Assembly (NCBI RefSeq): GCF_000786105.1
Contig: NZ_JTEV01000016.1
Location: forward strand, 1 to 64,000
Source of the DNA: Bdellovibrio sp. ArHS
GTDB lineage: Bacteria; Bdellovibrionota; Bdellovibrionia; Bdellovibrionales; Bdellovibrionaceae
Length of the DNA: 64,000 nucleotides
Direction: 5' to 3'
The first letter of the stretch is position 1; each line of letters opens with the position of its first letter. Both the position numbers and the translations under genes were made by a program. Shown one piece after another: positions 1 to 64,000 of the stretch. The notes under the pieces were generated by a model. The model saw only the letters and a program-made list of their open reading frames with translations. It searched no databases and had not been told where the DNA came from.

Positions 1-2
1 CT

Positions 3-170
3 CCGCCGCCACCACCGCCACCGCCACCACCACCGCCACCACCACCTCCGCCTCCTCAGCCACCTCCACCGCAAGAGATGTGCGGCAATTTCAGGTTGCC
101 TTGGACTATGTATCCCTGCGATACATTTATTGGCGGCGGCGGAGGAGGAGGCGATGGCGGCGGAAACTAG
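3..170 (+). CDS. C-terminal end of a Pro-rich/Gly-rich protein (5' truncated by window edge)
   Basis: The frame is open from the window edge to TAG at 168-170 and encodes 55 residues. It starts with an almost pure proline tract of about 18 residues, then QPPPPQ, a short complex part (EMCGNFRLPWTMYPCDTFI) and a final run of about 7 Gly followed by DGGGN. The two Cys in the complex part could form a disulfide. Proline tracts ending in a small C-terminal module are common in exported or envelope-spanning proteins, but the start lies outside the window and no function can be given. That this is the coding frame, rather than simple-sequence DNA, is inferred from the ordered non-repeat segment and the clean stop. 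Confidence 0.55.
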   Translation, partial: PPPPPPPPPPPPPPPPPPQPPPPQEMCGNFRLPWTMYPCDTFIGGGGGGGDGGGN

Positions 171-183
171 TTTTAATTTCTCA

Positions 184-203
184 GGTCCCCTCTGTAGGGG
201 ACC
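184..203. repeat. Perfect 8-bp hairpin in the 3' gap
   Basis: GGTCCCCT and AGGGGACC flank a CTGT loop, 13 nt after the stop of the Pro/Gly-rich gene. No T run follows, so it is not a classical intrinsic terminator. It could be a 3'-end stabilising hairpin. The rest of 171-325 shows nothing recognisable. Confidence 0.5.
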
Positions 204-325
204 CACTGGGGGATGTTCGTCGGCAGCACGCTGCGCTAATATTTAGCGGAACGCGCTTATTCATTCAGCAAATGGATAAAATCGATAGCGATCGGTCTTG
301 AGGCTGTGATATTCAATGCGATCTT

Positions 326-1633
326 ATGCAACTGAGTGATCGCAGCTTTGATATTTCACCACGACGGGATCTTTCTGTCGTTGATGATGCTAAATTACGC
401 CAAGACTTCTTTTCGGCCTCAAGAAATCTCTTGAAGAAAATACAGCGCCTAGAAAAGGAATATGCTGACTTTGTTAACCACGATCAAGTGTTGTATCAGG
501 ATTGGTATAAAGTCACCTTCAAAGAGGAACTGCAGAGCCTCGATGCCATGGAGAAGCGTTGTCGAAGTTTGGCGCATTTTCATGTGCACTTGCAGTACGT
601 AGCGCAAACGATGAAGGTGTCTCTTGAAGAAGCCTATCTTTTGCTTAAAAATGAGGAAGTTCAATATGAGTCCGGGGACGAAAGCTGGCGTTTTGTAATA
701 GATAAGCTTCGTTCAGAGCGCTTTACCAATGCGACGAAAACACAGAACACGCCGTCATCCTCTGAGCGAGCGATGAAGAATCAAGCTCATTATAGCGAAG
801 AAGTGAATTTGAATTTGGGAGATGTCCTGTGTGAGGATGATTCCGCTTTGAGCGGATTTAGTCGTTATTCGCGTTCGGTGTATCACTATCTTAAAGAGAT
901 TGATGACGTTGTGATGGCTCGTCATTTATCAGATGTTTCTGCAGGGTATCAGTTATTCAAAGAATCCTTTCAGATTGCGATGAGATGCGGTGATTGGGCT
1001 CTCTTGTTTCGCATCTGGCGAGTAGGGGGGATTGGGTATCAGCATAAACTTCTAAAACCGATGCCGTCCCATTTGAAGGAATTTCTGACAAAAACCTTCG
1101 CAGAACAAGCCGCTGAAGAGCTTCCGCGAAGTCTGGATACTCAGGTTGCCTTGCGTTCAGCTTATCGGAAAATAGCCAGACTTCTTCATCCCGATACACA
1201 GAGTGTCGATATGTCACCGAAACAAAAAGAGTGGGCAGCGAAGCGTTGGGAGAAGGCTCAAGTGGCCTATGGCGCCCAAGATCACGTTAGCCTCAAGCGC
1301 CTCGAAATCATCTGTCTTGCCGAAATGGGAGATCTTGGCCGAATGACTTTGGAAGAAATTTATGAAAGTTCATTAGCCTTGAATGATGAATACCAGGCGT
1401 TACGTAAAAGTCTTAAGATATATCGCCGTCATCCGGCATGGAAGTTTTCTACCCGTCGTAAGTACGAAGTTCTTAAAGTCAGGATTCGTAAAGAATTGGG
1501 AGTTCGATTTGCTACTTTACAGACACAAATCCTGTCCTTTGAAAATTTGTACGATCAGGCTGCCAAAAGCAGCATGCTGTCTGAAGTTTCACAGGATTTT
1601 TCCGAAAGAATTTCGCCGGCATGCTGGCAATAA
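326..1633 (+). CDS. J-domain (DnaJ-like) protein, 435 aa
   Basis: Cytoplasmic protein with no signal peptide or membrane segment. The first 270 residues are helical and charged with no family I recognise. Residues about 275-325 form a J domain: LRSAYRKIARLLHPD carries the HPD tripeptide (288-290) that stimulates Hsp70 ATPase, followed by a helix with KRWEKAQVAYGA as in helix III. The remaining 110 residues are again helical. It is probably a specialised Hsp70 co-chaperone with its own client-binding parts, because it lacks the Gly/Phe and zinc-finger regions of DnaJ. The ATG has no strong Shine-Dalgarno. It stands alone between unrelated genes. Confidence 0.75.
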   Translation: MQLSDRSFDISPRRDLSVVDDAKLRQDFFSASRNLLKKIQRLEKEYADFVNHDQVLYQDWYKVTFKEELQSLDAMEKRCRSLAHFHVHLQYVAQTMKVSLEEAYLLLKNEEVQYESGDESWRFVIDKLRSERFTNATKTQNTPSSSERAMKNQAHYSEEVNLNLGDVLCEDDSALSGFSRYSRSVYHYLKEIDDVVMARHLSDVSAGYQLFKESFQIAMRCGDWALLFRIWRVGGIGYQHKLLKPMPSHLKEFLTKTFAEQAAEELPRSLDTQVALRSAYRKIARLLHPDTQSVDMSPKQKEWAAKRWEKAQVAYGAQDHVSLKRLEIICLAEMGDLGRMTLEEIYESSLALNDEYQALRKSLKIYRRHPAWKFSTRRKYEVLKVRIRKELGVRFATLQTQILSFENLYDQAAKSSMLSEVSQDFSERISPACWQ

Positions 1634-1740
1634 GAGATCTTAAGAATTTGCAGATTTGAAAACAATTGAAGGTTTGAGATATACTGATAGATTCGTGCCG
1701 GGGCTTTCTCAAAGAGATTCCGTCAGCGAGTGGACTCGAT

Positions 1741-1824
1741 ATGTCTTTTGCTCAACGATTGACCTCTGTGGGGATGCCGTTTTTAATAGAATCTTTGTCT
1801 CCGAAAGGCGTAGGTCATGAATAG
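1741..1824 (+). CDS. Possible 27-codon leader ORF overlapping the next start
   Basis: ATG at 1741 opens a 27-residue frame (MSFAQRLTSVGMPF...) whose TAG lies inside the start region of the following gene (ATGAATAG at 1817-1824). This arrangement would allow translational coupling. No clear ribosome site precedes it and no homology is evident, so it may be chance or the tail of a lost gene. Confidence 0.2.
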   Translation: MSFAQRLTSVGMPFLIESLSPKGVGHE

Positions 1825-2512
1825 ATATTTTTTTGGGATACTTGGATGCTTTTTTTCCGTATCCGTTCAAGCCGCAGATTTAGATCAAGTGATTCTTAAA
1901 GCTGATGAAATTCGAAATCCACCAGAATCTTTTGAGATGAACATCAAGGTTAAGACTCAAGATCAAGAATATGGTTTTTTGGTGGTTACTTCAGGTAATG
2001 AGAAAACACTTATAAAAACTAAATTCCCGATAAAAGACAAAGGACGAAATATGCTTATGTTGGGAACCGATATGTGGCTGTTTATTCCTAATCTTAATCG
2101 GTCCGTGCGCATCGCTTTAAATCAGAAATTAAATGGGGAAGTTGCAAATGGCGACATCAGTCGATTGCGATGGCATCAAGACTATAAGCCGAGTCTGTTG
2201 TCAGAAAGCCCAGAAGCCTGGACAATTCTGCTAGAGGAAAACAAAAAGGGCCTCACCTATCCACGGCTAGAAGTCAAAATAGAAAAGAAGACCTATCGAC
2301 CTCTCTTCGCAGATTACATGGGTATCTCGGGCCGCAAGTTAAAAAGAGCCACTTTCTCGGATTACAAAATGCTGGCTGGAAAATTGCGCCCCTCTAAAAT
2401 TACGATCCAAGACCTAACCAACGAAACAAAGATATCTAATATAGAGATTAGCTCGATAGAGGTAAAAAAAGTGGATGACTCGGTATTTAGTAAAGAGAGA
2501 TTGAATGATTAG
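1817..2512 (+). CDS. LolA-like outer-membrane lipoprotein-sorting family protein
   Basis: 231 aa with a signal peptide (MNRYFFGILGCFFSVSVQA, cleavage after A-A at about 19-20). The mature part has the pattern of the periplasmic LolA-like family usually annotated outer membrane lipoprotein-sorting protein, including MLMLGTDMWLFIPNLNRSVRI around residues 75-95 and YRPLFADYMGISGRKLKRATFSDY around 155-178. In other genomes these proteins sit with MMPL/RND or FtsX-type exporters; here only the downstream barrel gene, overlapping by 8 nt, is present. A role in handling a lipid or lipoprotein in the periplasm is inferred. Confidence 0.75.
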   Translation: MNRYFFGILGCFFSVSVQAADLDQVILKADEIRNPPESFEMNIKVKTQDQEYGFLVVTSGNEKTLIKTKFPIKDKGRNMLMLGTDMWLFIPNLNRSVRIALNQKLNGEVANGDISRLRWHQDYKPSLLSESPEAWTILLEENKKGLTYPRLEVKIEKKTYRPLFADYMGISGRKLKRATFSDYKMLAGKLRPSKITIQDLTNETKISNIEISSIEVKKVDDSVFSKERLND

Positions 2513-3692
2513 TATTCTGTTTCTTTTTGTGTGTTCAGCTTTTTCTTGGGCTAACAACATTGAGTTCAATTCAGAAGTCTCTTTCATTGACTCGTATAAG
2601 GTGAGCGAAAGGGACTCTCTGGGAAAAAGAATTGTATTAATGCCAGAAGTAAAAATAGAAAATGAAAGTCAAAGTTATGACTTCAAAGGCTCCTTCTTAT
2701 ATTGGCATAATTTTACAGAGTCGGATGGACGTCAGTATGAAGTTATCCCGACGAACGTGCTTCGCATCCATAGTCTTTATGTTTCCAAGTATTTAAACAA
2801 TTGGGTATTTCGACTTGGTTGGGAGGTTCTGGAAAACGGTGAGACGATGGGCGCTCATCGTCCCAACTATTTAAATCCGGTGAGTTTTGAAAATTATGCT
2901 TTTGATGCCGAGAAGATTCGCGAGGTCGCGCAACCTGCCGCACATATAAAATATATATTTAATGATTCGGCCGTCGAGTACTTTTATGTCATAAAAAATG
3001 AAAAAATACCTTTGCCGCTATTTATAGCCAACGGGACAGTTGCCGATGGGGAACCCGACCGAGTGGCCTTTCGGGATACAGAACAATCGGTTCGGTTGCG
3101 TACTTACTTCAGTGAGATCGGTCTTGAATCGACGTTCTTGTACTCTCAGCATTTTAGTAGGGTGCCTGTGTACACACTACAGAGTAATCCCGAAGGAAAA
3201 GATGTTTATAAAGTTTTTTCAAAGAAAATGGAAAGTGCAAGTATAAGTATTAATAAAGCCTGGGAACAGTGGGTTTTAAGAGCGGATGTGACTTACCATA
3301 AAGACATGCCCTTCATGAGGTTCAGTAGTTCGGATTATATTATCAAGGATCTGTATGACGGAGCTGCGGGGCTTGAGTATAGTTATGGAGAAAAAAGATC
3401 CTTAATAACACAGCTACATTATGTGAATAACAATGAACCTGAGTCGCCCTTATACTATGGATCTATCTGGTTAAAAGAATCCTTTTGGCGTGATAAGTTC
3501 GACGTGAGTTTGGGCTATTACTCTGGCCTGGGCAATGGTGACAGTCATCTAGTGACAAATCTTAATTATGATGTTGGTGAACAATGGAGCCTTGGTGTTG
3601 GGTTTATGCAGTTTCATTCCCGCTCAGGCGGTTTCTTCCAGCTTCTGGAGGGAGAAGACCAGATTCAGTTAACTCTGAAGTTTTTAAACTGA
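2505..3692 (+). CDS. Predicted outer-membrane beta-barrel protein
   Basis: 395 aa. The N-terminus MISILFLFVCSAFSWA is a short signal peptide. The rest is rich in alternating hydrophobic/polar strands with aromatic ends (for example FRLGWEVLENGETMG and LITQLHYVNNN) and ends with a Phe-Leu-Asn tail after a final amphipathic strand, as barrels do. It overlaps the LolA-like gene by 8 nt, so the two are co-translated and probably act together. The RLGWE and HRPNYLNPVSF segments recall DUF1302/alginate-export-type barrels found beside LolA-like proteins, but I cannot name the substrate. Confidence 0.65.
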   Translation: MISILFLFVCSAFSWANNIEFNSEVSFIDSYKVSERDSLGKRIVLMPEVKIENESQSYDFKGSFLYWHNFTESDGRQYEVIPTNVLRIHSLYVSKYLNNWVFRLGWEVLENGETMGAHRPNYLNPVSFENYAFDAEKIREVAQPAAHIKYIFNDSAVEYFYVIKNEKIPLPLFIANGTVADGEPDRVAFRDTEQSVRLRTYFSEIGLESTFLYSQHFSRVPVYTLQSNPEGKDVYKVFSKKMESASISINKAWEQWVLRADVTYHKDMPFMRFSSSDYIIKDLYDGAAGLEYSYGEKRSLITQLHYVNNNEPESPLYYGSIWLKESFWRDKFDVSLGYYSGLGNGDSHLVTNLNYDVGEQWSLGVGFMQFHSRSGGFFQLLEGEDQIQLTLKFLN

Positions 3693-3704
3693 TTACAGCC
3701 ATGA

Positions 3705-3754
3705 GTTTCGTATCTCTTTAAAGAGGAAACGTGTTTTATAAAGAAATACGAAAC
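3705..3754. terminator. 16-bp inverted repeat between convergent genes
   Basis: Arms 3705-3720 and 3739-3754 pair over 16 positions with one mismatch around an 18-nt loop. The element sits in the 86-bp gap between the barrel gene (+) and the peroxidase gene (-), where a shared bidirectional terminator is expected. There is no strong T run on either side, so Rho-independent function is only probable. Confidence 0.5.
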
Positions 3755-3778
3755 GGCTTCTAGCGAGAGAAATAAATG

Positions 3779-4822
3779 TTATTGTAAGAGCTCAGGGCCT
3801 GCGTAGGGCTCTGAAGGCAAAGTGGGGGCTTCACGGAAATTTTTCGGCAGTGGTCCCTTAAGACTTTCCAAGAACGCCTTGATCGACCTTACCTGATCAT
3901 CCGTAAGATCTTTGTTGAGCTGAAGTTTTCCCATCCAACGGATCGCGGTCTCTATATCTTTTGCCGAAGCATCATGGAAGTACGGAGCTGTTTCAGTTAC
4001 GTTGCGCAGAGAAGGCACTTTGAAAACATAAAGATCTTCGTCTTTCTTGCTAATCTCTTGGCGCCCTTTGTCGGGATTTTGCGATTTTGTCAGTGTCCAA
4101 TAGTTTTGATAGATGCCGAACTTTTGCATGCTTCGACCGCCAACCGCCGGGCCGTTGTGGCAAGTCGCGCAGCCGACCGTCATGAATTCCTTGAGACCCT
4201 TACGAGCTTCGTTCGAGATAGCATCAATATCACCCTCTAAAAATTGATCGAATGGAGCTCTGGTTGTCAGGGATCTTTGATAGAGTCCCAAAGCCGCAGC
4301 CGCATTCTCGAGCGTCAGAGGTTTATCCGCTTTAGGAAACGCTTTTTTAAACAAAGGCAGGTATCCAGCAAGTTCAAATCTTTTTATTGCTTCAGCAGGT
4401 GAAGAGTTTCCAAAACTGAGTGGAGTTGTGAACGAGCGCAGAGCTTGATCTTCCAGACTGGCTCGATCATTGCGCCAATGCACGACTTCTTGAAACTGGA
4501 GATTCAAGATGGACTGAGCATTGCGTGCACCTTTATTATTATTGAATCCAGCCGATTGGGCGAGGCGATCGGTGCTGTAATATTGCGGCTGATGACAGCG
4601 CACACAAGCGGTGCTGCCGTCTTTAGAAAGGCGATAGTCGAAAAAGATTTTTCTTCCGAGTTCAATTTGCTCACTGGATATTTTATCTGGCGTTGCCGTT
4701 TTGGCCGGAATAATCCCAAATAAAGCCTTTGCGGTTTTCGCCAGCTCTTTATCTAAGGAAGACGGGATTGCATTTAAGCTAAAAATAAAAACAGTCGCAA
4801 AAATGACTAAGGATGATTTCAT
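3779..4822 (-). CDS. Di-haem cytochrome c peroxidase (CcpA/MauG family)
   Basis: 347 aa periplasmic protein with a signal peptide (MKSSLVIFATVFIFSLNAIPS). Two c-type haem sites are visible: CVRCH at 73-77 and CATCH at 218-222. Spacing, the RKIFFDYRLSKDGSTAC opening and the VPSLRNVTETAPYFHD segment are typical of bacterial cytochrome c peroxidases, which reduce hydrogen peroxide with electrons from small cytochromes. The start has AAAGG about 7 nt upstream. It is a single transcription unit. A partner donor could be the monohaem cytochrome encoded at 21.4 kb, though that is only inference. Confidence 0.92.
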   Translation of the reverse strand: MKSSLVIFATVFIFSLNAIPSSLDKELAKTAKALFGIIPAKTATPDKISSEQIELGRKIFFDYRLSKDGSTACVRCHQPQYYSTDRLAQSAGFNNNKGARNAQSILNLQFQEVVHWRNDRASLEDQALRSFTTPLSFGNSSPAEAIKRFELAGYLPLFKKAFPKADKPLTLENAAAALGLYQRSLTTRAPFDQFLEGDIDAISNEARKGLKEFMTVGCATCHNGPAVGGRSMQKFGIYQNYWTLTKSQNPDKGRQEISKKDEDLYVFKVPSLRNVTETAPYFHDASAKDIETAIRWMGKLQLNKDLTDDQVRSIKAFLESLKGPLPKNFREAPTLPSEPYAGPELLQ

Positions 4823-4902
4823 TTATAACCTTTCAGTTTTTCAATGTTTTCAACAGGCAGATTTAAAGTAGGGCATTCTTGGTAAAGTGTATCCCGAACA
4901 TA

Positions 4903-6195
4903 TCACGCGCGCACCCTCACGATTTGCTCCCAGTATTCATGCAAATCCAATTCGACCTCAAGTTTTCTAAGCGCAGCAAATATACCGCCTAATTTTCTAT
5001 GAAGAAAAATCAGTTTATGAGGTGGAGGGGAAAATTTGAGGTTCTGTATAAGTTGCCTTGAAAGCTGAGAATTTCGTTTTAAAAACTCATCGTCTTTAAA
5101 ATTGAATTTAGCGCCTTGTTCGTGAAAGAACGGACTCATTCCCAACATCATGAGTTCAACAAAAATGGCCTTTGCCTGCGATGTCTCTCTTGGATCTAAA
5201 AGTTCAAAATCAACAGCTCTTTGCACGATGTCTTCGTTTTTTGAGTTTTGAATCGCTTTGAGAAGTTCTATATACTTTCTTCTAAAATCGGCTGGATACG
5301 CTTTCGAAGCGCCAAAATCGAGGGCAATAATCTCAAGGTCAGGACTCTCGCGGATTAAAAAGTTTCCCGGATTAGGATCGGTTTGGACGAAGCCCCATTC
5401 AAAAAACTCCATGACATATAGATCCAACAGCGACTTTGCGATGAGTTCACGTTTTTGCTTGTTAGGACGTGTATCAATCCATTCTTTGAACGTGAGTCCC
5501 GGTTCGTAAGTCAGGCAAAGAACTTTTCTGGTACTAAGATGGGGCAGGGGAGCGGGGGTGCTAATTTTGGCATGTCTCCACGTATGTGAGTCAAACAATT
5601 TACGAAAGCTCGAGAGCGCTTCGGCTTCCTTGAGGTAGTCTGTTTCGAGAAGAAGGGTTTCTTCAATTTCCGTAAACAAGTAATCGAGATTCATATTTCT
5701 GCCCGTCAAAAAGCAGAAGGCAGAGATGATTTTCTTTAAAGTAGCAAGATCATTTTCAATGGATTGTTCCAAATGAGGATATTGAGCCTTGATAACAATC
5801 GGCTTGTCGGCCGCTCTGGCCTTATGAACTTGTCCCATGCTGGCGGCTGCGAACGGTCGGTACTGGATTTCACTCAGTTCTGAAAGTTGGTCTTTACTCA
5901 GCTCTTTTTTAAGTGTTTGTATCAAATCGAGCTCTGGATTTTCCCGAACCTGATTTTGCAGTTCCGATAGGATTTGTATCGCTTCCGGCGGAAAATAGTC
6001 ATGTAAGTCGAGGCTTAGCAGTTGGCCCGCTTTCATCGCGGCCCCTCGTAAATGCCCGAGGCTTTCAGTAAGAATCTTAGCCTGTTCTATTCTGGATTGA
6101 AGATCCCCGGATGTGAGTTCCTGGAACCCGATTTTCGTCGCCATTTTGGTAAGCTCAAGCGTTCGTTTAAAACGATTGCTAAGAACAGATCCCAT
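4903..6195 (-). CDS. AarF/ABC1/UbiB-family atypical kinase
   Basis: 430 aa. It has the diagnostic features of the ABC1 family: KAGQ motif (MKAGQLLSLD, near residue 57), the Ala-rich loop that replaces the P-loop (FAAASMGQVHKA, near 120), the catalytic lysine in VIKAQYPH, the catalytic loop QTDPNPGNFLI and the metal-binding ALDFGAS (near 290). The family supports quinone biosynthesis or lipid homeostasis as ATPase/kinase-like proteins. An ATG at 6201 also exists, but GGAG lies directly against it and 6 nt before the ATG at 6195, which I therefore prefer. It is divergent from the DCC-family gene across a 20-bp palindrome. Confidence 0.88.
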   Translation of the reverse strand: MGSVLSNRFKRTLELTKMATKIGFQELTSGDLQSRIEQAKILTESLGHLRGAAMKAGQLLSLDLHDYFPPEAIQILSELQNQVRENPELDLIQTLKKELSKDQLSELSEIQYRPFAAASMGQVHKARAADKPIVIKAQYPHLEQSIENDLATLKKIISAFCFLTGRNMNLDYLFTEIEETLLLETDYLKEAEALSSFRKLFDSHTWRHAKISTPAPLPHLSTRKVLCLTYEPGLTFKEWIDTRPNKQKRELIAKSLLDLYVMEFFEWGFVQTDPNPGNFLIRESPDLEIIALDFGASKAYPADFRRKYIELLKAIQNSKNEDIVQRAVDFELLDPRETSQAKAIFVELMMLGMSPFFHEQGAKFNFKDDEFLKRNSQLSRQLIQNLKFSPPPHKLIFLHRKLGGIFAALRKLEVELDLHEYWEQIVRVRA

Positions 6196-6230
6196 TGTCA
6201 TCTCCGATGTACGAGAGGCGAGTATAAGTT

Positions 6231-6274
6231 GACCTCCGCATTAGTTCATACTACTATGAACTAATGCGGAGGTC
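6231..6274. promoter_or_regulatory. Perfect 20-bp palindromic operator/hairpin in a divergent promoter region
   Basis: Arms 6231-6250 and 6255-6274 are exact reverse complements around CTAC. The inner half-site TTAGTTCATA-N4-TATGAACTAA recurs upstream of the GbsR-type regulator at 9121-9144. The right arm contains GGAGG, the ribosome site of the gene starting at 6278, so an mRNA containing both arms would hide it. I infer a binding site for the regulator encoded at 8551-9087, acting on both divergent genes. Confidence 0.7.
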
Positions 6275-6277
6275 AAG

Positions 6278-6700
6278 ATGCAAAAGGCAAGAGATATGTC
6301 TCAATATGAAATTGCGGTCTATTACGATGGTCTCTGTCATCTCTGTTCGCGAGAGATCGAGCACTATAAAAAGATGAAGGGCGCTAACAATATATGGTTT
6401 GTCGACATCACCTCTTCCGACTTCAACGCTGCGACGGAAGGTTTAGATCCTCATAAGATTCATCAGAGTCTTCATGTTAAAGATAAAGATGGCCAAGTTT
6501 ATCTGGGCGTCGACGCATTTATCATGATTTGGACTCAACTGAATAGTTTAAAAAAGGTTGCTTCCGTGGCTTCCTTTAAGCCCGTAAAGAGGCTTCTCCA
6601 AACGGGATACTTCTTGTTCGCAAAAATTCGCCCGTTGCTGCCGCGAAAAAACTGTTCCGACAGCCCCTATTGTGAAGTGTTGTTTGATCAGAAGAAGTAA
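6278..6700 (+). CDS. DCC-family (DUF393) thiol-disulfide oxidoreductase-like protein
   Basis: 140 aa. The opening YEIAVYYDGLCHLCSREIEHYK matches the DUF393/DCC family, named for its conserved D-x-x-C-x-x-C (here DGLCHLC, Cys 20 and 23), which gives a thioredoxin-like CxxC. GVDAFIMIWTQL in the middle and the C-terminal RPLLPRKNC are also family-like. A redox role in the cytoplasm is inferred. GGAGG 5 nt before the ATG at 6278 supports this start over the internal ATG at 6296, and it lies in the right arm of the palindrome. First gene of a short plus-strand unit with the acyltransferase-like gene. Confidence 0.82.
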   Translation: MQKARDMSQYEIAVYYDGLCHLCSREIEHYKKMKGANNIWFVDITSSDFNAATEGLDPHKIHQSLHVKDKDGQVYLGVDAFIMIWTQLNSLKKVASVASFKPVKRLLQTGYFLFAKIRPLLPRKNCSDSPYCEVLFDQKK

Positions 6701-6746
6701 GGCATGGCGATATCAGCTGATCAAGACGGTTTTGTAGGAAGAATTT

Positions 6747-7517
6747 ATGATGTTCACAAAGATCGACAAGATCTCAATTTTTAGAAAAGTAGCTCTATCG
6801 CTTTGGGGCGGAGGTGGGGATCCGTCTGTTTATGGATTTCTCGAACTCGATGTGACGCGCCTGAAGTTTTCGTCTTCGCCGACCTCTTTGGTTATCAAGG
6901 GCTTAAGTGAAGTTATGAAAAAGCACAAAGAGCTTAATTTCATGATGCGATTCGGACGGCTTTATCTTCGTAAGAGTGTCAGTATTTCGGTCATGGTGAA
7001 CATCCCCCAAGAGGGCGGGGATGATCTGTCATTCACAACTCTTCGCGATGTCGATCGAATGAGTATCGTGGATATCGAAAGACAACTCACACAGAATGTG
7101 GGGCTAGTTCGACGCAAGGAAGATCCTCATTTGGGTTTTGCTTTGCGGTTGCTCTATAAGTTGCCGCATTTTTTAACGAAAATGTTTTTAAGAGTTTTTG
7201 ACTTCTTAACTCACGATCTTAACTTGAACTTGTCTTTTGCTCGTTTGCCCCAGGATCCTTTTGGATCCGTCATTGTGACGAATGTGGGTTCCTTGGGAAT
7301 TAAAAAGGCTTTGGTTCCGTTGGTACCTTTGACTCGGGCCGGTCTTTTAATTTCAATTGGCCAAATTTCCCAAGAGCCCGTCGTGGTGGAAGGGAAGATC
7401 GAGATCCGTGAGATTATGCATCTTGGTGTTACCTTCGATCACCGCTTCTTTGATGGGGCCCAAGCGGCAAAAATGATTAACGATTTTGCAGCGTTTTTTA
7501 AGTCGATTGAAAAATAG
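6747..7517 (+). CDS. Stand-alone 2-oxoacid-dehydrogenase-type acyltransferase domain protein
   Basis: 256 aa with the fold signature of the CoA-dependent acyltransferase (E2p/chloramphenicol acetyltransferase) family. The C-terminal LGVTFDHRFFDGAQAAKM contains the catalytic HxxxDG, preceded by GSVIVTNVGSLG and a basic segment. There is no lipoyl or E3-binding domain, so this is not a normal dehydrogenase E2. It likely moves an acyl group from CoA to an unknown acceptor. It follows the DCC gene by 46 nt on the same strand and is probably co-transcribed under the palindromic operator. Confidence 0.8.
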   Translation: MMFTKIDKISIFRKVALSLWGGGGDPSVYGFLELDVTRLKFSSSPTSLVIKGLSEVMKKHKELNFMMRFGRLYLRKSVSISVMVNIPQEGGDDLSFTTLRDVDRMSIVDIERQLTQNVGLVRRKEDPHLGFALRLLYKLPHFLTKMFLRVFDFLTHDLNLNLSFARLPQDPFGSVIVTNVGSLGIKKALVPLVPLTRAGLLISIGQISQEPVVVEGKIEIREIMHLGVTFDHRFFDGAQAAKMINDFAAFFKSIEK

Positions 7518-7589
7518 ATCGATGTTTTCATTCTAAGAAGTAGCAAGCAAAACTAAAGTTTCGGTGATGAGGGCGCTGGCGTGCTAAGC

Positions 7590-8558
7590 CTATTCGTAAA
7601 GAGGGACCGAGTAGGCTGAATGAATAGCTCCTTTTATGCCGCCATATCCAAAAGCATCGCCTAAGAGATAGATATTTTCTGTCACAGCTACAAAGGCCGA
7701 ACTATGTGTCTGTAGAGGCTGGCTATATCTCCATTTTTTAAGCTGCGAACAGGAAATGATATACGAATCGCGCGAGCTGATAGGGGTCAGCGCATTTTGA
7801 AAGGCGGTCAAAATCTTCAATTGTGTTTCGGATTCTTCTTGCGCAAAATACTTTTCACTCCAGGCCGGTTGCATAGTGACCGTAAAGGCAAGATTTTGAC
7901 TGACTCCTTTTGACCACTGGTTGCTGATGGCGTGGATTTCATCAGAAACATTCTGCAGGTGATTGATGCTGTACAATCTTTTGTCATTCGTCTGGATTTC
8001 CAAAAGTCCCACGAGTGCCGATGCATAACGAATCTCATCAAGTTCTATTGGGTAGGGGATTTGAGAATCTTTTAGAAGCGATAGTGATTGCGGTAGGGGA
8101 CAGGTTATAAAAAGCTCTTTGGTATGGTAGGTTGCTCCCTGTTCGGTTGTCAGAACATAGAAGCTATCATGCATATCGATGCGTATGACTTTTTCGTTGA
8201 GTTTCACATTCATAGTGCTTGCCAACGATTTTGGAAATTGCGTCATGCCTTTCGGAAAAACGATATAATCACTTTGGGACGAAGAAAACCACAGTTTTCC
8301 TTGCTCCTCGATTTTTAAAGTTTCTTTCCATGGATTGTCTTCATCTTTTTTTAGGTCGATAAACTGGGCGCCGTGATCATAGGTGCAATGTGCACCTCGG
8401 CGTGTGGCCATTCTTCCGCCTACACCCGCAGATTTCTCCAAGATAAGAAAGCTTTTGTTTTGGCTTCTTATTCTGGAGGCAAGAGTCAGGCCTGATATGC
8501 CCGCTCCAATTATAATAGAGTCATAAAAAGGCGACATGCTGCACTTCTTGCTATTCAC
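7590..8558 (-). CDS. FAD-dependent oxidoreductase, renalase/amine-oxidase type
   Basis: 322 aa. Residues near the start form a Rossmann dinucleotide site (SIIIGAGISGLTLASRI), followed by an FAD-contact strand with LILEKSAGVGGRMATRRG and DHGAQFID, characteristic of the NAD(P)/FAD amine-oxidase-like proteins related to renalase. LLGDAFGYGGIKGAIHSA near the C-terminus is the second FAD motif. The frame begins with GTG at 8558, overlapping the regulator gene's stop by 8 nt; an ATG (MSPF) follows 21 nt later and is an alternative start. Cotranscription with the regulator links it to the same control. Confidence 0.85.
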   Translation of the reverse strand: MNSKKCSMSPFYDSIIIGAGISGLTLASRIRSQNKSFLILEKSAGVGGRMATRRGAHCTYDHGAQFIDLKKDEDNPWKETLKIEEQGKLWFSSSQSDYIVFPKGMTQFPKSLASTMNVKLNEKVIRIDMHDSFYVLTTEQGATYHTKELFITCPLPQSLSLLKDSQIPYPIELDEIRYASALVGLLEIQTNDKRLYSINHLQNVSDEIHAISNQWSKGVSQNLAFTVTMQPAWSEKYFAQEESETQLKILTAFQNALTPISSRDSYIISCSQLKKWRYSQPLQTHSSAFVAVTENIYLLGDAFGYGGIKGAIHSAYSVPLYE

Positions 8559-9087
8559 TTAGATTTTTTAGGGCTTCCTCAGTCCAGCAGGCCAGAGAAT
8601 CCTCATCGCTTTGGCTTAATATGAAGTTAAGAGCAAATTGCGCCAGAGTGATCATATCGCCTAACTCTTTGAGTTTTTCTGTTTCGACTAGCGAGACTTG
8701 ATCGCCTCTTTTTTGCGAGACTTTGGCGAGTTCCTCGAATTGGTCTTTTGTATTGGCAATGATTTTTGCTTCGCGCTCTTTAAGTATATCTTTAATCACT
8801 TGAATGACATTCGGAGCAGCTGAGTAGCGTTTTGTTTTTCTGCCATCTTCATGCATTAGAATAAGCCCATAGGATTCTAATTCGGAAAGAGCTGGGCTAA
8901 TAAGAGCTTTAGAAACTCCCAGTCTTTGGGTCAGTTCAGCACCGCTAAGACTGGATTTCGATAGAAATACTTGCGTCCAGATTTGCCCATGAATTCTGCG
9001 GAAGCCCCAGTAACGGATAAAGTCGCCGATCGACTCTGACAGGTCCCGTAGCTTATTGATCTCTGTGTGCGAAGTTGGAACGCTCAT
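8551..9087 (-). CDS. GbsR/MarR-type winged-helix transcriptional regulator
   Basis: 178 aa. The N-terminal 100 residues carry the winged helix typical of the GbsR family: ESIGDFIRYWGFRRIHGQIW, then LTQRLGVSKALISPALSELESYGLI (recognition helix, about 50-75) and the wing MHEDGRKTKRY. The C-terminal part is helical and likely the dimer/effector domain. An imperfect copy of the 6231-6274 palindrome core lies 34 bp upstream of the ATG, suggesting autoregulation and joint control of the genes at 6.2-7.5 kb. No effector can be named. Confidence 0.85.
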   Translation of the reverse strand: MSVPTSHTEINKLRDLSESIGDFIRYWGFRRIHGQIWTQVFLSKSSLSGAELTQRLGVSKALISPALSELESYGLILMHEDGRKTKRYSAAPNVIQVIKDILKEREAKIIANTKDQFEELAKVSQKRGDQVSLVETEKLKELGDMITLAQFALNFILSQSDEDSLACWTEEALKNLSE

Positions 9088-9120
9088 TCTTTATCTTCTT
9101 TTAAGAATTTGGTTTTTTAT

Positions 9121-9144
9121 TTAGTTCATATTGCCATGAACAAA
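9121..9144. promoter_or_regulatory. Second copy of the TTAGTTCATA palindrome, upstream of the regulator gene
   Basis: TTAGTTCATA-TTGC-CATGAACAAA matches the core of the 6231-6274 palindrome with the same 4-nt spacer. A further half-like stretch (TGAACTTATG) appears near 9173. Position in front of the GbsR-type gene suits an autoregulatory operator. Confidence 0.6.
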
Positions 9145-9231
9145 TGCCAAAAATCAATTAGAAATATCCTTTTGAACTTATGACAAATGCCTTTGGGATA
9201 GGAAAAATCTCGTTCGGTGGGAAATCGATCT

Positions 9232-9828
9232 TTACTTGGACTTAATTTCTATCCAAATCTCATTTCGGCGTAAAAACCACAGCTGAAACGGAGAGTTATA
9301 CCGGGCAAGGACAGGCTCGCCAGCGGTCTCTAGGCCCGCTTTTTTTAACGACTCTTGCAGGATCTTGAGCTTCTCTTGATAGCGCGATTCTGACCACGAT
9401 CCGGAGTAGGTATACACCGCCACTTTGCGCGCCGGTAATTGCCGTAAATGAACCCTCGAATCATCGGGCTCAGGCAAAGTTGCCAGAGAGTACTTCTTGG
9501 GCATCGTAAACTGCACTAGAAAACCAGTGGCATTTCTGGTCTGAGTCACTGGTGCTGTCATTTCAATCTTTTCCGAAACAGCCTGTTGATTCACGGGCGC
9601 TGTCATTGCGATTTTTGTTTTGGACTTATTGGCGCCAAAAATGTAGGCGGCCAGAATGCGAAATGCCTGGTTGCCAGCGCTTTCGAAGTCAGATTCGATT
9701 GTCGTTTCGGCAACCACCAGCGGTTTGTATTGCCGCACTTCATAATGAGCACCGATGGATTCGACTTTGTATTCTGGTTCTTCGATCGCCATGGCAACCC
9801 CTAGAAATAAAAAGATAAGGATAGTCAG
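9232..9828 (-). CDS. SOUL haem-binding family protein, probable CUG start
   Basis: The SOUL/HBP fold is recognisable from IEEPEYKVESIGAHYEVRQY, KIAMTAPVNQQ, KIEMTAPVTQ and the SPFQLWFLRRNEIW ending. From the ATG at 9792 the product is 186 aa with no export signal, yet the frame is open upstream and encodes LTILIFLFLGVAMA directly before IEEP, exactly like the signal peptides of periplasmic SOUL proteins. No ATG, GTG or TTG exists between the in-frame TGA and 9792, but a CTG at 9826-9828 has AAGAGGGG 7 nt upstream. I therefore place the start there (198 aa) and keep 9792 as the alternative. It probably binds haem or a tetrapyrrole in the periplasm. Confidence 0.75.
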   Translation of the reverse strand: MTILIFLFLGVAMAIEEPEYKVESIGAHYEVRQYKPLVVAETTIESDFESAGNQAFRILAAYIFGANKSKTKIAMTAPVNQQAVSEKIEMTAPVTQTRNATGFLVQFTMPKKYSLATLPEPDDSRVHLRQLPARKVAVYTYSGSWSESRYQEKLKILQESLKKAGLETAGEPVLARYNSPFQLWFLRRNEIWIEIKSK

Positions 9829-9841
9829 ACGGACGCCCCTC

Positions 9842-10762
9842 TTAAGATGTCAGACGTTTTTCACCTGATTTGTTTAACATCAAATCTGCATCCTTCTTAA
9901 AGGTTGCAAGATCCAACTGCATGCCATGGAATAAAGCACTCCAGTGTCGGCTCAAGGCCGCGATCGCGATGGCCTCTTGAATCTCACGATCTGTGGCGCC
10001 ATTTAATTTGGCGGCAAGACGGTGAAAGGTGATGCAGTAGTCGCAAGGTATTTGAGCTGCCACCGCGATTCCAATCAATTCCTTTTGCTTCGCCGCCAAT
10101 GAAGTGTGCGGATTCAGTTGCACGGCTTTAAACTCACTCCACGCGCCCGCAATTCCCTCTTCTGGAAAGAGCAGGAAAAATTTTGGTATGAGCCCCAGGG
10201 TCTTCTCAATGTCTTTGTAAGTCTCTGCGGCGTTGGAAAACTTCACCATAAATGCTTCGGCAGCAGGCGGCTTTCCTCCGGATTTATCCATCATTTGTTT
10301 TACATAGGACATGATTTGTTCAGCTTCTTTTTTGAAAGCGTCTTTTTCCATTTGCGAGCCATTTAAGACGGTACTCCAGTGGCGGGTTATGGCCGCCATG
10401 GCGCAGGCCTCAGCTTGTTCCTGGGGTGTTGCCCCATTATTCACGCTCCTCGTATATTCAAAATACCCCAACATTTCGCAAGGAATCTGCGCGGCCACAC
10501 TAATACCAATAAGATTTTTAAGTTTTGACTCCAAAGCGGTGTTAGAACTGAAAGACAGATTCTTTACTTCCGCCCAAATACCGGGAATGCTCTCCTCCGT
10601 CATGTATTTGGCGAATTCAGGGATCGCGCCAAAGGTTTGGCGCATTTCTGCAAAGGCTTCATCAACGGCCTTCCATTTTGATGGCGGGCGCTGACTGGAG
10701 GGACTTAAGGGCTTCACCTCTTTATTGACTGATTGCTTATCTGGTTGTCTGTCTGTTGCCAC
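9842..10762 (-). CDS. Tandem AhpD-like (carboxymuconolactone decarboxylase family) protein
   Basis: 306 aa made of two AhpD-like all-helical units (about 30-150 and 170-300). Both share an AAQIPC... core and a RHWS segment. The C-terminal unit keeps the AhpD redox site CDYCITFH (C240, C243, H247; CxxCxxxH), while the N-terminal unit has CEMLGYFE, losing the second Cys and the His. Family members act as peroxidase partners or decarboxylases; here a thiol-based peroxide-linked role for one active unit is likely. Start is GTG with GGAG 6 nt upstream. The stop lies just before the SOUL gene's presumed ribosome site, so the two may be coupled. Confidence 0.85.
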   Translation of the reverse strand: MATDRQPDKQSVNKEVKPLSPSSQRPPSKWKAVDEAFAEMRQTFGAIPEFAKYMTEESIPGIWAEVKNLSFSSNTALESKLKNLIGISVAAQIPCEMLGYFEYTRSVNNGATPQEQAEACAMAAITRHWSTVLNGSQMEKDAFKKEAEQIMSYVKQMMDKSGGKPPAAEAFMVKFSNAAETYKDIEKTLGLIPKFFLLFPEEGIAGAWSEFKAVQLNPHTSLAAKQKELIGIAVAAQIPCDYCITFHRLAAKLNGATDREIQEAIAIAALSRHWSALFHGMQLDLATFKKDADLMLNKSGEKRLTS

Positions 10763-10796
10763 AGTGAACTCCTTTATTTGATGTTAGCTTTTTTCA

Positions 10797-10813
10797 GCTA
10801 CCCGCAGGGTAGC
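10797..10813. repeat. 7-bp perfect hairpin in the leader of the AhpD-like gene
   Basis: GCTACCC-GCA-GGGTAGC lies 35 bp upstream of the GTG start at 10762. No T run follows. It could be an operator or mRNA leader hairpin. The remainder of the 276-bp gap up to 11038 shows no gene. Confidence 0.4.
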
Positions 10814-11038
10814 CCTAAAAGAATGAGCATCAATCAAAGAATGTGTCTTATGTAGAAAGTTATATTCGCAAAAGACGGTTAACACCTTTGTGAAATGAGA
10901 TGTTCCTTGGCATATCCTTCTTACGGACGTCAACAGAACACCCTCCGCAAGAAAGTTTCCTGAAGACACCACGACATAGCTTCATTGATTTGAAGCACTG
11001 ACTCGGGTTCGGCCCATCAGGGGAGAGTGTCTTTTTAG

Positions 11039-12511
11039 TTAAATCTGAAGTTGGGTGGGTTGTATTCTTTGAATGAACAATTCACCGGGGGCTAGATGTT
11101 TCATTTCGAAGTTGCCGATGGACCCCGAGGAAAATTCTAACAAAATATGCTGCGCTCTGTTTTTCTTTGCATCATGCAAAACAAGAGAAAGTGACTTTAG
11201 ATCACGCGCTCTTTCCCCCTGAGCCGCAACCACGAAGTCAGAAGCATACAGGCCCATTTCCTCAGCCAGGCTTCCAGAACATAGGTGAGTCACTACTAGC
11301 TTCGAGTTCCCCATATAGAAGTCTTTTAAGATGACATCTCGATTGTACCCATAGGCAATTAACGCCGAGACAATGTCGGTACAGACCTCTTGCAAAATCA
11401 ATCCTCCAAAGGACATGAATTCTCGATCAACCAAAACCGGCTTCTGAGAAATTTCATCTGGATTCCAACAGAACAATTCCTTTTTGAACTTCAGAATCTT
11501 CCCGGCTCGCACCACTTTGACTGTGACCGGATTTCCTTCTGCAATTCCATGCAAAATATCATAGATATTTCTTTTACGGGATTTACTTTCTTCGACAATA
11601 TTGCCGTGACGATCAAGACTTTGATTATTGATGGCCAGAAGTAAATCACGAGCCTTTAAACCCATTGCTTCGGCAGGACTGCCTGATAGAACCTTGCGAA
11701 CAATGACACCTTCTTCCTTAGTGGTGCCCAGAATAGCAGCATTCGCAACCGAGTTCTTTTGAATCAGCACGCCCAACCGGGGCAGTCCCGCTTTCCTTTT
11801 TCGTGAAAAGACATCGAGAACATTCTTCGCCAAATGAATCGGGGTGATAAAGCCGAAGTTTTCAGCGCCTTCAATGATGGCCGTGTTGATTCCGATAACC
11901 CAGCCTCCGCGTCCTAATGCCGGCCCGCCACTATTTCCAAGATTGATCGCCGCATCCGTCACCATGCGCTCGGTGGTGTCGCCACTCCCAGCGATAAAAT
12001 TTGAAATTTCCCCACCCGCAAAATGGGGTTCGTCGACGCCCAATGGATAGCCAATGGTTTTTACTTCATCGCCTCTGCGAACTTCCACCGCGAACCCTAA
12101 TTTAAGAGCAGGTACTTTTTTAATACCGGCATATTTCAGAAATCTTTTTTTCGCAGAATTCGTTAAACGTAGCAGGGCTACATCGGGCTCTAGGTCTTCT
12201 ACGATCCCAAGCACTTCAACATTGAAAAGCTCATCACTGGTCAGTATCGAGCGAATTTGCAGACGCACTGAATTCCGCGCTACATGGCTGTTGGTTAAAA
12301 GATAGCCATCTTCACCATTTAGATTGATAAAAAAGCCCGAACCACTCCACTCTTCCGGAACCACAAACCGCGGATCCAGAATAGCCCGTGGATCAGTCTC
12401 ACTAAAGCCCTGAACATGAATTCTCACAACGGCCTTCGTTGCTTCCCGGGCTTGTTCTGCAAAAGTCTTTTTTTTGGGCTGGATCATTCTTGGAAATACT
12501 AGATCCAGCAA
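11039..12511 (-). CDS. HtrA-like trypsin-fold serine protease with PDZ domains, no signal peptide
   Basis: 490 aa from a TTG (an ATG at 12487 gives 482 aa; neither has a clear ribosome site). The trypsin-like domain shows the full triad: His in LLTNSHVA, Asp in EPDVALLRL and Ser in NLGNSGGPAL. It is followed by one clear PDZ domain (EEGVIVRKVLSGSPAEAMGLKARDLLLAI) and a second, divergent PDZ-like region near the C-terminus (SGSLAEEMGLYASDFVVAA). Unlike the DegP homologue at 28.8 kb it lacks an export signal, which suggests a cytoplasmic or non-classically located quality-control protease. Divergent from the phosphoribosyltransferase gene. Confidence 0.85.
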   Translation of the reverse strand: MLDLVFPRMIQPKKKTFAEQAREATKAVVRIHVQGFSETDPRAILDPRFVVPEEWSGSGFFINLNGEDGYLLTNSHVARNSVRLQIRSILTSDELFNVEVLGIVEDLEPDVALLRLTNSAKKRFLKYAGIKKVPALKLGFAVEVRRGDEVKTIGYPLGVDEPHFAGGEISNFIAGSGDTTERMVTDAAINLGNSGGPALGRGGWVIGINTAIIEGAENFGFITPIHLAKNVLDVFSRKRKAGLPRLGVLIQKNSVANAAILGTTKEEGVIVRKVLSGSPAEAMGLKARDLLLAINNQSLDRHGNIVEESKSRKRNIYDILHGIAEGNPVTVKVVRAGKILKFKKELFCWNPDEISQKPVLVDREFMSFGGLILQEVCTDIVSALIAYGYNRDVILKDFYMGNSKLVVTHLCSGSLAEEMGLYASDFVVAAQGERARDLKSLSLVLHDAKKNRAQHILLEFSSGSIGNFEMKHLAPGELFIQRIQPTQLQI

Positions 12512-12686
12512 AAATACTGTTGAGTTACCGTTGATGCATTTGCCGCTAAACAGTCAAAAAGATGCTTGTTGAGAAGCAATAGATTTCATTCTGTCCTTTC
12601 TCCAGTACAAACTCGTCTTTAGAATTCAGTTGAGGCGTGCTTCGCAAATTTGCCAGTGAAGCTTTTAAGAAAGTTTGTGAGGTTGT

Positions 12687-13340
12687 ATGGCTTTCAAGAA
12701 TCGAGAAGAAGTCGCGGTCCTGCTTCTTAAAAAGTTAATGAAATATAAAAATCAGAACCCTTTGATTTTAGGGATTCCCCGGGGGGCGATGCCTATGGCC
12801 CGAATCATTGCCGAGGAGCTCAATGGCGAATTGAATGCTATTTTGATTCATAAAATTCCCGCACCCAATCAGCCGGAATTGGCGATTGGGTCTGTGGGTT
12901 TGTCAGGAAAAATCTATCCCCTGTCTTTGATTAAGGAATACAGCATTCCAGATTCCTATGTTCAAGCTGCCGCCAAAAAGCAACTGGAAGTTTTGAAAAG
13001 ACGAAAAGCACAATTTCAGTTGCCGGAGCTGAACTGTAAAGATCGGATCGTCATCGTTGTGGATGACGGCATCGCCACCGGGGCCACGGCCCTTGGAGCG
13101 ATCAATGAGATTCGTTCGCAGCATCCGAAGAAAATAGTCCTTGCGGCAGGGGTTGTACCTGAGTCGACTTCGGCCAAGATGCGCAGCTTGGTGGATGAGT
13201 TCATCGTCCTGGAAGAGCCTGAGTACTTCTATGCCGTCAGCCAGTTTTTCGAGGAATTCAAAGAGGTCACTGATGATGATGTGATGGAGATCCTAAAAAA
13301 TGTCAAACAATCAAGGCGTTCTCAAGAAGCCCATCCCTAG
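12687..13340 (+). CDS. Phosphoribosyltransferase-domain protein
   Basis: 217 aa type I phosphoribosyltransferase fold. The PRPP-binding motif is IVIVVDDGIATGATALGAI (around 113-131), with an upstream PPi loop in PRGAMPMARIIAEEL. The family, annotated predicted phosphoribosyltransferase, is often linked to dienelactone-hydrolase-like proteins and PRPP synthases in diverse bacteria, as here. The base used is unknown. GAGG lies 4 nt before the ATG. It overlaps the next gene by 41 nt. Confidence 0.85.
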   Translation: MAFKNREEVAVLLLKKLMKYKNQNPLILGIPRGAMPMARIIAEELNGELNAILIHKIPAPNQPELAIGSVGLSGKIYPLSLIKEYSIPDSYVQAAAKKQLEVLKRRKAQFQLPELNCKDRIVIVVDDGIATGATALGAINEIRSQHPKKIVLAAGVVPESTSAKMRSLVDEFIVLEEPEYFYAVSQFFEEFKEVTDDDVMEILKNVKQSRRSQEAHP

Positions 13341-14274
13341 GATTTACAGCTTTGGCAGCGGCCAGATCTTGGCTCTGGAGCTTTGTAAATATCTGGGCTT
13401 GGAGCTTGAAAAGATCAAAGAGGAAAGATTTCCCGATGGGGAGATAAAAATTAAGCCGATGGAAGCGGTTTCTTCACAAGACGTCGTGATACTGCATTCC
13501 ATGGCTTTTGAGCCCGAGCAAACTCCCAATGATAAAATCTGCGAGCTGCTGTTGTTTATCAGTCAACTTAAGGATGAGGGCGCGGGTTCGATCACCGCCA
13601 TCCTGCCTTATTTGTCTTATTCGCGATCAGATCAAAAAAAGGACTTTCAAGATCCGCTGACTTTAAAACATCTCGCAATTCTTTATGAAGCGGCCGGAAT
13701 TGAAAAAATAATCACCTTGGATGTTCACAACTTGGCGGCCTATCAAAATGCCTTTCGCTGCTCCAGCGTAAATCTTGAAGCGGCCCCCTTATTTTGTGAC
13801 GTCATAAAATCAAAAGGTGCGACGGGTTCACTAGTGGTCCTGTCGCCAGATATTGGTGGAATCAAGCGGGCCGAAAAATTCCGTCATCTTTTGCAAGGGG
13901 CTTTAGCAAAACCTGTCGCCATGGCATTTGTTGAAAAATATCGAGAAAAAGAGGGTTTGCAAGGACAGGCCTTGGTGGGAAATGTTCATGAGGCTGATAT
14001 TATTATTTATGATGATATGATTAGCACAGGCAAAACAGTTTTGCGGGCGGTGGAAGCGGTTCGTAAGAAGGGCGCGCGCACGGTGACAGTCATTGCGACT
14101 CATGGTTTGTTTTCGGAAAACAGGGAGGCATTGTTAAATTCCTCCCTGATCAATGAGCTGTGGGTCACAGATTCCAATCCCACGTTGCGTCGGCCCTTAT
14201 TTAAAGAATTCCCCAAATTAAAAGTTATTTCCTGTGCGCCACTGCTTGCTCAAGGGCTTGGTCTGAAATCTTGA
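13300..14274 (+). CDS. Ribose-phosphate pyrophosphokinase (PRPP synthase) homologue, divergent type
   Basis: 324 aa. The two-domain PRPP-synthase pattern is present: FPDGEIKIKP near the start, YLSYSRSDQKK (flexible-loop region, ARQDRK in classical enzymes), ITLDVHNLAAYQNAF (classical DLHA-x-QIQGFF), VLSPDIGGIKRA, and the ribose-phosphate loop IIYDDMISTGKT (classical VDDMIDTGGT). Several normally fixed residues differ, so this is a second-type enzyme like those found in nucleoside-recycling clusters rather than the housekeeping Prs. It converts ribose 5-phosphate and ATP to PRPP or runs in reverse. It is co-transcribed with the phosphoribosyltransferase. Confidence 0.85.
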   Translation: MSNNQGVLKKPIPRIYSFGSGQILALELCKYLGLELEKIKEERFPDGEIKIKPMEAVSSQDVVILHSMAFEPEQTPNDKICELLLFISQLKDEGAGSITAILPYLSYSRSDQKKDFQDPLTLKHLAILYEAAGIEKIITLDVHNLAAYQNAFRCSSVNLEAAPLFCDVIKSKGATGSLVVLSPDIGGIKRAEKFRHLLQGALAKPVAMAFVEKYREKEGLQGQALVGNVHEADIIIYDDMISTGKTVLRAVEAVRKKGARTVTVIATHGLFSENREALLNSSLINELWVTDSNPTLRRPLFKEFPKLKVISCAPLLAQGLGLKS

Positions 14275-14945
14275 GTGGTCGCAGAACTTATCAGATAGTT
14301 GTTAAACCAGCGCGTGGCCAGCGCCGCGACTTGTTCCAGTGTGCCGGGTTCTTCAAACAAATGTGTGGCTCCGGGAATAATTTCAATTTTCTTTTGGCTG
14401 GGCAATTCAGAATATGCTTGGCGGTTTAGGTCAATCACCACATCGTCATCACCACCCACAATTAAAAGGGTGGGTGCTTTGACATTTCTAAGTTCCCGAT
14501 CTGCCAAGTCAGGACGTCCTCCGCGAGAAACGACGGCAAAAATATTTTTGGGTTCTCGAGCTGCCGCAACCAAAGCGGCTCCGGCCCCCGTGCTTGCGCC
14601 AAAATATCCTACTAGCAGCGAGCGTGTGGCTTTTTGCGTCTGGAGCCAGTTTTTAGCAACGATCAAACGTTGTGCCAAAGATTCAATATTAAAGACTTCC
14701 GCTCGATCATTTTCTTCATCGGGTGTGAGTAGATCCATGAGCAAGGTTGCCAGGCCTGCTTTGCGCAACTCGCGAGCGACAAAATTATTTCTGGAGCTCC
14801 AACGGCTGCTGCCGCTGCCATGTGCGAAGATGACAAGGCCCTTGGCATTTTTGGGAATTGACAGAATGCCATTCAGACGAAGGCCTTCATAGCTAATCAC
14901 CACTTCCTGTTCGTCTTTGTTTAACGATCCTGGTCCTGTTTTCAT
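14250..14945 (-). CDS. Dienelactone-hydrolase-like alpha/beta hydrolase
   Basis: 231 aa from the ATG at 14945, which has AAGGA about 8 nt upstream (a TTG at 14978 would add 11 residues). Alpha/beta-hydrolase features: oxyanion strand LVIFAHGSGSSRW, nucleophile elbow GYFGASTGAGAA (Ser in GAST), acid in IVGGDDDVV and His in GATHLFEEPG. Proteins of this type accompany or are fused to the phosphoribosyltransferase family encoded just upstream, suggesting a shared pathway. The 3' ends of this gene and the PRPP synthase gene overlap by 25 bp tail to tail. Confidence 0.85.
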   Translation of the reverse strand: MKTGPGSLNKDEQEVVISYEGLRLNGILSIPKNAKGLVIFAHGSGSSRWSSRNNFVARELRKAGLATLLMDLLTPDEENDRAEVFNIESLAQRLIVAKNWLQTQKATRSLLVGYFGASTGAGAALVAAAREPKNIFAVVSRGGRPDLADRELRNVKAPTLLIVGGDDDVVIDLNRQAYSELPSQKKIEIIPGATHLFEEPGTLEQVAALATRWFNNYLISSATTQDFRPSP

Positions 14946-15002
14946 CGTGCCATCCTTGGTAAGCTGTTGGTCAATCAAGAAGGTTTTATCCTAATGAAGG
15001 AT

Positions 15003-15098
15003 TCAGAAGTGCTCACCTTGTTTTTGTGCGGTAACCGAAAGTGCTAGTCTTTTTTGTAGTTCATTTGTAAACTTTGTTGTTCGCTGTGTCAGTGACAT
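15003..15098 (-). pseudogene. Fragment of an AbiEii-like nucleotidyltransferase gene
   Basis: A 31-codon minus-strand frame begins MSLTQRTTKFTNELQKR and then diverges to a stop. It matches the first 17 codons (MSLIQGITEFTNELQKR) of the intact gene at 27168-27680, and the DNA identity continues about 10 nt upstream of the ATG. It is read as a decayed partial duplicate or deletion remnant. No other gene was seen in the 305-bp gap 14946-15250. Confidence 0.55.
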
Positions 15099-15250
15099 AG
15101 TCGATCCATGGTAGACGCAGGATCTCCACGATAACGAGGTCTTAATACTGTAAGATGAAATAGAACAATCCAAAGGTTTAAAAGGCGAAGAAGCAGCTGA
15201 GCGCTAGGTCTACCAAATGTCACATCCAGTTTGGGTAAGGAGATTGATTT

Positions 15251-15937
15251 TCAATTCTCCCGAACTCCCCAAGACAACTTTTTATTTATATCGGGATTTT
15301 CCGCAAGAATAAGGTTTTGTTCTTCAGTGCCGATGGGTGAAAGCTCTATTTGAACTGTATAGTTCTTAAAGCGAGTGACTGCTGAACTTGGATTGTCGGC
15401 GATTTTTAATGGGGAGTTGCCATCAAGTTTTTTGAGTGAGCCTTCGATCGGCAGGCTGACGGCTTTCATGGAGGGCATATCCTTACCAATTTTATTTAAG
15501 ATGCCCCCTTGGGTGAAGGTAAAGGTTTTAAATTTCATATAATAAGATTTCGTAGTCTCGTTGTACGCATATATCTGAAAATTAAGTACGACCTTGGGGT
15601 GGACGGAACCGCGCTTCAAAGTACTTCTTAAAAGGCTGACATTTGCAGCGGAAAGATTAAAAGATAAATTCATGGGGGCTTTCAGACCTGTAGTCCAGCT
15701 ATAGCTGGAAATAGCGCCTACGATGCTGGATCTTTTTTTTGAAAGCGGGTTGACGCCTGTGAGGTCTGCCGGGAATGTGATGGAGTCGACTTGCAGGCTC
15801 GTTAAATGTCCAAAATTCTCTCGTCCTGATTCATTAAATTCAAATCCTTGTGAGAGGCTCAAGTCCGTGAATTCAAGAGTGGCCGCGAACGTATTAAATG
15901 TCGTAAACAAAATGGTCATTAGAAAAAAAGCCTTCAC
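15251..15937 (-). CDS. Secreted protein of unknown function, 228 aa
   Basis: A clear signal peptide (MKAFFLMTILFTTFNTFA|A) is followed by a beta-rich mature part with no Cys and no motif I recognise. Hydrophobic/polar alternation (for example NLSFNLSAANVSLL, FKTFTFTQGG, YTVQIELSPIG) suggests a beta-sandwich or short barrel exported to the periplasm or outer membrane. It faces the prepilin genes across a 144-bp divergent gap. Confidence 0.7.
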   Translation of the reverse strand: MKAFFLMTILFTTFNTFAATLEFTDLSLSQGFEFNESGRENFGHLTSLQVDSITFPADLTGVNPLSKKRSSIVGAISSYSWTTGLKAPMNLSFNLSAANVSLLRSTLKRGSVHPKVVLNFQIYAYNETTKSYYMKFKTFTFTQGGILNKIGKDMPSMKAVSLPIEGSLKKLDGNSPLKIADNPSSAVTRFKNYTVQIELSPIGTEEQNLILAENPDINKKLSWGVREN

Positions 15938-16081
15938 ATTGAACTCCCTTACTTGGTTTGAGATTCAAATGTAAACCCACCAGGCATTAGCAATCAATAT
16001 GAAGAGCTAGTAAAAATGCGAGATATTGACGGTTATTGCGATGAGACGATACCTTATGCCTATAGCTAGGGAGAATCATCT

Positions 16082-17077
16082 ATGAATATGGGACGTTTTA
16101 ACCAAGTGGATCGCAAGCGGCAGTCGGGCTTTTCTCTTGTTGAAGTCCTTGTGACAGTGGGAATCTTAGTTCTGGTCAGCGTCGGTGTGGCCACTATGAT
16201 GTTGAATTTAAGCCGCGAAACTAAAAGTGTTTCGGCGAAGAGTGATTTCAATTCATTAGTAACGACTTTGCAGGGTGTATTAAATAACTCTAGTAGCTGT
16301 CTTGCGGCTTTTGGAGGAAAGGCCAGTCTTGATCTCACAACTCTTCCACAAGCTATTTCGGTGGATATCGGTGGGGCCAAGGTTCAGGTTGGGAAGTATG
16401 GAAACCTATTTAATATCACGCATTTTGAATTAACGGGAAAAACTCCAGCGGGCGGACTTAATCAATGGGTCGTACCTCTAAGTCTGGTGATTGATCGAGG
16501 GACGGGAAATACGACAGCGGTAGGTGGGAATACATTGGCTCATACCTTTAATCTTATTATGACGGTCGATGCGACAAACAAAGTCGTCGCGTGCGCTGGT
16601 CAGTACAGTGATTATTGGGTTCCCACAACTGCAAATAGAAACAACATCACTTATCCAGGCGGAAATGTAGGTATTGGTACAGACACTCCAACCTCACTTC
16701 TTGATGTGAATGGGATTGTGGTGGCCACGTCTTATATGTATAGATCAGATTTGCGACTTAAAGAGAACATTCGTGAAATTCCGGACCCTTTGGAACGTAC
16801 TTTAAAACTTCGTGGCGTCGTATTTGATTGGAAAAATCAGGACCACATGGATAAGGGAACTGACCAACTTGGATTTATTGCTCAGGAAGTGGAGCGCGTA
16901 TTTCCGGAAGCGGTTTCCACTCATCCGGCCACGGATATAAAATCTGTGGCTTACGGCAATTTGATCGCGCCTTTGATAGAGGCGATGAAGGATCAGCAGA
17001 AAATTATCGATCAACAGCAACGAGAAATTGCTGAGATCAAAAACGTACTTAAGAGTAAACAATCTCAGAGACGCTGA
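16082..17077 (+). CDS. Prepilin-like protein fused to a C-terminal S74 intramolecular chaperone
   Basis: 331 aa. The N-terminus has a type IV prepilin leader and helix, KRQSG|FSLVEVLVTVGILVL, with Gly at -1, Phe at +1 and Glu at +5. A pilin-like globular part with a Cys pair (SSCLAAFGG, VVACAGQ) follows. After GNVGIGTDTPTSLLDVNG, a repeat-type motif of phage tail fibres, comes the peptidase S74 chaperone (about 220-320): SDLRLKENI with the Ser222/Lys227 dyad, LGFIAQEVERVFPEAV, and a final coiled coil (QQKIIDQQQREIAEIK). Family knowledge: S74 domains trimerise fibres and then cleave themselves off. GGGAG precedes the ATG. Tandem with a paralogue 5 nt downstream. Confidence 0.85.
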   Translation: MNMGRFNQVDRKRQSGFSLVEVLVTVGILVLVSVGVATMMLNLSRETKSVSAKSDFNSLVTTLQGVLNNSSSCLAAFGGKASLDLTTLPQAISVDIGGAKVQVGKYGNLFNITHFELTGKTPAGGLNQWVVPLSLVIDRGTGNTTAVGGNTLAHTFNLIMTVDATNKVVACAGQYSDYWVPTTANRNNITYPGGNVGIGTDTPTSLLDVNGIVVATSYMYRSDLRLKENIREIPDPLERTLKLRGVVFDWKNQDHMDKGTDQLGFIAQEVERVFPEAVSTHPATDIKSVAYGNLIAPLIEAMKDQQKIIDQQQREIAEIKNVLKSKQSQRR

Positions 17078-17082
17078 TTTTT

Positions 17083-18051
17083 ATGAAAAAAATATTTGGA
17101 ACTCACAATCAGCGGGGATCTTCTCTTATACAAGTCCTCATTGTTACAGGAGTAGTGGCTATCGTCGGCGCGAGCCTTGGCACTATGATCGTAAACACGG
17201 TCAAAGAGTCGCGAAGTGTCGCGGCCAAGAGCGACTTCAACTCTTTGGTCAATACAATACAAGCGACGTTGAATAATACTAGCAACTGTTTGAAAGCTTT
17301 CGGGGGGGCCGGTGCCGTTCAATTAGGAGCTTATCCCCTGCCTCTTTCGTTGGATATCGGCGGGAAAAAAATCGAACCCGGTAAATATGGAAATGCTTTG
17401 AGCATCTCAAAGCTTGAGCTAACAGGGGCTTTGCCGGGAGAAGGAACAAGACAGTGGCTGGCCCGCATGAATCTGACAGTCAATCGCGGCAACAATGCAG
17501 GCATGGCGGTTGGCGGAGCTGAGTTATCCAAAGTCTTTGATGTTTTAATAACTGTGGATGAATCTAATAAGATCATCGGTTGTGCCTCACAAAATATAAA
17601 CTTCTGGGTGACGACGGATGTTATTTCAAATGTGGCTTACTTGGCCGGAAGTGTGGGCATTGGTTTGAAGACCTCGGAAAACGTCACAGCATCTTTGGAT
17701 GTAAAGGGTGAGTTTAAGAGTAATTTATTTAGAGAGAGATCAGATGCAAGACTTAAGCAAAATGTACGAGAGATTGCCAGTCCTCTTGAAAGAGTTTTGA
17801 AGCTTCACGGAGTTCGGTATAACTGGAAAAAAGATTTTTACAATAGAGATGCGGATCAACTGGGTTTGCTTGCTCAGGAAGTCGAAAAAGTATTTCCTGA
17901 AGCTGTGAGAACCGACCCTGTGACGGGAACGAAGACTGTGGCCTACGAGAACCTGTTGGCTCCCATGGTTGAAGCCATTAAAGAGCGACAAAAGATTATT
18001 CAGAGGCAACAGGATGAAATTGAAGAAATTAAGAGACAGCTTGTTGAATAG
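17083..18051 (+). CDS. Second prepilin-S74 fusion paralogue, with Glu5 replaced by Gln
   Basis: 322 aa, homologous to the preceding protein along its whole length (shared AKSDFNSLV, DIGG-K, KYGN, S74 tail). The prepilin segment is NQRG|SSLIQVLIVTGVVAIVG: Ser instead of Phe at +1 and Gln instead of Glu at +5. The Glu normally aids assembly and N-methylation, so this may be a minor or tip subunit. S74 dyad: Ser220/Lys225 in SDARLKQNV, then LGLLAQEVEKVFPEAV and a C-terminal coiled coil. No good ribosome site is seen, suggesting coupling to the upstream gene. Confidence 0.83.
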   Translation: MKKIFGTHNQRGSSLIQVLIVTGVVAIVGASLGTMIVNTVKESRSVAAKSDFNSLVNTIQATLNNTSNCLKAFGGAGAVQLGAYPLPLSLDIGGKKIEPGKYGNALSISKLELTGALPGEGTRQWLARMNLTVNRGNNAGMAVGGAELSKVFDVLITVDESNKIIGCASQNINFWVTTDVISNVAYLAGSVGIGLKTSENVTASLDVKGEFKSNLFRERSDARLKQNVREIASPLERVLKLHGVRYNWKKDFYNRDADQLGLLAQEVEKVFPEAVRTDPVTGTKTVAYENLLAPMVEAIKERQKIIQRQQDEIEEIKRQLVE

Positions 18052-18218
18052 CTTTTAAATCAAACTGTCTTAGATATATACAATCCGTAAATACTGTTTA
18101 GTTCGTATGTGAGTTTGATTATAATAAGGAAGAGGGATCTTTAGCTTCGATATTATAGTTCCATGAAGTTAAGTGGATTAAGTTCTTTAGATCCTAAGTG
18201 CGTTATGGGGGAATTAAG

Positions 18219-21200
18219 ATGACGAGCCATATTTTATTTCTAATGGTAGCTGCAACCCTTTCTCTCATACCCAATAGCGTTAGCGCGCAACAGTCGGCGA
18301 CTCCGCGAAATTATCCAAGCAGAGGTGCTGGAGCCACCAATTTTGATTGGCAGGATTCTTGGGGTACTCTTCATATGAACTCATTTGCCGATGGTCTGGT
18401 TGATCCCGGGGCTCCAACATCTATTAGGGGATTTGTGGATTGCCCTCAGGGAGAGTTTTGTACGTCGCGAATTAATACAAGCTTGGATCAAACGGGACGC
18501 GTCCCATTTAGAGATGTCATCAATAGTGTTTTGAGCCCCGCCGGCGTGAGGCTCGTAGCTAATGGTATTAAATTTGATATTAAGAATTCCGTTTTGAACT
18601 GTATGTCTAAAAAAGTTCCGAATTGGTCCTATAGGAACAACTCGGATTATACACGTACGAATGTCTGTATCGGAAAACTGAATAAAATGCCGGATGAAGA
18701 CGCTTATGCGAATCCCAGTTTAAGAACGATGATTCATCTTCCTCTATGGGACAGAAGAGCCAACGATGAACGCTCTTCAGACAATGGCCAACCTCATGGA
18801 TGTCAGCAGCAAGTCACCAATGGCTGTAATAATATCCGCGATATGCATGGTTGCATTGACGACTCAACAGGTGCATCGATGGTACCCGGGGAAAACCCTG
18901 GCTATATGTATCCGGTCACACATGTATATTCGACTGAGGAAGTGAATGACCTTGGTGGAAAAGGGGCGCAGATTCCCTCGACCTATTATCGCGTTCAGAG
19001 AATTACCGGAAAAGGTGAGCCGGTAAAAAACTCACCAACTCCGCCTTCCGGTGATTACATTGATCAAGGTACGCAACAGTCGGAATGTACTCGTTGGGCG
19101 AATCCTATTTTAACTGTCAAAGACAAATCATCCTGCGTGAACAGTCCAACAACTGAAGAAAGTTGTACTGCCAGAGCGGTTACGCCGGTTTCCAAATGTG
19201 AGTGCAGTGTTAAAGCTCTTATCACGGAATCCTGCAAGACTTATAACTATACTCCCATCACGTCTCATCGGCCTGGGCTTGCGACCTCTCTTGATGACGC
19301 GGTCCCAGGATATCCTGTGGTCACCGTACACGCGGCTCCGGATCCAAATCTTGCAAGGATTAAAAGTTATATTTTCACCAACACAGATCCCAAAGCCGAT
19401 TTATCAAACTTCATTATTATTGATCCCTCTAATTTCTTTGATTTGAGTTTGTATCGCCCTGGGGCTCCTTATGATTCCGGTTACAACAAAGTATCAGCGG
19501 GCGGTCTCGTTGAAACTTTTGATACGTGTCCTGTTATGGGCTTAACAGGAGGATATGGTGGTATTTGCGATCCTACCGGAAATGCAGGTTGTAATTTGCC
19601 GGTTTACTGGGTGGGACCGCAGACGGCCTTCTCAGATGCGAAGGGGAATTCTTTTAACTACAACGATTATCCTATTAAGTGGTCAGGCTACGTAAAAAGT
19701 TGGGCGGTTCTGACTGCCGATCAATATCTGGAAAATATCAAAGACAGAAGAACAGCAGGCGGAGCAAGCCTTTACCTAAAAGGAAAATACATCAACGAAA
19801 ACCCGGTTTTAATGATTCAGCGGGCGGACGACTACTGTGATATTCAAGAAAGAACATCCGTTCCCGTAACACAGTCCGGTACTGGTAGCAAACCGGACAT
19901 GCCATGCATCCAATATCTTCAATACCAGGCAAATGATCCTGCGGGAAAAGTTTATACTTTTGTGAATTTGTATAGTCCTGATGAAGATCCTCATGACGAA
20001 AATCATATCGAGTTTGATACGGCTCGATTGTACGACATTGGAGAGAATGGAAAACCGGATAAGTCGAAGCCCGTTCCTGGAACCGGCAGCGATGTTGATA
20101 TCGGTGGAGATGGGTCTCGTAACGGGTTTCTTTCTTTCAAAGATTCCCGCAATCCCATTGCTATTTATAATGACCGCTCAAAAAGTTTGGTTGGACTTCC
20201 TGCGATCATAAAAGCCAACTATGACGGGTCTAAAAAGCCGGTGTTTGATGCAAAAGGGAAACGTGTCTCCGGACCGGTATTGAGTACTGAAAATGCGCCC
20301 ACCGCAGGTGAGTATTTAGGTATCGATGCAGCCACGGGAAATGTGGACACCTCAAAAGGAACGGGAATTTTGATGGAGCCCGGAACCATGTCTTTTGTGA
20401 AGATGCCATACGATCTTATTATTAGTGGCGACTCGGCTCCTTGCGCGGTGATATCTTATCCGGTGACGGATGAACAAAAGGTCTTTATTCCAACGAACAC
20501 CGAGGCCGAGTTTCAGTCATTTGTCGCGGCCGCTGCCGATGGAAAAACCGGTGGAGTGAAAATCAGAAGATGTAGTGCCTCTTATCAGAAAAACGCCTTG
20601 GCTGCAAAAAGCGGAGAGGTGGCCGCTGCGGGTAATGCTGTTCAGGGCACTGAAACATGGACGGGGATGTTAAGCTGCGGTGACCTTACGAAAAGACCAG
20701 CCTGTAATCAGACTAAAATGATTACAGCCATGCGCTATTGCCAACTTGAAAATGGCACACTTAACTCGTGCGGCTCTTGCTCGGGTGCGACAGATCCTGA
20801 TGATAAAAGAGTGAACTTTACCAATGAGGCCGTTGACGGCGAGGTTTTAGTAAATCCGAGATTTGCCGCTTCAAAATGTTATTTCTCTGCGGCCTGCTTT
20901 AATAAAAAAGCGGCTGAGTGCCCATCGGAAAACTCCTCGGGTGGTCACGTCTTCTGCTTGTCCGCTGACACGAAAATTACCATGGCGGACGGAACACAAA
21001 AAGCGATTGCCAAAATCAAAGCCGGAGAAATGGTCATGGCCTTCGACGGTAAAAACACCCGTAATAGCATCTTGAAAAAGGCTAAAGTGATAGCCACGGC
21101 CGTGACGAAAAAACAGGAGATCATTAAAATCAATGATCTTCGCATCACTCCGAAGCACAAAATAGTCTTGGCGAGTGGTCGTGCGGTGATGGCGAGTGAT

Positions 21201-21380
21201 ATCCGTATTGGGGATAAAATCATGGGTGCTGACGGTCTCTTTATGACTGTTGAAAAAATCGATAGTCACCAAGCTCCTATCACAGTGTACAATCTGGTTT
21301 TGGATAGTAGCTCGGATGGCTACATAGCAAATAATGTACGTGTGCTTTCATATCCAAAATTGAAAGGCATGGAAAATTAG
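18219..21380 (+). CDS. Large secreted Cys-rich protein with C-terminal Hint (hedgehog/intein) domain
   Basis: 1053 aa from the ATG at 18219, which has GGGGG 7 nt upstream (a GTG at 18198 is less likely). Signal peptide MTSHILFLMVAATLSLIPNSVSA. Residues 25-900 match nothing I recognise but contain many Cys, so a disulfide-stabilised extracellular body is likely. Residues 913-1053 form a Hint domain: CLSADTKITMADGTQKAI with the splice/cleavage Cys913, the TxxH motif in RITPKHKIVL, and the closing strand YNLVLDSSSDGYIANNVRV. The usual terminal HN is absent, so N-terminal cleavage or cholesterol-ligation-like chemistry is more likely than full splicing. It lies downstream of the prepilin-S74 pair. 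Confidence 0.8.
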   Translation: MTSHILFLMVAATLSLIPNSVSAQQSATPRNYPSRGAGATNFDWQDSWGTLHMNSFADGLVDPGAPTSIRGFVDCPQGEFCTSRINTSLDQTGRVPFRDVINSVLSPAGVRLVANGIKFDIKNSVLNCMSKKVPNWSYRNNSDYTRTNVCIGKLNKMPDEDAYANPSLRTMIHLPLWDRRANDERSSDNGQPHGCQQQVTNGCNNIRDMHGCIDDSTGASMVPGENPGYMYPVTHVYSTEEVNDLGGKGAQIPSTYYRVQRITGKGEPVKNSPTPPSGDYIDQGTQQSECTRWANPILTVKDKSSCVNSPTTEESCTARAVTPVSKCECSVKALITESCKTYNYTPITSHRPGLATSLDDAVPGYPVVTVHAAPDPNLARIKSYIFTNTDPKADLSNFIIIDPSNFFDLSLYRPGAPYDSGYNKVSAGGLVETFDTCPVMGLTGGYGGICDPTGNAGCNLPVYWVGPQTAFSDAKGNSFNYNDYPIKWSGYVKSWAVLTADQYLENIKDRRTAGGASLYLKGKYINENPVLMIQRADDYCDIQERTSVPVTQSGTGSKPDMPCIQYLQYQANDPAGKVYTFVNLYSPDEDPHDENHIEFDTARLYDIGENGKPDKSKPVPGTGSDVDIGGDGSRNGFLSFKDSRNPIAIYNDRSKSLVGLPAIIKANYDGSKKPVFDAKGKRVSGPVLSTENAPTAGEYLGIDAATGNVDTSKGTGILMEPGTMSFVKMPYDLIISGDSAPCAVISYPVTDEQKVFIPTNTEAEFQSFVAAAADGKTGGVKIRRCSASYQKNALAAKSGEVAAAGNAVQGTETWTGMLSCGDLTKRPACNQTKMITAMRYCQLENGTLNSCGSCSGATDPDDKRVNFTNEAVDGEVLVNPRFAASKCYFSAACFNKKAAECPSENSSGGHVFCLSADTKITMADGTQKAIAKIKAGEMVMAFDGKNTRNSILKKAKVIATAVTKKQEIIKINDLRITPKHKIVLASGRAVMASDIRIGDKIMGADGLFMTVEKIDSHQAPITVYNLVLDSSSDGYIANNVRVLSYPKLKGMEN

Positions 21381-21401
21381 TTTTCTTAAAGGACATGGAT
21401 C

Positions 21402-21851
21402 TTATTTAAGAGTCATAAGATAGGCGATAAGGTCCATACGGTCTTGAGGGTCCGCGATACCCCCGGAACTCATCTTAGTGCCTGGGACGTAAATATCAGG
21501 TTCTTTAAGCCAATGATCAAGTTCAGCGATGCTCCAAGTTTTTCCTCTTAAAGCCATGAGCGCATCGGAATATTCAAAATCTTTTCTTCTAGCGATTTTG
21601 GCTCCGACAATACCAAACAGGTTGGGGCCTGTTTTATTCGGACCGTCTTTGCTGAAGCTGTGACAAGCGGTGCAGTTGTGCGAGATTTCCCGGCCCACTT
21701 GAATATCGGCGGCGTCTAACATGTCATTTCGTTCAATAGGTTTGATGTCGGTGGAAAGTGGCTCGAGAGTTTGTTGCCAAGATCTTTCCTGTAAGATGAT
21801 TGCTCCAAGAGCCAATATAAAAAGGAAAATACCAAGCTGCGCCTTTTTCAT
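21402..21851 (-). CDS. Membrane-anchored or secreted monohaem cytochrome c (class I)
   Basis: 149 aa. N-terminal hydrophobic segment KKAQLGIFLFILALGAIIL followed by a class I cytochrome fold: haem site CTACHSF (near residue 60), GPNLFGIVG after it, and the Met ligand in VPGTKMSSGG, ending in DLIAYLMTLK. Closely resembles mitochondrial-type cytochrome c/c550. It carries electrons in the periplasm, for instance to an oxidase or to the peroxidase at 3.8 kb. Its ATG overlaps the upstream lipoprotein gene's TGA (ATGA). Confidence 0.9.
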   Translation of the reverse strand: MKKAQLGIFLFILALGAIILQERSWQQTLEPLSTDIKPIERNDMLDAADIQVGREISHNCTACHSFSKDGPNKTGPNLFGIVGAKIARRKDFEYSDALMALRGKTWSIAELDHWLKEPDIYVPGTKMSSGGIADPQDRMDLIAYLMTLK

Positions 21852-22084
21852 TTGTCCTCATGAGGTGTGTTATAATTTAAGTTAATATCATATCTGCCGC
21901 TATGTCCATCTTGTAATATAGAGTCCGTGCGCAGCTGAGATGAAGCATCTTCGATTTGAGCTGCATTTCCTCGACGAAGTCCTTTGGTTGATTCAAGTTG
22001 TCGCAAGAAAAACTGGGTTCCTGCACAGCCAGTAAGGAATGTCATCAGAAGAACAAGGCTTGGTGCGAATCCCACTTCGCGCAT
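21848..22084 (-). CDS. Small lipoprotein, 78 aa
   Basis: Lipobox LTGC (Cys about 20) after a hydrophobic segment SLVLLMTF. The mature part of about 59 residues is charged (RQLESTKGLRRGNAAQIEDASSQ) with no known motif. It is translationally coupled to the cytochrome c gene by a 4-nt overlap, which suggests a helper or anchoring role near the respiratory chain. Confidence 0.7.
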   Translation of the reverse strand: MREVGFAPSLVLLMTFLTGCAGTQFFLRQLESTKGLRRGNAAQIEDASSQLRTDSILQDGHSGRYDINLNYNTPHEDK

Positions 22085-22361
22085 TTCCGATGTTTCAAGT
22101 AAAGAGCAAGTAAGTGAAGATCTGAAGCAAAGGATCGAGGACTTTTTAAAGATGATGGTCGAAGACTCTAAGGATATTAAAATTTCAGTGATTCACGGTG
22201 AGCGAACCACGATATTCTCGATATCTTGTGGAAGACACAACATTGCAAAAGTATTGGGCCGAAAGGGAAAGACAATTGATGCTATCCGAACTTTGGTTGT
22301 GTCTGTAACAGGACGATATGGATTTAGGGGTCATCGTCGAGGTACCCTATTTTCCCAATGA
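22083..22361 (+). CDS. KH-domain RNA-binding protein (KhpA-like), start uncertain
   Basis: The segment KISVIHGERTTIFSISCGRHNIAKVLGRKGKTIDAIRTL is a KH domain of the KhpA type, with the GRKG loop (GxxG) binding single-stranded RNA. The helix LKQRIEDFLKMMVEDSKD before it is the expected first KhpA helix, so translation should begin upstream of it, yet no ATG, GTG or TTG occurs there. A TTG at 21984 is in frame but would lie inside the divergent lipoprotein gene. ATG codons at 22152/22155 would cut the first helix. I list the frame from ATT at 22083 as a placeholder. The C-terminus (VTGRYGFRGHRRG) departs from KhpA. Confidence 0.6.
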   Translation: MSDVSSKEQVSEDLKQRIEDFLKMMVEDSKDIKISVIHGERTTIFSISCGRHNIAKVLGRKGKTIDAIRTLVVSVTGRYGFRGHRRGTLFSQ

Positions 22362-22478
22362 ATGAGTCTCAGTCTGAGTCAGCCAAATTGAGAAATGCGA
22401 GATCTTATGTGTAGTTTTAAAGTTGTTTACTTAAATCGCCGAAGAGTTTGACAGAAAGAAAAAGTTGGAGTGAATTAA

Positions 22479-22838
22479 ATGAGCGAAGCAAACTTGCTGA
22501 CAACGCTGAGTTGTTTAGTAACCTATAGTCAGCGGATCATCAACTCAAGCCATAGCTTCGCTTTAAATAATAAAAAACAAATTTTTTTTCTTTATATCTT
22601 GGTTACCTTGGGTCTTTCTGCGTGTTCTCTGGAGGCGCAAATTACCAATGTGCGTTTGCTCAATCCAGAATTTGAAATTCAAGAACGCAAAGAGCCTGAT
22701 TTCATTTACGGTGAGGTCGTAACCACCTATGGTGGCAAGCCCGGCTATGAAGTCAAAGCCGTCTTCGGCGAAATCTCAGAAAAAACAAAAAGTTTAAATG
22801 GCAATCAATGGCAGCTTGAAGGAGTCTTTTATGAGTAA
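22479..22838 (+). CDS. Small lipoprotein preceding the variable adhesin gene
   Basis: 119 aa. After an unusually long N-terminal region of about 33 residues comes a hydrophobic stretch and lipobox (QIFFLYILVTLGLSAC|S, Cys about 49). The mature part (EAQITNVRLLNPEFEIQ... VVTTYGGKPGYEVKAVFGEISEK) looks like one beta-rich domain. GGAG sits 8 nt before the ATG. The stop overlaps the next start by 8 nt, so the two proteins are made together; the lipoprotein may anchor or assist the downstream fibre. Confidence 0.65.
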   Translation: MSEANLLTTLSCLVTYSQRIINSSHSFALNNKKQIFFLYILVTLGLSACSLEAQITNVRLLNPEFEIQERKEPDFIYGEVVTTYGGKPGYEVKAVFGEISEKTKSLNGNQWQLEGVFYE

Positions 22839-25836
22839 GGCATTCATGTGCATACTTGCGTTACTCATGTTTTCATTGCCGGGCTTTGTAAGGGCTCAAC
22901 ATAAAGGTATTAACTTTCAGGCGGTGATTAAAAAGCCTGATGGGACTTACCCCAGCGCCATCGGTTTGACGGTGACTTTGCAGATTTTAGACCCTGTGAC
23001 GAAATGTGTTCTCAGGGAAGAAGAGCATTCCAGCAAAAATGTCTCTAACGGATATTTGAATTTGGTCATCGGGGACGCGAGTGCCACCACTCCCTTGGGG
23101 AAAAATCCCTCACCGGTTTTGTCGATTCCTGAAGTGATGGATAATAGGAAACAAAGAACAGGGCTCAAATGCGTTGATATTCATAATAATGTCGTCGCTA
23201 GTAACCAGACATATATTCCTTCCAACGTCGATCGCCGGGTATTACGGGTTCGTTTGAATATTCAAGGTGATGATGTTGTCGCGGATTTCAATATGCGTGC
23301 GGTGGCCTTTGCCGTGAATTCTGAAATGTTGAACAGTAAGACCGATACGGACTTTGTGAATGTCAACAATGCCAAAGGTGTAACTCAAGATAATGTCGAA
23401 AGTATCTTTGAAAGATATACGAACTTAGATGCGATATTGAACAACTACACCAAACTGAATTCGTTGTTGGGAAATACCAATGGTGCGGGGAATAACCTGG
23501 GTGTCAACATCACCGGGAACGCCGCCACAGCGACCACAGCCAACAGTATTGCTGGTGGCGTGAATTCTTTATTGCCGACTCAAACTGGAAATGGTGGGAA
23601 ATATCTGAAAACTGATGGCACGAATGTCAGTTGGGAAACAGCAGCTGGCGGTGGTGGACTGACTCAAGTAGGAATCAATTTGCCTGCAAGTGTATTTACA
23701 AATGGTGCTGACATCACGGCCAACGGTAAAGTCAGTGCAACTTTTACCAATCAAAATGCGAACGTCGTCTTTGCAGGGCCATCCAGTGGTGGAGCTGCTG
23801 TGCCGGGTTTTAGGGCTTTAACCGCAAGCGATATTCCTAGCTTGGGTTGGAATCAAATGACCGGGGTCCTTTCCAGTGAACAAATCGCCAGTCACACACC
23901 GAGCTTTATTGCGAACGGTTTAGTGATGACAGGTGCGACCGGTGTTGCAGAACCCTTGGTGCTTTCTCCTTGTGTGGGTGTGGTGAAATCAACCCTTGCG
24001 ACGTATTCCTGCGCACCACTTGCCTCAACGGATTTAGCGACGGATATTATTAAAACAGGTCATATTGAAAATGGCGCGGTGACAGACGCAAAGATCTCAG
24101 GAACGATCAGCAGCGGCAAGTTACCGGTGGCAAGTGGCACGACGGATGGAATTATTAATCAAGTTGCGCAGTCAATAAAAGGCGTGAAGACCTTTATTGA
24201 TAATGCCATTTTCAATACAATCACGGCATCAGGAAATATCACGACCAGCGCGGATTTAGCCTCAACAAATATGACTGCTTCAGGTGTGGTTAGTGCCGAC
24301 CGAATCAAAGTAGCAAACTCCAGCGCCGCTTGTAACGGAACAACGGAAGGGTCGTTGCGCTACAACTCTACCAAAAAGAAAATGGAATATTGTAACGGCA
24401 CGGACTGGACTCAAATATCTCAAGGTGTGATAGCTTCTTTGATTCTTGGTGCGCCGAGCAGTGCCATTGTTAAATCCGGCCCTGTCACTTTTGATGTGAC
24501 TTACGGTTCAGGGGTGGATACCGGCACAATTAACTTAACTCCCGCCCATGTGACCATTGCCGGAACAGCCACCGCAGGATGCTCGGTGACGGGAGTTGCT
24601 GGTGGCGGAACAACCCGCACAGTGACGGTGAATGGTTGTACGGGAACAGGTTCTGTTTATATCACGATTGCACCAGGAACTGCGAACTCTACAACCGGGG
24701 ATGCTGCACCCGCAGCAGGCCCATCTGCAAGTTACTTGGTTGATAACACAGGTCCCAATGCGCCAACATCGTTGGTACTCGGTTCTGTACCGAATAATTT
24801 CACAAACTCTCCAACGATCACTTACACCGCAGCGACAGATGTGGGTGGAAGTGCTATCGCTAAACACCAAGTGCAAATCAAGAAAACTTCAGATAGCAGC
24901 ATCGTCAAGGCTTGGGCTGATCATGTCAGCGGGGCAGATATCAGTGGACTCAGTTTGACATTTAATACGAACTACACAGTGGAAGTTCGTGCCGAGGACG
25001 CCCTTGGCAATATCGGTGACATTGCCTCAGCCGCTTGGACAACGATTGATGATCCATGTCCAACGAACTATATTTTAGTTCCAGCTTTAGCGGGATACAC
25101 GACGCAAGACTTCTGCGTGGCTCAGTATGAAATGAAAAGTAATTCTGGTGCCAAATCAGAACCTGCAGGAAATCCTTGGGTCAGCATCAATAGGGATGAC
25201 TCAAGAACACAATGTACCAATTTAGGTGGTAAGTACGATTTGATTTCAAATAACCAATGGCAAACGATCGCCAGAAACATCGAGCAAGTTCCGTCCAATT
25301 GGTCAGGTGGTGCCGTCGGAAACGGAAAGCTTGCTAGAGGCTGGGCAGCTAACAGTGGAGCTTATCCTGACAGTGCTGGTGCCTACGATGGCTGGACAAA
25401 TAGTGCCGTAGCTTCAAGCACGGGTCCTGCATGTCTTTACAACACGGGTGCGAATGCTTGTAGTTCAACGGGAACGCATCTTTATCGAAGAACTCACACC
25501 CTTACAAATGGAAAAGAGATCTGGGATTTCTCAGGAAATGTCTGGGAGTGGACTCGCGACAATTACGCGGACCTCGGTGTGAATCCGGCAATCAGCGCAG
25601 CTTGGCAGGAGATCTTCGGATTGTCAGTAACGAATAAAGGCCTATTTGGTCCGGCAGATGGAAACTTGAAGTCTAATCAGGGTATTGGACAAGCCTATGG
25701 TACGTCCAACGGGGCCGTCCTTCGTGGTGGTAACTGGAGCAACGGCGCGTACGTGGGCGTATTTGCAGTCAATCTGTTCTTTGCGCCGTCGATCCCGAAC
25801 ACGGACATCGGGTTTCGGTGCGTGTTCGTCCCGTAA
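22831..25836 (+). CDS. Large secreted fibre-like protein with C-terminal FGE/C-type-lectin-like variable domain
   Basis: 1001 aa from the ATG at 22831 (GGAG 6 nt upstream). Signal peptide KAFMCILALLMFSLPGFVRA. The N-terminal domain (GINFQAVIKKPDGTYPSA... GYLNLVIGDAS) resembles that of the S74 fibre at 39-41.7 kb (SLNYQGRIIKTDGTPLL). The middle is a low-complexity Gly/Thr/Ser fibre with an Ig-like stretch near 650-735. Residues 743-1001 form a formylglycine-generating-enzyme-like/C-type-lectin fold: CPTNYILVP, DFCVAQYEM, WDFSGNVWEWTRD, VLRGGNWSNGAY, and IGFRC at the end. That last segment has the layout of diversity-generating-retroelement variable regions. Likely a prey- or surface-binding adhesin. 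Confidence 0.78.
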   Translation: MSKAFMCILALLMFSLPGFVRAQHKGINFQAVIKKPDGTYPSAIGLTVTLQILDPVTKCVLREEEHSSKNVSNGYLNLVIGDASATTPLGKNPSPVLSIPEVMDNRKQRTGLKCVDIHNNVVASNQTYIPSNVDRRVLRVRLNIQGDDVVADFNMRAVAFAVNSEMLNSKTDTDFVNVNNAKGVTQDNVESIFERYTNLDAILNNYTKLNSLLGNTNGAGNNLGVNITGNAATATTANSIAGGVNSLLPTQTGNGGKYLKTDGTNVSWETAAGGGGLTQVGINLPASVFTNGADITANGKVSATFTNQNANVVFAGPSSGGAAVPGFRALTASDIPSLGWNQMTGVLSSEQIASHTPSFIANGLVMTGATGVAEPLVLSPCVGVVKSTLATYSCAPLASTDLATDIIKTGHIENGAVTDAKISGTISSGKLPVASGTTDGIINQVAQSIKGVKTFIDNAIFNTITASGNITTSADLASTNMTASGVVSADRIKVANSSAACNGTTEGSLRYNSTKKKMEYCNGTDWTQISQGVIASLILGAPSSAIVKSGPVTFDVTYGSGVDTGTINLTPAHVTIAGTATAGCSVTGVAGGGTTRTVTVNGCTGTGSVYITIAPGTANSTTGDAAPAAGPSASYLVDNTGPNAPTSLVLGSVPNNFTNSPTITYTAATDVGGSAIAKHQVQIKKTSDSSIVKAWADHVSGADISGLSLTFNTNYTVEVRAEDALGNIGDIASAAWTTIDDPCPTNYILVPALAGYTTQDFCVAQYEMKSNSGAKSEPAGNPWVSINRDDSRTQCTNLGGKYDLISNNQWQTIARNIEQVPSNWSGGAVGNGKLARGWAANSGAYPDSAGAYDGWTNSAVASSTGPACLYNTGANACSSTGTHLYRRTHTLTNGKEIWDFSGNVWEWTRDNYADLGVNPAISAAWQEIFGLSVTNKGLFGPADGNLKSNQGIGQAYGTSNGAVLRGGNWSNGAYVGVFAVNLFFAPSIPNTDIGFRCVFVP
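25690..25836 (+). other. Candidate DGR variable region (VR) at the 3' end of the adhesin gene
   Basis: The last ~145 nt differ in composition from the rest of the gene, being richer in G+C. They encode AVLRGGNWSNGAYVGVFAVNLFFAPSIPNTDIGFRC, the layout of lectin-fold DGR targets. Exposed positions use codons of the form NNC (AGC 25738, TAC 25750, TTC 25777, ATC 25792, GAC 25804), as expected if template AAC codons had been changed at adenines. No reverse transcriptase or template repeat is visible in the window. Confidence 0.45.
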
Positions 25837-25838
25837 TT

Positions 25839-25859
25839 CTGCGGGGCGAAGCCCTGCAG
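25839..25859. repeat. GC-rich hairpin 3 nt after the adhesin stop codon
   Basis: CTGCGGGGC and GCCCTGCAG pair over 9 positions (one G-T wobble) around GAA. DGR targets characteristically carry a GC-rich hairpin a few nt downstream of VR. No T run follows, so a terminator is less likely. The remaining gap to 26032 holds only a 22-codon ORF at 25927 with no recognisable content. Confidence 0.5.
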
Positions 25860-26032
25860 TGGATCTGAGCCTGGCGACCAGCAAGGCAAATCAACTGTAC
25901 GGAGCGAGCAAGTATTAACTTTATTAAATGAAGCGTCTTGAAGATCTGAAAGTGGGGGGCCGGTTTATTGATTATGCAAGTTTCGTTCATTTGTGAAAAG
26001 ATATGACTATGCTTTGGTAGCTGCCGCCTAAA

Positions 26033-27064
26033 CTACAAATCACTACAAATTGAGAATTCGACTTCAGTTATATCAAAAGCGGATATTTCAACTGGCGATA
26101 ACTGCGTAATGGAGATCATTGGAACCGTATGGCTGCAGTCAAAATTGGAAATGACGGGATAAGGTCGAGGTCCAAGAATCTCTTTAAACAAATCTTCATA
26201 GGTAAACGAAGCGCCTTCTTGATTATAAAACTCTGGTTTTCCAATAATCAGACCTTTTATTTTCTCAAATACACCGATGAACTTTAGCTGCTGAAGGTGA
26301 CGCTCGGTACGACTTAAAGGGGCGTCCATGTCTTCGATAAGTAAGATTTTATCTTGGAAGTCAGGCCAGTAAGGTGTTCCCGCAGCAGACATAAGGGTGT
26401 TCAGGTTCAAGGCTAAGATTTCTCCGCTAGCAACGCCAGGATGAAGCACTTTCCAGCCCTCATTGTTCTGCCAATGGCGGGGCAGATTTTTCCAATCGCC
26501 ATTAGACCAATCCCTTTTGTGATTACTCCATCTCTGTGGAGGATTGATTTTGCGAAATCCTTTGTTTGGCAGAGTGACTGCATCCAGAAACCACTGTGTG
26601 CTTTCCGGAACTCCGTCGGGCCACTCTCCAAACCAGCACATAACGCTGGGGCCGTAGACTGTTCGCAGCCCAGAGAACTTCATGATGGCTAGATGCAAAG
26701 AGGTGACATCGCTAAAACCACAAATGACTTTGCGGTGTTCACGTATTTTTTCGAAATCCAAAAAGGGAATCAAACTGGAAGAGTTGTTTCCGCCAATAGT
26801 TGATACGAGCCCTTGAACCTCAGGATCCTCGATTAAGGACATAAACTCTTGTGCTCGCTCTTCGGGCGTACCAGAGCGATAACCTTGAGACTTGCGAGCA
26901 TGCGTGAGGGAGCCCAGTTTGACTTTAAAACCAACGCGCTCAAGATTTTTTATGCCGTTAACAAAGAGTCCTTCATTCCAAGAGTAGCCCGGACTGGAGG
27001 GGGTGAATACTCCGATGGTGTCGCCGACTTTTAAGGGCTTTGGTGCGCGGATTGGTTTTGCCAC
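26033..27064 (-). CDS. Peptidase S66 (LD-carboxypeptidase / MccF-like)
   Basis: 343 aa cytoplasmic protein. S66 features: N-terminal LKVGDTIGVFTPSSP, a GGNNSSSLIPFLDF segment, the nucleophile Ser118 in GFSDVTSLHLAIM, Glu in ILLIEDMDAP and the catalytic His in NFDCSHTVPMI. The length and the insert QRWSNHKRDWSNGDWKN are closer to MccF-like members than to short LdcA. It would trim murein tetrapeptides during recycling, or cleave acyl-sulfamoyl adenylates such as microcin C products. Murein use is more likely given a predator's need to process prey peptidoglycan, but that is inference. Confidence 0.88.
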   Translation of the reverse strand: MAKPIRAPKPLKVGDTIGVFTPSSPGYSWNEGLFVNGIKNLERVGFKVKLGSLTHARKSQGYRSGTPEERAQEFMSLIEDPEVQGLVSTIGGNNSSSLIPFLDFEKIREHRKVICGFSDVTSLHLAIMKFSGLRTVYGPSVMCWFGEWPDGVPESTQWFLDAVTLPNKGFRKINPPQRWSNHKRDWSNGDWKNLPRHWQNNEGWKVLHPGVASGEILALNLNTLMSAAGTPYWPDFQDKILLIEDMDAPLSRTERHLQQLKFIGVFEKIKGLIIGKPEFYNQEGASFTYEDLFKEILGPRPYPVISNFDCSHTVPMISITQLSPVEISAFDITEVEFSICSDL

Positions 27065-27167
27065 GATTAGAGTTTGAAACTTTTTGGAGAAATGGGTTTG
27101 CGGGGAGGAATACGACGCTGGGTTAGTCGAAGAAGCTCCTCAATAAGCCCGCAATAAGCAGCAAATG

Positions 27168-27680
27168 TTAAAGTCTGTTTTTTATGTCCAGTATTTCGTT
27201 CCATACATTAAATATATCCGCATATTCTTTAATTTTACTAAAGTTAACATCGGGGACATTTCTTAGAATTGTTAGAATATCTCCCTTGTCTGTGAACTCT
27301 CTTGACCGATCTCCAGCAAAAGCTTGGATTTTTAATCCGATTAAATCTTCAGGACTGACAACCTGATAAGGGAATCCATCAATAGTTCTAAGATGCTCTA
27401 GCATTTCTTGGGACTTTGGGCGGTTCGCGAAAATAATATCAATTTGTGCGTGTCCCGAAAGCTGCAGAACCTCCGCGTTTTCGTTGACTACTTTCAAACT
27501 TAGATCATGAGCAATTTCTTTGAGTGCGTTTTTATGCTGGCCATGAATTAAAAAATCAATGTCGAAGGTGGTTCTTTCGCCACCATAGGCAAACACCGCC
27601 ATCCCACCGATAATGCCAAACTGGATATGTCTTTTTTGTAGTTCGTTCGTGAACTCTGTTATTCCTTGTATCAGTGACAT
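27168..27680 (-). CDS. AbiEii-like nucleotidyltransferase
   Basis: 170 aa from the ATG at 27680; the longer frame to 27812 runs through inverted repeats and is unlikely coding. The nucleotidyltransferase fold is seen in FGIIGGMAVFAYGGERTTFDIDFLI (GG at 25-26, metal ligands D40/D42) with a third acidic strand in QIDIIFANRP and a SPEDLIGLKIQAFAGD segment. Proteins of this type include the toxin half of AbiE/MenT systems, but no antitoxin gene is adjacent, so an orphan or housekeeping role is possible. A decayed copy of its 5' end lies at 15.0 kb. Confidence 0.78.
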   Translation of the reverse strand: MSLIQGITEFTNELQKRHIQFGIIGGMAVFAYGGERTTFDIDFLIHGQHKNALKEIAHDLSLKVVNENAEVLQLSGHAQIDIIFANRPKSQEMLEHLRTIDGFPYQVVSPEDLIGLKIQAFAGDRSREFTDKGDILTILRNVPDVNFSKIKEYADIFNVWNEILDIKNRL

Positions 27681-27778
27681 AGTCGATCCAGGATGACATA
27701 GGCCAAGGATTCGCACAAGACCCTCATCTTTAAAATGGGTAAGTGGAGCTCTAGAGTCGTAGAACCGCAGAGTCGGAG

Positions 27779-27799
27779 TTTTCTGCCGGCGGCAGAAAA
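27779..27799. repeat. Inverted repeat TTTTCTGCC-GGC-GGCAGAAAA
   Basis: A perfect 9-bp dyad around GGC, upstream of the nucleotidyltransferase start. It may be an operator or leader hairpin. The neighbouring GTCGGAGT word occurs again in the dyad at 27846-27864. Confidence 0.45.
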
Positions 27800-27845
27800 C
27801 GACAAAACCCAAAACAGAGATCGAAGACGGGAAACTTCAGAACCT

Positions 27846-27864
27846 ACTCCGACGCAGTCGGAGT
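27846..27864. repeat. Inverted repeat ACTCCGAC-GCA-GTCGGAGT
   Basis: A perfect 8-bp dyad around GCA between the nucleotidyltransferase leader and the tRNA terminator. It shares its arm sequence with a single copy at 27772-27779. Function unknown. Confidence 0.4.
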
Positions 27865-27884
27865 GCAGACAGCACAAATAAAAA

Positions 27885-27903
27885 AACCGCCAGAAGGGCG
27901 GTT
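27885..27903 (-). terminator. Intrinsic terminator of the tRNA-Gln gene
   Basis: AACCGCC-AGAAG-GGCGGTT, read on the minus strand, is followed by a run of seven T. It lies 9 nt after the tRNA 3' CCA end. Confidence 0.85.
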
Positions 27904-27911
27904 GTTTTATT

Positions 27912-27987
27912 TGGATGGGGTAGCAGGACTCGAACCTGCGAATGACAGAATCAAAATCTGTTGACTTACCAACTTGTCGATACCCCA
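27912..27987 (-). tRNA. tRNA-Gln (anticodon TTG), CCA encoded
   Basis: On the minus strand a 76-nt cloverleaf folds: acceptor TGGGGTA/TACCCCA (7 bp), D arm GAC...GTC, anticodon stem ACAGA/TCTGT with loop TTTTGAT (anticodon TTG, Gln), T stem GCAGG/CCTGC with loop TTCGAGT. The discriminator base is T(U)73 and CCA is genome-encoded at 27914-27912. An intrinsic terminator follows. Confidence 0.95.
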
Positions 27988-28061
27988 GCAAGAAGTCTTA
28001 TAGAAACGCTAAATTACGGATTTTGGGGCTCAAAAGCAAGAAAAGATTCAATGCGTCAACC

Positions 28062-28083
28062 AAAAGTCCCCTGGCACCTTTTT
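28062..28083 (+). repeat. Dispersed repeat copy 1 (AAAAGTCCCCTGGCACCTTT type)
   Basis: The word AAAAGTCCCCTGGCACCTTTT recurs at 63926-63947, inverted at 52840-52860 and in variant form at 52884-52904, always between genes. It is weakly palindromic (AAAAG...CTTTT ends). This copy lies between tRNA-Gln and the spoVG terminator. Confidence 0.65.
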
Positions 28084-28088
28084 AAAAA

Positions 28089-28114
28089 AAAGCCCGTCGG
28101 GATCGACGGGCTTT
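28089..28114 (-). terminator. Intrinsic terminator of spoVG
   Basis: An 11-bp stem (AAAGCCCGTCG/CGACGGGCTTT) with a 4-nt loop is followed on the minus strand by a T-rich run, about 90 nt after the spoVG stop. Confidence 0.85.
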
Positions 28115-28202
28115 AAAGGTTCCATGGGTTTTTCTGAAGCCGCCTCCCTTGTCTTCTCCACATTTGAAGGCAAGTCGGCGAGTGAGCAGGGAACTTCGAT
28201 CC

Positions 28203-28526
28203 TTAGTAATCGTCGCCGTAGTCGCTGTTAGGCGCCTTTTGGCGTTTTAGATTTACCAGGGTTTCTCCCATGGATTTTAATTCTTTTTCATAAGCTTCGA
28301 AGATCAGGTCTTCGATCATCGTGCGTGTCTCTTGATTTAAGGGATGCGCGATATCACGGAACTGACCGTCTTTGCGTTTCTTACTGGGCATAGCTACAAA
28401 CAGCCCGCTCGTGCCCTGAATGACTTTCAGGTCGCGAACAACGAAACAATTGTCGAGCGTGATGGACACATAAGCCTTTAGGCGGTCCTCATTGACTGGA
28501 AATACTTTGACCTCGGTGACTTTCAT
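28203..28526 (-). CDS. spoVG: SpoVG family RNA/DNA-binding regulator
   Basis: 107 aa from the ATG at 28526, which has AAGGG 7 nt upstream; the frame extends to 28574 without support. The opening MKVTEVKVFPVNEDRLKAYVSI and the core LDNCFVVRDLKVIQGTSGLFVAMPSKK...DIAHPLN are textbook SpoVG. The family binds nucleic acids and tunes cell-envelope or developmental gene expression in several phyla. A hairpin in the 5' leader (28664-28686) and a strong terminator downstream indicate a single-gene unit. Confidence 0.95.
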   Translation of the reverse strand: MKVTEVKVFPVNEDRLKAYVSITLDNCFVVRDLKVIQGTSGLFVAMPSKKRKDGQFRDIAHPLNQETRTMIEDLIFEAYEKELKSMGETLVNLKRQKAPNSDYGDDY

Positions 28527-28663
28527 GCCGTGTCCCTTTCGTGGTGTCGTTCTCGTTGCAAACTTTGGAGCCATACTATGGTCCGTTATTCTTCTCGGTA
28601 GGTGCGAAAAAAACTAAAGACCTAGGTCGAGGAATTTTACAGGTTTTCTACATCCCCGGACCT

Positions 28664-28686
28664 CTTTGTCTTGATCTGAGACAAAG
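28664..28686. repeat. 8-bp dyad CTTTGTCT/AGACAAAG in the spoVG upstream region
   Basis: A perfect inverted repeat with a 7-nt spacer in the 269-bp gap between spoVG and degP. It could be an operator or mRNA leader hairpin. I saw no confident promoter or gene in the rest of that gap. Confidence 0.4.
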
Positions 28687-28754
28687 TGCCCATTTGTATA
28701 GCATGTAACCAAGGAAATCCCATATTACGTATGTGTATTGACGCATGGAAAATA

Positions 28755-28782
28755 AAAAGCCCACCGTGAAAGTGGGCCTTTT
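28755..28782 (-). terminator. Intrinsic terminator downstream of the degP-like gene
   Basis: GCCCAC-CGTGAAA-GTGGGC with flanking A/T extends the stem; the minus strand reads into TTTTTATTTT. It lies 14 nt after the protease stop. Confidence 0.85.
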
Positions 28783-28795
28783 AAGCAGGTGCCTT

Positions 28796-30229
28796 TTAGT
28801 TGGCGGTGATGTTGATGATTTGAATGCGGGTGTTGCGGGCGATTCTTAAGGTATTTTCGCCTTTTTTAAGATGCTTAAGCACGTCCTTTGAGTTGTCGAC
28901 GGGCTTTTTGTTCACATCAAGAACGACATCCCCAACCCGCAGGCCTCCGCGGGAAGCAGCGCTTGAGCGTTCAGTTTCAATGATCACTGGCTGCTTCATA
29001 TCTGAAGGAAGCCCCCATTCGGTTCTGAGCTCCGGCGTCGGGTCCATGACCGAGAAACCCAGATTGAAAGGCGCTTTTTGACCCACATAGCTTTTCGCCT
29101 GAGCTTTCACGATGCGTTTGTCTTCGGTTCGTTCCGCGACACTCACGCTCAAAGAAACCTCTTTGTTATTACGAATCACTTTGGCTTTCGCAGGTTTTCC
29201 AATCGGCGAGTCCGCCACGGCATCCATCAAATCCAAAGAGTTGCGGATGGTTTTTCCATTAAACTCGGTCACGATATCGTAAGTTTTCATTCCCGATTTG
29301 AAAGCAGGTCCTTTCGGGTCCATGTTCGTGATGACGGCACCACGAACATCGCCAAGACCCAGGTACTCAGCAGCATCGGGATCCAGGTCGCCCAAAGCCG
29401 CTCCGATGTAACCTCGGGCAATCCTCCCTTTGGATTCAAGAATTGGCAAAATTGCTTTGACCTCGTCAATAGGAATCGCGAAGCCGATGCCTTGTGCTCG
29501 CGCATCGATGGCTGAGTTAACACCGATCACTTGGCCTTTGGTGTTTACCAAGGGGCCACCGGAGTTTCCGGGATTGATGCTGGCGTCAGTTTGAATTAAA
29601 GGAATTTTATTGATCTCAGTGATGTCACGTCCTTTGGACGAGACAATCCCTTTTGTCATCGAGTGGCCGTGGCCAAAGGGATTCCCGAAGGCTGCGACCC
29701 ATTCACCGACCTCAAGATCTTTCGAAGAACCCAGAACCGCATAAGGAAGTTTTTCCCCCGCTTTGGGAGTGATTTTGATTAAAGCAATGTCCGTTCTTTC
29801 GTCACTGCCGATCAGGGTCGCTTCATAGACGTCTTTAGATTTTTCATTCAGTTGCACATTGATCACATCCGCACCAGCAATCACGTGGTTGTTGGTGATG
29901 ATCAGACCGTCCTCACGAATGATAAAGCCGGTGCCCAAGCCCATTTGTTGGGGGCGCTGTTGCTGCTGAGGTTGTTGCATGCGAAAGCCATAAAGCTGTT
30001 CAAGCATATCCAACATCGGGTCACGGCGCCCGGGCATGTTCTTTGGAAGAGCTGTCGTCGAGATGTTGACGACGGCGGGGTTGACGGCCTTGGCAAGCTC
30101 GACAAATAAATTTCCTGGCAACGGATCGCTGAGTTTTAATTTGGGGGCATCTTTTGGCAAAACAGTTTGCGCTTCCGTCACCGGTGTAGTCAGGGACACC
30201 GCAAGAAGCAGAATCAAGAACTTCTTCAT
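28796..30229 (-). CDS. degP: Periplasmic Do-type serine endoprotease (DegP/HtrA)
   Basis: 477 aa from the ATG at 30229 (GGAGA 8 nt upstream). Signal peptide KKFLILLLAVSLTTPVTEAQ. The trypsin-like domain has the triad His (ITNNHVIAGAD), Asp (DERTDIALIKI) and Ser (INPGNSGGPLV), with the Gln-rich LA loop (RMQQPQQQQRPQQ). Two PDZ domains follow (VRGAVITNMDPKGPAFKSG and QPVIIETERSSAASRGGLRVGDVVLDV). It degrades or chaperones misfolded periplasmic and outer-membrane proteins. It sits 13 nt downstream of the DUF1844 gene and shares its operon. Confidence 0.94.
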   Translation of the reverse strand: MKKFLILLLAVSLTTPVTEAQTVLPKDAPKLKLSDPLPGNLFVELAKAVNPAVVNISTTALPKNMPGRRDPMLDMLEQLYGFRMQQPQQQQRPQQMGLGTGFIIREDGLIITNNHVIAGADVINVQLNEKSKDVYEATLIGSDERTDIALIKITPKAGEKLPYAVLGSSKDLEVGEWVAAFGNPFGHGHSMTKGIVSSKGRDITEINKIPLIQTDASINPGNSGGPLVNTKGQVIGVNSAIDARAQGIGFAIPIDEVKAILPILESKGRIARGYIGAALGDLDPDAAEYLGLGDVRGAVITNMDPKGPAFKSGMKTYDIVTEFNGKTIRNSLDLMDAVADSPIGKPAKAKVIRNNKEVSLSVSVAERTEDKRIVKAQAKSYVGQKAPFNLGFSVMDPTPELRTEWGLPSDMKQPVIIETERSSAASRGGLRVGDVVLDVNKKPVDNSKDVLKHLKKGENTLRIARNTRIQIINITAN

Positions 30230-30242
30230 AACAAAGTCTCCT

Positions 30243-30491
30243 TTAGATGGACACATACTTCATTTGCAAATCACTAATTAAGTTTTCCAAAAATTTGGTT
30301 TCATCGCCAGTCAGATTTCCTTTGGTCTTTTCTTGCAGCACCAGAAGAAGGTCGATATTAAAGCGAGCCATATTCTTATCTTTGTGAGTTTCTCCTGTTT
30401 GCGGATTTGGCGCTAGACCCATGGCCATGACCGCAGAAGACGCAATCGACATGATCAGAACTGAAAAAGAGGCTTCTAATTTTTCACCCAT
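30243..30491 (-). CDS. DUF1844 family protein, 82 aa
   Basis: The sequence fits DUF1844 throughout: FSVLIMSIASSAVMAMGLAPNPQTGE, then MARFNIDLLLVLQEKTKGNLTGDE and LENLISDLQMKYV. Members are small cytoplasmic helical proteins of unknown function, widespread in deltaproteobacteria and Acidobacteria. AAGGTGG lies about 8 nt before the ATG. First gene of the DUF1844-degP unit, downstream of the M48-like gene. Confidence 0.88.
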   Translation of the reverse strand: MGEKLEASFSVLIMSIASSAVMAMGLAPNPQTGETHKDKNMARFNIDLLLVLQEKTKGNLTGDETKFLENLISDLQMKYVSI

Positions 30492-30538
30492 AAAAAAACC
30501 ACCTTATAAAACGTGAGTTGTGAAATCCCGCTGTCAAG

Positions 30539-31351
30539 TTAGATGGGATAGTAGCCCATCAGTTTTTGCAAACGCACTTCAATGGCAGGGTGGGATTTTA
30601 AAAATAAATTTTTCTGTTTGAAACCTTCCGGATTCACCATGAACAAATGGCTGGTGCATGGCGGAATTTCCAAAGGATTGGTCTGCGCCAAACCTTCCAT
30701 GCGCCATAAAACTTCACCCAGTCTTCCGCGGCTTTCCAGAAGTTCTGAGGCCATCAAATCATTCTCAAAAAAAGATTTTTCGCCGACGACGAATTTGATG
30801 ATCAGCCAACCCAATGGCGAAAGCATGGGCATGAAGAATTGTAAATTGTAGGGCAGAAGATTATCCAGGAATTGCCCTAAGCCGACCACTGAATTGGCGA
30901 GAGTGCTGCTGACACCAAAAGCAAAGGTATCCAGGCGACGGATGTGGCAAATCTGATGTGCGACAACGGCCTCAAGCTCTTCGTCGCTTAATTTTTCTAA
31001 AAGGCCTGCGGTGAATCCCAAAGAACCGCGCTTCCAAGAGTGACCGACACAAAAGGCGTTGGCGGAAGAGTGAGGCGTGACGTAAATCGAAGGCGTCGGC
31101 ATCCCCAGTTCCTTCGAGATGTTTTCCACCTTCGTAAGTAAGCCCCAGGCATCCTGACCCTTCAGGCGTTTGGCATTGAGCTTGGCCAGCACGCGACTTT
31201 CGCCATAAAAGAAAACGAAGAAGTTCAAAAGCAGTGCGAGCAAAAATCCGATCAGCAGTCCTAGGCGTTCGCCCAATTGGTAACCTGCCACAAGAAGAGC
31301 CAAGCTGCTCGTAAGAATGAAGATCCAGACTTTTGTATTGTTGTTAATCAT
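30539..31351 (-). CDS. M48 (HtpX-like) membrane protein with a degraded zinc-protease motif
   Basis: 270 aa with two N-terminal membrane helices (7-25, 30-49) and further hydrophobic segments near 145-160 and 180-190, as in HtpX. Family landmarks are kept (PTPSIYVTPHSSANAFCVG, RGSLGFTAGLLEKLSDEELEAVVAH), but the metal/catalytic motif reads HQICH (132-136) instead of HExxH, so the catalytic Glu is Gln (codon CAG). Glu196 in SFFENDLMAS would be the third zinc ligand. It may be an inactive M48 scaffold or regulator of membrane-protein quality control. Same strand as DUF1844-degP, 47 nt upstream. Confidence 0.85.
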   Translation of the reverse strand: MINNNTKVWIFILTSSLALLVAGYQLGERLGLLIGFLLALLLNFFVFFYGESRVLAKLNAKRLKGQDAWGLLTKVENISKELGMPTPSIYVTPHSSANAFCVGHSWKRGSLGFTAGLLEKLSDEELEAVVAHQICHIRRLDTFAFGVSSTLANSVVGLGQFLDNLLPYNLQFFMPMLSPLGWLIIKFVVGEKSFFENDLMASELLESRGRLGEVLWRMEGLAQTNPLEIPPCTSHLFMVNPEGFKQKNLFLKSHPAIEVRLQKLMGYYPI

Positions 31352-31477
31352 AATAATTTTGTCCCACTTTCTGCTGTCCTTGGCAAGGGTAGAGGAAGCA
31401 CTGTCCTAGAAAGTCCAAGCTTGCGAACTTAATGGGAAAATTGTGAAATAGAGAGGTTATCTTCTGAGGAGGAATAG

Positions 31478-32470
31478 GTGAGCGAAGTTGACATCATGGC
31501 TCTGAATGCTGCCATCAAACAAGAAAGCCAGTTTATTGAGAAAATGATGGCCGAAATTAACAAGGTCGTTGTCGGTCAAAAGGAAATGGTAGAAGGCATT
31601 ATGATGGGGCTCTTAACGGGCGGACACATTCTGCTGGAAGGTGTCCCTGGCTTGGCCAAAACGCTGACCATTGCGACGGTGTCGCAGTCGATCTCCTTGG
31701 ACTTCCAAAGAATTCAGTTCACTCCGGATCTTCTGCCGACAGATTTGATCGGAACGATGATTTTCAATCCGAAGTCAGGGGAGTTTGCTCCGCGTAAAGG
31801 TCCGATCTTTACTAACATCGTTCTGGCCGACGAGATCAATCGTGCGCCAGCGAAAGTTCAATCCGCGTTGTTGGAAGCGATGGCCGAAAAGCAAGTGACT
31901 ATCGGTGAAGAGTCTTACAAGCTTGCAAATCCCTTCCTGGTTTTGGCGACACAGAATCCCTTGGAGCAAGAGGGAACTTATCCTCTTCCGGAAGCGCAGA
32001 TGGACCGTTTTATGTTCAAGATCAACGTGGTTTATCCGGCCAAGGGGGAAGAGCTTGAGATCTTAAATCGCATGGGCTCGAACGAAAAGCCGGTCGTGAA
32101 TCCGGTGATCTCCAAAGAAGATCTTTTAAGAGCCTCCGCGCGCGCTGATCAGATTTACGTTGATGCAAAAATTAAAAACTACATCGTGGAAATTATTATG
32201 GCTTCGCGTAAGCCCGGTGAATATGGTCTTAGCCGTATCGCCAATCTCATCAATGTGGGGGGCTCGCCACGGGCGACGATCAGTTTATATCGTGCCGCTA
32301 AAGCTCATGCCTTTATTCGCGGTCGCGGTTACGTAACGGCGGAAGATGTCAAAGCCATTGCCTATCACGTGATGAGACATCGTTTGATTCTGACGTACGA
32401 AGCGGAAGCGGAAAACATCAAATCTGATGACATTATCAAAGAAATCTTAAGTCAGGTTGAGGTTCCCTAG
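31478..32470 (+). CDS. moxR: MoxR-type AAA+ ATPase of the Bat operon
   Basis: 330 aa from a GTG with GAGGAGGAATAG just upstream. Walker A GVPGLAKT (55-62), Walker B VLADEINR, sensor segment ATQNPLEQEGTYPLPEAQMDRF, and the typical C-terminal lid. MoxR ATPases act as chaperones that load or activate partners, working with VWA proteins. It heads an operon of seven tightly packed genes through 39003 and probably energises the VWA proteins encoded there. Confidence 0.93.
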   Translation: MSEVDIMALNAAIKQESQFIEKMMAEINKVVVGQKEMVEGIMMGLLTGGHILLEGVPGLAKTLTIATVSQSISLDFQRIQFTPDLLPTDLIGTMIFNPKSGEFAPRKGPIFTNIVLADEINRAPAKVQSALLEAMAEKQVTIGEESYKLANPFLVLATQNPLEQEGTYPLPEAQMDRFMFKINVVYPAKGEELEILNRMGSNEKPVVNPVISKEDLLRASARADQIYVDAKIKNYIVEIIMASRKPGEYGLSRIANLINVGGSPRATISLYRAAKAHAFIRGRGYVTAEDVKAIAYHVMRHRLILTYEAEAENIKSDDIIKEILSQVEVP

Positions 32471-33339
32471 TGAGTTTACCTCCAGAGGTCTTAAAAAAGG
32501 TTAAGCTCTTAGAGATCAACACAAGAAAACTTGTGAACAATCTTTTTGCGGGCGAATATCACACGGCTTTTAAGGGCCAAGGGATGACCTTTGCGGACTT
32601 CCGGGAGTATGTGCCCGGCGATGACGTGCGCAGTATCTCATGGCCTCTCACAGCTCGGACCGGAAAACCCTATATCAAAACTTTCGAAGAAGAGCGGGAA
32701 TTGACGTTGATCCTGGCGGTTGATGTCAGTGGTTCGAGTGATTTCGGCACCGGGCCTTATTTCAAAGGTGAAGTGATGACTCACATGGCAGCACTTTTGG
32801 CTTTTTCGGCGGTGAAAAATAACGACCAGATCGGTTTGTTATTGTTCAGCGATCAAGTGGAACACTTCGTTCCGCCGAAAAAAGGGCGCGGTCATGTGCA
32901 TCGCTTACTGCGCGATTTATTTTATTATCAGCCGAAAAGTCATCGCACGAAACTTTCCCAAGGCTTCAGCTATTTGCAAGGGGTTTTGAAAAAGCGGGCG
33001 ACGATTTTTGTGTTTAGCGATTTTATGGATCAAGGATTTGATCAAAGTTTGCGACTGTTGGGGCGCAAGCACGATGTCGTAGCCTGTGTGGTGAACGATG
33101 CGGCTGAGTATTCGTTACCGCAAATGGGGGTTATCGAAGTTCAGGATGCAGAAACGGGCGAGGTTATCACCGTGGATACGTCCTCTTCGACGTTCCGTGC
33201 GCAGTACGAAGACGCGGTCCAAAAAAATAAAGAACAACGGGATCGTCTGCTGCGTCTATCACAGGTTGAACGTGTCGATGTCAGATCCAGCGAAGACTAC
33301 GTCAATCCGTTGGTGGCGTTTTTTAAGAAGAGAAAATAA
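32470..33339 (+). CDS. DUF58 domain protein of the Bat operon
   Basis: 289 aa. The DUF58 core FKGQGMTFADFREYVPGDDVRSISWPLTARTGKPYIKTFEEERE is followed by a VWA-like half with LAVDVSGSSDFG (MIDAS-like DxSxS). No membrane segment. It almost always neighbours moxR; the pair is thought to act as ATPase and VWA adaptor. GTG start overlapping the moxR stop by 1 nt. Confidence 0.92.
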   Translation: MSLPPEVLKKVKLLEINTRKLVNNLFAGEYHTAFKGQGMTFADFREYVPGDDVRSISWPLTARTGKPYIKTFEEERELTLILAVDVSGSSDFGTGPYFKGEVMTHMAALLAFSAVKNNDQIGLLLFSDQVEHFVPPKKGRGHVHRLLRDLFYYQPKSHRTKLSQGFSYLQGVLKKRATIFVFSDFMDQGFDQSLRLLGRKHDVVACVVNDAAEYSLPQMGVIEVQDAETGEVITVDTSSSTFRAQYEDAVQKNKEQRDRLLRLSQVERVDVRSSEDYVNPLVAFFKKRK

Positions 33340-34229
33340 TGGCGGCTATTCAGTGCAAGACAGAAATACCTTCCGTTGAAGGACTTAACGACAACCAACT
33401 GACGGTGGGTCGTGAGTTTATTTTAGTCTGTGACGGCGATTTTCCTAAAGACCTTGCTCAGGATAAGTTGCAATTCAATCTGAAGCCGACGGAAAAGTAT
33501 CAGATTCATCTTCTGGGTTTTGAATTCAGAAATCCGACTCAAGCCGATGTGAAAGTGACCGCTTACAAAGCCGGAAATTTTCAATATCAGGATTTGCAAC
33601 TGACCGATGGGACGGTGACGCTCAGCCTGGGGCCGGTTCAATATCAGGTCGAATCGGTTCTGGAAAAGCAAGTCCCCGGGCAGCCGCCAGTGAAACAAGA
33701 ACCTTTTGGTCCCATCGGACCCGCAGTTTTGTCAGTGCCGACGCTTTATTGGGCGCTGTTAGCGTCTATCCTAGGGCTTTTGTTTTTAATGATCGTCGGA
33801 AAATTATATCGAGTGATTCAGCGTCGCAATATGCTTGAAAAACTTAAAGAGCATGATTCGGCGATGTCGCCTTTAGGTCAATTTCACCAAAATCTTCGTC
33901 GTCTGCAAAGAATGAACACGGTCTTCTTTGGTGGGAAGGCCGACCCCAATCATATTCCCGAAGCCATTGTTGCGACCTACGAGATGTTAAAGCTCTTCCT
34001 GACTCGTCGCTACCAGATGCCGGCGATGGAGTGGAGTGATCGTTTGATCCTCAAAGATCTGAAGAAATATCATCGCAGTGTTTATAACGAATATGGCAGT
34101 GATCTGAAGAACCTGTTGAAAGAATACAGCCGCGCAATTCAGGATCAAGAGCAGCTCAAAGAGCAGGATGCCTTAAACATCACGACCCACTGCCGTTTAT
34201 TGGTCGAGAAAATGGAGCGGCAGCCATGA
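33339..34229 (+). CDS. Membrane protein of the Bat operon (DUF4381-like position)
   Basis: 296 aa. Residues 1-125 are a beta-rich domain predicted outside the membrane (no classical signal peptide). One strong helix follows (VPTLYWALLASILGLLFLMIVGKLY, about 129-155), then a basic cytoplasmic helical domain containing EMLKLFLTRRYQMPAMEWSDRLILKDLKKY. This matches the place and topology of the DUF4381/BatD-C-like proteins between DUF58 and VWA genes. It overlaps both neighbours (TAATG, ATGA), so all are co-translated. Likely a structural partner of the BatA/B complex. Confidence 0.7.
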   Translation: MAAIQCKTEIPSVEGLNDNQLTVGREFILVCDGDFPKDLAQDKLQFNLKPTEKYQIHLLGFEFRNPTQADVKVTAYKAGNFQYQDLQLTDGTVTLSLGPVQYQVESVLEKQVPGQPPVKQEPFGPIGPAVLSVPTLYWALLASILGLLFLMIVGKLYRVIQRRNMLEKLKEHDSAMSPLGQFHQNLRRLQRMNTVFFGGKADPNHIPEAIVATYEMLKLFLTRRYQMPAMEWSDRLILKDLKKYHRSVYNEYGSDLKNLLKEYSRAIQDQEQLKEQDALNITTHCRLLVEKMERQP

Positions 34230-35236
34230 CTTTTCATTCAAGCGCCGCATTCTGGCTGATCCTTCCTTTGGTTTTCATTTTGTTCTGGGTTTTGTGGAAA
34301 AAAAGAGCCAAGACGCCGACGTTGCAGTTTGGCTCCGTCGAGCTGTTGAAGTCCGTGGCCCCGAGCCTTCGTTCGCGCCTCATGAATTTGCCGATCTTGT
34401 TAAAAGCACTGGCCTTAATCTTTGCGATTGTGGCGCTGGCACGGCCACAGACGGCGAATACCAAAATTCGCAAAAATGTGGAGGGTATTGATATTGTCAT
34501 CTGTCTGGATGTTTCAGACAGTATGTTGATCGAAGACATGAAACCGTTAAATCGTCTGGAAGCGGCAAAGGATACGATTAAAAAGTTCATCGAAGCCCGC
34601 AGCTCAGATCGTATTGGTCTCGTGGTTTTTGCCGGAGAATCCTTCACGTTGGTTCCTCCCACGTTGGATTATCAGTTAATTCTTCAACGTGTCGGTGAAA
34701 TCACCAGTGCATCGAGTGCGAAGATCAAAGATGGAACGGCATTGGGCGTCTCGATGGCGAATGCGGCGGGGCGCTTGAAAGATTCCCAAGCAAAAAGCCG
34801 GGTGATGATTTTCATGACCGACGGCGAGAACAACTCGGGTACCATCGATCCTGAAACGGGGCTTGAAATTGCTAAAGGTTATGGCATCAAGGTTTATTCC
34901 ATTGGTATTGGCAAAGATGGCCCGACCCGGATTCCCGTTTATACTCGGGATATTTTCGGTCAGAAGATCAAGACATATCAGCCATTTGAAAGTGCCGTAA
35001 ACGACGATCTTTTAAGTCGTATGGCCTCTGAAACGGGTGGTAAGTACTATCGAGCCACGACCGAAGGATCATTGCAGAAGGTCTTCAGCGATATTGATAG
35101 TTTGGAAAAGACCAAAATTGATGTGAACAAGTTTACCAGCTACACCGAAGAATTCCCGCCGTATCTGGTCACGGCATTGATCATCTATCTTCTCGCCATT
35201 ATATTGGGAAGATCCTGGTTAAGGAGGGTGCCATAA
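34226..35236 (+). CDS. batA: BatA-type VWA membrane protein
   Basis: 336 aa. N-terminal membrane anchor pair (about 5-25 and 56-72, the latter ending in LARPQ, the Bat hallmark), a VWA domain with MIDAS DVSDS (D95, S97, S99) and MTDGENNSG, and a C-terminal helix (YLVTALIIYLLAIILG). Bat proteins form a periplasm-facing complex in the inner membrane, implicated in oxidative or envelope stress. Overlaps neighbours by ATGA and TAATG. Confidence 0.93.
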   Translation: MTFHSSAAFWLILPLVFILFWVLWKKRAKTPTLQFGSVELLKSVAPSLRSRLMNLPILLKALALIFAIVALARPQTANTKIRKNVEGIDIVICLDVSDSMLIEDMKPLNRLEAAKDTIKKFIEARSSDRIGLVVFAGESFTLVPPTLDYQLILQRVGEITSASSAKIKDGTALGVSMANAAGRLKDSQAKSRVMIFMTDGENNSGTIDPETGLEIAKGYGIKVYSIGIGKDGPTRIPVYTRDIFGQKIKTYQPFESAVNDDLLSRMASETGGKYYRATTEGSLQKVFSDIDSLEKTKIDVNKFTSYTEEFPPYLVTALIIYLLAIILGRSWLRRVP

Positions 35237-36300
35237 TGTTTCGTTTTGAAAATATGGCTGCTTTCAACTATCTGTGGCTGATTCCCGTGATCGTCGTTAT
35301 CGGATTCTTTTTTGATCGTCGCTCACGGCAGATCGTGCAAAACGCGATCGGAAAAAGACTATATCCTTTTCTTTCTAGCTCGGTTTCCAACAAGAAAAGA
35401 ACCATTAAAAATATTCTGCAACTGGCCGTTGTTTTCTTTTTTGTCTTGGCTCTGGCGCGTCCCCAAATGGGTGAAAGCCAGCAAGAGGTTAAAAGTGAAG
35501 GTGTCGAGATCATCTTCGCCGTGGACGTCTCAGAAAGTATGACGGCCGAGGATGTGAAGCCCTCGCGATTGGCCCAAGCCAAGGCGGAACTCAGCCGTCT
35601 GATCGATCTGATGCCCGGCAATAAAGTGGGTGTGGTGGCTTTTGCAGGATCGGCGGCGTTGCTTTCGCCACTAACGAATGATCCTGGCGCGATTAAAATG
35701 TATTTAGAATCTTTAGAACCGTCTTCAGTTTCTTCCCAGGGAACCAATTTTACGGAAGCTTTAAAAATTTCGAAAGAAGCCTTTGAACGAGGGGGCGTTT
35801 CCACGGACAACATCGTGAAAGTCACGCGGGTCGTGTTAATTGCTTCGGATGGCGAAGACCATGAACAAGGTGCTTTGGACGAAGCCAAAAAAATGGCTGA
35901 CGAAGGGATTCGCATCTTTTCTTTGGCCTATGGAACTGAAAAAGGTGGCGCCATTCCGGTTCGCGATGGCATGGGATTTTTGAAAGGCTATAAAAAGGAC
36001 CGCGAGGGCCAAACAGTGATCACCACGGTAAAGGGAGAGGCACTCAGAGCCTTAGCCGAAGCGGGTAAAGGAAGTTTTTACTTTGCGACATTCGGTGGCG
36101 ACCAAACAAAACTCTTAGTTGAAGACATCGGCAAATTAGAAAGAACGCAATTTGATTCGACGATGGCGGTTCAGTATGAAGAGCGCTTTCAATTGATCTT
36201 GTTTATGGGCATTTTACTGGCTCTTTTTGAAATCTTTCTGGGGGAACGCAGAAACTCTTTCCGCTTCTGGAAAGGACGTTATGAGGTGCCCCCACAATGA
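35236..36300 (+). CDS. batB: BatB-type VWA membrane protein
   Basis: 354 aa, paralogue of BatA. Membrane helices near 11-25 and 60-74 (ending LARPQMGE), MIDAS DVSES (D97, S99, S101), IASDGEDHEQG, and a final membrane helix (LILFMGILLALFEIFLG). It is expected to pair with BatA as in other Bat operons. It precedes the TPR lipoprotein gene with a 4-nt overlap. Confidence 0.93.
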   Translation: MFRFENMAAFNYLWLIPVIVVIGFFFDRRSRQIVQNAIGKRLYPFLSSSVSNKKRTIKNILQLAVVFFFVLALARPQMGESQQEVKSEGVEIIFAVDVSESMTAEDVKPSRLAQAKAELSRLIDLMPGNKVGVVAFAGSAALLSPLTNDPGAIKMYLESLEPSSVSSQGTNFTEALKISKEAFERGGVSTDNIVKVTRVVLIASDGEDHEQGALDEAKKMADEGIRIFSLAYGTEKGGAIPVRDGMGFLKGYKKDREGQTVITTVKGEALRALAEAGKGSFYFATFGGDQTKLLVEDIGKLERTQFDSTMAVQYEERFQLILFMGILLALFEIFLGERRNSFRFWKGRYEVPPQ

Positions 36301-37049
36301 TCCAGATTCATCGTTTTACAATTGTGCTTGTGTTGATTGCAGCTTCGGGATGTGGACCGGGGCGGCCGCATTTACAAACTTTGCAGCTTAATCGCGAAGG
36401 AAATAAGCAGATTCAGGCGCAGGCGTACGGACCCGCGATGGATAAATATCTTGAAGCTTTGCGATTTGATCCCTTCGTGGGGCAGTTGCATTTGAATCTA
36501 GGACTGAGCTTTGAGGGCTTGCAACAGGCGGAAAAGGCTTTGCAGTCTTATCAAGAGGCGGAAAACCTGGCCGTCCTGGAAAACCGTCCGGAGCTTATTT
36601 TTATGTCGCGCTTTAATCGGGCGCAGCTTTTAGGCAAGGCCAAACGAGTCGACGAGGCCTTGGCGGTTTATCAAAAAGCTTTGGAAGTTATTCCCTCGTC
36701 GAACGAAGTAAAAACAAATATTGAACTTCTGACTCAGTCGCAACAGGGACAGAGTGGAGATAACAAACAAGACCAACAAAATCAGCAGGGCGACCAAAAT
36801 CAACAGCAGCAGAAAAATCAGGACGGCAAAGATCAAAAGGATAAAGATCAGAAAGATCAAGAGCCTCAGGATGATAAAAAACAAGTGCAGCAGTCGCCGA
36901 AATACAAGCCGCGTCCCTTCCAGGGCAAAGAGCTTTCAGAAGCTGATGTAAAAAAGATTCTGGGCGAATTGAAACAGCAGGAAGAAAAAATCCGCGCTGA
37001 ATACAATCGCAAAGAAGTCAAGGAGCAGCCTCGTGACAAAGACTGGTAA
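36297..37049 (+). CDS. batC: BatC-type TPR lipoprotein
   Basis: 250 aa. Signal peptide with lipobox (VLVLIAASGC|G, Cys about 19). TPR helices fill residues 30-145 (NREGNKQIQAQAYGPAMDKYLEAL..., SYQEAENLAVLE, DEALAVYQKALEVIP). A strikingly low-complexity Gln/Lys/Asp linker (about 148-200) follows, then a conserved-looking tail PFQGKELSEADVKKILGELKQQEEKIR. TPRs probably hold the Bat complex together at the membrane surface. The linker may be a flexible spacer. Confidence 0.88.
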   Translation: MIQIHRFTIVLVLIAASGCGPGRPHLQTLQLNREGNKQIQAQAYGPAMDKYLEALRFDPFVGQLHLNLGLSFEGLQQAEKALQSYQEAENLAVLENRPELIFMSRFNRAQLLGKAKRVDEALAVYQKALEVIPSSNEVKTNIELLTQSQQGQSGDNKQDQQNQQGDQNQQQQKNQDGKDQKDKDQKDQEPQDDKKQVQQSPKYKPRPFQGKELSEADVKKILGELKQQEEKIRAEYNRKEVKEQPRDKDW

Positions 37050-39003
37050 TTTCCTGTTCTTTCTTATTTTCCTTATTTTTGGATTTTTTGCTCAAGCGAC
37101 ACCGACGGTGCAGGCCACGGTCGATCGCAACGAGGTGGGACTGACGGACACTTTCACGGTGACGGTTTCGATCGTTTCGACCGACGATCACACTATTGCA
37201 GAGCCGCGTATTCCGGATCTGGATGGCTTTGAACTTTTGAATAACTCGCAGTCCACAGCCGTGGCACAGAAGCTGGTCAATACTCCTCAGGGGATGCAGT
37301 TTGAAACGCAAAGAAGAAAAGAGTTTCACTACATCATGGGGCCGAAACGAACTGGTACCCTCAGCGTGGATTCCTTTGAAGTGATCGTGGATGGGAAGGT
37401 CTATCGTACCAAGCCGATCCTGGTTAAAGTGAGTGAACAAGGCTCAGGACAAAATCGCCCCAAGCGCCCGTCGCAGAATCCCGCTTTTGAAGACCCTTTC
37501 GAAGCCATGGATCAAGCGGATGAAGAAATCTTCAATCAACTTCTCAAACAACGTCAAAGATTGTTGCAGCAACAGATGGGGCAATTTCCTGACGACACCA
37601 ATTGGCCGCCTCGGGCGACCGGATTGCCGGAAGCGGCCTTCCGCAGCCTGCCGACCAATCCGAATGAAGCCTTTTTCATATCGGTGGAAGTTGATAAGAC
37701 CGAAGTTTATGAGGGCGAACAGGTTACAGTGAACTGGTATATCTATACGCGGGGACAAATGGAAACTTTGGATCGTTTGAAGTTTCCAAGTCTGAAAGGC
37801 TTCTGGAAGGAAATTATCGAGGAGGTCCCGTCAATTCAGTTCACTGAAGAAGTAGTGAACGGGGTGCCATGGAAGAAGGCTTTGTTGGCATCGCATGCGC
37901 TGTTCCCGATTAAACCAGGGCGCGCGGTCATTGATGAATATAAAATCAAATCTCGCGTCAGAACTTTGTCACAGGGACTAGGTGGTTTTTATGGCCGTCC
38001 TTACGAATACACGAAAAGTTCCGCACGCGTGGATATCAAAGTAAAACCACTTCCGACAGAAGGACGGCCTTCTGACTTCACGGGGGCGGTGGGCCAATTT
38101 GAAGTGCATGCGAGCGTCGAAAATCAAACGACGCCCGTGAATCAACCGGTCAGTTTGAAAGTGCGCTTTGAGGGCGCAGGCAATGCCAAAGTGATTGATC
38201 TTCCGGCCATTGCGTGGCCAACCGGGCTTGAACAGTATGATACCAAGTCAGAATCCAAGTTCTTTAAAAACGGACGAAGTTATAAAGAATTTGAAGTGTT
38301 GGTCATTCCCCGTCAAGAAGGCGACATGGTGATCCCGGCCTTGAGCGTATCCATGTTTGATCCGCAGGCGAATAAATACTATACGCGAACAACACAGCCC
38401 ATCACCTTGAAGGTCGTGAACAATCCGAACGCGCCGGTAGGGTCTTCATCGCGTTTGGCTGACGGGAAAACTTCTGCAAAATCGACCATCATGGAAAATA
38501 AACTGCCAAATCCAGTGATGAGCTGGGCGCCTGCGACAGAGGCCCATGTTCTTTATCGTCCGTGGTTGTGGATGGTGGTTTACGGTGCGATGGCTTTAGG
38601 CTTACTTGTAAAAGCTCAGAAAGAATTTGGCTGGGGACGCCGTCGTCGCACGCTGAAAGAGCTTGTCAATAAACGCTACAAACAGGTGGATGGCGCGCTT
38701 AGCAAAAATGACTACCGTAAAGTGGGTGTGGAGATGACAAACATCTTCTATCTGGTTTTGGGTGAAGTCGCCGGAGAAGGCGGCGCCTCGCAAGAAATAG
38801 AAAGACTGTTGGCATTAATGCCGCCAAGTTTGCGTCGCGATCATGGGGATGAAATCGCGAAAAATTTTGAAATATTTCAGACGATGAGTTTTGCGCCGGA
38901 AGAAATGTTGGGAGCATTGAAGGATTCTTCAAGCATGAAAGTCAATGTTGAAAAGGCTAAAAAAATTATTTCGTCAGTGATCGCGGCGGTCGAGGCGAAG
39001 TAG
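37033..39003 (+). CDS. batD: BatD-type Oxygen-tolerance membrane protein
   Basis: 656 aa from a GTG with AAGGAG 7 nt upstream, inside the batC 3' end. Signal peptide TGNFLFFLIFLIFGFFAQA. The large periplasmic part has BatD beta-domains (VQATVDRNEVGLTDTFTVTVSI, VEVDKTEVYEGEQVTVNWYIYTRGQ, DFTGAVGQFEVHASVENQTTPVNQPVSLKVRFEGAGN). A membrane helix follows (YRPWLWMVVYGAMALGLLVKA, about 515-535), then a cytoplasmic helical tail. It completes the Bat set and is the largest periplasmic component. The 3' end is only 4 nt from the convergent fibre gene. Confidence 0.92.
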   Translation: MTKTGNFLFFLIFLIFGFFAQATPTVQATVDRNEVGLTDTFTVTVSIVSTDDHTIAEPRIPDLDGFELLNNSQSTAVAQKLVNTPQGMQFETQRRKEFHYIMGPKRTGTLSVDSFEVIVDGKVYRTKPILVKVSEQGSGQNRPKRPSQNPAFEDPFEAMDQADEEIFNQLLKQRQRLLQQQMGQFPDDTNWPPRATGLPEAAFRSLPTNPNEAFFISVEVDKTEVYEGEQVTVNWYIYTRGQMETLDRLKFPSLKGFWKEIIEEVPSIQFTEEVVNGVPWKKALLASHALFPIKPGRAVIDEYKIKSRVRTLSQGLGGFYGRPYEYTKSSARVDIKVKPLPTEGRPSDFTGAVGQFEVHASVENQTTPVNQPVSLKVRFEGAGNAKVIDLPAIAWPTGLEQYDTKSESKFFKNGRSYKEFEVLVIPRQEGDMVIPALSVSMFDPQANKYYTRTTQPITLKVVNNPNAPVGSSSRLADGKTSAKSTIMENKLPNPVMSWAPATEAHVLYRPWLWMVVYGAMALGLLVKAQKEFGWGRRRRTLKELVNKRYKQVDGALSKNDYRKVGVEMTNIFYLVLGEVAGEGGASQEIERLLALMPPSLRRDHGDEIAKNFEIFQTMSFAPEEMLGALKDSSSMKVNVEKAKKIISSVIAAVEAK

Positions 39004-39007
39004 GATG

Positions 39008-41698
39008 TTAAGGGCCTTCCTGCGCCGAGAGTCCTAGTTTTGTTTTGATCAGTTCCAGGTCCTGGGTTTGCTTTTCAAGCTGGCTTTTCAGACGAGTATT
39101 TTCTTTTCGCAAAGAAGTCAGTTCGTGCTGTAAATTCTCTAGCTGATTTTGCGACATTTCACATTTTCCGTTAAGTTCTTGCACAGCATTCACCGTGGCC
39201 CAGTGAATGGGATCGACATTCAATTCTAAGTACCCATCTGCGCGTACCTTCACCGCATCGGGAATGACCTGTTGTACTTCCTGAGCAATAAAGCCTGTCA
39301 TCTTTTGCTGTGATGACAGGTTTAACGGATTGTCTTTTTTATAAGAGAATCGCACCGTGTGAAGCTTCAGGATTTCCTTGAGTCCGTATTCGTAATCTCC
39401 ATGAATGTCTTTAAGGCGAAGATCCGAAGTGTTCGTCCACGCAGTTCCAGTACTCAGTCCGGCGGTGCCTTCTACCTGAAGGGTGTGAGTCGGCGTGGTC
39501 GTGCCGATGCCCACGCTGCCAGCGAAATAGGAAGGGGCTGTATGGTCGTTGGCCCACAATGACCATTTCGCGTTTGCCGAGACAGAGCCGATATAGAGTC
39601 CGTAGCCGGTATTGACGGTTCCGCCGCCGGAGTTGTAGATATCAGTGTAGTAGCCGTAGGCTTTGTCGATGGTACCGGTCACACCGTAATTCCATATTTG
39701 GCTGAATGTCCCGTAGGCGTTTGAAATTGTTCCACTGGTTTCGTTGAACACCTGATTAAAATTTCCGTAACCGAAGTTGATTTGCCCCGTGGAGGCGTTG
39801 GAGCTCACAGTGTAAGTTCCGTACTGTGACGGCACTGTCGTTGAACCACTATGATTGGCCTTCGAGACAATTCCGTATAAATTTGTCACACTTCCTGCGT
39901 TGTTGGAGTTGGCTGACAAACCATGCAGATTCGTGACGGTGGACGTGCTGCCATTATAAGCTGTTCCTTGAAGAGCTGCTTGGAACTGAATCGTATTGCC
40001 CGAATTGTTGTTGGCGGAAGCATAGACACCATATTGCTGATCCAAGTTTGTCCCGGTTGCGGCAGCGGCGCTTGTGCTTATTCCATATTGGTAGGTTGCA
40101 GCTCCTTGAGTCAGTGACGATACGGCCTGCAAACCGATTTGGTTGGTTAATAGACCCGTTCCATTTTTTGTATTGATGGCTTGCAAACCTCGCGTTGTCG
40201 CCAAATTAAAAGCTCCCGCGTTCGTCATTAAATCAAACAAACCCGCAGAGTATTGGGCGGTACTATTAGCGGTCGGTGTAGGCTGGTCTAGCACCATCAA
40301 GGTGGCCTGTCTTCCCGCTATAATATTGGGAGAGTCATTGACGAGGACCTGTGATGGAGTCGTCGCGGCGGCTCCCGTTGAAGCTGTCGAAACTAAAGAA
40401 TTTTGTATTGTCACGGGAGCCACGGGATTTGTGGTGTGCAATCCCACCTGTCCAGTCCCAGTGATATGGATGCGAGCTGTGTTGTCAGTTAGAAGACTTA
40501 AATTGAAACTGTCTTTCGTTCCTAATGATGAAGAAGTTCCGAACGTGTTTCCTCCGTTGAGATAGACGCCGTCCGAGCCGGTGATAGGAAGATCGGTCGA
40601 GGCGATCGAACGAAAAGTCGGAGGTCCGTTGCTCACTGACGGAGCGGCAAAAAAAGTTCTTGCGGTTTGTGAAGCATAAGTAATTGCTGAGTCTGACAGG
40701 GCAATATCCACGCAGAGATATCTGTCTGTGGCCGATTCCCAATTTAAGGTTTGCGCCGTCGTGCAAGTCGTAGGGAAAAAGTTGCCATTGCCCGCCGCCG
40801 TCGAGCGAATGTCGTCGATCGAGATGAATCCGGGCTCCCACACCGAACCGTTATAGCGAAGAAGGTTTTTGGTCGCAGTCGGCGCCGTTGCAAGAACCGA
40901 GATGCCCTGCAACTTAGCAACGCTGGGGTTTGGATAATTGCCACTAAGATCTCCGCTAGCAGGACCCTTCGGGATTCGTGAGTCGGTAAAACGCGGATCA
41001 TCCCCTTGTGCCAAAGTACCCGCTGTGTTTCCTACGTTAACAGTGAGGGCAGGCGTCGATGTTCCGTTGACCACGGCAAGGTACGAGTTGGTCGAAGTGA
41101 CATTGGTGACAGTGCCACCATTGGAACCCGATACAGCTTCACAAGTCAGAGCAGATCCTGACCACGATAGAAAGGTGCCCGCCGCACAAATCGGCAGTCC
41201 CGTTTTGATGACGAAGTCACTCGCAGGTTTTCCATCCAGTGTGGCGGATGAAAGAGCGAATGGGACCGAGTGTATTTCTAAAGCGGGTGTGATCGACTTC
41301 CACATGTTGCCATCGTAAAACTGCACTCTTAGTTTTCTGTTTTCCCAAAGGGAGGGGGTGACGGGGCCCGCTCCATCACAACTTACATTGCTGCCACCCG
41401 AAAATGCGTCGGTAAGTTGAAATGCTGTCAGTGGAAAAAGTTTCGTTCCCGTTCCTATAGTAATATCGAAAACGCCACGAGTGGATGATAAATCAACGCC
41501 ATTCACCTGTTCGCGATACATGACACAGGTTTCCGCCGCGTTGGTGATTTCAAAACTGAAGCTGACGCTATTGTGTAGAAGAGGAGTTCCATCGGTTTTT
41601 ATAATCCGACCCTGATAGTTCAATGACCTGGGCGCGGCTTCCACAATCAATGGTAGAGCCGATACCATGAGGTAAAATAAAACGTTCAGAAGACTCAT
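39008..41698 (-). CDS. Trimeric fibre/adhesin with C-terminal S74 chaperone (mosaic adhesive trimer type)
   Basis: 896 aa from the ATG at 41698; the upstream extension to 41755 is not signal-like. Signal peptide SLLNVLFYLMVSALPLIVEA. The N-terminal domain (PRSLNYQGRIIKTDGTPLLHN...) matches the one in the 22.8-kb adhesin. A long Gly/Asn/Thr/Ser-rich fibre contains repeated YGxY/YGxF and GxVGIGTTTPT units. The S74 domain starts at SDLRLK (Ser758/Lys763), with MTGFIAQEVQQVIPDAV, then a coiled coil (about 840-885). Established knowledge: Bdellovibrio displays trimeric chimeric fibres with such chaperones for prey recognition. This protein has that architecture and is probably surface-exposed or vesicle-borne. 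Confidence 0.82.
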   Translation of the reverse strand: MSLLNVLFYLMVSALPLIVEAAPRSLNYQGRIIKTDGTPLLHNSVSFSFEITNAAETCVMYREQVNGVDLSSTRGVFDITIGTGTKLFPLTAFQLTDAFSGGSNVSCDGAGPVTPSLWENRKLRVQFYDGNMWKSITPALEIHSVPFALSSATLDGKPASDFVIKTGLPICAAGTFLSWSGSALTCEAVSGSNGGTVTNVTSTNSYLAVVNGTSTPALTVNVGNTAGTLAQGDDPRFTDSRIPKGPASGDLSGNYPNPSVAKLQGISVLATAPTATKNLLRYNGSVWEPGFISIDDIRSTAAGNGNFFPTTCTTAQTLNWESATDRYLCVDIALSDSAITYASQTARTFFAAPSVSNGPPTFRSIASTDLPITGSDGVYLNGGNTFGTSSSLGTKDSFNLSLLTDNTARIHITGTGQVGLHTTNPVAPVTIQNSLVSTASTGAAATTPSQVLVNDSPNIIAGRQATLMVLDQPTPTANSTAQYSAGLFDLMTNAGAFNLATTRGLQAINTKNGTGLLTNQIGLQAVSSLTQGAATYQYGISTSAAAATGTNLDQQYGVYASANNNSGNTIQFQAALQGTAYNGSTSTVTNLHGLSANSNNAGSVTNLYGIVSKANHSGSTTVPSQYGTYTVSSNASTGQINFGYGNFNQVFNETSGTISNAYGTFSQIWNYGVTGTIDKAYGYYTDIYNSGGGTVNTGYGLYIGSVSANAKWSLWANDHTAPSYFAGSVGIGTTTPTHTLQVEGTAGLSTGTAWTNTSDLRLKDIHGDYEYGLKEILKLHTVRFSYKKDNPLNLSSQQKMTGFIAQEVQQVIPDAVKVRADGYLELNVDPIHWATVNAVQELNGKCEMSQNQLENLQHELTSLRKENTRLKSQLEKQTQDLELIKTKLGLSAQEGP

Positions 41699-41950
41699 GA
41701 TATACCGTTCGGAGTATTCACGATTATTCTTTAAGACTTTCAGTAGATTACCCATGTTTCATGAATATGTCTTTAGATATGGGCTCATAGATGATTTCAA
41801 CTCTAAAACAGAATTCTGAACCTCTTGGCAGCTACTTTGAGCAGAGGTTCTTAAGCACTAAATCGAGACGTTCCGCCAATGCTAAATGGCAAGCTGTGTT
41901 CCAATGAAAGACACAGGTGTAAAATACATTTGTGTGCATGAGGAGGAATT

Positions 41951-42445
41951 ATGAAAGATTTCTCTCACTTCAATAAACCGTCATCTTCAGACCTTAAACA
42001 CAGGCTCAATCCGCTTCAGTATGAAGTGACTCAGTTGGATGGAACAGAGCGCCCCTTTGCGAATAAATACTGGGACAACCATGAGGAAGGAATTTATGTG
42101 GATGTTGTTTCTGGGGAGCCTCTTTTCAGTTCGCTAGATAAATTTGATTCGTCGACAGGGTGGCCGAGTTTCACGCAACCTCTGGATCAAGCCTATATCA
42201 CGACTAAGGTGGATCGAAGCCTTTCTGTGCCTCGTATAGAGGTTCGCAGTAAAATTGCCGACTGTCATTTAGGACATGTCTTTAATGATGGACCGGCGCC
42301 GACGGGCAAGCGTTACTGCGTTAACTCCGCAGCGTTGAAGTTCATCCCTTTGCGGGACCTGGTCAAGGAAGGTTACGAAGACTATGTGTCCCTGTTTAAC
42401 AAACGCAAAGACCGCGAGACCGAAGCCGGTGCGCCCGGTTATTAA
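41951..42445 (+). CDS. msrB: Peptide-methionine (R)-S-oxide reductase MsrB
   Basis: 164 aa. MsrB core: [55 protein letters not shown] with the catalytic Cys in RYCVNSAAL. The four Cys that bind structural zinc in many MsrBs are missing (GEPLFSS replaces CxxC). It repairs methionine-R-sulfoxide with thioredoxin. A very strong AGGAGG precedes the ATG by 6 nt, suggesting high expression. No signal peptide, so cytoplasmic. Confidence 0.95.
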
Positions 42446-42552
42446 TCATTCTCAATGCGCTTTCGTTTTCTTCGCAAGTTTTCTTTGTCGTTGGCAATTC
42501 CGTTGAAACAACCTAAATCTGCCTTCGCTTAAAATATTCAACGGAGGTTTTT

Positions 42553-42882
42553 ATGCGTATCTTACTTGCCCTTATCACAGTCTTGTCGGCCTCTTCCGGT
42601 TTAGCCGCAGGTTGCGATAAATATATTCGCAACGAACGTATGATGGCGGCGATCAAAACGGTCGCGAAGTACACTCAATATGGTTATGAAGGAATGTGCA
42701 ATCATCCGATGATTCTGGATGTGGAAGCGCAGCCCACACACACGATTGAATTGGTGAACGGGCAGTACGAAAAAATTCCGCACACGCAAGTTCAATTACA
42801 CCGATCCGAAGACAGCTGTTTGTATATGGTTCGCGATGCGACTCAGACAATCACGACGGCGCGTTGTTATTCCGGTTTCTAA
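42553..42882 (+). CDS. Small secreted protein, 109 aa
   Basis: Signal peptide RILLALITVLSASSGLAA|G followed by an 90-residue mature domain with four Cys (GCDKY, GMCNH, DSCLY, ARCYSG), probably two disulfides. No family recognised. It has its own ribosome site (CGGAGG 7 nt before the ATG) and an intrinsic terminator, so it is a single-gene unit. Confidence 0.7.
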   Translation: MRILLALITVLSASSGLAAGCDKYIRNERMMAAIKTVAKYTQYGYEGMCNHPMILDVEAQPTHTIELVNGQYEKIPHTQVQLHRSEDSCLYMVRDATQTITTARCYSGF

Positions 42883-42900
42883 TTGTTGCAGCACTCATCG

Positions 42901-42923
42901 AGGAGTCGAAAGACTCCTTTTTT
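42901..42923 (+). terminator. Intrinsic terminator after the small secreted protein gene
   Basis: AGGAGTC-GAAA-GACTCCT is followed by a T run. It touches the stop of the convergent sirtuin gene. Confidence 0.85.
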
Positions 42924-43629
42924 ATTCCAGCAGTTCTTTGATAAAGCGAGGCACTTCGCTAGAGGCGGGTCCGATAAAATGGGTTTCAAAGGCGTTTGAA
43001 ATTTCAGTGTCTTTCAGATTGATTTCGATTTTTTTGGCCTTCCAGGCCAGTCTCACAAAGCCGGCTGCGGGATAGACGTTGCCGCTGGTGCCGATCGCAA
43101 TAAAATAATCGGCTTTTTCAAGTGCGGCGTAGATTTCATCCATGTGATGAGGCATCTCGCCAAACCACACAATGTCGGGACGAACGCCACCTTTTCTGCC
43201 ACAAGCTTCGCAGCTTTGGTCCAGCACCACATCTTCTGACCACTCATAGTGCTCGTCGCAATAAATGCAAAAAACTTGATCCAGCCGACCATGCATGTGC
43301 AAAAGGCGTGTTGAGCCCGCCCGGCGGTGGAGGTTGTCGACGTTTTGTGTGACCAGCAGAAAATCACCCTCCCACTGGCGCTCTAATTCAGCTAATGCGA
43401 GATGAGCCGGATTCGGCTGAATCTGGGGATCTTTCAGTTGAGCCCTTCTCATGTTGTAGAAGCGTTGAACCAACTGGGGATCTCGAGCAAAAGCTTCAGG
43501 TGTGGCGACGTCTTCAATGCGGTGCTCTTCCCAAAGGCCATCCTGATCACGAAACGTGCGAATCCCACTTTCTGCCGAGATTCCAGCGCCGGTTAAGATG
43601 ACGATGTTCTTAAATAGTCTTAAGTCCAT
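42922..43629 (-). CDS. cobB: Sirtuin NAD-dependent deacylase (CobB type)
   Basis: 235 aa from the ATG at 43629 (GAGG 5-6 nt upstream; a TTG at 43644 is less likely). NAD site GAGISAESGIRTFRD, TQNVDNLHRRAG, catalytic His in LLHMHGRL, and a four-Cys zinc site (CIYC...CEAC). The FYNMRR segment carries the Tyr-x-x-Arg pair of SIRT5/CobB enzymes that remove succinyl or malonyl groups, so desuccinylase activity is likely as well as deacetylation. Confidence 0.93.
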   Translation of the reverse strand: MDLRLFKNIVILTGAGISAESGIRTFRDQDGLWEEHRIEDVATPEAFARDPQLVQRFYNMRRAQLKDPQIQPNPAHLALAELERQWEGDFLLVTQNVDNLHRRAGSTRLLHMHGRLDQVFCIYCDEHYEWSEDVVLDQSCEACGRKGGVRPDIVWFGEMPHHMDEIYAALEKADYFIAIGTSGNVYPAAGFVRLAWKAKKIEINLKDTEISNAFETHFIGPASSEVPRFIKELLE

Positions 43630-43679
43630 TTGTGCCTCGCGCAACGTCGCGATTGTTGAGTGGGACTCCAGCCTTTGAT

Positions 43680-43721
43680 CCCCTTCGGGGGCTGCGCGAT
43701 AAAAACGCCATCATGGCATTT
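43680..43721 (+). promoter_or_regulatory. Two short hairpins in the aconitase upstream region
   Basis: CCCC-TTCG-GGGG (43680-43691, a UUCG-type tetraloop) and the A/T-flanked dyad GCCA-TCA-TGGC (43707-43717) lie 60-100 bp before the aconitase ATG. They may terminate upstream transcription or structure the leader. No function is demonstrated. Confidence 0.35.
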
Positions 43722-43782
43722 TTATTGAGCTTTCAACTGATTTTCATTATGATCAGGCGTTCTTCAAAGAAAGGCAATAACA

Positions 43783-46044
43783 ATGGCTTCGAAAATCGAA
43801 ACGACACCAGAGATGGTGCAGAACGTTTACAAAAAGACAGCTGAAAGATTGGCTGTAGTTCGCAATCGTTTGAACCGCCCTTTAACCTTGGCGGAGAAAA
43901 TCTTGTTTGGTCACTTGGACGATCCCCAAAATCAAGAGTTGGTTCGTGGAGAAAGTTTTCTTCTTCTCAGACCCGACCGCGTGGCGATGCAGGATGCGAC
44001 AGCGCAAATGGCTTTGTTGCAGTTCATGCTAGCAGGTAAAGATGAGGCGGCAGTTCCTTCCACAGTTCACTGCGATCACTTGATTCAAGCTTACAAAGGG
44101 AAAGACGCTGACATGGCGGCTTCCAATATGTCGAACAAAGAAGTTTTTGAATTCTTGGCGACAACATCTTCTCGTTACAACATCGGTTTCTGGAGACCTG
44201 GCGCTGGGATCATTCACCAAGTTATTCTTGAAAACTACGCGTTCCCAGGCGGTTTGATGATCGGTACGGACTCTCACACTCCGAATGCGGGTGGTTTGGG
44301 TATGTGTGCGGTCGGCGTCGGTGGTTCTGATGCTTCTGACGTGATGGTCGGTCTTCCTTGGGAAGTGAAAAATCCAAAACTGATTGGTGTTCACTTGAAA
44401 GGTAAACTGGGCGGTTGGGCTTCGGCGAAAGATGTGATCTTGAAACTTTGCGGAATGCTGACTGTAAAAGGTGGAACAGATAAAATCGTCGAGTACTTCG
44501 GTGAAGGAACATCTTCGATCTCTTGCACGGGTAAAGCGACAATCACAAACATGGGTGCCGAATTGGGTGCGACTTGTTCGGTGTTTCCGTATGACGAGCG
44601 CATGGGCGCTTACTTGAAATCCACAGGCCGTGATCAATTGGCGTCTATCGCTGATGCGCACAAAGACATTTTGTCTGCGGATGCGGATGTTGTTGCAAAT
44701 CCTGGTAAATACTTCGACGAAGTTTACGAAATCGATTTGTCAGCTTTGGAACCACACCTTGTGGGTCCGCACACTCCAGACTTGGCTCGTCCGATTTCTG
44801 CTCTTAAAAAAGAAGTGGCAGAAAAAGGTTACACAGCGAAGATTTCTTCAGCCTTGATCGGTTCTTGCACGAACTCTTCTTACGAAGATATCGGTCGTGC
44901 GGCTTTTGTCGCAAAACAGGCGATGGATATCGGTGTAAAAATGAATCAGCCGTTCCTGGTTTCTCCAGGCTCAACGCAGATCCAAAAAACAATTGAGCGC
45001 GACGGCCAAATGGCGACGTTCAATGAAGTGGGTGCGACAGTTCTTGCAAATGCTTGCGGTCCTTGTATTGGTCAATGGAAACGTGACGACGTGAAAACGG
45101 GTGAGAAGAACACGATCGTGACTTCTTTCAACCGTAACTTCCGTGCACGTAACGACGCCAACCCAGAGACTTTGGCCTTCATCGCTTCTCCGGAAATCGT
45201 GATGGCATTGGGTCTTGCGGGTCGTTTGGATTTCAACCCGGCGACAGATGAACTTGAAGGACCAAAAGGTAAAATCAAGTTGCAAGCTCCTGTGGCTCCG
45301 GAACTTCCGGCTCAGGGTTTCATCCCTGATACCGAAGGTTACCAAAAACCAGCGGGTGCTCAGGCGCAAGTGGCTGTCAGCCCGACGTCCGAGCGTTTGC
45401 AGCTTCTTTCGCCATTTACAAAATGGGATGGCAAAGATTTCGTTGATAACTACGTTTTGGCGAAGGCCAAAGGAAAGTGTACAACGGATCATATCTCTCC
45501 AGGCGGTAAATGGTTGAACTATCGTGGTCACTTGGACAACATCTCTAACAATATGTTGTTGGGTGCGGATAACGCTTTCACCGGAGAGATCGGTAAAGGT
45601 CGCAACTTGATGACAGGTCAAACTGGTGTCGAGTTTGCGCAAATCGCTCGTTCTTACCAAAAAGCTGGTAAAGGCTGGGTGATCATCGGTGATGAAAACT
45701 ACGGTGAAGGTTCTTCGCGTGAGCACGCGGCGATGTCGCCAAGATTCTTGGGTGCGACAGCGGTTGTGACCAAGTCTTTCGCGCGTATCCACGAAACGAA
45801 TTTGAAAAAACAAGGTGTGTTGGCTTTGACTTTCGTAAATCCAAAAGATTACGACAAGATTCAAGAAGAAGACCTTGTCAGCCTAGTGGATCTTAAGGAC
45901 CTGGCTCCTGGCAAAAACGTGAAGATGATCATCAAGCACAAAGATGGCTCTTCTGAAGCTATCGAGTTGAAGCACACTTACAATGCGGAACAATTGAAAT
46001 GGTTCCGTGCGGGAAGTGCATTGAACTTGATCCGCGGACTTTAA
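43783..46044 (+). CDS. Aconitate hydratase, mitochondrial-type
   Basis: 753 aa. All three aconitase cluster Cys are visible: one in [10 protein letters not shown] and two in [11 protein letters not shown]. Substrate motifs include [14 protein letters not shown] and [10 protein letters not shown], and the swivel domain has [15 protein letters not shown]. The length and sequence follow the mitochondrial Aco2 type rather than AcnA or AcnB. It isomerises citrate to isocitrate in the TCA cycle, which is central to a predator oxidising amino acids. Codon use is more biased (GGT, CGT, AAA) than its neighbours, consistent with high expression. Confidence 0.96.
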
Positions 46045-46072
46045 TTAAATTCATCAAGCTTTGCTTGGAAAA

Positions 46073-46099
46073 GCCCTCGTTATTAACGAGGGCTTTTTT
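46073..46099 (+). terminator. Intrinsic terminator of the aconitase gene
   Basis: GCCCTCGTTA and TAACGAGGGC pair around a single T, followed by seven T, 28 nt after the stop. Confidence 0.92.
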
Positions 46100-46213
46100 T
46101 ATTTTCAAAAAGCCTGAGCCTTTACGCTGAGACCTCCTGTTGCTGGGGGTGATATAAGGCGCCGTCTCGGTTTGAGACGCTCGTTTGGTCTTTAAATTGC
46201 TTTTAAGTAACTA

Positions 46214-46280
46214 CGACAGCTTAACGCCACTATAGAGGCAACTCGTGCCGAGCGAGCCTTTTTTGGGCATGCAGCTGTCG
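46214..46280 (+). promoter_or_regulatory. Structured leader, possible attenuator or small RNA, before the lipoprotein gene
   Basis: CGACAGCT at 46214-46221 is repeated inverted as AGCTGTCG at 46273-46280. Between them a smaller hairpin (CTCG-TGC-CGAG region, extended by GGC/GCC) ends in TTTTTT at 46259-46264, resembling an intrinsic terminator. Mutually exclusive folds could control the downstream gene, or a short RNA could end here. Confidence 0.3.
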
Positions 46281-46297
46281 AACTTAGGAGCATCTTT

Positions 46298-47401
46298 ATG
46301 AAAAAAACCTTGCTGACAGTGACCGTTCTTTCCGCAATTCTTTCCGTCGCCGCTTGTGCGAAGAAAGATTCAGAGTACGCCGCGAAAATGCGTCAGAAAG
46401 GCGCCCAGGTTGGCGAAACTGCCACGAATCATAAAGACGGTGTTCCTCAGAATGAAAAAAAAATAGCGACGAATCTTTGTGAAAAGCCCCAACAGACAGT
46501 GTGCGCGATTCAAGAGGCTCCGATCGCTCAGACTTTGCGTCAAGAAGGACGCGAGAAAGCCTTGGCGCAATTAAAAAAAGAGTTTTCGCAGTTACCAGAA
46601 AACTTCCAGGGCACCGAGGCCGAGTTTAAGGCGGGTCATTTGTATAAGGAACAGCTTCGCTTCCTGCACTTGTCGGATGCGGCCTATCGCTTGATCTACG
46701 ACTACGACAAAGATGTGCTGGAAACACTTTCCGTCGTCAAAAAGCTTTATGCTGAATACATTCAAGGCAGCACTTTGTCCGAGGAAGAAAAGAAGCGACA
46801 AATAAACATTGTCAACTCTACCGAGGTTCTTTCGATTTCTAAAATTATTGAATCTACATACCCCGGCAAAGATGCGATGACTATTCTTGCTACCAGCAAC
46901 TGTCAAGGGGACGGCCTGGGAATGCAGGCGCATTCTTCTCTTCTTCCTGGAGCCAGCGCTGGCGCGATTCTTCTTTGCCCTGGACAACTGGTGAAGCTGG
47001 CTGGCAAAGAAAAGGCCGATCGAATCACATCACTGGTGATGTTGTTGGCCCGCGAGATGTATCATCAGCTTCAGATCCAAGCCGGTGCGGCAGATGCGCA
47101 AGCATTTTCCTGCCTGCGGGCAACAATTCCGGGTAAAGACGATAGCTTTTTCGAAAGTCGTGAAATGGAAGCGATGGCGGACCTAATGGCGGGACGCTTG
47201 CTTTTCGCTCATCTGAAAGAGGTCACCGATGTGACCGCAAAACAGAATAGTGTTTCCTTGGCAATGAATTGGCTTTGCCATCTTCCTGCTACGGACCCGG
47301 TGGATTCAAAAACACATTTTTCAAATGAAGAGCGGATACAAAATCTTCTTAAAATCAAAGAGGCCGAAGTGTTGTCCTGCGGCGAAGGGCCACGTTGCTA
47401 A
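46298..47401 (+). CDS. Lipoprotein resembling a degenerate gluzincin metalloprotease
   Basis: 367 aa. Lipobox LSVAAC (Cys20) after a signal peptide. The helical body carries REMYH (252-256) in the context LVMLLAREMYHQLQI and EAMAD (291-295) in SREMEAMADLMAGRLL. This order and spacing mimic HExxH ... ExxxD of M13/M48-type gluzincins, but the first His is Arg, so zinc binding and catalysis are probably lost. Eight Cys suggest disulfides. It is anchored to the outer or inner membrane on the periplasmic side. Its role is unknown; a regulator or substrate-binding pseudo-enzyme is one option. Strong ribosome site TAGGAG. Confidence 0.6.
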   Translation: MKKTLLTVTVLSAILSVAACAKKDSEYAAKMRQKGAQVGETATNHKDGVPQNEKKIATNLCEKPQQTVCAIQEAPIAQTLRQEGREKALAQLKKEFSQLPENFQGTEAEFKAGHLYKEQLRFLHLSDAAYRLIYDYDKDVLETLSVVKKLYAEYIQGSTLSEEEKKRQINIVNSTEVLSISKIIESTYPGKDAMTILATSNCQGDGLGMQAHSSLLPGASAGAILLCPGQLVKLAGKEKADRITSLVMLLAREMYHQLQIQAGAADAQAFSCLRATIPGKDDSFFESREMEAMADLMAGRLLFAHLKEVTDVTAKQNSVSLAMNWLCHLPATDPVDSKTHFSNEERIQNLLKIKEAEVLSCGEGPRC

Positions 47402-47478
47402 AAAAACATCGAAGAAGTTGACCTGGACTTTGATTTTTAAAAAGTTCAGAGCATAATGGGTAACTCAAAAGGGAACCT

Positions 47479-47964
47479 ATGGCTCTGCAACTTTCATTCA
47501 GCGTTCAGGATAAATGCACGACGATTCTGCTTAAAGGCAGTCTGAATGAATATTCCTCTGCTTTGGACGGAGTTGAGGTCAATCCTAATTTCGATTTGAA
47601 TGTCGACCTGAAGGATTTGCAAGCCATCAATTCTTTGGGAATCCGCAATTTTCATAACTTCATCCGACGCTTGCGTTGCCAGCGCCTGCGCTTTTTTTAT
47701 TGTCCGCGAGTGTTTGTCAATCAGTTGAATTTAGTGGAAGGTTTTCTTCCCGATAAAGCCGAGATCGAAAGTTTTTTTGTTCCCTATTTTTCCGAGCAAA
47801 GTGGTGAAGACGCGCAAGTGCTGTTCACTAAATTCTTAGAATATAAAAAAGTGAACGACAAAGTGGTTTTAAGCATCCCACAAGTTCAGGATTCTCAGGG
47901 AAATCGCATGGAGCTAGACGTTTTTAAAGATCAGTATTTCCGTTTTCTGGATAAATACTTCTAA
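47479..47964 (+). CDS. STAS-like domain protein, 161 aa
   Basis: Residues 1-80 look like a STAS/anti-sigma-antagonist fold: strand TTILLKGSLNEYS, then NVDLKDLQAINSLGIRNFHNFIRRL, where the phosphorylatable Ser position would be in NSLGI. The last 80 residues are an added helical part that is conserved-looking but unrecognised. Cytoplasmic. It may read a partner-switching signal, though no kinase or phosphatase gene is close. Confidence 0.55.
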   Translation: MALQLSFSVQDKCTTILLKGSLNEYSSALDGVEVNPNFDLNVDLKDLQAINSLGIRNFHNFIRRLRCQRLRFFYCPRVFVNQLNLVEGFLPDKAEIESFFVPYFSEQSGEDAQVLFTKFLEYKKVNDKVVLSIPQVQDSQGNRMELDVFKDQYFRFLDKYF

Positions 47965-47985
47965 AAGAAATCAGGCGCGTTCCTA

Positions 47986-48480
47986 CTAATAGTTCTTGAA
48001 AAAGAATTTCGGACCAATTGTCAGCCACACATAAAAGGCGAACGAATTAAAGACGATGGCCCACATCAGGCGATTTCGGCTGGTCTTCGTCAAAGGAACT
48101 TCGCGACGTAGCACACGATAGCCTAAAATCATCGAATAGAAGTTGCAAATCAAAGGAATGAAGATGCAACCCAGAATGGCATTCCACAAAGCTTTCTTAG
48201 CTATGGCTTGCGTTTCTTCAAGATTATTTTCATGAACAAGTTGAATGCGCGGTTGCTCTTTTTTTTCCAGAGTCAGCGAGGCCTCGATGTATTCATGCTC
48301 AGGAATTTCTAAAGTCAGTTTACCTAGCAGTTGCCCAAGATGAGGCGCCACAGAGCGCGTCTGTTCATCGCGAACTCGCGGATGAAATCCTTGTGATTCC
48401 AAAAAAGATTTCACTACTTGCGCTTCGGAAAAATCCGCGCAGTCCATCAGGAATACGAATCCGGAGTTTGTCTTGGTCAT
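47986..48480 (-). CDS. DUF2007-type protein with two membrane helices
   Basis: 164 aa. The N-terminal part (FVFLMDCADFSEAQVVKSFLESQGFHPRVRDEQ) follows the DUF2007 pattern, a small putative signal-transducing domain. Two hydrophobic helices come after residue 95 (NAILGCIFIPLICNFYSMILGY and LMWAIVFNSFAFYVWLTIG). Same strand as, and 2 nt downstream of, the putative wall-hydrolase gene, so the two are probably co-transcribed. Confidence 0.6.
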   Translation of the reverse strand: MTKTNSGFVFLMDCADFSEAQVVKSFLESQGFHPRVRDEQTRSVAPHLGQLLGKLTLEIPEHEYIEASLTLEKKEQPRIQLVHENNLEETQAIAKKALWNAILGCIFIPLICNFYSMILGYRVLRREVPLTKTSRNRLMWAIVFNSFAFYVWLTIGPKFFFKNY

Positions 48481-48482
48481 GA

Positions 48483-49682
48483 TCAGGATTTTACTTTGTC
48501 ATCCCAGACCTGTACACAAGCATTTTTCGAAACTTTGCGTTCCTCGATCCACGGGAAGACCTGTTTCATGCCGTAGAACGCATCCATACCCGACGTGTAA
48601 TGAAACTGTTTGATCTGTTTGGTGCGGGCATTGAATTTTTTCGGGAAAAGAACGGCTTCTGTCGCAATTCTCATGGTGTTTTCCCAAATGTCCTGTTCAA
48701 AAGGCGGTGGTTTATTGCCCGTCCAAAAAGGTTTTTCTTTATTCGCTGGAGGACACAAACCATGGCGAAGGCTTGCGTTATCTTTGCCATCGATTTTTTT
48801 AAGCCACAGAGAAAACTGGGACGGGGAGGTCACCACTTTGGCTAAAGGACTTTTGCTGGTGGCATGGGGCCCCTTAATAAACTCGGCTTGTCGGCCCGTG
48901 GCTTCGGCTCGGTTAAGAGAAATTTTCGCCACCGTCATAGGATAGTGAAGGCCATGTTTGTAACAGCGGGCCATCTCTGCGTAAAGCGTACGCGCCAAGG
49001 CATCCACATCAATTAAATCTTTTTCCGTCATCAAGGTGCCGTCTTCTTTTTTAATTTTCGGTACACCTTGTTTTTTTAAGTGCGGAAGAACGTAGGCGTC
49101 GTAGGGGTTGCCTTCCGCATAAGGGGACGGCGGATTTTTCGGATTGATCACACAAGCCCCCACGTAAGGAGTCAAAGCCTTCGCCGTGTCTGTGACCGAG
49201 TGATTGGCGATGGACTTTTGCAAGGGCTCAAGACTTTTTTGAATCTCTTTTGGGCCGGTTTTGCTGCCAGGCGGGCATTGTTCTTTTTCTGACGTTGCAC
49301 TTCCGAAAAAGGAACTCTTCTTCGCGTTTGTCACATACGCGGCATCAATCCAGCCTTGTCCCTCTTGCGTATAAACCTTGCCATTGACCGTGCGCTGGTA
49401 GCGGTATTTCACCTGAACATATTCTTCCATTTGCATTTTGCCGGTATAAGGATCTTCGACCCTCATGGCTTTGGTCGGCGAAACAACTTCGATTTGGGCA
49501 GAGCTGTCGGGCCAGGCTATGGACTTACATTTCGGATCGCCGGAACAGTTTTTCCAGTTCATACCGGGTTGATTAAAGACCGAGACAATCTGGCCATCTT
49601 CCAGATCCAGATATGCCTTCCCATTTGCCCAGGTGACTTCAACCGCACTGATGAATAATAACAATAAGGCAATAAACCGCAT
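48483..49682 (-). CDS. Secreted protein with SleB-like cell-wall-hydrolase domain
   Basis: 399 aa. Signal peptide RFIALLLLFISAVEVTWA. An SH3-like first half (KAYLDLEDGQIVSVFNQPGMNW... GQGWIDAAYV) is followed by LTPYVGACVIN and, at about 230-270, IDVDALARTLYAEMARC...MTVAKISLNRAEATGR. The latter matches the start of the Hydrolase_2/SleB fold (LARTIYxEARGE ... AVAxVVLNRV). The catalytic Glu would be in YAEMA. The family cuts or binds peptidoglycan, which fits a predator that remodels murein. Confidence 0.6.
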   Translation of the reverse strand: MRFIALLLLFISAVEVTWANGKAYLDLEDGQIVSVFNQPGMNWKNCSGDPKCKSIAWPDSSAQIEVVSPTKAMRVEDPYTGKMQMEEYVQVKYRYQRTVNGKVYTQEGQGWIDAAYVTNAKKSSFFGSATSEKEQCPPGSKTGPKEIQKSLEPLQKSIANHSVTDTAKALTPYVGACVINPKNPPSPYAEGNPYDAYVLPHLKKQGVPKIKKEDGTLMTEKDLIDVDALARTLYAEMARCYKHGLHYPMTVAKISLNRAEATGRQAEFIKGPHATSKSPLAKVVTSPSQFSLWLKKIDGKDNASLRHGLCPPANKEKPFWTGNKPPPFEQDIWENTMRIATEAVLFPKKFNARTKQIKQFHYTSGMDAFYGMKQVFPWIEERKVSKNACVQVWDDKVKS

Positions 49683-49756
49683 AAGTTCTTTATCGATTTA
49701 TTGCCTTGAAGCTTAAGGATTTTTTGCCGTTATTCTCAAAATAAGACGGGCGTTTT

Positions 49757-51367
49757 TCACTTAATAAGTGAGGAAACTTCAAGCGCGGCCTGATGAGCGG
49801 CTTCAAAGCACGGAGTCATCCAATTGTCCTGGTTGGCGAAGTGAATCACCCCCTGGATGGAGGCCGAAGCGATTTGCGGTGTTCTTGCTGCCAGCAGACC
49901 TTTCGCGGCAACCGGCAAGGCGTGTCCCCAGCGAGTCATACGCACGCCGTGAATGTCGCTGGGTGAAAGTCCCAAGGCGCTGAGCACGGGCTCAATGTCA
50001 TTCAAATATTTCGTTTTGTATTTATCATGCGAGGCGGGATTGAACAAAAACTGGCGGGCGCCATCGTAGGCAATTCCTTGGTACAACGTGAGAACTCCGT
50101 GTTGTGTCTTATCCTGCTGAGCCCAACTGCCGAAACAGATATCTGTAAAGCTGCGATCGCCCCGTTTCATGGCGGTCGGCGAAGGCGGCATCTGACCGGT
50201 CAGACAATAGAGTTCATAACTCGGACTCTGAAGTGGTTTTTTTGTCAGGATATTTCCAACCAAGTAAGCGCGGTAAGGCAGAAGATCAATCGTCGTGTCT
50301 TGCTGCTTCGGCATTTGCGGCAACAGGCGGCGAGCGACAAATTTTGGGCAGGCCATCACAACATGCTGTGCTTGGATTTTTTTTAGAACGCCCATCTCAT
50401 CAACATAAAGAACGGTGGCACCACCGTGTTCGGCTTTTACGCGTAAAACCATGCAGCCCGAGCGCAATGAATTTTTTCCGGCATCTTGGCGAATCTGTAT
50501 CGCCATTTTTTGCGCAACATAAGAGTTCCCGCCAGGATATGCCAGAAGAGAACCCGTTTCGGCACTTAGGAAACCCAGATATTGAAACGCGGAAAGTTCG
50601 TCGATCGAAGCGCAGAAAGAACTCCAGCCATAAAGCTGCATGTATTCTTTGATATGTGGGTGAATATGTCCGAACTCTTTGTCGACCCATTGTTCCGCAG
50701 TCATCTGATCGTACTCTTTTGCGAAAGCACCTTCGAAGCTAAAGTCGGCTTCGTTGAAGATCTCTTTTAAACGGGCATGAAACTTTTTAAAGTCCGCGTG
50801 GGCATCGGCACTGGCTCCTTCCCAAAAGGGGCGGGCGAATTTTTTATTGTAAAACACCGTTGTGTCATCACCGGTTTCGCGACGGGCTTTATCGTGAATA
50901 TCAAGATCTTCCAGAAGGACCGCTAACGGAGTGTCCTTGGCGGGTTCACAAAGATAAGCCGCTCCGATACTGTAAATCGCATCCTTGTACATCTCGCCCT
51001 TGGTGTTTCCACCTAAACGCGTGTCTTGTTCTAAGAGAGCTATTTTTTTCTCACGTAGATAGTAGGCGGTGCTCAAACCTCCGATGCCGCCGCCGACGAT
51101 GACCACATCCAACTCTTCAGACGCCTTTGGCTCGCCACCTTGTTTTTCAATGTAACCGTCAATATTCCAAAGAATGTCATGCGGTCGATCGATATTGTCG
51201 CCGTTGAAGTCGATGCTGTTGGCTTCGTTATCTGCAAGACGTGCTATCGGCCAGTCGTCGGTTAGATTTTTTGCAATCCAGGAAGAGCCCGAAGCCAGAG
51301 TCTTCGTGGGGATAGAGGAAAGGGCCGCGAACGTCGCTGAGGTTTTTAAAAAATCACGTCTTTGCAT
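49757..51367 (-). CDS. Tat-exported FAD-dependent amine-oxidase-like flavoprotein
   Basis: 536 aa. The N-terminus MQRRDFLKTSATFAAL carries a twin-arginine signal (RRDFLK) with a following hydrophobic stretch. A Rossmann FAD site follows near residue 85: LDVVIVGGGIGGLSTAYYLREKKIALLEQDTRLGGNTKGE. The C-terminal end VIHFANQDNWMTPCFEAAHQAALE is the second FAD contact. It belongs to the flavin amine oxidase/protoporphyrinogen-oxidase-like group and is exported folded. The substrate is unknown. Single-gene unit. Confidence 0.85.
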   Translation of the reverse strand: MQRRDFLKTSATFAALSSIPTKTLASGSSWIAKNLTDDWPIARLADNEANSIDFNGDNIDRPHDILWNIDGYIEKQGGEPKASEELDVVIVGGGIGGLSTAYYLREKKIALLEQDTRLGGNTKGEMYKDAIYSIGAAYLCEPAKDTPLAVLLEDLDIHDKARRETGDDTTVFYNKKFARPFWEGASADAHADFKKFHARLKEIFNEADFSFEGAFAKEYDQMTAEQWVDKEFGHIHPHIKEYMQLYGWSSFCASIDELSAFQYLGFLSAETGSLLAYPGGNSYVAQKMAIQIRQDAGKNSLRSGCMVLRVKAEHGGATVLYVDEMGVLKKIQAQHVVMACPKFVARRLLPQMPKQQDTTIDLLPYRAYLVGNILTKKPLQSPSYELYCLTGQMPPSPTAMKRGDRSFTDICFGSWAQQDKTQHGVLTLYQGIAYDGARQFLFNPASHDKYKTKYLNDIEPVLSALGLSPSDIHGVRMTRWGHALPVAAKGLLAARTPQIASASIQGVIHFANQDNWMTPCFEAAHQAALEVSSLIK

Positions 51368-51522
51368 GCCGCCTTGAATAGATTTATAGGCTGGAAATCA
51401 CAACTACAGAAAGGGAAGCGTTGCTAGTTGAGAAGCAAATGAAACCTTCGAGGGTAAATGATGCTTTGAATCAATAAGAAAACTCATGCAACGGGGGCCC
51501 CTTTCGGGTATGGACTTCGTTC

Positions 51523-52098
51523 ATGAACATTCCGATGCCTGAACTGACTGAAAAGCTCAATAAGCCTGAAATCATCAAAAAATCCTGGGTGATCACTCTT
51601 TCTGGAACCCGCTTTAACATCTTAGATCCGGATCCAAGTGCGGTGCGCATGGAGGACATAGCCTGCGCCTTGGCTCGTCAGGCGCGATTCAACGGTCACA
51701 CTCGATTCTTTTATAGCGTCGGTCAGCACTCGTGCTTGGGCGCGGAAGTGTCGCCGACAAAAGAGATTGCCTTGCACATGCTTTTTCATGATGCGACCGA
51801 GGCCTATGTCGGGGACTTGGTGTCGCCAGTGAAAGCGCTTTTGCCGGATTTTGAGATTATTGAATCACGCATTCATTGGGCGATCTCGCAAAAATTTAAT
51901 TTGGAGTTCCCACTTCCCAAAGTTGTGAAACAGATTGATCGTCGTCTCTTGGCGACAGAGGTTCGCGACCTGATTACGAAGGATCTATCCTCTTGGAATA
52001 TCTCGGAAGACGAACCGTTCGAGTTTCCGATCATTCCGTGGCCGCCCGAAGTGACAGAGGCTCGCTTCCTTGAAATGGCCCGCAATCTTATGAAATAA
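51523..52098 (+). CDS. HD-domain phosphohydrolase (YfbR-like)
   Basis: 191 aa. HD-superfamily metal ligands are seen in RFNGHTRFFYSVGQHS, MLFHDATEAYVGD and the distal Asp in KQIDRRLLATE. The arrangement and length are those of YfbR-type 5'-deoxynucleotidases and phage-type HD hydrolases. It would dephosphorylate deoxynucleoside monophosphates, possibly for prey-DNA nucleotide handling. The ATG at 51523 lacks a strong ribosome site; an ATG at 51535 is an alternative. Confidence 0.82.
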   Translation: MNIPMPELTEKLNKPEIIKKSWVITLSGTRFNILDPDPSAVRMEDIACALARQARFNGHTRFFYSVGQHSCLGAEVSPTKEIALHMLFHDATEAYVGDLVSPVKALLPDFEIIESRIHWAISQKFNLEFPLPKVVKQIDRRLLATEVRDLITKDLSSWNISEDEPFEFPIIPWPPEVTEARFLEMARNLMK

Positions 52099-52125
52099 AA
52101 AAAGGCATCCATTGGATGCCTTTTT
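52099..52125. terminator. Bidirectional intrinsic terminator
   Basis: AAAAAGGCATCC-ATT-GGATGCCTTTTT is symmetric, with T runs on both strands. It separates the convergent HD hydrolase and OmpA-like genes. Confidence 0.92.
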
Positions 52126-52147
52126 CATTTTATCATTAAGAACGAAA

Positions 52148-52801
52148 TTACTTTTGTGCGTTCTTAGGAACTTTGGACTCGTCCACCGTGATTTCAATTT
52201 CAACACGACGATTTTTTGCACGAGCTTCTTTTGTTTTCGCAGGGTCTACCGGATTTGCTGCGCCCATTCCAACTGCAGTTGCCGTATTTGCGGGAACTCC
52301 TGCTGCGACAAGCTGATTACGAACCGCTTCGGCACGTTGTTGTGACAAAGGGTTGTTGACCATTTGGCTGCCGGTATCGTCAGTGTATCCACGAATCGTC
52401 AATACGTTCTCTGGATACTTCTTCATGATCGCCGCCAATTGGTTTATGTTTTCTTTGGCTTGAGGTTTTAGATCCGCTTTACCGGTATCGAACAAGATAT
52501 CACTCTTAAGTTTTGTAATCAGACCTTGCTCTGTTCTTTTGGTCTCAGCAATTTTAGCCAATTCTTTTTGTTGCTTATCCAAACGGTGACCGACGGCTCC
52601 ACCAAGACCCGCACCCAAAGCAGCACCAATCAAGGCACCCTCATTGCGACGGCCTGTTTGATGGCCAATAACAGCACCAACCACAGCACCTACGCCCGCA
52701 CCAATGCCAGCTCCTTTTGCCGTGTTAGGGTTTTCGTTCGCAGTTGCACAACCTGTCGCGATCATCGCCACAGCCGTTCCAATTAAAACTAACTTTTTCA
52801 T
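52148..52801 (-). CDS. OmpA-family lipoprotein (YiaD-like)
   Basis: 217 aa from the ATG at 52801 (GGAG 7 nt upstream). Lipobox IATGC (Cys about 18). A Gly-zipper segment (GAGIGAGVGAVVGAVIGHQTGRR...GAALGAGLGGAVG, about 32-75) probably inserts in the membrane. The OmpA C-like peptidoglycan-binding domain follows: SDILFDTGKADL, LTIRGYTDDTGS, NPLSQQRAEAVRNQL and the RAKNRRVEI ending. It ties the outer membrane to murein. Confidence 0.93.
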   Translation of the reverse strand: MKKLVLIGTAVAMIATGCATANENPNTAKGAGIGAGVGAVVGAVIGHQTGRRNEGALIGAALGAGLGGAVGHRLDKQQKELAKIAETKRTEQGLITKLKSDILFDTGKADLKPQAKENINQLAAIMKKYPENVLTIRGYTDDTGSQMVNNPLSQQRAEAVRNQLVAAGVPANTATAVGMGAANPVDPAKTKEARAKNRRVEIEITVDESKVPKNAQK

Positions 52802-52839
52802 CAATGAACTCCTCTAGAAATCTATTATCAAAACAAACC

Positions 52840-52904
52840 AAAAGGTGCCAGGGGACTTTTCCTAACTGGTCCGCGTTGAGACCAAAATTTCCCTGGCACC
52901 TTTT
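52840..52904. repeat. Inverted pair of the dispersed repeat (copies 2 and 3)
   Basis: Copy 2 (52840-52860, AAAAGGTGCCAGGGGAC...) is the reverse complement of the 28062 type. Copy 3 (52884-52904, AAAATTTCCCTGGCACC...) is a direct variant, followed by another GCTGGCACCTTT at 52905-52916. The two arms can form a hairpin of about 17 bp with a few mismatches and a 23-nt loop. It lies in the divergent gap between the OmpA-like and SIMPL genes. Confidence 0.65.
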
Positions 52905-52965
52905 CGCTGGCACCTTTGGGTGGGCTGGACTAGAATTTTTGGTAGTCTAGAGGAAAGGGAGATTT

Positions 52966-53670
52966 ATGAATAAGATTTTGAGCTGTGCGCTATTGGTGCT
53001 GACTTTAGGAGTCTCGGTTGCCAACGCAGACAATTTAATTGTGGTCAATGGAGTTGCGGAACGCGGATTGGATCCCAATCTTGTGAATATTTCTATCAGT
53101 GTATGGGCCAAAGCCCCGGCGGCAAAACAAGCGCAGCAGATGGCTGCCAGCCAGTTTAAGCTTGTGAAGAAAGTTTTTGAAGATTTCAAAATCAAAAAAG
53201 AGGATGTGCAAACCGACAATTACAGTTTGACTCCTGAGTACGAATACGATCAAAAAACGCAGCAAAATAGAATGACAGGATTTCGCGTAACGCAAAGTCT
53301 GCAAGTAACTTTGCGTAAGATCGATGAAGCCGGCAACTTCTTAGATGCGATTGTGTCTGATAAAAAGACCACAACGGCGGGAGTGAATGTGTCCTCGCTG
53401 ACATGGGATTCAGACAAAAGAATGCAAGTCGAAACGGCCGCTCTGGGGGATGCTGTACGCGCGGCGAAAGTGAAGGCCGAAGAAATCGCCAAAGCTGCCG
53501 GAGTCAAAATCAAAGGAGTGGGTAAAATCTCGAGCTCTCAAAATCAATCCCCACCGCAGCCTTTCTATGCAACCTTCAATAAAATGGCTGCTGAATCGGC
53601 ATCGACCGACGTTGCCGCCGGCCAAGTAAAGGTGCGAGTCGAAGTCACCGCCGAATACGAAATCAACTAA
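52966..53670 (+). CDS. SIMPL-domain (DUF541) periplasmic protein
   Basis: 234 aa. Signal peptide NKILSCALLVLTLGVSVANA. The mature protein follows the SIMPL/DUF541 fold: LIVVNGVAERGLDPNLVNISISVWAKAPAA, FKIKKEDVQTDNYSLTPEYEY, FRVTQSLQVTLRKID and the ending VRVEVTAEYEIN. Members assemble in the periplasm and are linked to stress resistance in Brucella and E. coli YggE. AGGGAG precedes the ATG by 5-6 nt. Confidence 0.9.
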   Translation: MNKILSCALLVLTLGVSVANADNLIVVNGVAERGLDPNLVNISISVWAKAPAAKQAQQMAASQFKLVKKVFEDFKIKKEDVQTDNYSLTPEYEYDQKTQQNRMTGFRVTQSLQVTLRKIDEAGNFLDAIVSDKKTTTAGVNVSSLTWDSDKRMQVETAALGDAVRAAKVKAEEIAKAAGVKIKGVGKISSSQNQSPPQPFYATFNKMAAESASTDVAAGQVKVRVEVTAEYEIN

Positions 53671-53740
53671 AAGGTACCTGCTTCCTATCGGCTGGCCTAG
53701 GTACCTGGTTCCTTTTCAGAACAAAGGGAAGCGGGTACCT
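53669..53740. repeat. GGTACC-type repeat cluster between convergent genes
   Basis: AAGGTACCTGCTTCC (53671-53685), TAGGTACCTGGTTCCTTTT (53698-53716) and the inverted GGGAAGCGGGTACCT (53726-53740). The first and third can pair into a hairpin. The style (AAAAGGT..CC...CTTTT) resembles the CCCTGGCACC repeats elsewhere in the window. It probably works as a 3'-end structure for the SIMPL and GyrI-like genes. Confidence 0.5.
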
Positions 53741-54275
53741 ATTGAACTGGAAATAGGTAGGTGGTCGTCATCGCATTTTTTTCGGTGATCGAATGAATTT
53801 CATAGATTTCGATCACGGCATCGGTCTGCTTAAGTTTCTGTTTTAGCATGAAGTCGTTCACTCGAGGATAAACCTTCAAAGGACCGATTCCAGGCGAGCC
53901 TGTGAAAACCGCGACGACGTATTTGCGGGCGGGAATTTCGCCGGACTTAAAATCTTCAGGCAGATTGGCTGGAACTTCAGCGACGATGCAACCCACTTTT
54001 GAGCGCAAGCGAGCCTCTTCAGTTGTTTGCGGATCGTCCATGTATTCACCGAAAGTACGGCCACAAGGTGCGCCCTGAGAAGCCATGTACTTTTCAACTT
54101 TCTCGATGATCTTATTCACTTTGTGATAGGGGCCCACGTGCTCCAAATACACGGTTTTAAAAGGGCCTTGCGCTGATTCAGAAATGTCGACACCTTTCCA
54201 CGCTCCCAAATAGTTTGAAAGGAAGAGGCCGAAAGACACCATCGCTACCAGAATAAAAAATAAAATATACTTCAT
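53739..54275 (-). CDS. Membrane-anchored GyrI-like small-molecule-binding domain protein
   Basis: 178 aa. One N-terminal membrane helix (YILFFILVAMVSFGLFLSNYL) precedes a GyrI/AraC-effector-binding-like domain (FKTVYLEHVGPYHKVNKIIEKVEKYM, then EIPARKYVVAVFTGSPGIGPL). Such anchored GyrI-like proteins are related to eukaryotic TEX264. The ligand is unknown. Last gene of the minus-strand set from the response regulator to here; 4 nt after the thioredoxin-like gene. Confidence 0.7.
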   Translation of the reverse strand: MKYILFFILVAMVSFGLFLSNYLGAWKGVDISESAQGPFKTVYLEHVGPYHKVNKIIEKVEKYMASQGAPCGRTFGEYMDDPQTTEEARLRSKVGCIVAEVPANLPEDFKSGEIPARKYVVAVFTGSPGIGPLKVYPRVNDFMLKQKLKQTDAVIEIYEIHSITEKNAMTTTYLFPVQ

Positions 54276-54279
54276 GCTG

Positions 54280-54828
54280 TTATATCCATTTGATTGAGCA
54301 GCCCATAGAGGCTGTTTGTTCTTCAGAAACTTTTTGATCTTTTAAAAGTGTTTGCACGGCTTCGTAAAGTTCACGCTTGGTGACTTTGTTGGCGTCTTTC
54401 CAGGAATCATCCAGACGACCGCGGTAAGCCAGCTTGTGGGCTTTGTCATAGACAAAGAAGTCAGGTGTGCAAACGGCCCCAAACTTATGGGCGATTTCCT
54501 GAGTTTCATCGTAAAGATAAACGAAGGGATAACCTTTGGCCTCCGCGCGCTTTTTAAGATTCTCGAATGAATCCTCAGGATGGCTTTTGGCATCGTTAGA
54601 GCAGATGGCCACGACCGGTACGTTTTGTTTTTTTAAGTCCTGTCCCAGTTGAATCAGGCGATCTTCAATAGCCTGAACATATGGGCAGTGATTGCAGATA
54701 AACATGATCACCAAAGGGCTGCCTTCGGGGAAGTTCTGCAAAGAGTAAGTTTGACCATCGGTCGCCGGTAATTTGAACTCGGGACACGGATTGCCTAAAT
54801 CGGGAAACGGAGTGAAGGTCAAAGCCAT
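54280..54828 (-). CDS. Thioredoxin-like (AhpC/TSA-type) protein
   Basis: 182 aa from the ATG at 54828, preceded by AGGAGG at 4 nt; the longer frame overlaps birA. Redox site IMFICNHCPYVQ with CNHC in place of CGPC, then VVAICSNDAKSHPEDSFENLKKRA and VCTPDFFVYDK (cis-Pro). The tail TASMGCSIKW is a family signature with an extra Cys. It is likely a cytoplasmic thiol peroxidase or reductase; family members are annotated only as thioredoxin family protein. Confidence 0.87.
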   Translation of the reverse strand: MALTFTPFPDLGNPCPEFKLPATDGQTYSLQNFPEGSPLVIMFICNHCPYVQAIEDRLIQLGQDLKKQNVPVVAICSNDAKSHPEDSFENLKKRAEAKGYPFVYLYDETQEIAHKFGAVCTPDFFVYDKAHKLAYRGRLDDSWKDANKVTKRELYEAVQTLLKDQKVSEEQTASMGCSIKWI

Positions 54829-54836
54829 AGGTCCTC

Positions 54837-55586
54837 CTAAAGATTCATCCAACTGATCTTTTGGTCGTTAATAAGAAGACTGCCATCGGCTTCCACACCC
54901 GTGTATTTTTCTTTCAACAAGGGGTGCATATTTAAAGCCGTGAGCAGGGACAACTGATCGGTCGAGCTTAAAGCCTCGTCGCAGTGGGAAACGGCATCTG
55001 TCAGTTCAAATAACAAACGGTCCAAGAATCCCATATAGTCTTGCCCCAGAAGGGGAGCGCCCGCGGGCAAAGATTCAATCAGACTGGTGGCCGTAGCAAC
55101 GCCTTCCGGAGACGCCGTCACATTAAAGCCCAAGCCCACAATCAAACGCACTTCTGAACCCTGAACCAGACTTTCCAAAAGAATGCCGGCCACCTTTTTA
55201 TCGCCGATGTAAACATCATTCGGCGCTTTTAAATTCCAAGGCAGAAACGGCCACGTGGTCGAACAGGCACGGTAAACCGCAAGTCCCACCAGGCAAGAAG
55301 TTGTCGGTTGCGGTTTGATACCCAAAAGAAAAGACCAGGAGCTTAAAAGAGCACTTCCGGGATGGGCGTCCAACCACGAATTTTTACCGCGACCACGGCC
55401 TGCAGTCTGATGGTCCGTCACATAAAGGCACAGAGATTCTTCCAAGAGATTTTCGGCAAAAGCCTCTTCCTTAGCCAGATTGTTCGTACTGTCCTGTTGA
55501 GATTTGTAAGACACGTACAAGTGATTGTTTTCCGCCCATTGCGACGTCACGCTGCCAATTCGAATATCCGCCAAAGGAGTGTCCAC
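54837..55586 (-). CDS. birA: Biotin-protein ligase
   Basis: 249 aa from a GTG at 55586, which lies 1 nt after the nadC stop and has GGAGG 6 nt upstream. Catalytic motif TAGRGRGKNSWLD (biotinyl-AMP loop), then LKAPNDVYIGDKKVAGILLE (Lys in the KAPND/KWPND motif) and LIVGLGFNV. There is no N-terminal DNA-binding domain, so it attaches biotin to carboxylase carrier protein but is not the BirA repressor. Confidence 0.9.
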   Translation of the reverse strand: MDTPLADIRIGSVTSQWAENNHLYVSYKSQQDSTNNLAKEEAFAENLLEESLCLYVTDHQTAGRGRGKNSWLDAHPGSALLSSWSFLLGIKPQPTTSCLVGLAVYRACSTTWPFLPWNLKAPNDVYIGDKKVAGILLESLVQGSEVRLIVGLGFNVTASPEGVATATSLIESLPAGAPLLGQDYMGFLDRLLFELTDAVSHCDEALSSTDQLSLLTALNMHPLLKEKYTGVEADGSLLINDQKISWMNL

Positions 55587-55587
55587 T

Positions 55588-56412
55588 TTAGTCCTCCCAC
55601 TGGAAGACAAGACTGACGTCCGCACAAGGCGCAGAGTGGGTCAAAGCTCCGACAGAAATATAATTCACGCCGATTTCAGCAACGGAACGAACTCGTTCTA
55701 AATTCATGTTGCCACTGGCTTCGGTTTCAACCTCTGCCGGAATGATTTTCAAAGCCGCCTGTAAAGTCTCGTTGTTCATGTTGTCCAGAAGAATCCGTTG
55801 GACATTCAAACCCACGGCTTCTTGCACCTCTTCCAGGGTGCGCGCTTCAACTTCGATCGGCAAAGTCGAATACTCACGCACACGCTGAACGGCAGCGGTG
55901 ATGCCGCCCATGACTGAAATATGATTGTCTTTAATCAGAATCGCGGTGCTGAGATTCATACGATGATTTACACCACCACCATGAACCACTGCGCGTTTTT
56001 CCAAATCGCGAAACGCCGGAGTTGTTTTACGGGTATCCAGAATCTTGGTCTGAGTTCCGGCGATCTGTTTCACGAAACGGCGAGTGTGAGTGGCAATACC
56101 CGACAGGTGCCCCAGAAAATTTAAAGCCACGCGTTCGGCTTTCAGAATTTGCACCAGATCCCCTTCGATCGTGCAGATGATTTGATTTTTGAGAATCTCA
56201 TCGCCTTCTTCGAAGTGCCACTTGACGCGGGCATTGGGCTCTAGGGCTTGCATGGACTGTTCAAACGCCATGGCGCCAGAAAGCACGATGTCCTCCTTGG
56301 CCTTCAGACGGGCGCGACCCATACGAGGTTTCAGGGCTAAAGATTCAGTAGTGACATCGCCTTGAGGCATGTCTTCTTTGATGGCAGCACGGATGAGCTC
56401 CAACAATGTCAT
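55588..56412 (-). CDS. nadC: Quinolinate phosphoribosyltransferase (nicotinate-nucleotide pyrophosphorylase)
   Basis: 274 aa. Family motifs: EDMPQGDVTTE, LNFLGHLSGIATHTRRFV, ILDTRKTTPAFRDLEKRAVVHGGGVNHRMNL, ILIKDNHI, EVEARTLEEV and ILLDNM. It converts quinolinate and PRPP to nicotinate mononucleotide in de novo NAD synthesis. GAGG lies 9 nt before the ATG. Co-transcribed with birA downstream. Confidence 0.96.
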   Translation of the reverse strand: MTLLELIRAAIKEDMPQGDVTTESLALKPRMGRARLKAKEDIVLSGAMAFEQSMQALEPNARVKWHFEEGDEILKNQIICTIEGDLVQILKAERVALNFLGHLSGIATHTRRFVKQIAGTQTKILDTRKTTPAFRDLEKRAVVHGGGVNHRMNLSTAILIKDNHISVMGGITAAVQRVREYSTLPIEVEARTLEEVQEAVGLNVQRILLDNMNNETLQAALKIIPAEVETEASGNMNLERVRSVAEIGVNYISVGALTHSAPCADVSLVFQWED

Positions 56413-56431
56413 GGCAATCGACCTCTTTCAA

Positions 56432-56460
56432 AAGCACCGGGCTTCGAAAGACCGATGCTT
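56432..56460 (-). terminator. Weak hairpin at the end of the response-regulator gene
   Basis: AAGCACCGG and CCGATGCTT pair with one mismatch around an 11-nt loop, followed on the minus strand by TTTT. It may partially terminate before nadC. Confidence 0.4.
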
Positions 56461-57562
56461 AAATAGATTTCTCTGTTTCGCGAAGGATTTTATTGATTTC
56501 TTCGCGGATGACTCTTTCCGCGATTTCCGGAAGAACTTTCCAGCAAATGGATTCAATCACTTCGCGAGCTTCCTCACGAATAACCTTTTCCATCATATTG
56601 CTGTTTAAGTCTACTTTGGATTGAGTATTGGGCTGAGCATTAGAAGGAGCGGCTTTTTGCGGCCCTTTCGAAAGCGTCTCCATCATCTGCTCTTTCACGG
56701 ATTTTTCAACTTTGTTGATGAAAGAGTCGGACTCTAAAGGAATCTTCGTCTTTGTTGCCGCTTCTGGCTTCTCAAAGCTGATTTCTTCAAAATCACCGGC
56801 AACTTCGATATGCGCTTGCGACAATTCATCATCCTGCGGGATGACAAATTTCGACGCAAAATCGTTGTTTTCAGTTTCCGGCAAATTGATTTTAAATTTC
56901 GTTAAGTCTTGATGAGCCCAGCCGCCTTCATCGTGTTCGTCAGCCATTTTCGGCGTCGTCAAAGGCACTGAAGAAAACTCTTCGTCGTTCATTTCCAGAG
57001 GATTGACGTCAGGATTTTCCACTTCAGGAATGTGATCGAACTCATTTTCGCCGGCTTCTGGAATGGCGTAAATGTTGCCGTCTTTAGCAGCAACCAGATC
57101 CTCACCGCGGGGTTGTTCCGAAGAAGTTGAGGGAGTTTCCTCAAACTCGGGCATGTCGGGGAAGGAAAGAAAGCTGCTGACGGGATTGGATTTTGTTTTC
57201 TGCACTAAATCGGACACGATCGAGCGCAAAATATCCGCGTCGAAGGGCTTTTCCAAACGGCGGTCGGCCTGGCTTTGGGCGGCTTTGGTTTCGTCGATTT
57301 CCATGAAGCCACTCCACATCAGAACGACGGGGATGTGCGCGGTTTCAGTGTCGCCTTTTAGATCAGAACAAACTTCGTAACCAGAGCGCTTTGTCAACAG
57401 AACGTCAGCAAAGACAATGTCAGGTTTGAAGCTTTTGGTGACGGCCAAGACGTCAAGTCCCACAGGAACGGCCTTCACTTCAACACCGAAGTCAGACAAT
57501 GCCAGTTGCATTACTTTTTTGATTGTGGAACTCTCATCTGCAAGCAAGACGCGTAAAGCCAT
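56459..57562 (-). CDS. Response-regulator receiver protein with long acidic linker and helical tail
   Basis: 367 aa from the ATG at 57562 (MALRVLLADES). The receiver domain (1-120) has the acidic pair in LLADES, the phospho-Asp in DIVFADVLLT and the Lys in EKPFDAD. About 180 disordered, acidic residues follow. The C-terminal 60 residues form an amphipathic helix set (MMEKVIREEAREVIESICWKVLPEIAERVIREEINKIL) seen in deltaproteobacterial regulators linked to motility and polarity. There is no DNA-binding output domain, so it acts by protein contact. Its start faces lptG across 35 bp. Confidence 0.82.
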   Translation of the reverse strand: MALRVLLADESSTIKKVMQLALSDFGVEVKAVPVGLDVLAVTKSFKPDIVFADVLLTKRSGYEVCSDLKGDTETAHIPVVLMWSGFMEIDETKAAQSQADRRLEKPFDADILRSIVSDLVQKTKSNPVSSFLSFPDMPEFEETPSTSSEQPRGEDLVAAKDGNIYAIPEAGENEFDHIPEVENPDVNPLEMNDEEFSSVPLTTPKMADEHDEGGWAHQDLTKFKINLPETENNDFASKFVIPQDDELSQAHIEVAGDFEEISFEKPEAATKTKIPLESDSFINKVEKSVKEQMMETLSKGPQKAAPSNAQPNTQSKVDLNSNMMEKVIREEAREVIESICWKVLPEIAERVIREEINKILRETEKSI

Positions 57563-57597
57563 ATGGAAAGTAGAATAGGAAAACGGGGAGTAGTCAA

Positions 57598-58677
57598 GTG
57601 AACAGAATCGACAGATACACAACATGGCTGTTTTGGGGATATTTCCTGGGTGGTCTTTTGGTGTTTTTGACGATCTTCACCGCTGTCGACGCCATGTCTA
57701 CGATGGTGAACTATAAGAATGTAGCCCCCTCAGCGCTGCTCAATTACTATCTCTATTCTTTCCCTGAAATCATTTCTAAACTTCTTCCAGTTGCCTGTTT
57801 GTTGGGCACAATTTTGACTCTTTCCAGTCTGAATAAGGCGAATGAACTCGTTGCGTTATTTGCTAGTGGAATGAGTCTTCTGCGCATCTCTGCGCCGATC
57901 TTAGCCTGTGTCGCTTTGGTTTCGCTGGTGGGCTACTATGCCTCGGATCGGCTGATTCCAAAGGCGACCAAGGAAAAGAACTACATTTTTTATTATGATC
58001 TTAAAAAAGAGCCGCATCGCTTTTCCACGATTAAAACTGACAAGATCTGGTATCGCTCGAAGAACTCGATTTTCAACATCCAAACCTTGAATGCCAAAGG
58101 CGACCGCGCGCAAGGACTGACGATGTACTTCTTCAGTGAGGGTTGGGATTTGGTGCAAATGATCACGGCTCGCGACGTGGTCATTCAAGGGTCGCAGTGG
58201 TCGCTGGAAAATGGGGCGGTGACGGTGTTCACGAAGAATTCGAGCTTCCCTTTGACGACTCAGTTTAAGAAGAAAAACATTGTGATGGCCGAAGACTCTA
58301 AAGACTTGCAAAGTGCCGGGCAGACGGCCGATATGATGTCGCAGGCCGAGCTGAAACACTTCATTGAAAAAAATAAAGACGCCGGCTTAGATACGGTGGC
58401 CTATGAGGTCGACTATCACGCCAAGGTCAGTTTTGCCTTCGCGGGCCTTGTTATGTGCCTTTTGGGTATCCCTTTTAGCGTGGGCCGGGCGCGATCCGGG
58501 GGGACTATGCTGAATGTCGGGATCTGTCTGGGCTTGGTTTTCGCCTATTACGTATTCTATTCTTCGGGAATCACTTTAGGGCAACATGGGACTTTGCCGC
58601 CGTATGTGGCATCTTGGATGCCGAACATTGTTATGGCGTCGTTGGCCTTGGTCCTTCTCAAAAGGTTGAAACGCTGA
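57598..58677 (+). CDS. lptG: LptF/LptG-type lipopolysaccharide export permease
   Basis: 359 aa from a GTG with GGGAG 7 nt upstream. Six membrane helices in the LptG pattern: three near the start (about 10-30, 55-75, 95-115) and three at the end (275-350), with a periplasmic beta-jellyroll between. The opening RIDRYTTWLFWGYFLGGLLVFLTIF and LFASGMSLLRI are typical. It moves LPS from the inner membrane into the Lpt bridge. G versus F assignment is not certain; no partner gene is adjacent. It starts the lptG-def-fmt-rpe group. Confidence 0.87.
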   Translation: MNRIDRYTTWLFWGYFLGGLLVFLTIFTAVDAMSTMVNYKNVAPSALLNYYLYSFPEIISKLLPVACLLGTILTLSSLNKANELVALFASGMSLLRISAPILACVALVSLVGYYASDRLIPKATKEKNYIFYYDLKKEPHRFSTIKTDKIWYRSKNSIFNIQTLNAKGDRAQGLTMYFFSEGWDLVQMITARDVVIQGSQWSLENGAVTVFTKNSSFPLTTQFKKKNIVMAEDSKDLQSAGQTADMMSQAELKHFIEKNKDAGLDTVAYEVDYHAKVSFAFAGLVMCLLGIPFSVGRARSGGTMLNVGICLGLVFAYYVFYSSGITLGQHGTLPPYVASWMPNIVMASLALVLLKRLKR

Positions 58678-58703
58678 TATAATGGGGCCTCTCGGAGGTT
58701 CCT

Positions 58704-59321
58704 ATGATCATGAAAATCCTCACATTCCCAGATCCGAAATTGCGTGAAGTTTCTAAACCTGTCACGGATTTTGGCCCAGAGCTTAAGAAGCTTTCTGAGG
58801 ATATGATCGAAACAATGTATGACGCCAATGGTATTGGTTTGGCCGCTCCACAAGTAGGAGAACTCGTCCGCATGGTCGTCATCGACACACGCCCTAAAGA
58901 TGAAAAAGGCCGTCGCTACAAGTACGAAGAAATGAGCGAACTTGAACAAGCCGTTCCGCAGCCATTGATTTTGATCAATCCTGAGATCGTTAAAGGTGAA
59001 GGCAAAACCACTTTCGACGAAGGTTGTCTGTCTATTCCCGGCTATTACGAAACTGTCGAACGCTTCAACTACATCGAGATGAAAGCCTACGACCTGAATG
59101 GTAAAGAATTTATCGTGAAGACGGACGGTCTTCTGGCGATTTGCATGCAACACGAACTGGATCACTTAGAGGGTACTCTTTTTGTCGATCATTTGAGCTT
59201 CGTCAAAGGCAATAAAATCAAAAACCAAATCAAAAAATACGGCTACCCGGTGAAAGACAAAGCTGACGCCGACAGTGCGAAAGCTGGAGCCGGACCAGAC
59301 AAAGAAAAGTTGGAAGTGTGA
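58704..59321 (+). CDS. def: Peptide deformylase
   Basis: 205 aa. The three deformylase motifs are intact: GIGLAAPQVG, EGCLSIPG and HELDHLEGTLF (Cys and two His bind the metal, Glu is catalytic). The C-terminus has an Ala/Lys/Asp-rich extension. It removes the formyl group from new proteins. GGAGG lies 5 nt before the ATG. Overlaps fmt by 4 nt. Confidence 0.97.
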   Translation: MIMKILTFPDPKLREVSKPVTDFGPELKKLSEDMIETMYDANGIGLAAPQVGELVRMVVIDTRPKDEKGRRYKYEEMSELEQAVPQPLILINPEIVKGEGKTTFDEGCLSIPGYYETVERFNYIEMKAYDLNGKEFIVKTDGLLAICMQHELDHLEGTLFVDHLSFVKGNKIKNQIKKYGYPVKDKADADSAKAGAGPDKEKLEV

Positions 59322-60265
59322 GTAAGGTCCGCGTCTGTTTCCTTGGAACCCCCGAATTTGCTGTGACCTCGCTGCAAGCTCTTCTGAAGGATGAGCACTT
59401 TGAGGTCGTCGGAGTTGTCACGCAACCGGATCGTCCTGCGGGACGTAAGTTGCAACTGACACCCAGCCCGGTCAAAGTATTGGCCCAAGCCCACGGTTTA
59501 AAAGTTCTGACGCCAGAGTCCCTGAAAGCGGACACGGCTGCCGTGGCGGAAATCGCTAGTTGGGGAGCTGAAGTCGGGGTGGTGGTTGCCTTCGGTCAAA
59601 TTTTAACTCAGAGTTTTTTGGACTCGTTTCGTTTCGGCTGTGTGAATGTTCATGGTTCGATTCTTCCGCGCTGGCGAGGAGCAGCTCCTATTCAGAGAGC
59701 GATTGAAGCGGGTGACGTGGAAAGCGGAGTGACTTTGCAAAAGATGGTCAAAAAGCTGGATGCGGGCGACATCATTGGTATTCGCCGTGTGAAGCTAACT
59801 CCTGAATTGAATGCACTGGAACTTCACGACAAGCTGGCGGAATTGGGCGCTGATCTTTTGCGTGTGGAGTTGATGGATTATGTGCGTGGCAATCTTGCGC
59901 CGACTCCGCAAGATGAATCGCAAGTAACGATTGCCAAAAAAATTGAAAAGCAAGAATCCCAAGTGGACTGGAATCTTTCGGCGAAGGCCATCGACGGAAA
60001 AATCCGTGGCTTCGTTTACGGTCCCGGCGTCTTCACTTTGCTGCAAGGTAAAAAACTGAAATTACATAAGGCCACTCCGGTGAGCGGTGCTGTCACTGCC
60101 GAACCAGGCAGTATCACGGCCATCCATGCAGATCATTTATCTGTGGCGACGGGGGATGGCATTCTGAAACTCTATGAAGTTCAGCCCGAATCCCGCAATC
60201 GCATGAAGGTCGCGGATTTTTTAAAAGGTCATGATCTCAAAGTAGGAGACAAACTTGGTGTCTAA
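59318..60265 (+). CDS. fmt: Methionyl-tRNA formyltransferase
   Basis: 315 aa from a GTG overlapping the def stop. It opens with VRVCFLGTPEFAVTSL, and the active-site region FGCVNVHGSILPRWRGAAPIQRAI contains the catalytic HG and RWRGAAPIQ. KMVKKLDAGDII follows, and the C-terminal tRNA-binding domain begins near residue 205 (SQVDWNLSAKAIDGKIRGF). It formylates initiator Met-tRNA. Confidence 0.97.
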   Translation: MSKVRVCFLGTPEFAVTSLQALLKDEHFEVVGVVTQPDRPAGRKLQLTPSPVKVLAQAHGLKVLTPESLKADTAAVAEIASWGAEVGVVVAFGQILTQSFLDSFRFGCVNVHGSILPRWRGAAPIQRAIEAGDVESGVTLQKMVKKLDAGDIIGIRRVKLTPELNALELHDKLAELGADLLRVELMDYVRGNLAPTPQDESQVTIAKKIEKQESQVDWNLSAKAIDGKIRGFVYGPGVFTLLQGKKLKLHKATPVSGAVTAEPGSITAIHADHLSVATGDGILKLYEVQPESRNRMKVADFLKGHDLKVGDKLGV

Positions 60266-60896
60266 GATGGTCGCGCCCTCTATTTTGTCAGCGGATTTTG
60301 CAAATCTTGAAAAAGAAATCAAGGCCGTTGCCGAAGCGGGGGCGGACTGGATTCACGTAGATGTCATGGATGGACGTTTTGTACCGAACATTACGATTGG
60401 CATTCCCGTCGTGAAGTCGTTAAAAAATGTGTCGCCGCTCCCCTTAGATGTGCATCTGATGATCGAAGAGCCTGAACGCTATGTTGAAGAGTTCATCAAG
60501 GCGGGCAGTGACTATCTGACCATTCACATCGAAGCGACACAAAACCCTGCACAGGTTCTTCGGCGTATTCGCGAATTGGGAGCCAAAGCCGGCATCACTC
60601 TAAGACCGCGCACCTCACTGGATTCCGTTCTGCCTTTGCTGCCACTGTGTGATCTGGTGCTGGTGATGACAGTAGAGCCCGGATTTGGTGGGCAATCCTT
60701 CATGCACGATCAGATCGAAAAAATTTCTAAACTTCGTCACGAAATCCAAACCAAGAATTTATCCTGTCTGATCGAAGTCGACGGGGGCATCAATGCGGAA
60801 ACAGCCAAGCTGTGCCACGAGGCCGATGTTTTTGTCGCCGGAAGCTTTGTGTTTAGCAAAGATTATAAGTCCGCTATTTCGTCTTTAAAAAACTAG
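60255..60896 (+). CDS. rpe: Ribulose-phosphate 3-epimerase
   Basis: 213 aa. TIM-barrel epimerase motifs: VAPSILSADFANLEKEI, WIHVDVMDGRFVPNITIG, DVHLMIEEPERY, LVMTVEPGFGGQSF and EVDGGIN. Metal ligands are in HVDVMDG and HLM. The frame may start at TTG 60255 (GGAG 6 nt upstream) or the GTG three bases later. It links the pentose phosphate pathway to the Calvin-type sugar pool. It overlaps fmt by 11 nt. Confidence 0.96.
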   Translation: MVSKMVAPSILSADFANLEKEIKAVAEAGADWIHVDVMDGRFVPNITIGIPVVKSLKNVSPLPLDVHLMIEEPERYVEEFIKAGSDYLTIHIEATQNPAQVLRRIRELGAKAGITLRPRTSLDSVLPLLPLCDLVLVMTVEPGFGGQSFMHDQIEKISKLRHEIQTKNLSCLIEVDGGINAETAKLCHEADVFVAGSFVFSKDYKSAISSLKN

Positions 60897-60902
60897 AAGC
60901 AT

Positions 60903-61439
60903 TTACTTGGCCTCTTCGTCGCAGTCCGTTTGATCTCTGTAAGCAGTCGGGGTCAGGGGCGAACCGTTCTCGAGGTAAATGGCGCCTTTTTTCTCTTCTA
61001 AGGCAATTAAGCTGTGACCCACACGTTTTGCCACCGAGGGAATAAGCAGAGTGAGTGCCTTATCAATATCGACAAATTTAAAATCGCGCAGTTCGTAGGG
61101 GTCCAAGCGGATTCTTTGCGCTTGCACTTCGCTCAGTTCTTCGGCTGTAAAAAGAAACTGTATGTATTCGCCTTTGATATCTTTGTTAGAGATATAATCG
61201 ACCGAGATCAGGTCGCGCGGCTCAATCGGGATGGACAATTCTTCACGAACTTCACGGTGCAGGCCTTCCAGCGGAGACTCTTCACCTTGCACCGTGCCGC
61301 CGGGTAAAATCCAGCCGGGATTGTAAGTGGGCTGCACGATCAGCAGATCCTGTTTATAGAAAAGCAAAACCCCCGCACCAATGCGTTTTTTAGGAAGAGA
61401 AGCGTAGAACTCTTTGTCGTCTTTAAAGGTTCGTAACAT
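60903..61439 (-). CDS. NUDIX hydrolase
   Basis: 178 aa from the ATG at 61439 (GGAG 7 nt upstream). The NUDIX box is GGTVQGEESPLEGLHREVREELSI (about 58-81), with the REVREE glutamates intact and the last Gly replaced by Ser. The opening LLFYKQDLLIVQPTYNPGWILPG is also typical. Cytoplasmic; it hydrolyses a nucleoside diphosphate-linked compound, identity unknown. Convergent with rpe, 6 nt apart. Confidence 0.88.
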   Translation of the reverse strand: MLRTFKDDKEFYASLPKKRIGAGVLLFYKQDLLIVQPTYNPGWILPGGTVQGEESPLEGLHREVREELSIPIEPRDLISVDYISNKDIKGEYIQFLFTAEELSEVQAQRIRLDPYELRDFKFVDIDKALTLLIPSVAKRVGHSLIALEEKKGAIYLENGSPLTPTAYRDQTDCDEEAK

Positions 61440-61582
61440 AAGGGTTCTCCCTGGACTGGTTGTTGAGCCAGAAGAACTCTTACAAGGTCGTGGACGCAAT
61501 GGTTGTGTCATTGACCTCGTCACCAAGTCCTTTCAAAATTTTAGACGAATCCTAAGTGTTTTGGATTACAAAAGGAGAATTT

Positions 61583-62110
61583 ATGAAAAAGCTCATGGCG
61601 GTATTTGCTTTGGTATTAGGCTTTACAAGCGTGTCGCACGCGGATCTTTTAGTGGAGCCTTATCTGGGCTATGAGATGGGAAAATCAAAGGATCCAGATG
61701 GTAAAATTGACGGAACGCAATTGGGACTTCGTTTGGCTTATAAAACGCCAATCATGTTCTGGGCCGGACTTGATTACACAATGGGAGTGAGTGCTGAATC
61801 TAAACCGGATGTCGGTGCAAATGAAGATGCTAAACGCAGCACGGCCTATGGTGTTTTAGGCATCGACTTTCCGATTCTGCTTAGAGCTTGGGTCGGTTAC
61901 GGTTTCCTGAATGAAATCAAACTTGAAAATTCTGGTAAACTAAAAGGCTCCAGCTACAAAATGGGCGTGGCGTTCACAGGATTGCCTTTTATTTCTTTGA
62001 ATCTTGAGTACCTTAATGAAACTTTCACAGAACTTGATGGCAATGACCTAGGCACCGATGGCAAGAATGACTCTTACGTTCTTTCTGTATCTTTGCCACT
62101 AGAATTCTAA
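61583..62110 (+). CDS. Small outer-membrane beta-barrel protein
   Basis: 175 aa from the ATG at 61583 (AAAGGAG 5 nt upstream). Signal peptide KKLMAVFALVLGFTSVSHA. About eight amphipathic strands follow (LLVEPYLGYEMG, TQLGLRLAYKT, FWAGLDYTMGVS, AYGVLGIDFP, AWVGYGFLNEI, SYKMGVAFTG, SLNLEYLNETF, SYVLSVSLPLEF), and the terminal Phe is the usual Bam signal. No family name can be given. Strong terminator downstream. Confidence 0.78.
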   Translation: MKKLMAVFALVLGFTSVSHADLLVEPYLGYEMGKSKDPDGKIDGTQLGLRLAYKTPIMFWAGLDYTMGVSAESKPDVGANEDAKRSTAYGVLGIDFPILLRAWVGYGFLNEIKLENSGKLKGSSYKMGVAFTGLPFISLNLEYLNETFTELDGNDLGTDGKNDSYVLSVSLPLEF

Positions 62111-62130
62111 AAGCCGCAAGCGCCCAAACG

Positions 62131-62162
62131 AAAAAAGGAGTTGGTTTTCCAACTCCTTTTTT
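62131..62162. terminator. Intrinsic terminator after the small barrel gene
   Basis: AAAAAAGGAGTTGG-TTTT-CCAACTCCTTTTTT is a 14-bp symmetric stem with T runs both ways. Confidence 0.92.
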
Positions 62163-62357
62163 ATTTCAAGATACGGTCTGCGACAGTCCCTGATCCGACT
62201 TGTCCTTGCTCAGAATCCCCCTCAAACAGGCATCCCCCTCTGAACGCCGCGACAGCGCCCGGAATTGCAGATTTACGCAAGGCGCAAACAGCACAGAAAG
62301 TACCTAAACTAGAGTCCTTGCGCTAGGATGCGGGTCGTTTTTAAGGGAGTCAGTTCT

Positions 62358-63893
62358 ATGCAAATTAACGGTGAAAACATCACTTTGGAAAACCTTTATC
62401 AAATCGCCACCACACCTAGCATGAAGGTTGAGTTGTCAGCCAGTGGTAAAGCGGCGATGCAAAAATCTCGTTCGTACATTGAAGGCCGTATTTCCAGTGG
62501 CGAAGTGATGTATGGAGTCAACACAGGTTTTGGTGCCTTTTCTTCCGTTCGTATCTCTGACGCTGAAATTGAACAGCTGCAAAGAAATCTGATTCGTTCG
62601 CACTCGGTGGGGGTTGGCACTCCTTTCACGAAAAAAGAAACTCGCGCCATGATGGTTCTTCGCGCCAACGCTTTGGCCAAAGGTCACAGCGGGATCCGTC
62701 CGGTCGTTGTCGAAAAAATTCTTGAGTTCTTAAACAACGACATCATTCCCGTAGTGCCATCGCAAGGTTCGGTTGGGGCGAGTGGCGACTTGGCTCCGCT
62801 TTCTCATTTAGCACTGACGATCATTGGCGAAGGCTTGGCGTGGGGAAAAGACGGTCACCCCGTTGACGTGCGCGAGCTACTCAAAGAAAAAAACATCGAA
62901 CCTTTAGAGTTGAAAGCCAAAGAAGGTCTTTCCATGATCAACGGTTGTCAGGTGATGACGTCCGTCGGTCTGCTGTCTTTGTGGGAAGCTCGTCGCTTGT
63001 TGTGGCTTGCTGATATTGCGGGAGCGATGTCTTTAGAGGGTTTGCGCGGGACGCGAAAAGCTTTTGATCCTTTGATTTCAGCAACTCGTCCTCATCCCGG
63101 TGAGGCGAAAACCGCGCGCAACTTGATGAAGCTTTTAGGCGAGACCAGCCAAATTTCCGAAAGCCATTCTATCAACGACCATCGTGTGCAGGATGCGTAT
63201 TCACTTCGCTGCATGCCCGCCGTTCATGGTGCGGCAAAGGATGCGCTTCGCTACGTCGTCAAAGTTTTGGAAACAGAAGCCAATTCTTCGACAGACAATC
63301 CATTGGTATTCGCCGACGAAAACAAGGTTCTTTCATGTGGTAACTTCCACGGCATGCCGGTGGCGCACGCCATGGACTTTGCGGGGATCGCGCTGTCATC
63401 ACAAGCAAGCATCAGTGAATGCCGTATTTCAAAGATGATCTCGACCCAGATGAGTGAGCTTCCTGCGTTCTTAACACCGAACGGTGGTTTGAATTCAGGT
63501 CACATGATTGTGCAAGTGGCGGCGGCTTCTTTAGTGAGCGAGAACAAAGTTTTGGCGCATCCTGCTTCGGTGGACTCTATTCCGACATCGGCAGAAAAAG
63601 AGGATCATGTTTCCATGGGAACGATCGCCGCCAGAAAGTTTGCGCAAATTCTTAGAAACGCGGAACACGTTGTGGCGATGGAGTTGCTATCCGCATGTCA
63701 GGCGATTGACATGTTGGCACCTCTTCAACCAAACGCCGGAGTGAAAGCGGTGTTTGAGCATATTCGTAAAACAGTTCCTTACGCTAAAGAAGATCGTATC
63801 TTCTACAAGGACATTGAAGCTATTAAAGCGATGATGCTTGGAAACGAGCTTGTGACTGTGGCTGAAAAAGCTATCGGTCCGATGGAGTGGTAA
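62358..63893 (+). CDS. hutH: Histidine ammonia-lyase
   Basis: 511 aa from the ATG at 62358 (GGGAG 8 nt upstream). The MIO-forming Ala-Ser-Gly is at 141-143 in SVGASGDLAPLSH. YGVNTGFGAF, the STDNPLVF segment and GGLNSGHMIVQVAAASL are also diagnostic. It deaminates histidine to urocanate, the first step of the Hut pathway. The next gene is the start of urocanate hydratase, so this is a hut operon suited to amino-acid catabolism. Confidence 0.97.
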   Translation: MQINGENITLENLYQIATTPSMKVELSASGKAAMQKSRSYIEGRISSGEVMYGVNTGFGAFSSVRISDAEIEQLQRNLIRSHSVGVGTPFTKKETRAMMVLRANALAKGHSGIRPVVVEKILEFLNNDIIPVVPSQGSVGASGDLAPLSHLALTIIGEGLAWGKDGHPVDVRELLKEKNIEPLELKAKEGLSMINGCQVMTSVGLLSLWEARRLLWLADIAGAMSLEGLRGTRKAFDPLISATRPHPGEAKTARNLMKLLGETSQISESHSINDHRVQDAYSLRCMPAVHGAAKDALRYVVKVLETEANSSTDNPLVFADENKVLSCGNFHGMPVAHAMDFAGIALSSQASISECRISKMISTQMSELPAFLTPNGGLNSGHMIVQVAAASLVSENKVLAHPASVDSIPTSAEKEDHVSMGTIAARKFAQILRNAEHVVAMELLSACQAIDMLAPLQPNAGVKAVFEHIRKTVPYAKEDRIFYKDIEAIKAMMLGNELVTVAEKAIGPMEW

Positions 63894-63925
63894 TTTAATT
63901 TTTTATTTTGACGCTGGTGGGTTGG

Positions 63926-63947
63926 AAAAAGTCCCCTGGCACCTTTT
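63926..63947 (+). repeat. Dispersed repeat copy 4, inside the hutH-hutU gap
   Basis: The sequence AAAAGTCCCCTGGCACCTTTT is identical to copy 1 at 28062 except for an extra leading A. It lies 10 nt before the hutU ATG and its end runs into the ribosome site (GGAGG), so its structure could affect hutU translation. Confidence 0.65.
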
Positions 63948-63956
63948 GGAGGGAAA

Positions 63957-64000
63957 ATGTCTCGTGTTGTTAGGGCTCCTACGGGGAATAAGATGGTTTG
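63957..64000 (+). CDS. hutU: Urocanate hydratase, 5' end only (truncated by window edge)
   Basis: ATG at 63957 with GGAGG 4 nt upstream opens MSRVVRAPTGNKMV. The SRVVRAP-x-G opening is the normal N-terminus of urocanate hydratase, and it directly follows hutH. The rest lies beyond the window. Confidence 0.7.
   Translation, partial: MSRVVRAPTGNKMV

Follow-up and report, generated by a model that had tools for sequence, protein, structure and literature searches.

A mosaic adhesive trimer fibre gene with a probable frozen DGR target at its tip in a Bdellovibrio-type bacterium

The gene at positions 22831–25836 of the 64,000-nucleotide stretch of DNA analyzed here (hereafter, the window) probably encodes a MAT-family surface fibre whose tip is a frozen DGR target, the associated cassette having since been lost and one variant fixed. 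From the sequence comparisons described below, we assign this reading a probability of about 0.7. Diversity-generating retroelements (DGRs) rewrite the tips of phage tail fibres and bacterial proteins of the C-type-lectin fold, and Bdellovibrio is proposed to recognize its prey with MAT fibres. In the history that we propose, an error-prone reverse transcriptase (RT) would once have copied a template RNA and randomized its adenines. The mutagenized cDNA would then have replaced the 3′ end of the fibre gene, guided by the hairpin that follows the stop codon. The HTH-Avd-RT-TR cassette (TR, template repeat), which lies directly 3′ of the target in relatives, would later have been lost at this locus, leaving a single fixed binding-site variant on an otherwise ordinary fibre.

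The reading frame, on the forward strand like its domains, the VR and the hairpin described below, opens with an ATG at 22831, has AGGAG just 5′ of the start and ends with a stop codon at 25834–25836, which bears out the 1001-residue product described in an earlier note on this DNA. A probable signal peptide covers about residues 1–22 (22831–22896), judging from the sequence MSKAFMCILALLMFSLPGFVRA itself. The conserved beta-rich domain that follows the signal peptide matches the NCBIfam profile NF053851 (Bdello_MAT_N) over residues 13–179 (22867–23367), with 103.4 bits against a curated cut-off of 60, and related domains are encoded at seven other places in the same genome. On the basis of the MAT model and of its kinship in the database, the organism appears to be of the Bdellovibrio type. 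The window protein resembles the mosaic adhesive trimer (MAT) fibres described from Bdellovibrio (Caulton et al. 2024, PMC10769870) in its N-terminal domain, its length of about 1000 residues and its variable C-terminal tip. It differs from them in that the tip is of the FGE type and carries a DGR variable repeat (VR) with a hairpin behind it.

The tip domain comprises residues 740–1001 (25048–25833). The Pfam model FGE-sulfatase (PF03781) matches residues 882–998 with 35.3 bits (cut-off 23.3), in agreement with the FGE/C-type-lectin-like C-terminal domain that had been claimed earlier. The best PDB profile match of the tip family is 5VF4 (E = 1.1e-5), the structure of TaqVP; this DGR variable protein has an FGE-type C-type-lectin fold and lacks the catalytic Ser-Cys-Cys residues of human FGE (PMC6328139). 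As in TaqVP, TvpA and Mtd, a VR of ~40 residues occupies the extreme C-terminus of the domain (PMC6328139), a placement given by the PF03781 and TaqVP profile matches and by alignment with active VRs. Unlike in those systems, searches of the genome of the window yielded neither RT nor TR. A structure prediction of the tip from a seven-sequence alignment reached a mean pLDDT of 36.5, and the model was set aside.

A DGR template repeat is the most likely source of the last ~115 nt of the gene (about 25711–25826), as indicated by their composition and by DNA matches. Between 25690 and 25835 the GC content is 0.59 and the A content 0.158, compared with 0.48 and 0.28 in the remainder of the gene; GC3 is 0.74 in the last 38 codons and 0.45 before them. 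Among the ends of the 60 ORFs of at least 150 aa in the window, this one has the highest GC3 and the lowest A content. The shift in composition over the last ~145 nt, which the earlier note had pointed out, is real. When 25700–25870 was searched against 141 genomes of the order at the DNA level, it matched the TR of a genome of the same order, G075, with 71% identity over 116 nt (E = 4.6e-9); this TR belongs to an intact Avd-RT-TR element. In G047, the same segment matches the end of a gene for an FGE-tipped protein, where the VR of that genome lies (E = 2.3e-7). The only other matches among the 141–144 genomes of the order and class were two weak partial ones in G058. Phage and plasmid records, searched by BLAST with the VR, gave chance matches only, and a specific degenerate VR/TR pattern found nothing in viral and GTDB contigs.

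The ancestry of the tip appears to change at the VR. The tip domain 5′ of it is nearest to paralogues from the same genus (DNA identity 0.56). The VR itself is nearest to the VRs of DGRs, with a DNA identity of 0.64–0.67 versus 0.42–0.58 for non-DGR homologues, and it matches the G075 TR better than any non-DGR paralogue. Alternatively, a DGR-bearing relative could have donated the 3′ end of the gene through recombination (tip swapping), with no DGR ever active in this lineage. Such an exchange fits the abrupt change in composition and the mixed origin of the final ~145 nt, hairpin included, and MATs have been described as possibly exchanging tips (PMC10769870). However, retrohoming of a template with another composition yields an identical mosaic, and the remainder of the tip domain is not nearest to DGR-bearing genomes. 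We therefore regard tip swapping as unlikely and favor a former DGR target.

The hairpin, which like the MAT identity of the N-terminus goes beyond the earlier note, lies at 25839–25859, beginning 2 nt 3′ of the stop codon, and has the form CTGCGGGGC-GAA-GCCCTGCAG. Its GC-rich 9-bp stem consists of eight Watson–Crick pairs and one G·T pair, the loop is GAA, and no T run is present. The folding energy of 25815–25865 is −11.9 kcal/mol (z = −3.6), and none of 200 shuffled sequences was equally stable. Retrohoming in BPP-1 requires an inverted repeat after the VR, in which the structure matters and not the stem sequence, and GC-rich stems of 7–10 bp after the VR are common to phage DGRs (Guo et al. 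2011, PMC3240598). The window resembles the BPP-1 target site in having a GC-rich inverted repeat shortly 3′ of the VR, although its loop has 3 nt (GAA) instead of the 4-nt GRNA (PMC3240598); the corresponding loops are GAA in G026, a genome of the same family, and GTA in the IMG/VR contig L118, whose DGR target is followed by CTGGGGGC-GTA-GCCCCCAG.

When the ~60 nt that follow the stop codon were scanned for GC-rich stems with loops of 3–4 nt, such hairpins were detected after the VRs of the window, G026 (loop GAA), G037 (GAAT) and G047 (AAA), and in none of 26 non-DGR FGE homologues. The hairpins of the window and G047 both begin 2–3 nt past the stop in a common TAATTC context but have different stem bases. 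Some comparable hairpin occurs within 60 nt of the stop in 5 of the 60 window ORFs; therefore, the hairpin alone was dropped as proof of a DGR target.

The codons of the VR provide a further line of evidence. Eleven codons (starting at 25732, 25738, 25741, 25747, 25750, 25771, 25777, 25780, 25792, 25798 and 25804; span 25732–25806) align with the template-adenine codons of an active homologous DGR. The NNC codons to which the earlier note had drawn attention, AGC at 25738, TAC at 25750, TTC at 25777, ATC at 25792 and GAC at 25804, are all present, and in homologous targets the corresponding codons are rewritten by a true DGR. Such a DGR is found on L118, which encodes a 1080-residue FGE-tipped fibre with a window-type VR and a complete HTH-Avd-RT-TR cassette. 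Across 5262 nt, L118 and a second contig, L121, show 12 differences, all of which fall in the VR at TR adenines, in codons that align with these NNC codons. This pair provides direct evidence that a DGR works on tips of the window type. BLASTP detected no homology between the window MAT domain and the N-terminus of the L118 fibre. The IMG/VR contigs L118, L121, L119 and L144, candidate viral or bacterial sequences, all encode FGE-tipped fibres, and their VRs differ among contigs.

Adenine targeting of the window VR was tested against TRs from other genera. With the G075 TR as reference, changes at codon positions 1 and 2 fall on 11 of 25 template adenines and on 4 of 45 other sites (p = 0.001), and none of them is toward A. 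The same test gave p = 0.01 with the G047 TR and 0.07 with the L118 TR; it was not significant with the TRs of G026 and G037. TR-to-TR control comparisons showed no adenine bias. Three non-DGR homologues are also biased toward differences from TRs at A positions (p = 0.04, 0.04 and 0.006), at the same columns, and the test is therefore taken as supportive and was dropped as sole proof. Likewise, little weight can be placed on the codon pattern by itself: most of the differences between non-DGR homologues and DGR templates also fall at these exposed positions.

This overlap is what speaks for ordinary FGE evolution, in which the exposed loops would have diverged under selection with no DGR involved and the hairpin would be due to chance or related to transcription. 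Relatives of the FGE tip are common, occurring in 22 of 24 genomes of the genus, and those without a DGR vary at the same exposed positions. Such divergence leaves unexplained the DNA-level match to TRs, the jump in composition restricted to the VR and a GNA-loop hairpin that lacks a T run and is placed as in DGR targets. We consider it very improbable and retain the derivation of the VR from a DGR template.

The assembly comprises 47 contigs and is 95.9% complete; the VR lies on a contig of 236 kb (C16), far from its ends. No RT was found in this assembly with the RVT_1 profile, which scores two DGR RTs of the related group at 72 and 84 bits, or in a protein search with a DGR RT. No TR was found in it with an adenine-replacement pattern allowing 3 mismatches, or by BLAST with the window VR or with the TRs of G047 and L118. 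The window contains no detectable remnant of an RT, Avd or TR. Only about 170 nt (25860–26032, unstranded) separate the hairpin from the next gene, an LD-carboxypeptidase, and this gap, where relatives carry HTH-Avd-RT-TR, shows no trace of the cassette. The 38 kb 3′ of the VR are fully sequenced and also lack it.

The window target is therefore an orphan, because neither RT nor TR was found in the genome. The absence of a nearby RT had been stated in the earlier note, and it extends to the whole assembly; a near-identical repeat bearing A at the variable positions next to an RT gene, which the note had proposed to look for, was not found, and neither was the RT. The DGR origin and the orphan status of a relic or trans-served target gain support from the G075 TR, the MAT-DGR of G026 and the post-stop hairpin. 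Present-day variation in the organism of the window, in contrast, receives none, since the assembly yielded no RT or TR. The note would have given up the idea if the genome held neither RT nor TR and the listed codons did not vary among strains; the first of these two situations is the one encountered in the assembly. The former presence of a cassette at this locus, and its loss as opposed to its non-assembly, appear probable to us, but the loss of RT and TR falls short of proof because the assembly is 96% complete.

The same incompleteness leaves room for a target that is still diversified in trans, by an RT and a TR that lie on a mobile element or in DNA missing from the assembly. The VR, the stop codon and the hairpin appear intact. 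In addition, the RT next to the nearest TR, that of G075 (L090, G075:C8), lies a few kb from integrase-like and relaxase-like genes near a contig end, as seen by eye, and the G075 genome has no detectable VR of its own; this DGR is perhaps mobile. Conversely, the RT and TR searches described above were negative, and the cassette that lies directly behind the target in relatives is missing from the complete 38 kb downstream. Service in trans is possible but less likely than a frozen target. It is also doubtful, in our judgment, that DGRs, some of them mobile, reprogram MAT tips in Bdellovibrio-type predators and still rewrite the orphan VR in trans whenever the element is present, as a form of adaptive prey recognition.

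An intact counterpart of the presumed frozen target is found in G026 (L092 8015–10978, reverse strand, G026:C3, and downstream). Its fibre has 987 residues, a MAT profile score of 111 bits and an FGE-like tip with a VR, and its N-terminal ~360 residues share 38% identity with the window protein. The locus runs MAT fibre with VR, hairpin, HTH-type gene, Avd, RT and TR, and all 13 differences between its TR and VR are at template adenines. The window shares with it the MAT fibre, the FGE-like tip, the VR, the stop and the hairpin, whereas the HTH, Avd, RT and TR that follow in G026 are missing, and the VRs belong to different sequence subtypes. The G026 case is stronger than that of the window and merits its own study.

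Several DGR-like RTs with adjoining AAY-rich repeats were obtained when the order was searched with the G075 RT. In G037, all 10 TR/VR differences are at adenines. In G047, a TR lies about 0.7 kb past the VR (L091 / L045 1490–2434, G047:C39), and the two differ at 15 adenines and 5 other sites (p = 7e-7). No RT was found in this 90% complete genome, and no RT, Avd or HTH gene was seen between VR and TR; G047 is thus a decaying DGR, an intermediate stage of loss. The series formed by G026 (intact), G047 (TR without RT) and the window (VR and hairpin only) offers a way to spot DGR relics that are missed by RT-based surveys.

Two further RTs were rejected as DGRs: that of G021 (C1:2527518; L008 1264–3140) adjoins a retron-partner-like gene and looks like part of a retron by eye, and that of G005 has no TR or FGE target visible nearby. 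G098 contains an AAC-rich, TR-like repeat (L133 1504–1620, G098:C103) that is in frame to a stop and adjoins a truncated FGE-like frame; no DGR RT match was obtained in that genome. VR-like FGE tails at L141 about 1481–1640 (G056), LRGGYWSADTYAGVFTLFLNNGSGDSFTNVGFRCVYRP, and at L127 about 1473 (G097), GGLWSRNTSSGVFAANLDVAPSFSHDSIGFRCVFHP, may be DGR targets.

In the known MAT Bd2740, the tip is a C-type lectin, and its trimer arrangement is matched by the DGR protein Mtd alone; within the MAT paper, DGRs appear only in the title of one reference, which deals with Mtd (PMC10769870). In the open-access literature searched, no report of MAT fibres as DGR targets came up, and the finding is provisionally new. 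The two fields are connected by MAT fibres that bear DGR-type tips, with the element intact in G026 and the target orphaned in the window. These cases suggest that some bacterial predators can reshuffle proteins probably used to grip prey. By analogy with MAT biology (PMC10769870), the tip of the window fibre would bind prey, and variation of its VR might widen the prey range, as the earlier note had suggested. A concrete hypothesis thereby becomes testable, namely that bacterial predators use targeted mutagenesis to vary how they bind prey and that loss of the RT may afterwards fix one variant.

Upstream of the fibre gene, the window contains further genes with recognizable domains. Two adjacent genes (16082–17077 and 17083–18051) encode pilin-like proteins that both end in a Peptidase_S74 chaperone domain, an unusual domain pair, and the product of the first also carries a prokaryotic N-methylation motif. 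The gene at 18198–21380 encodes a 1060-residue protein with a Hint/intein-like domain at its C-terminus (PF05203, PF07591).
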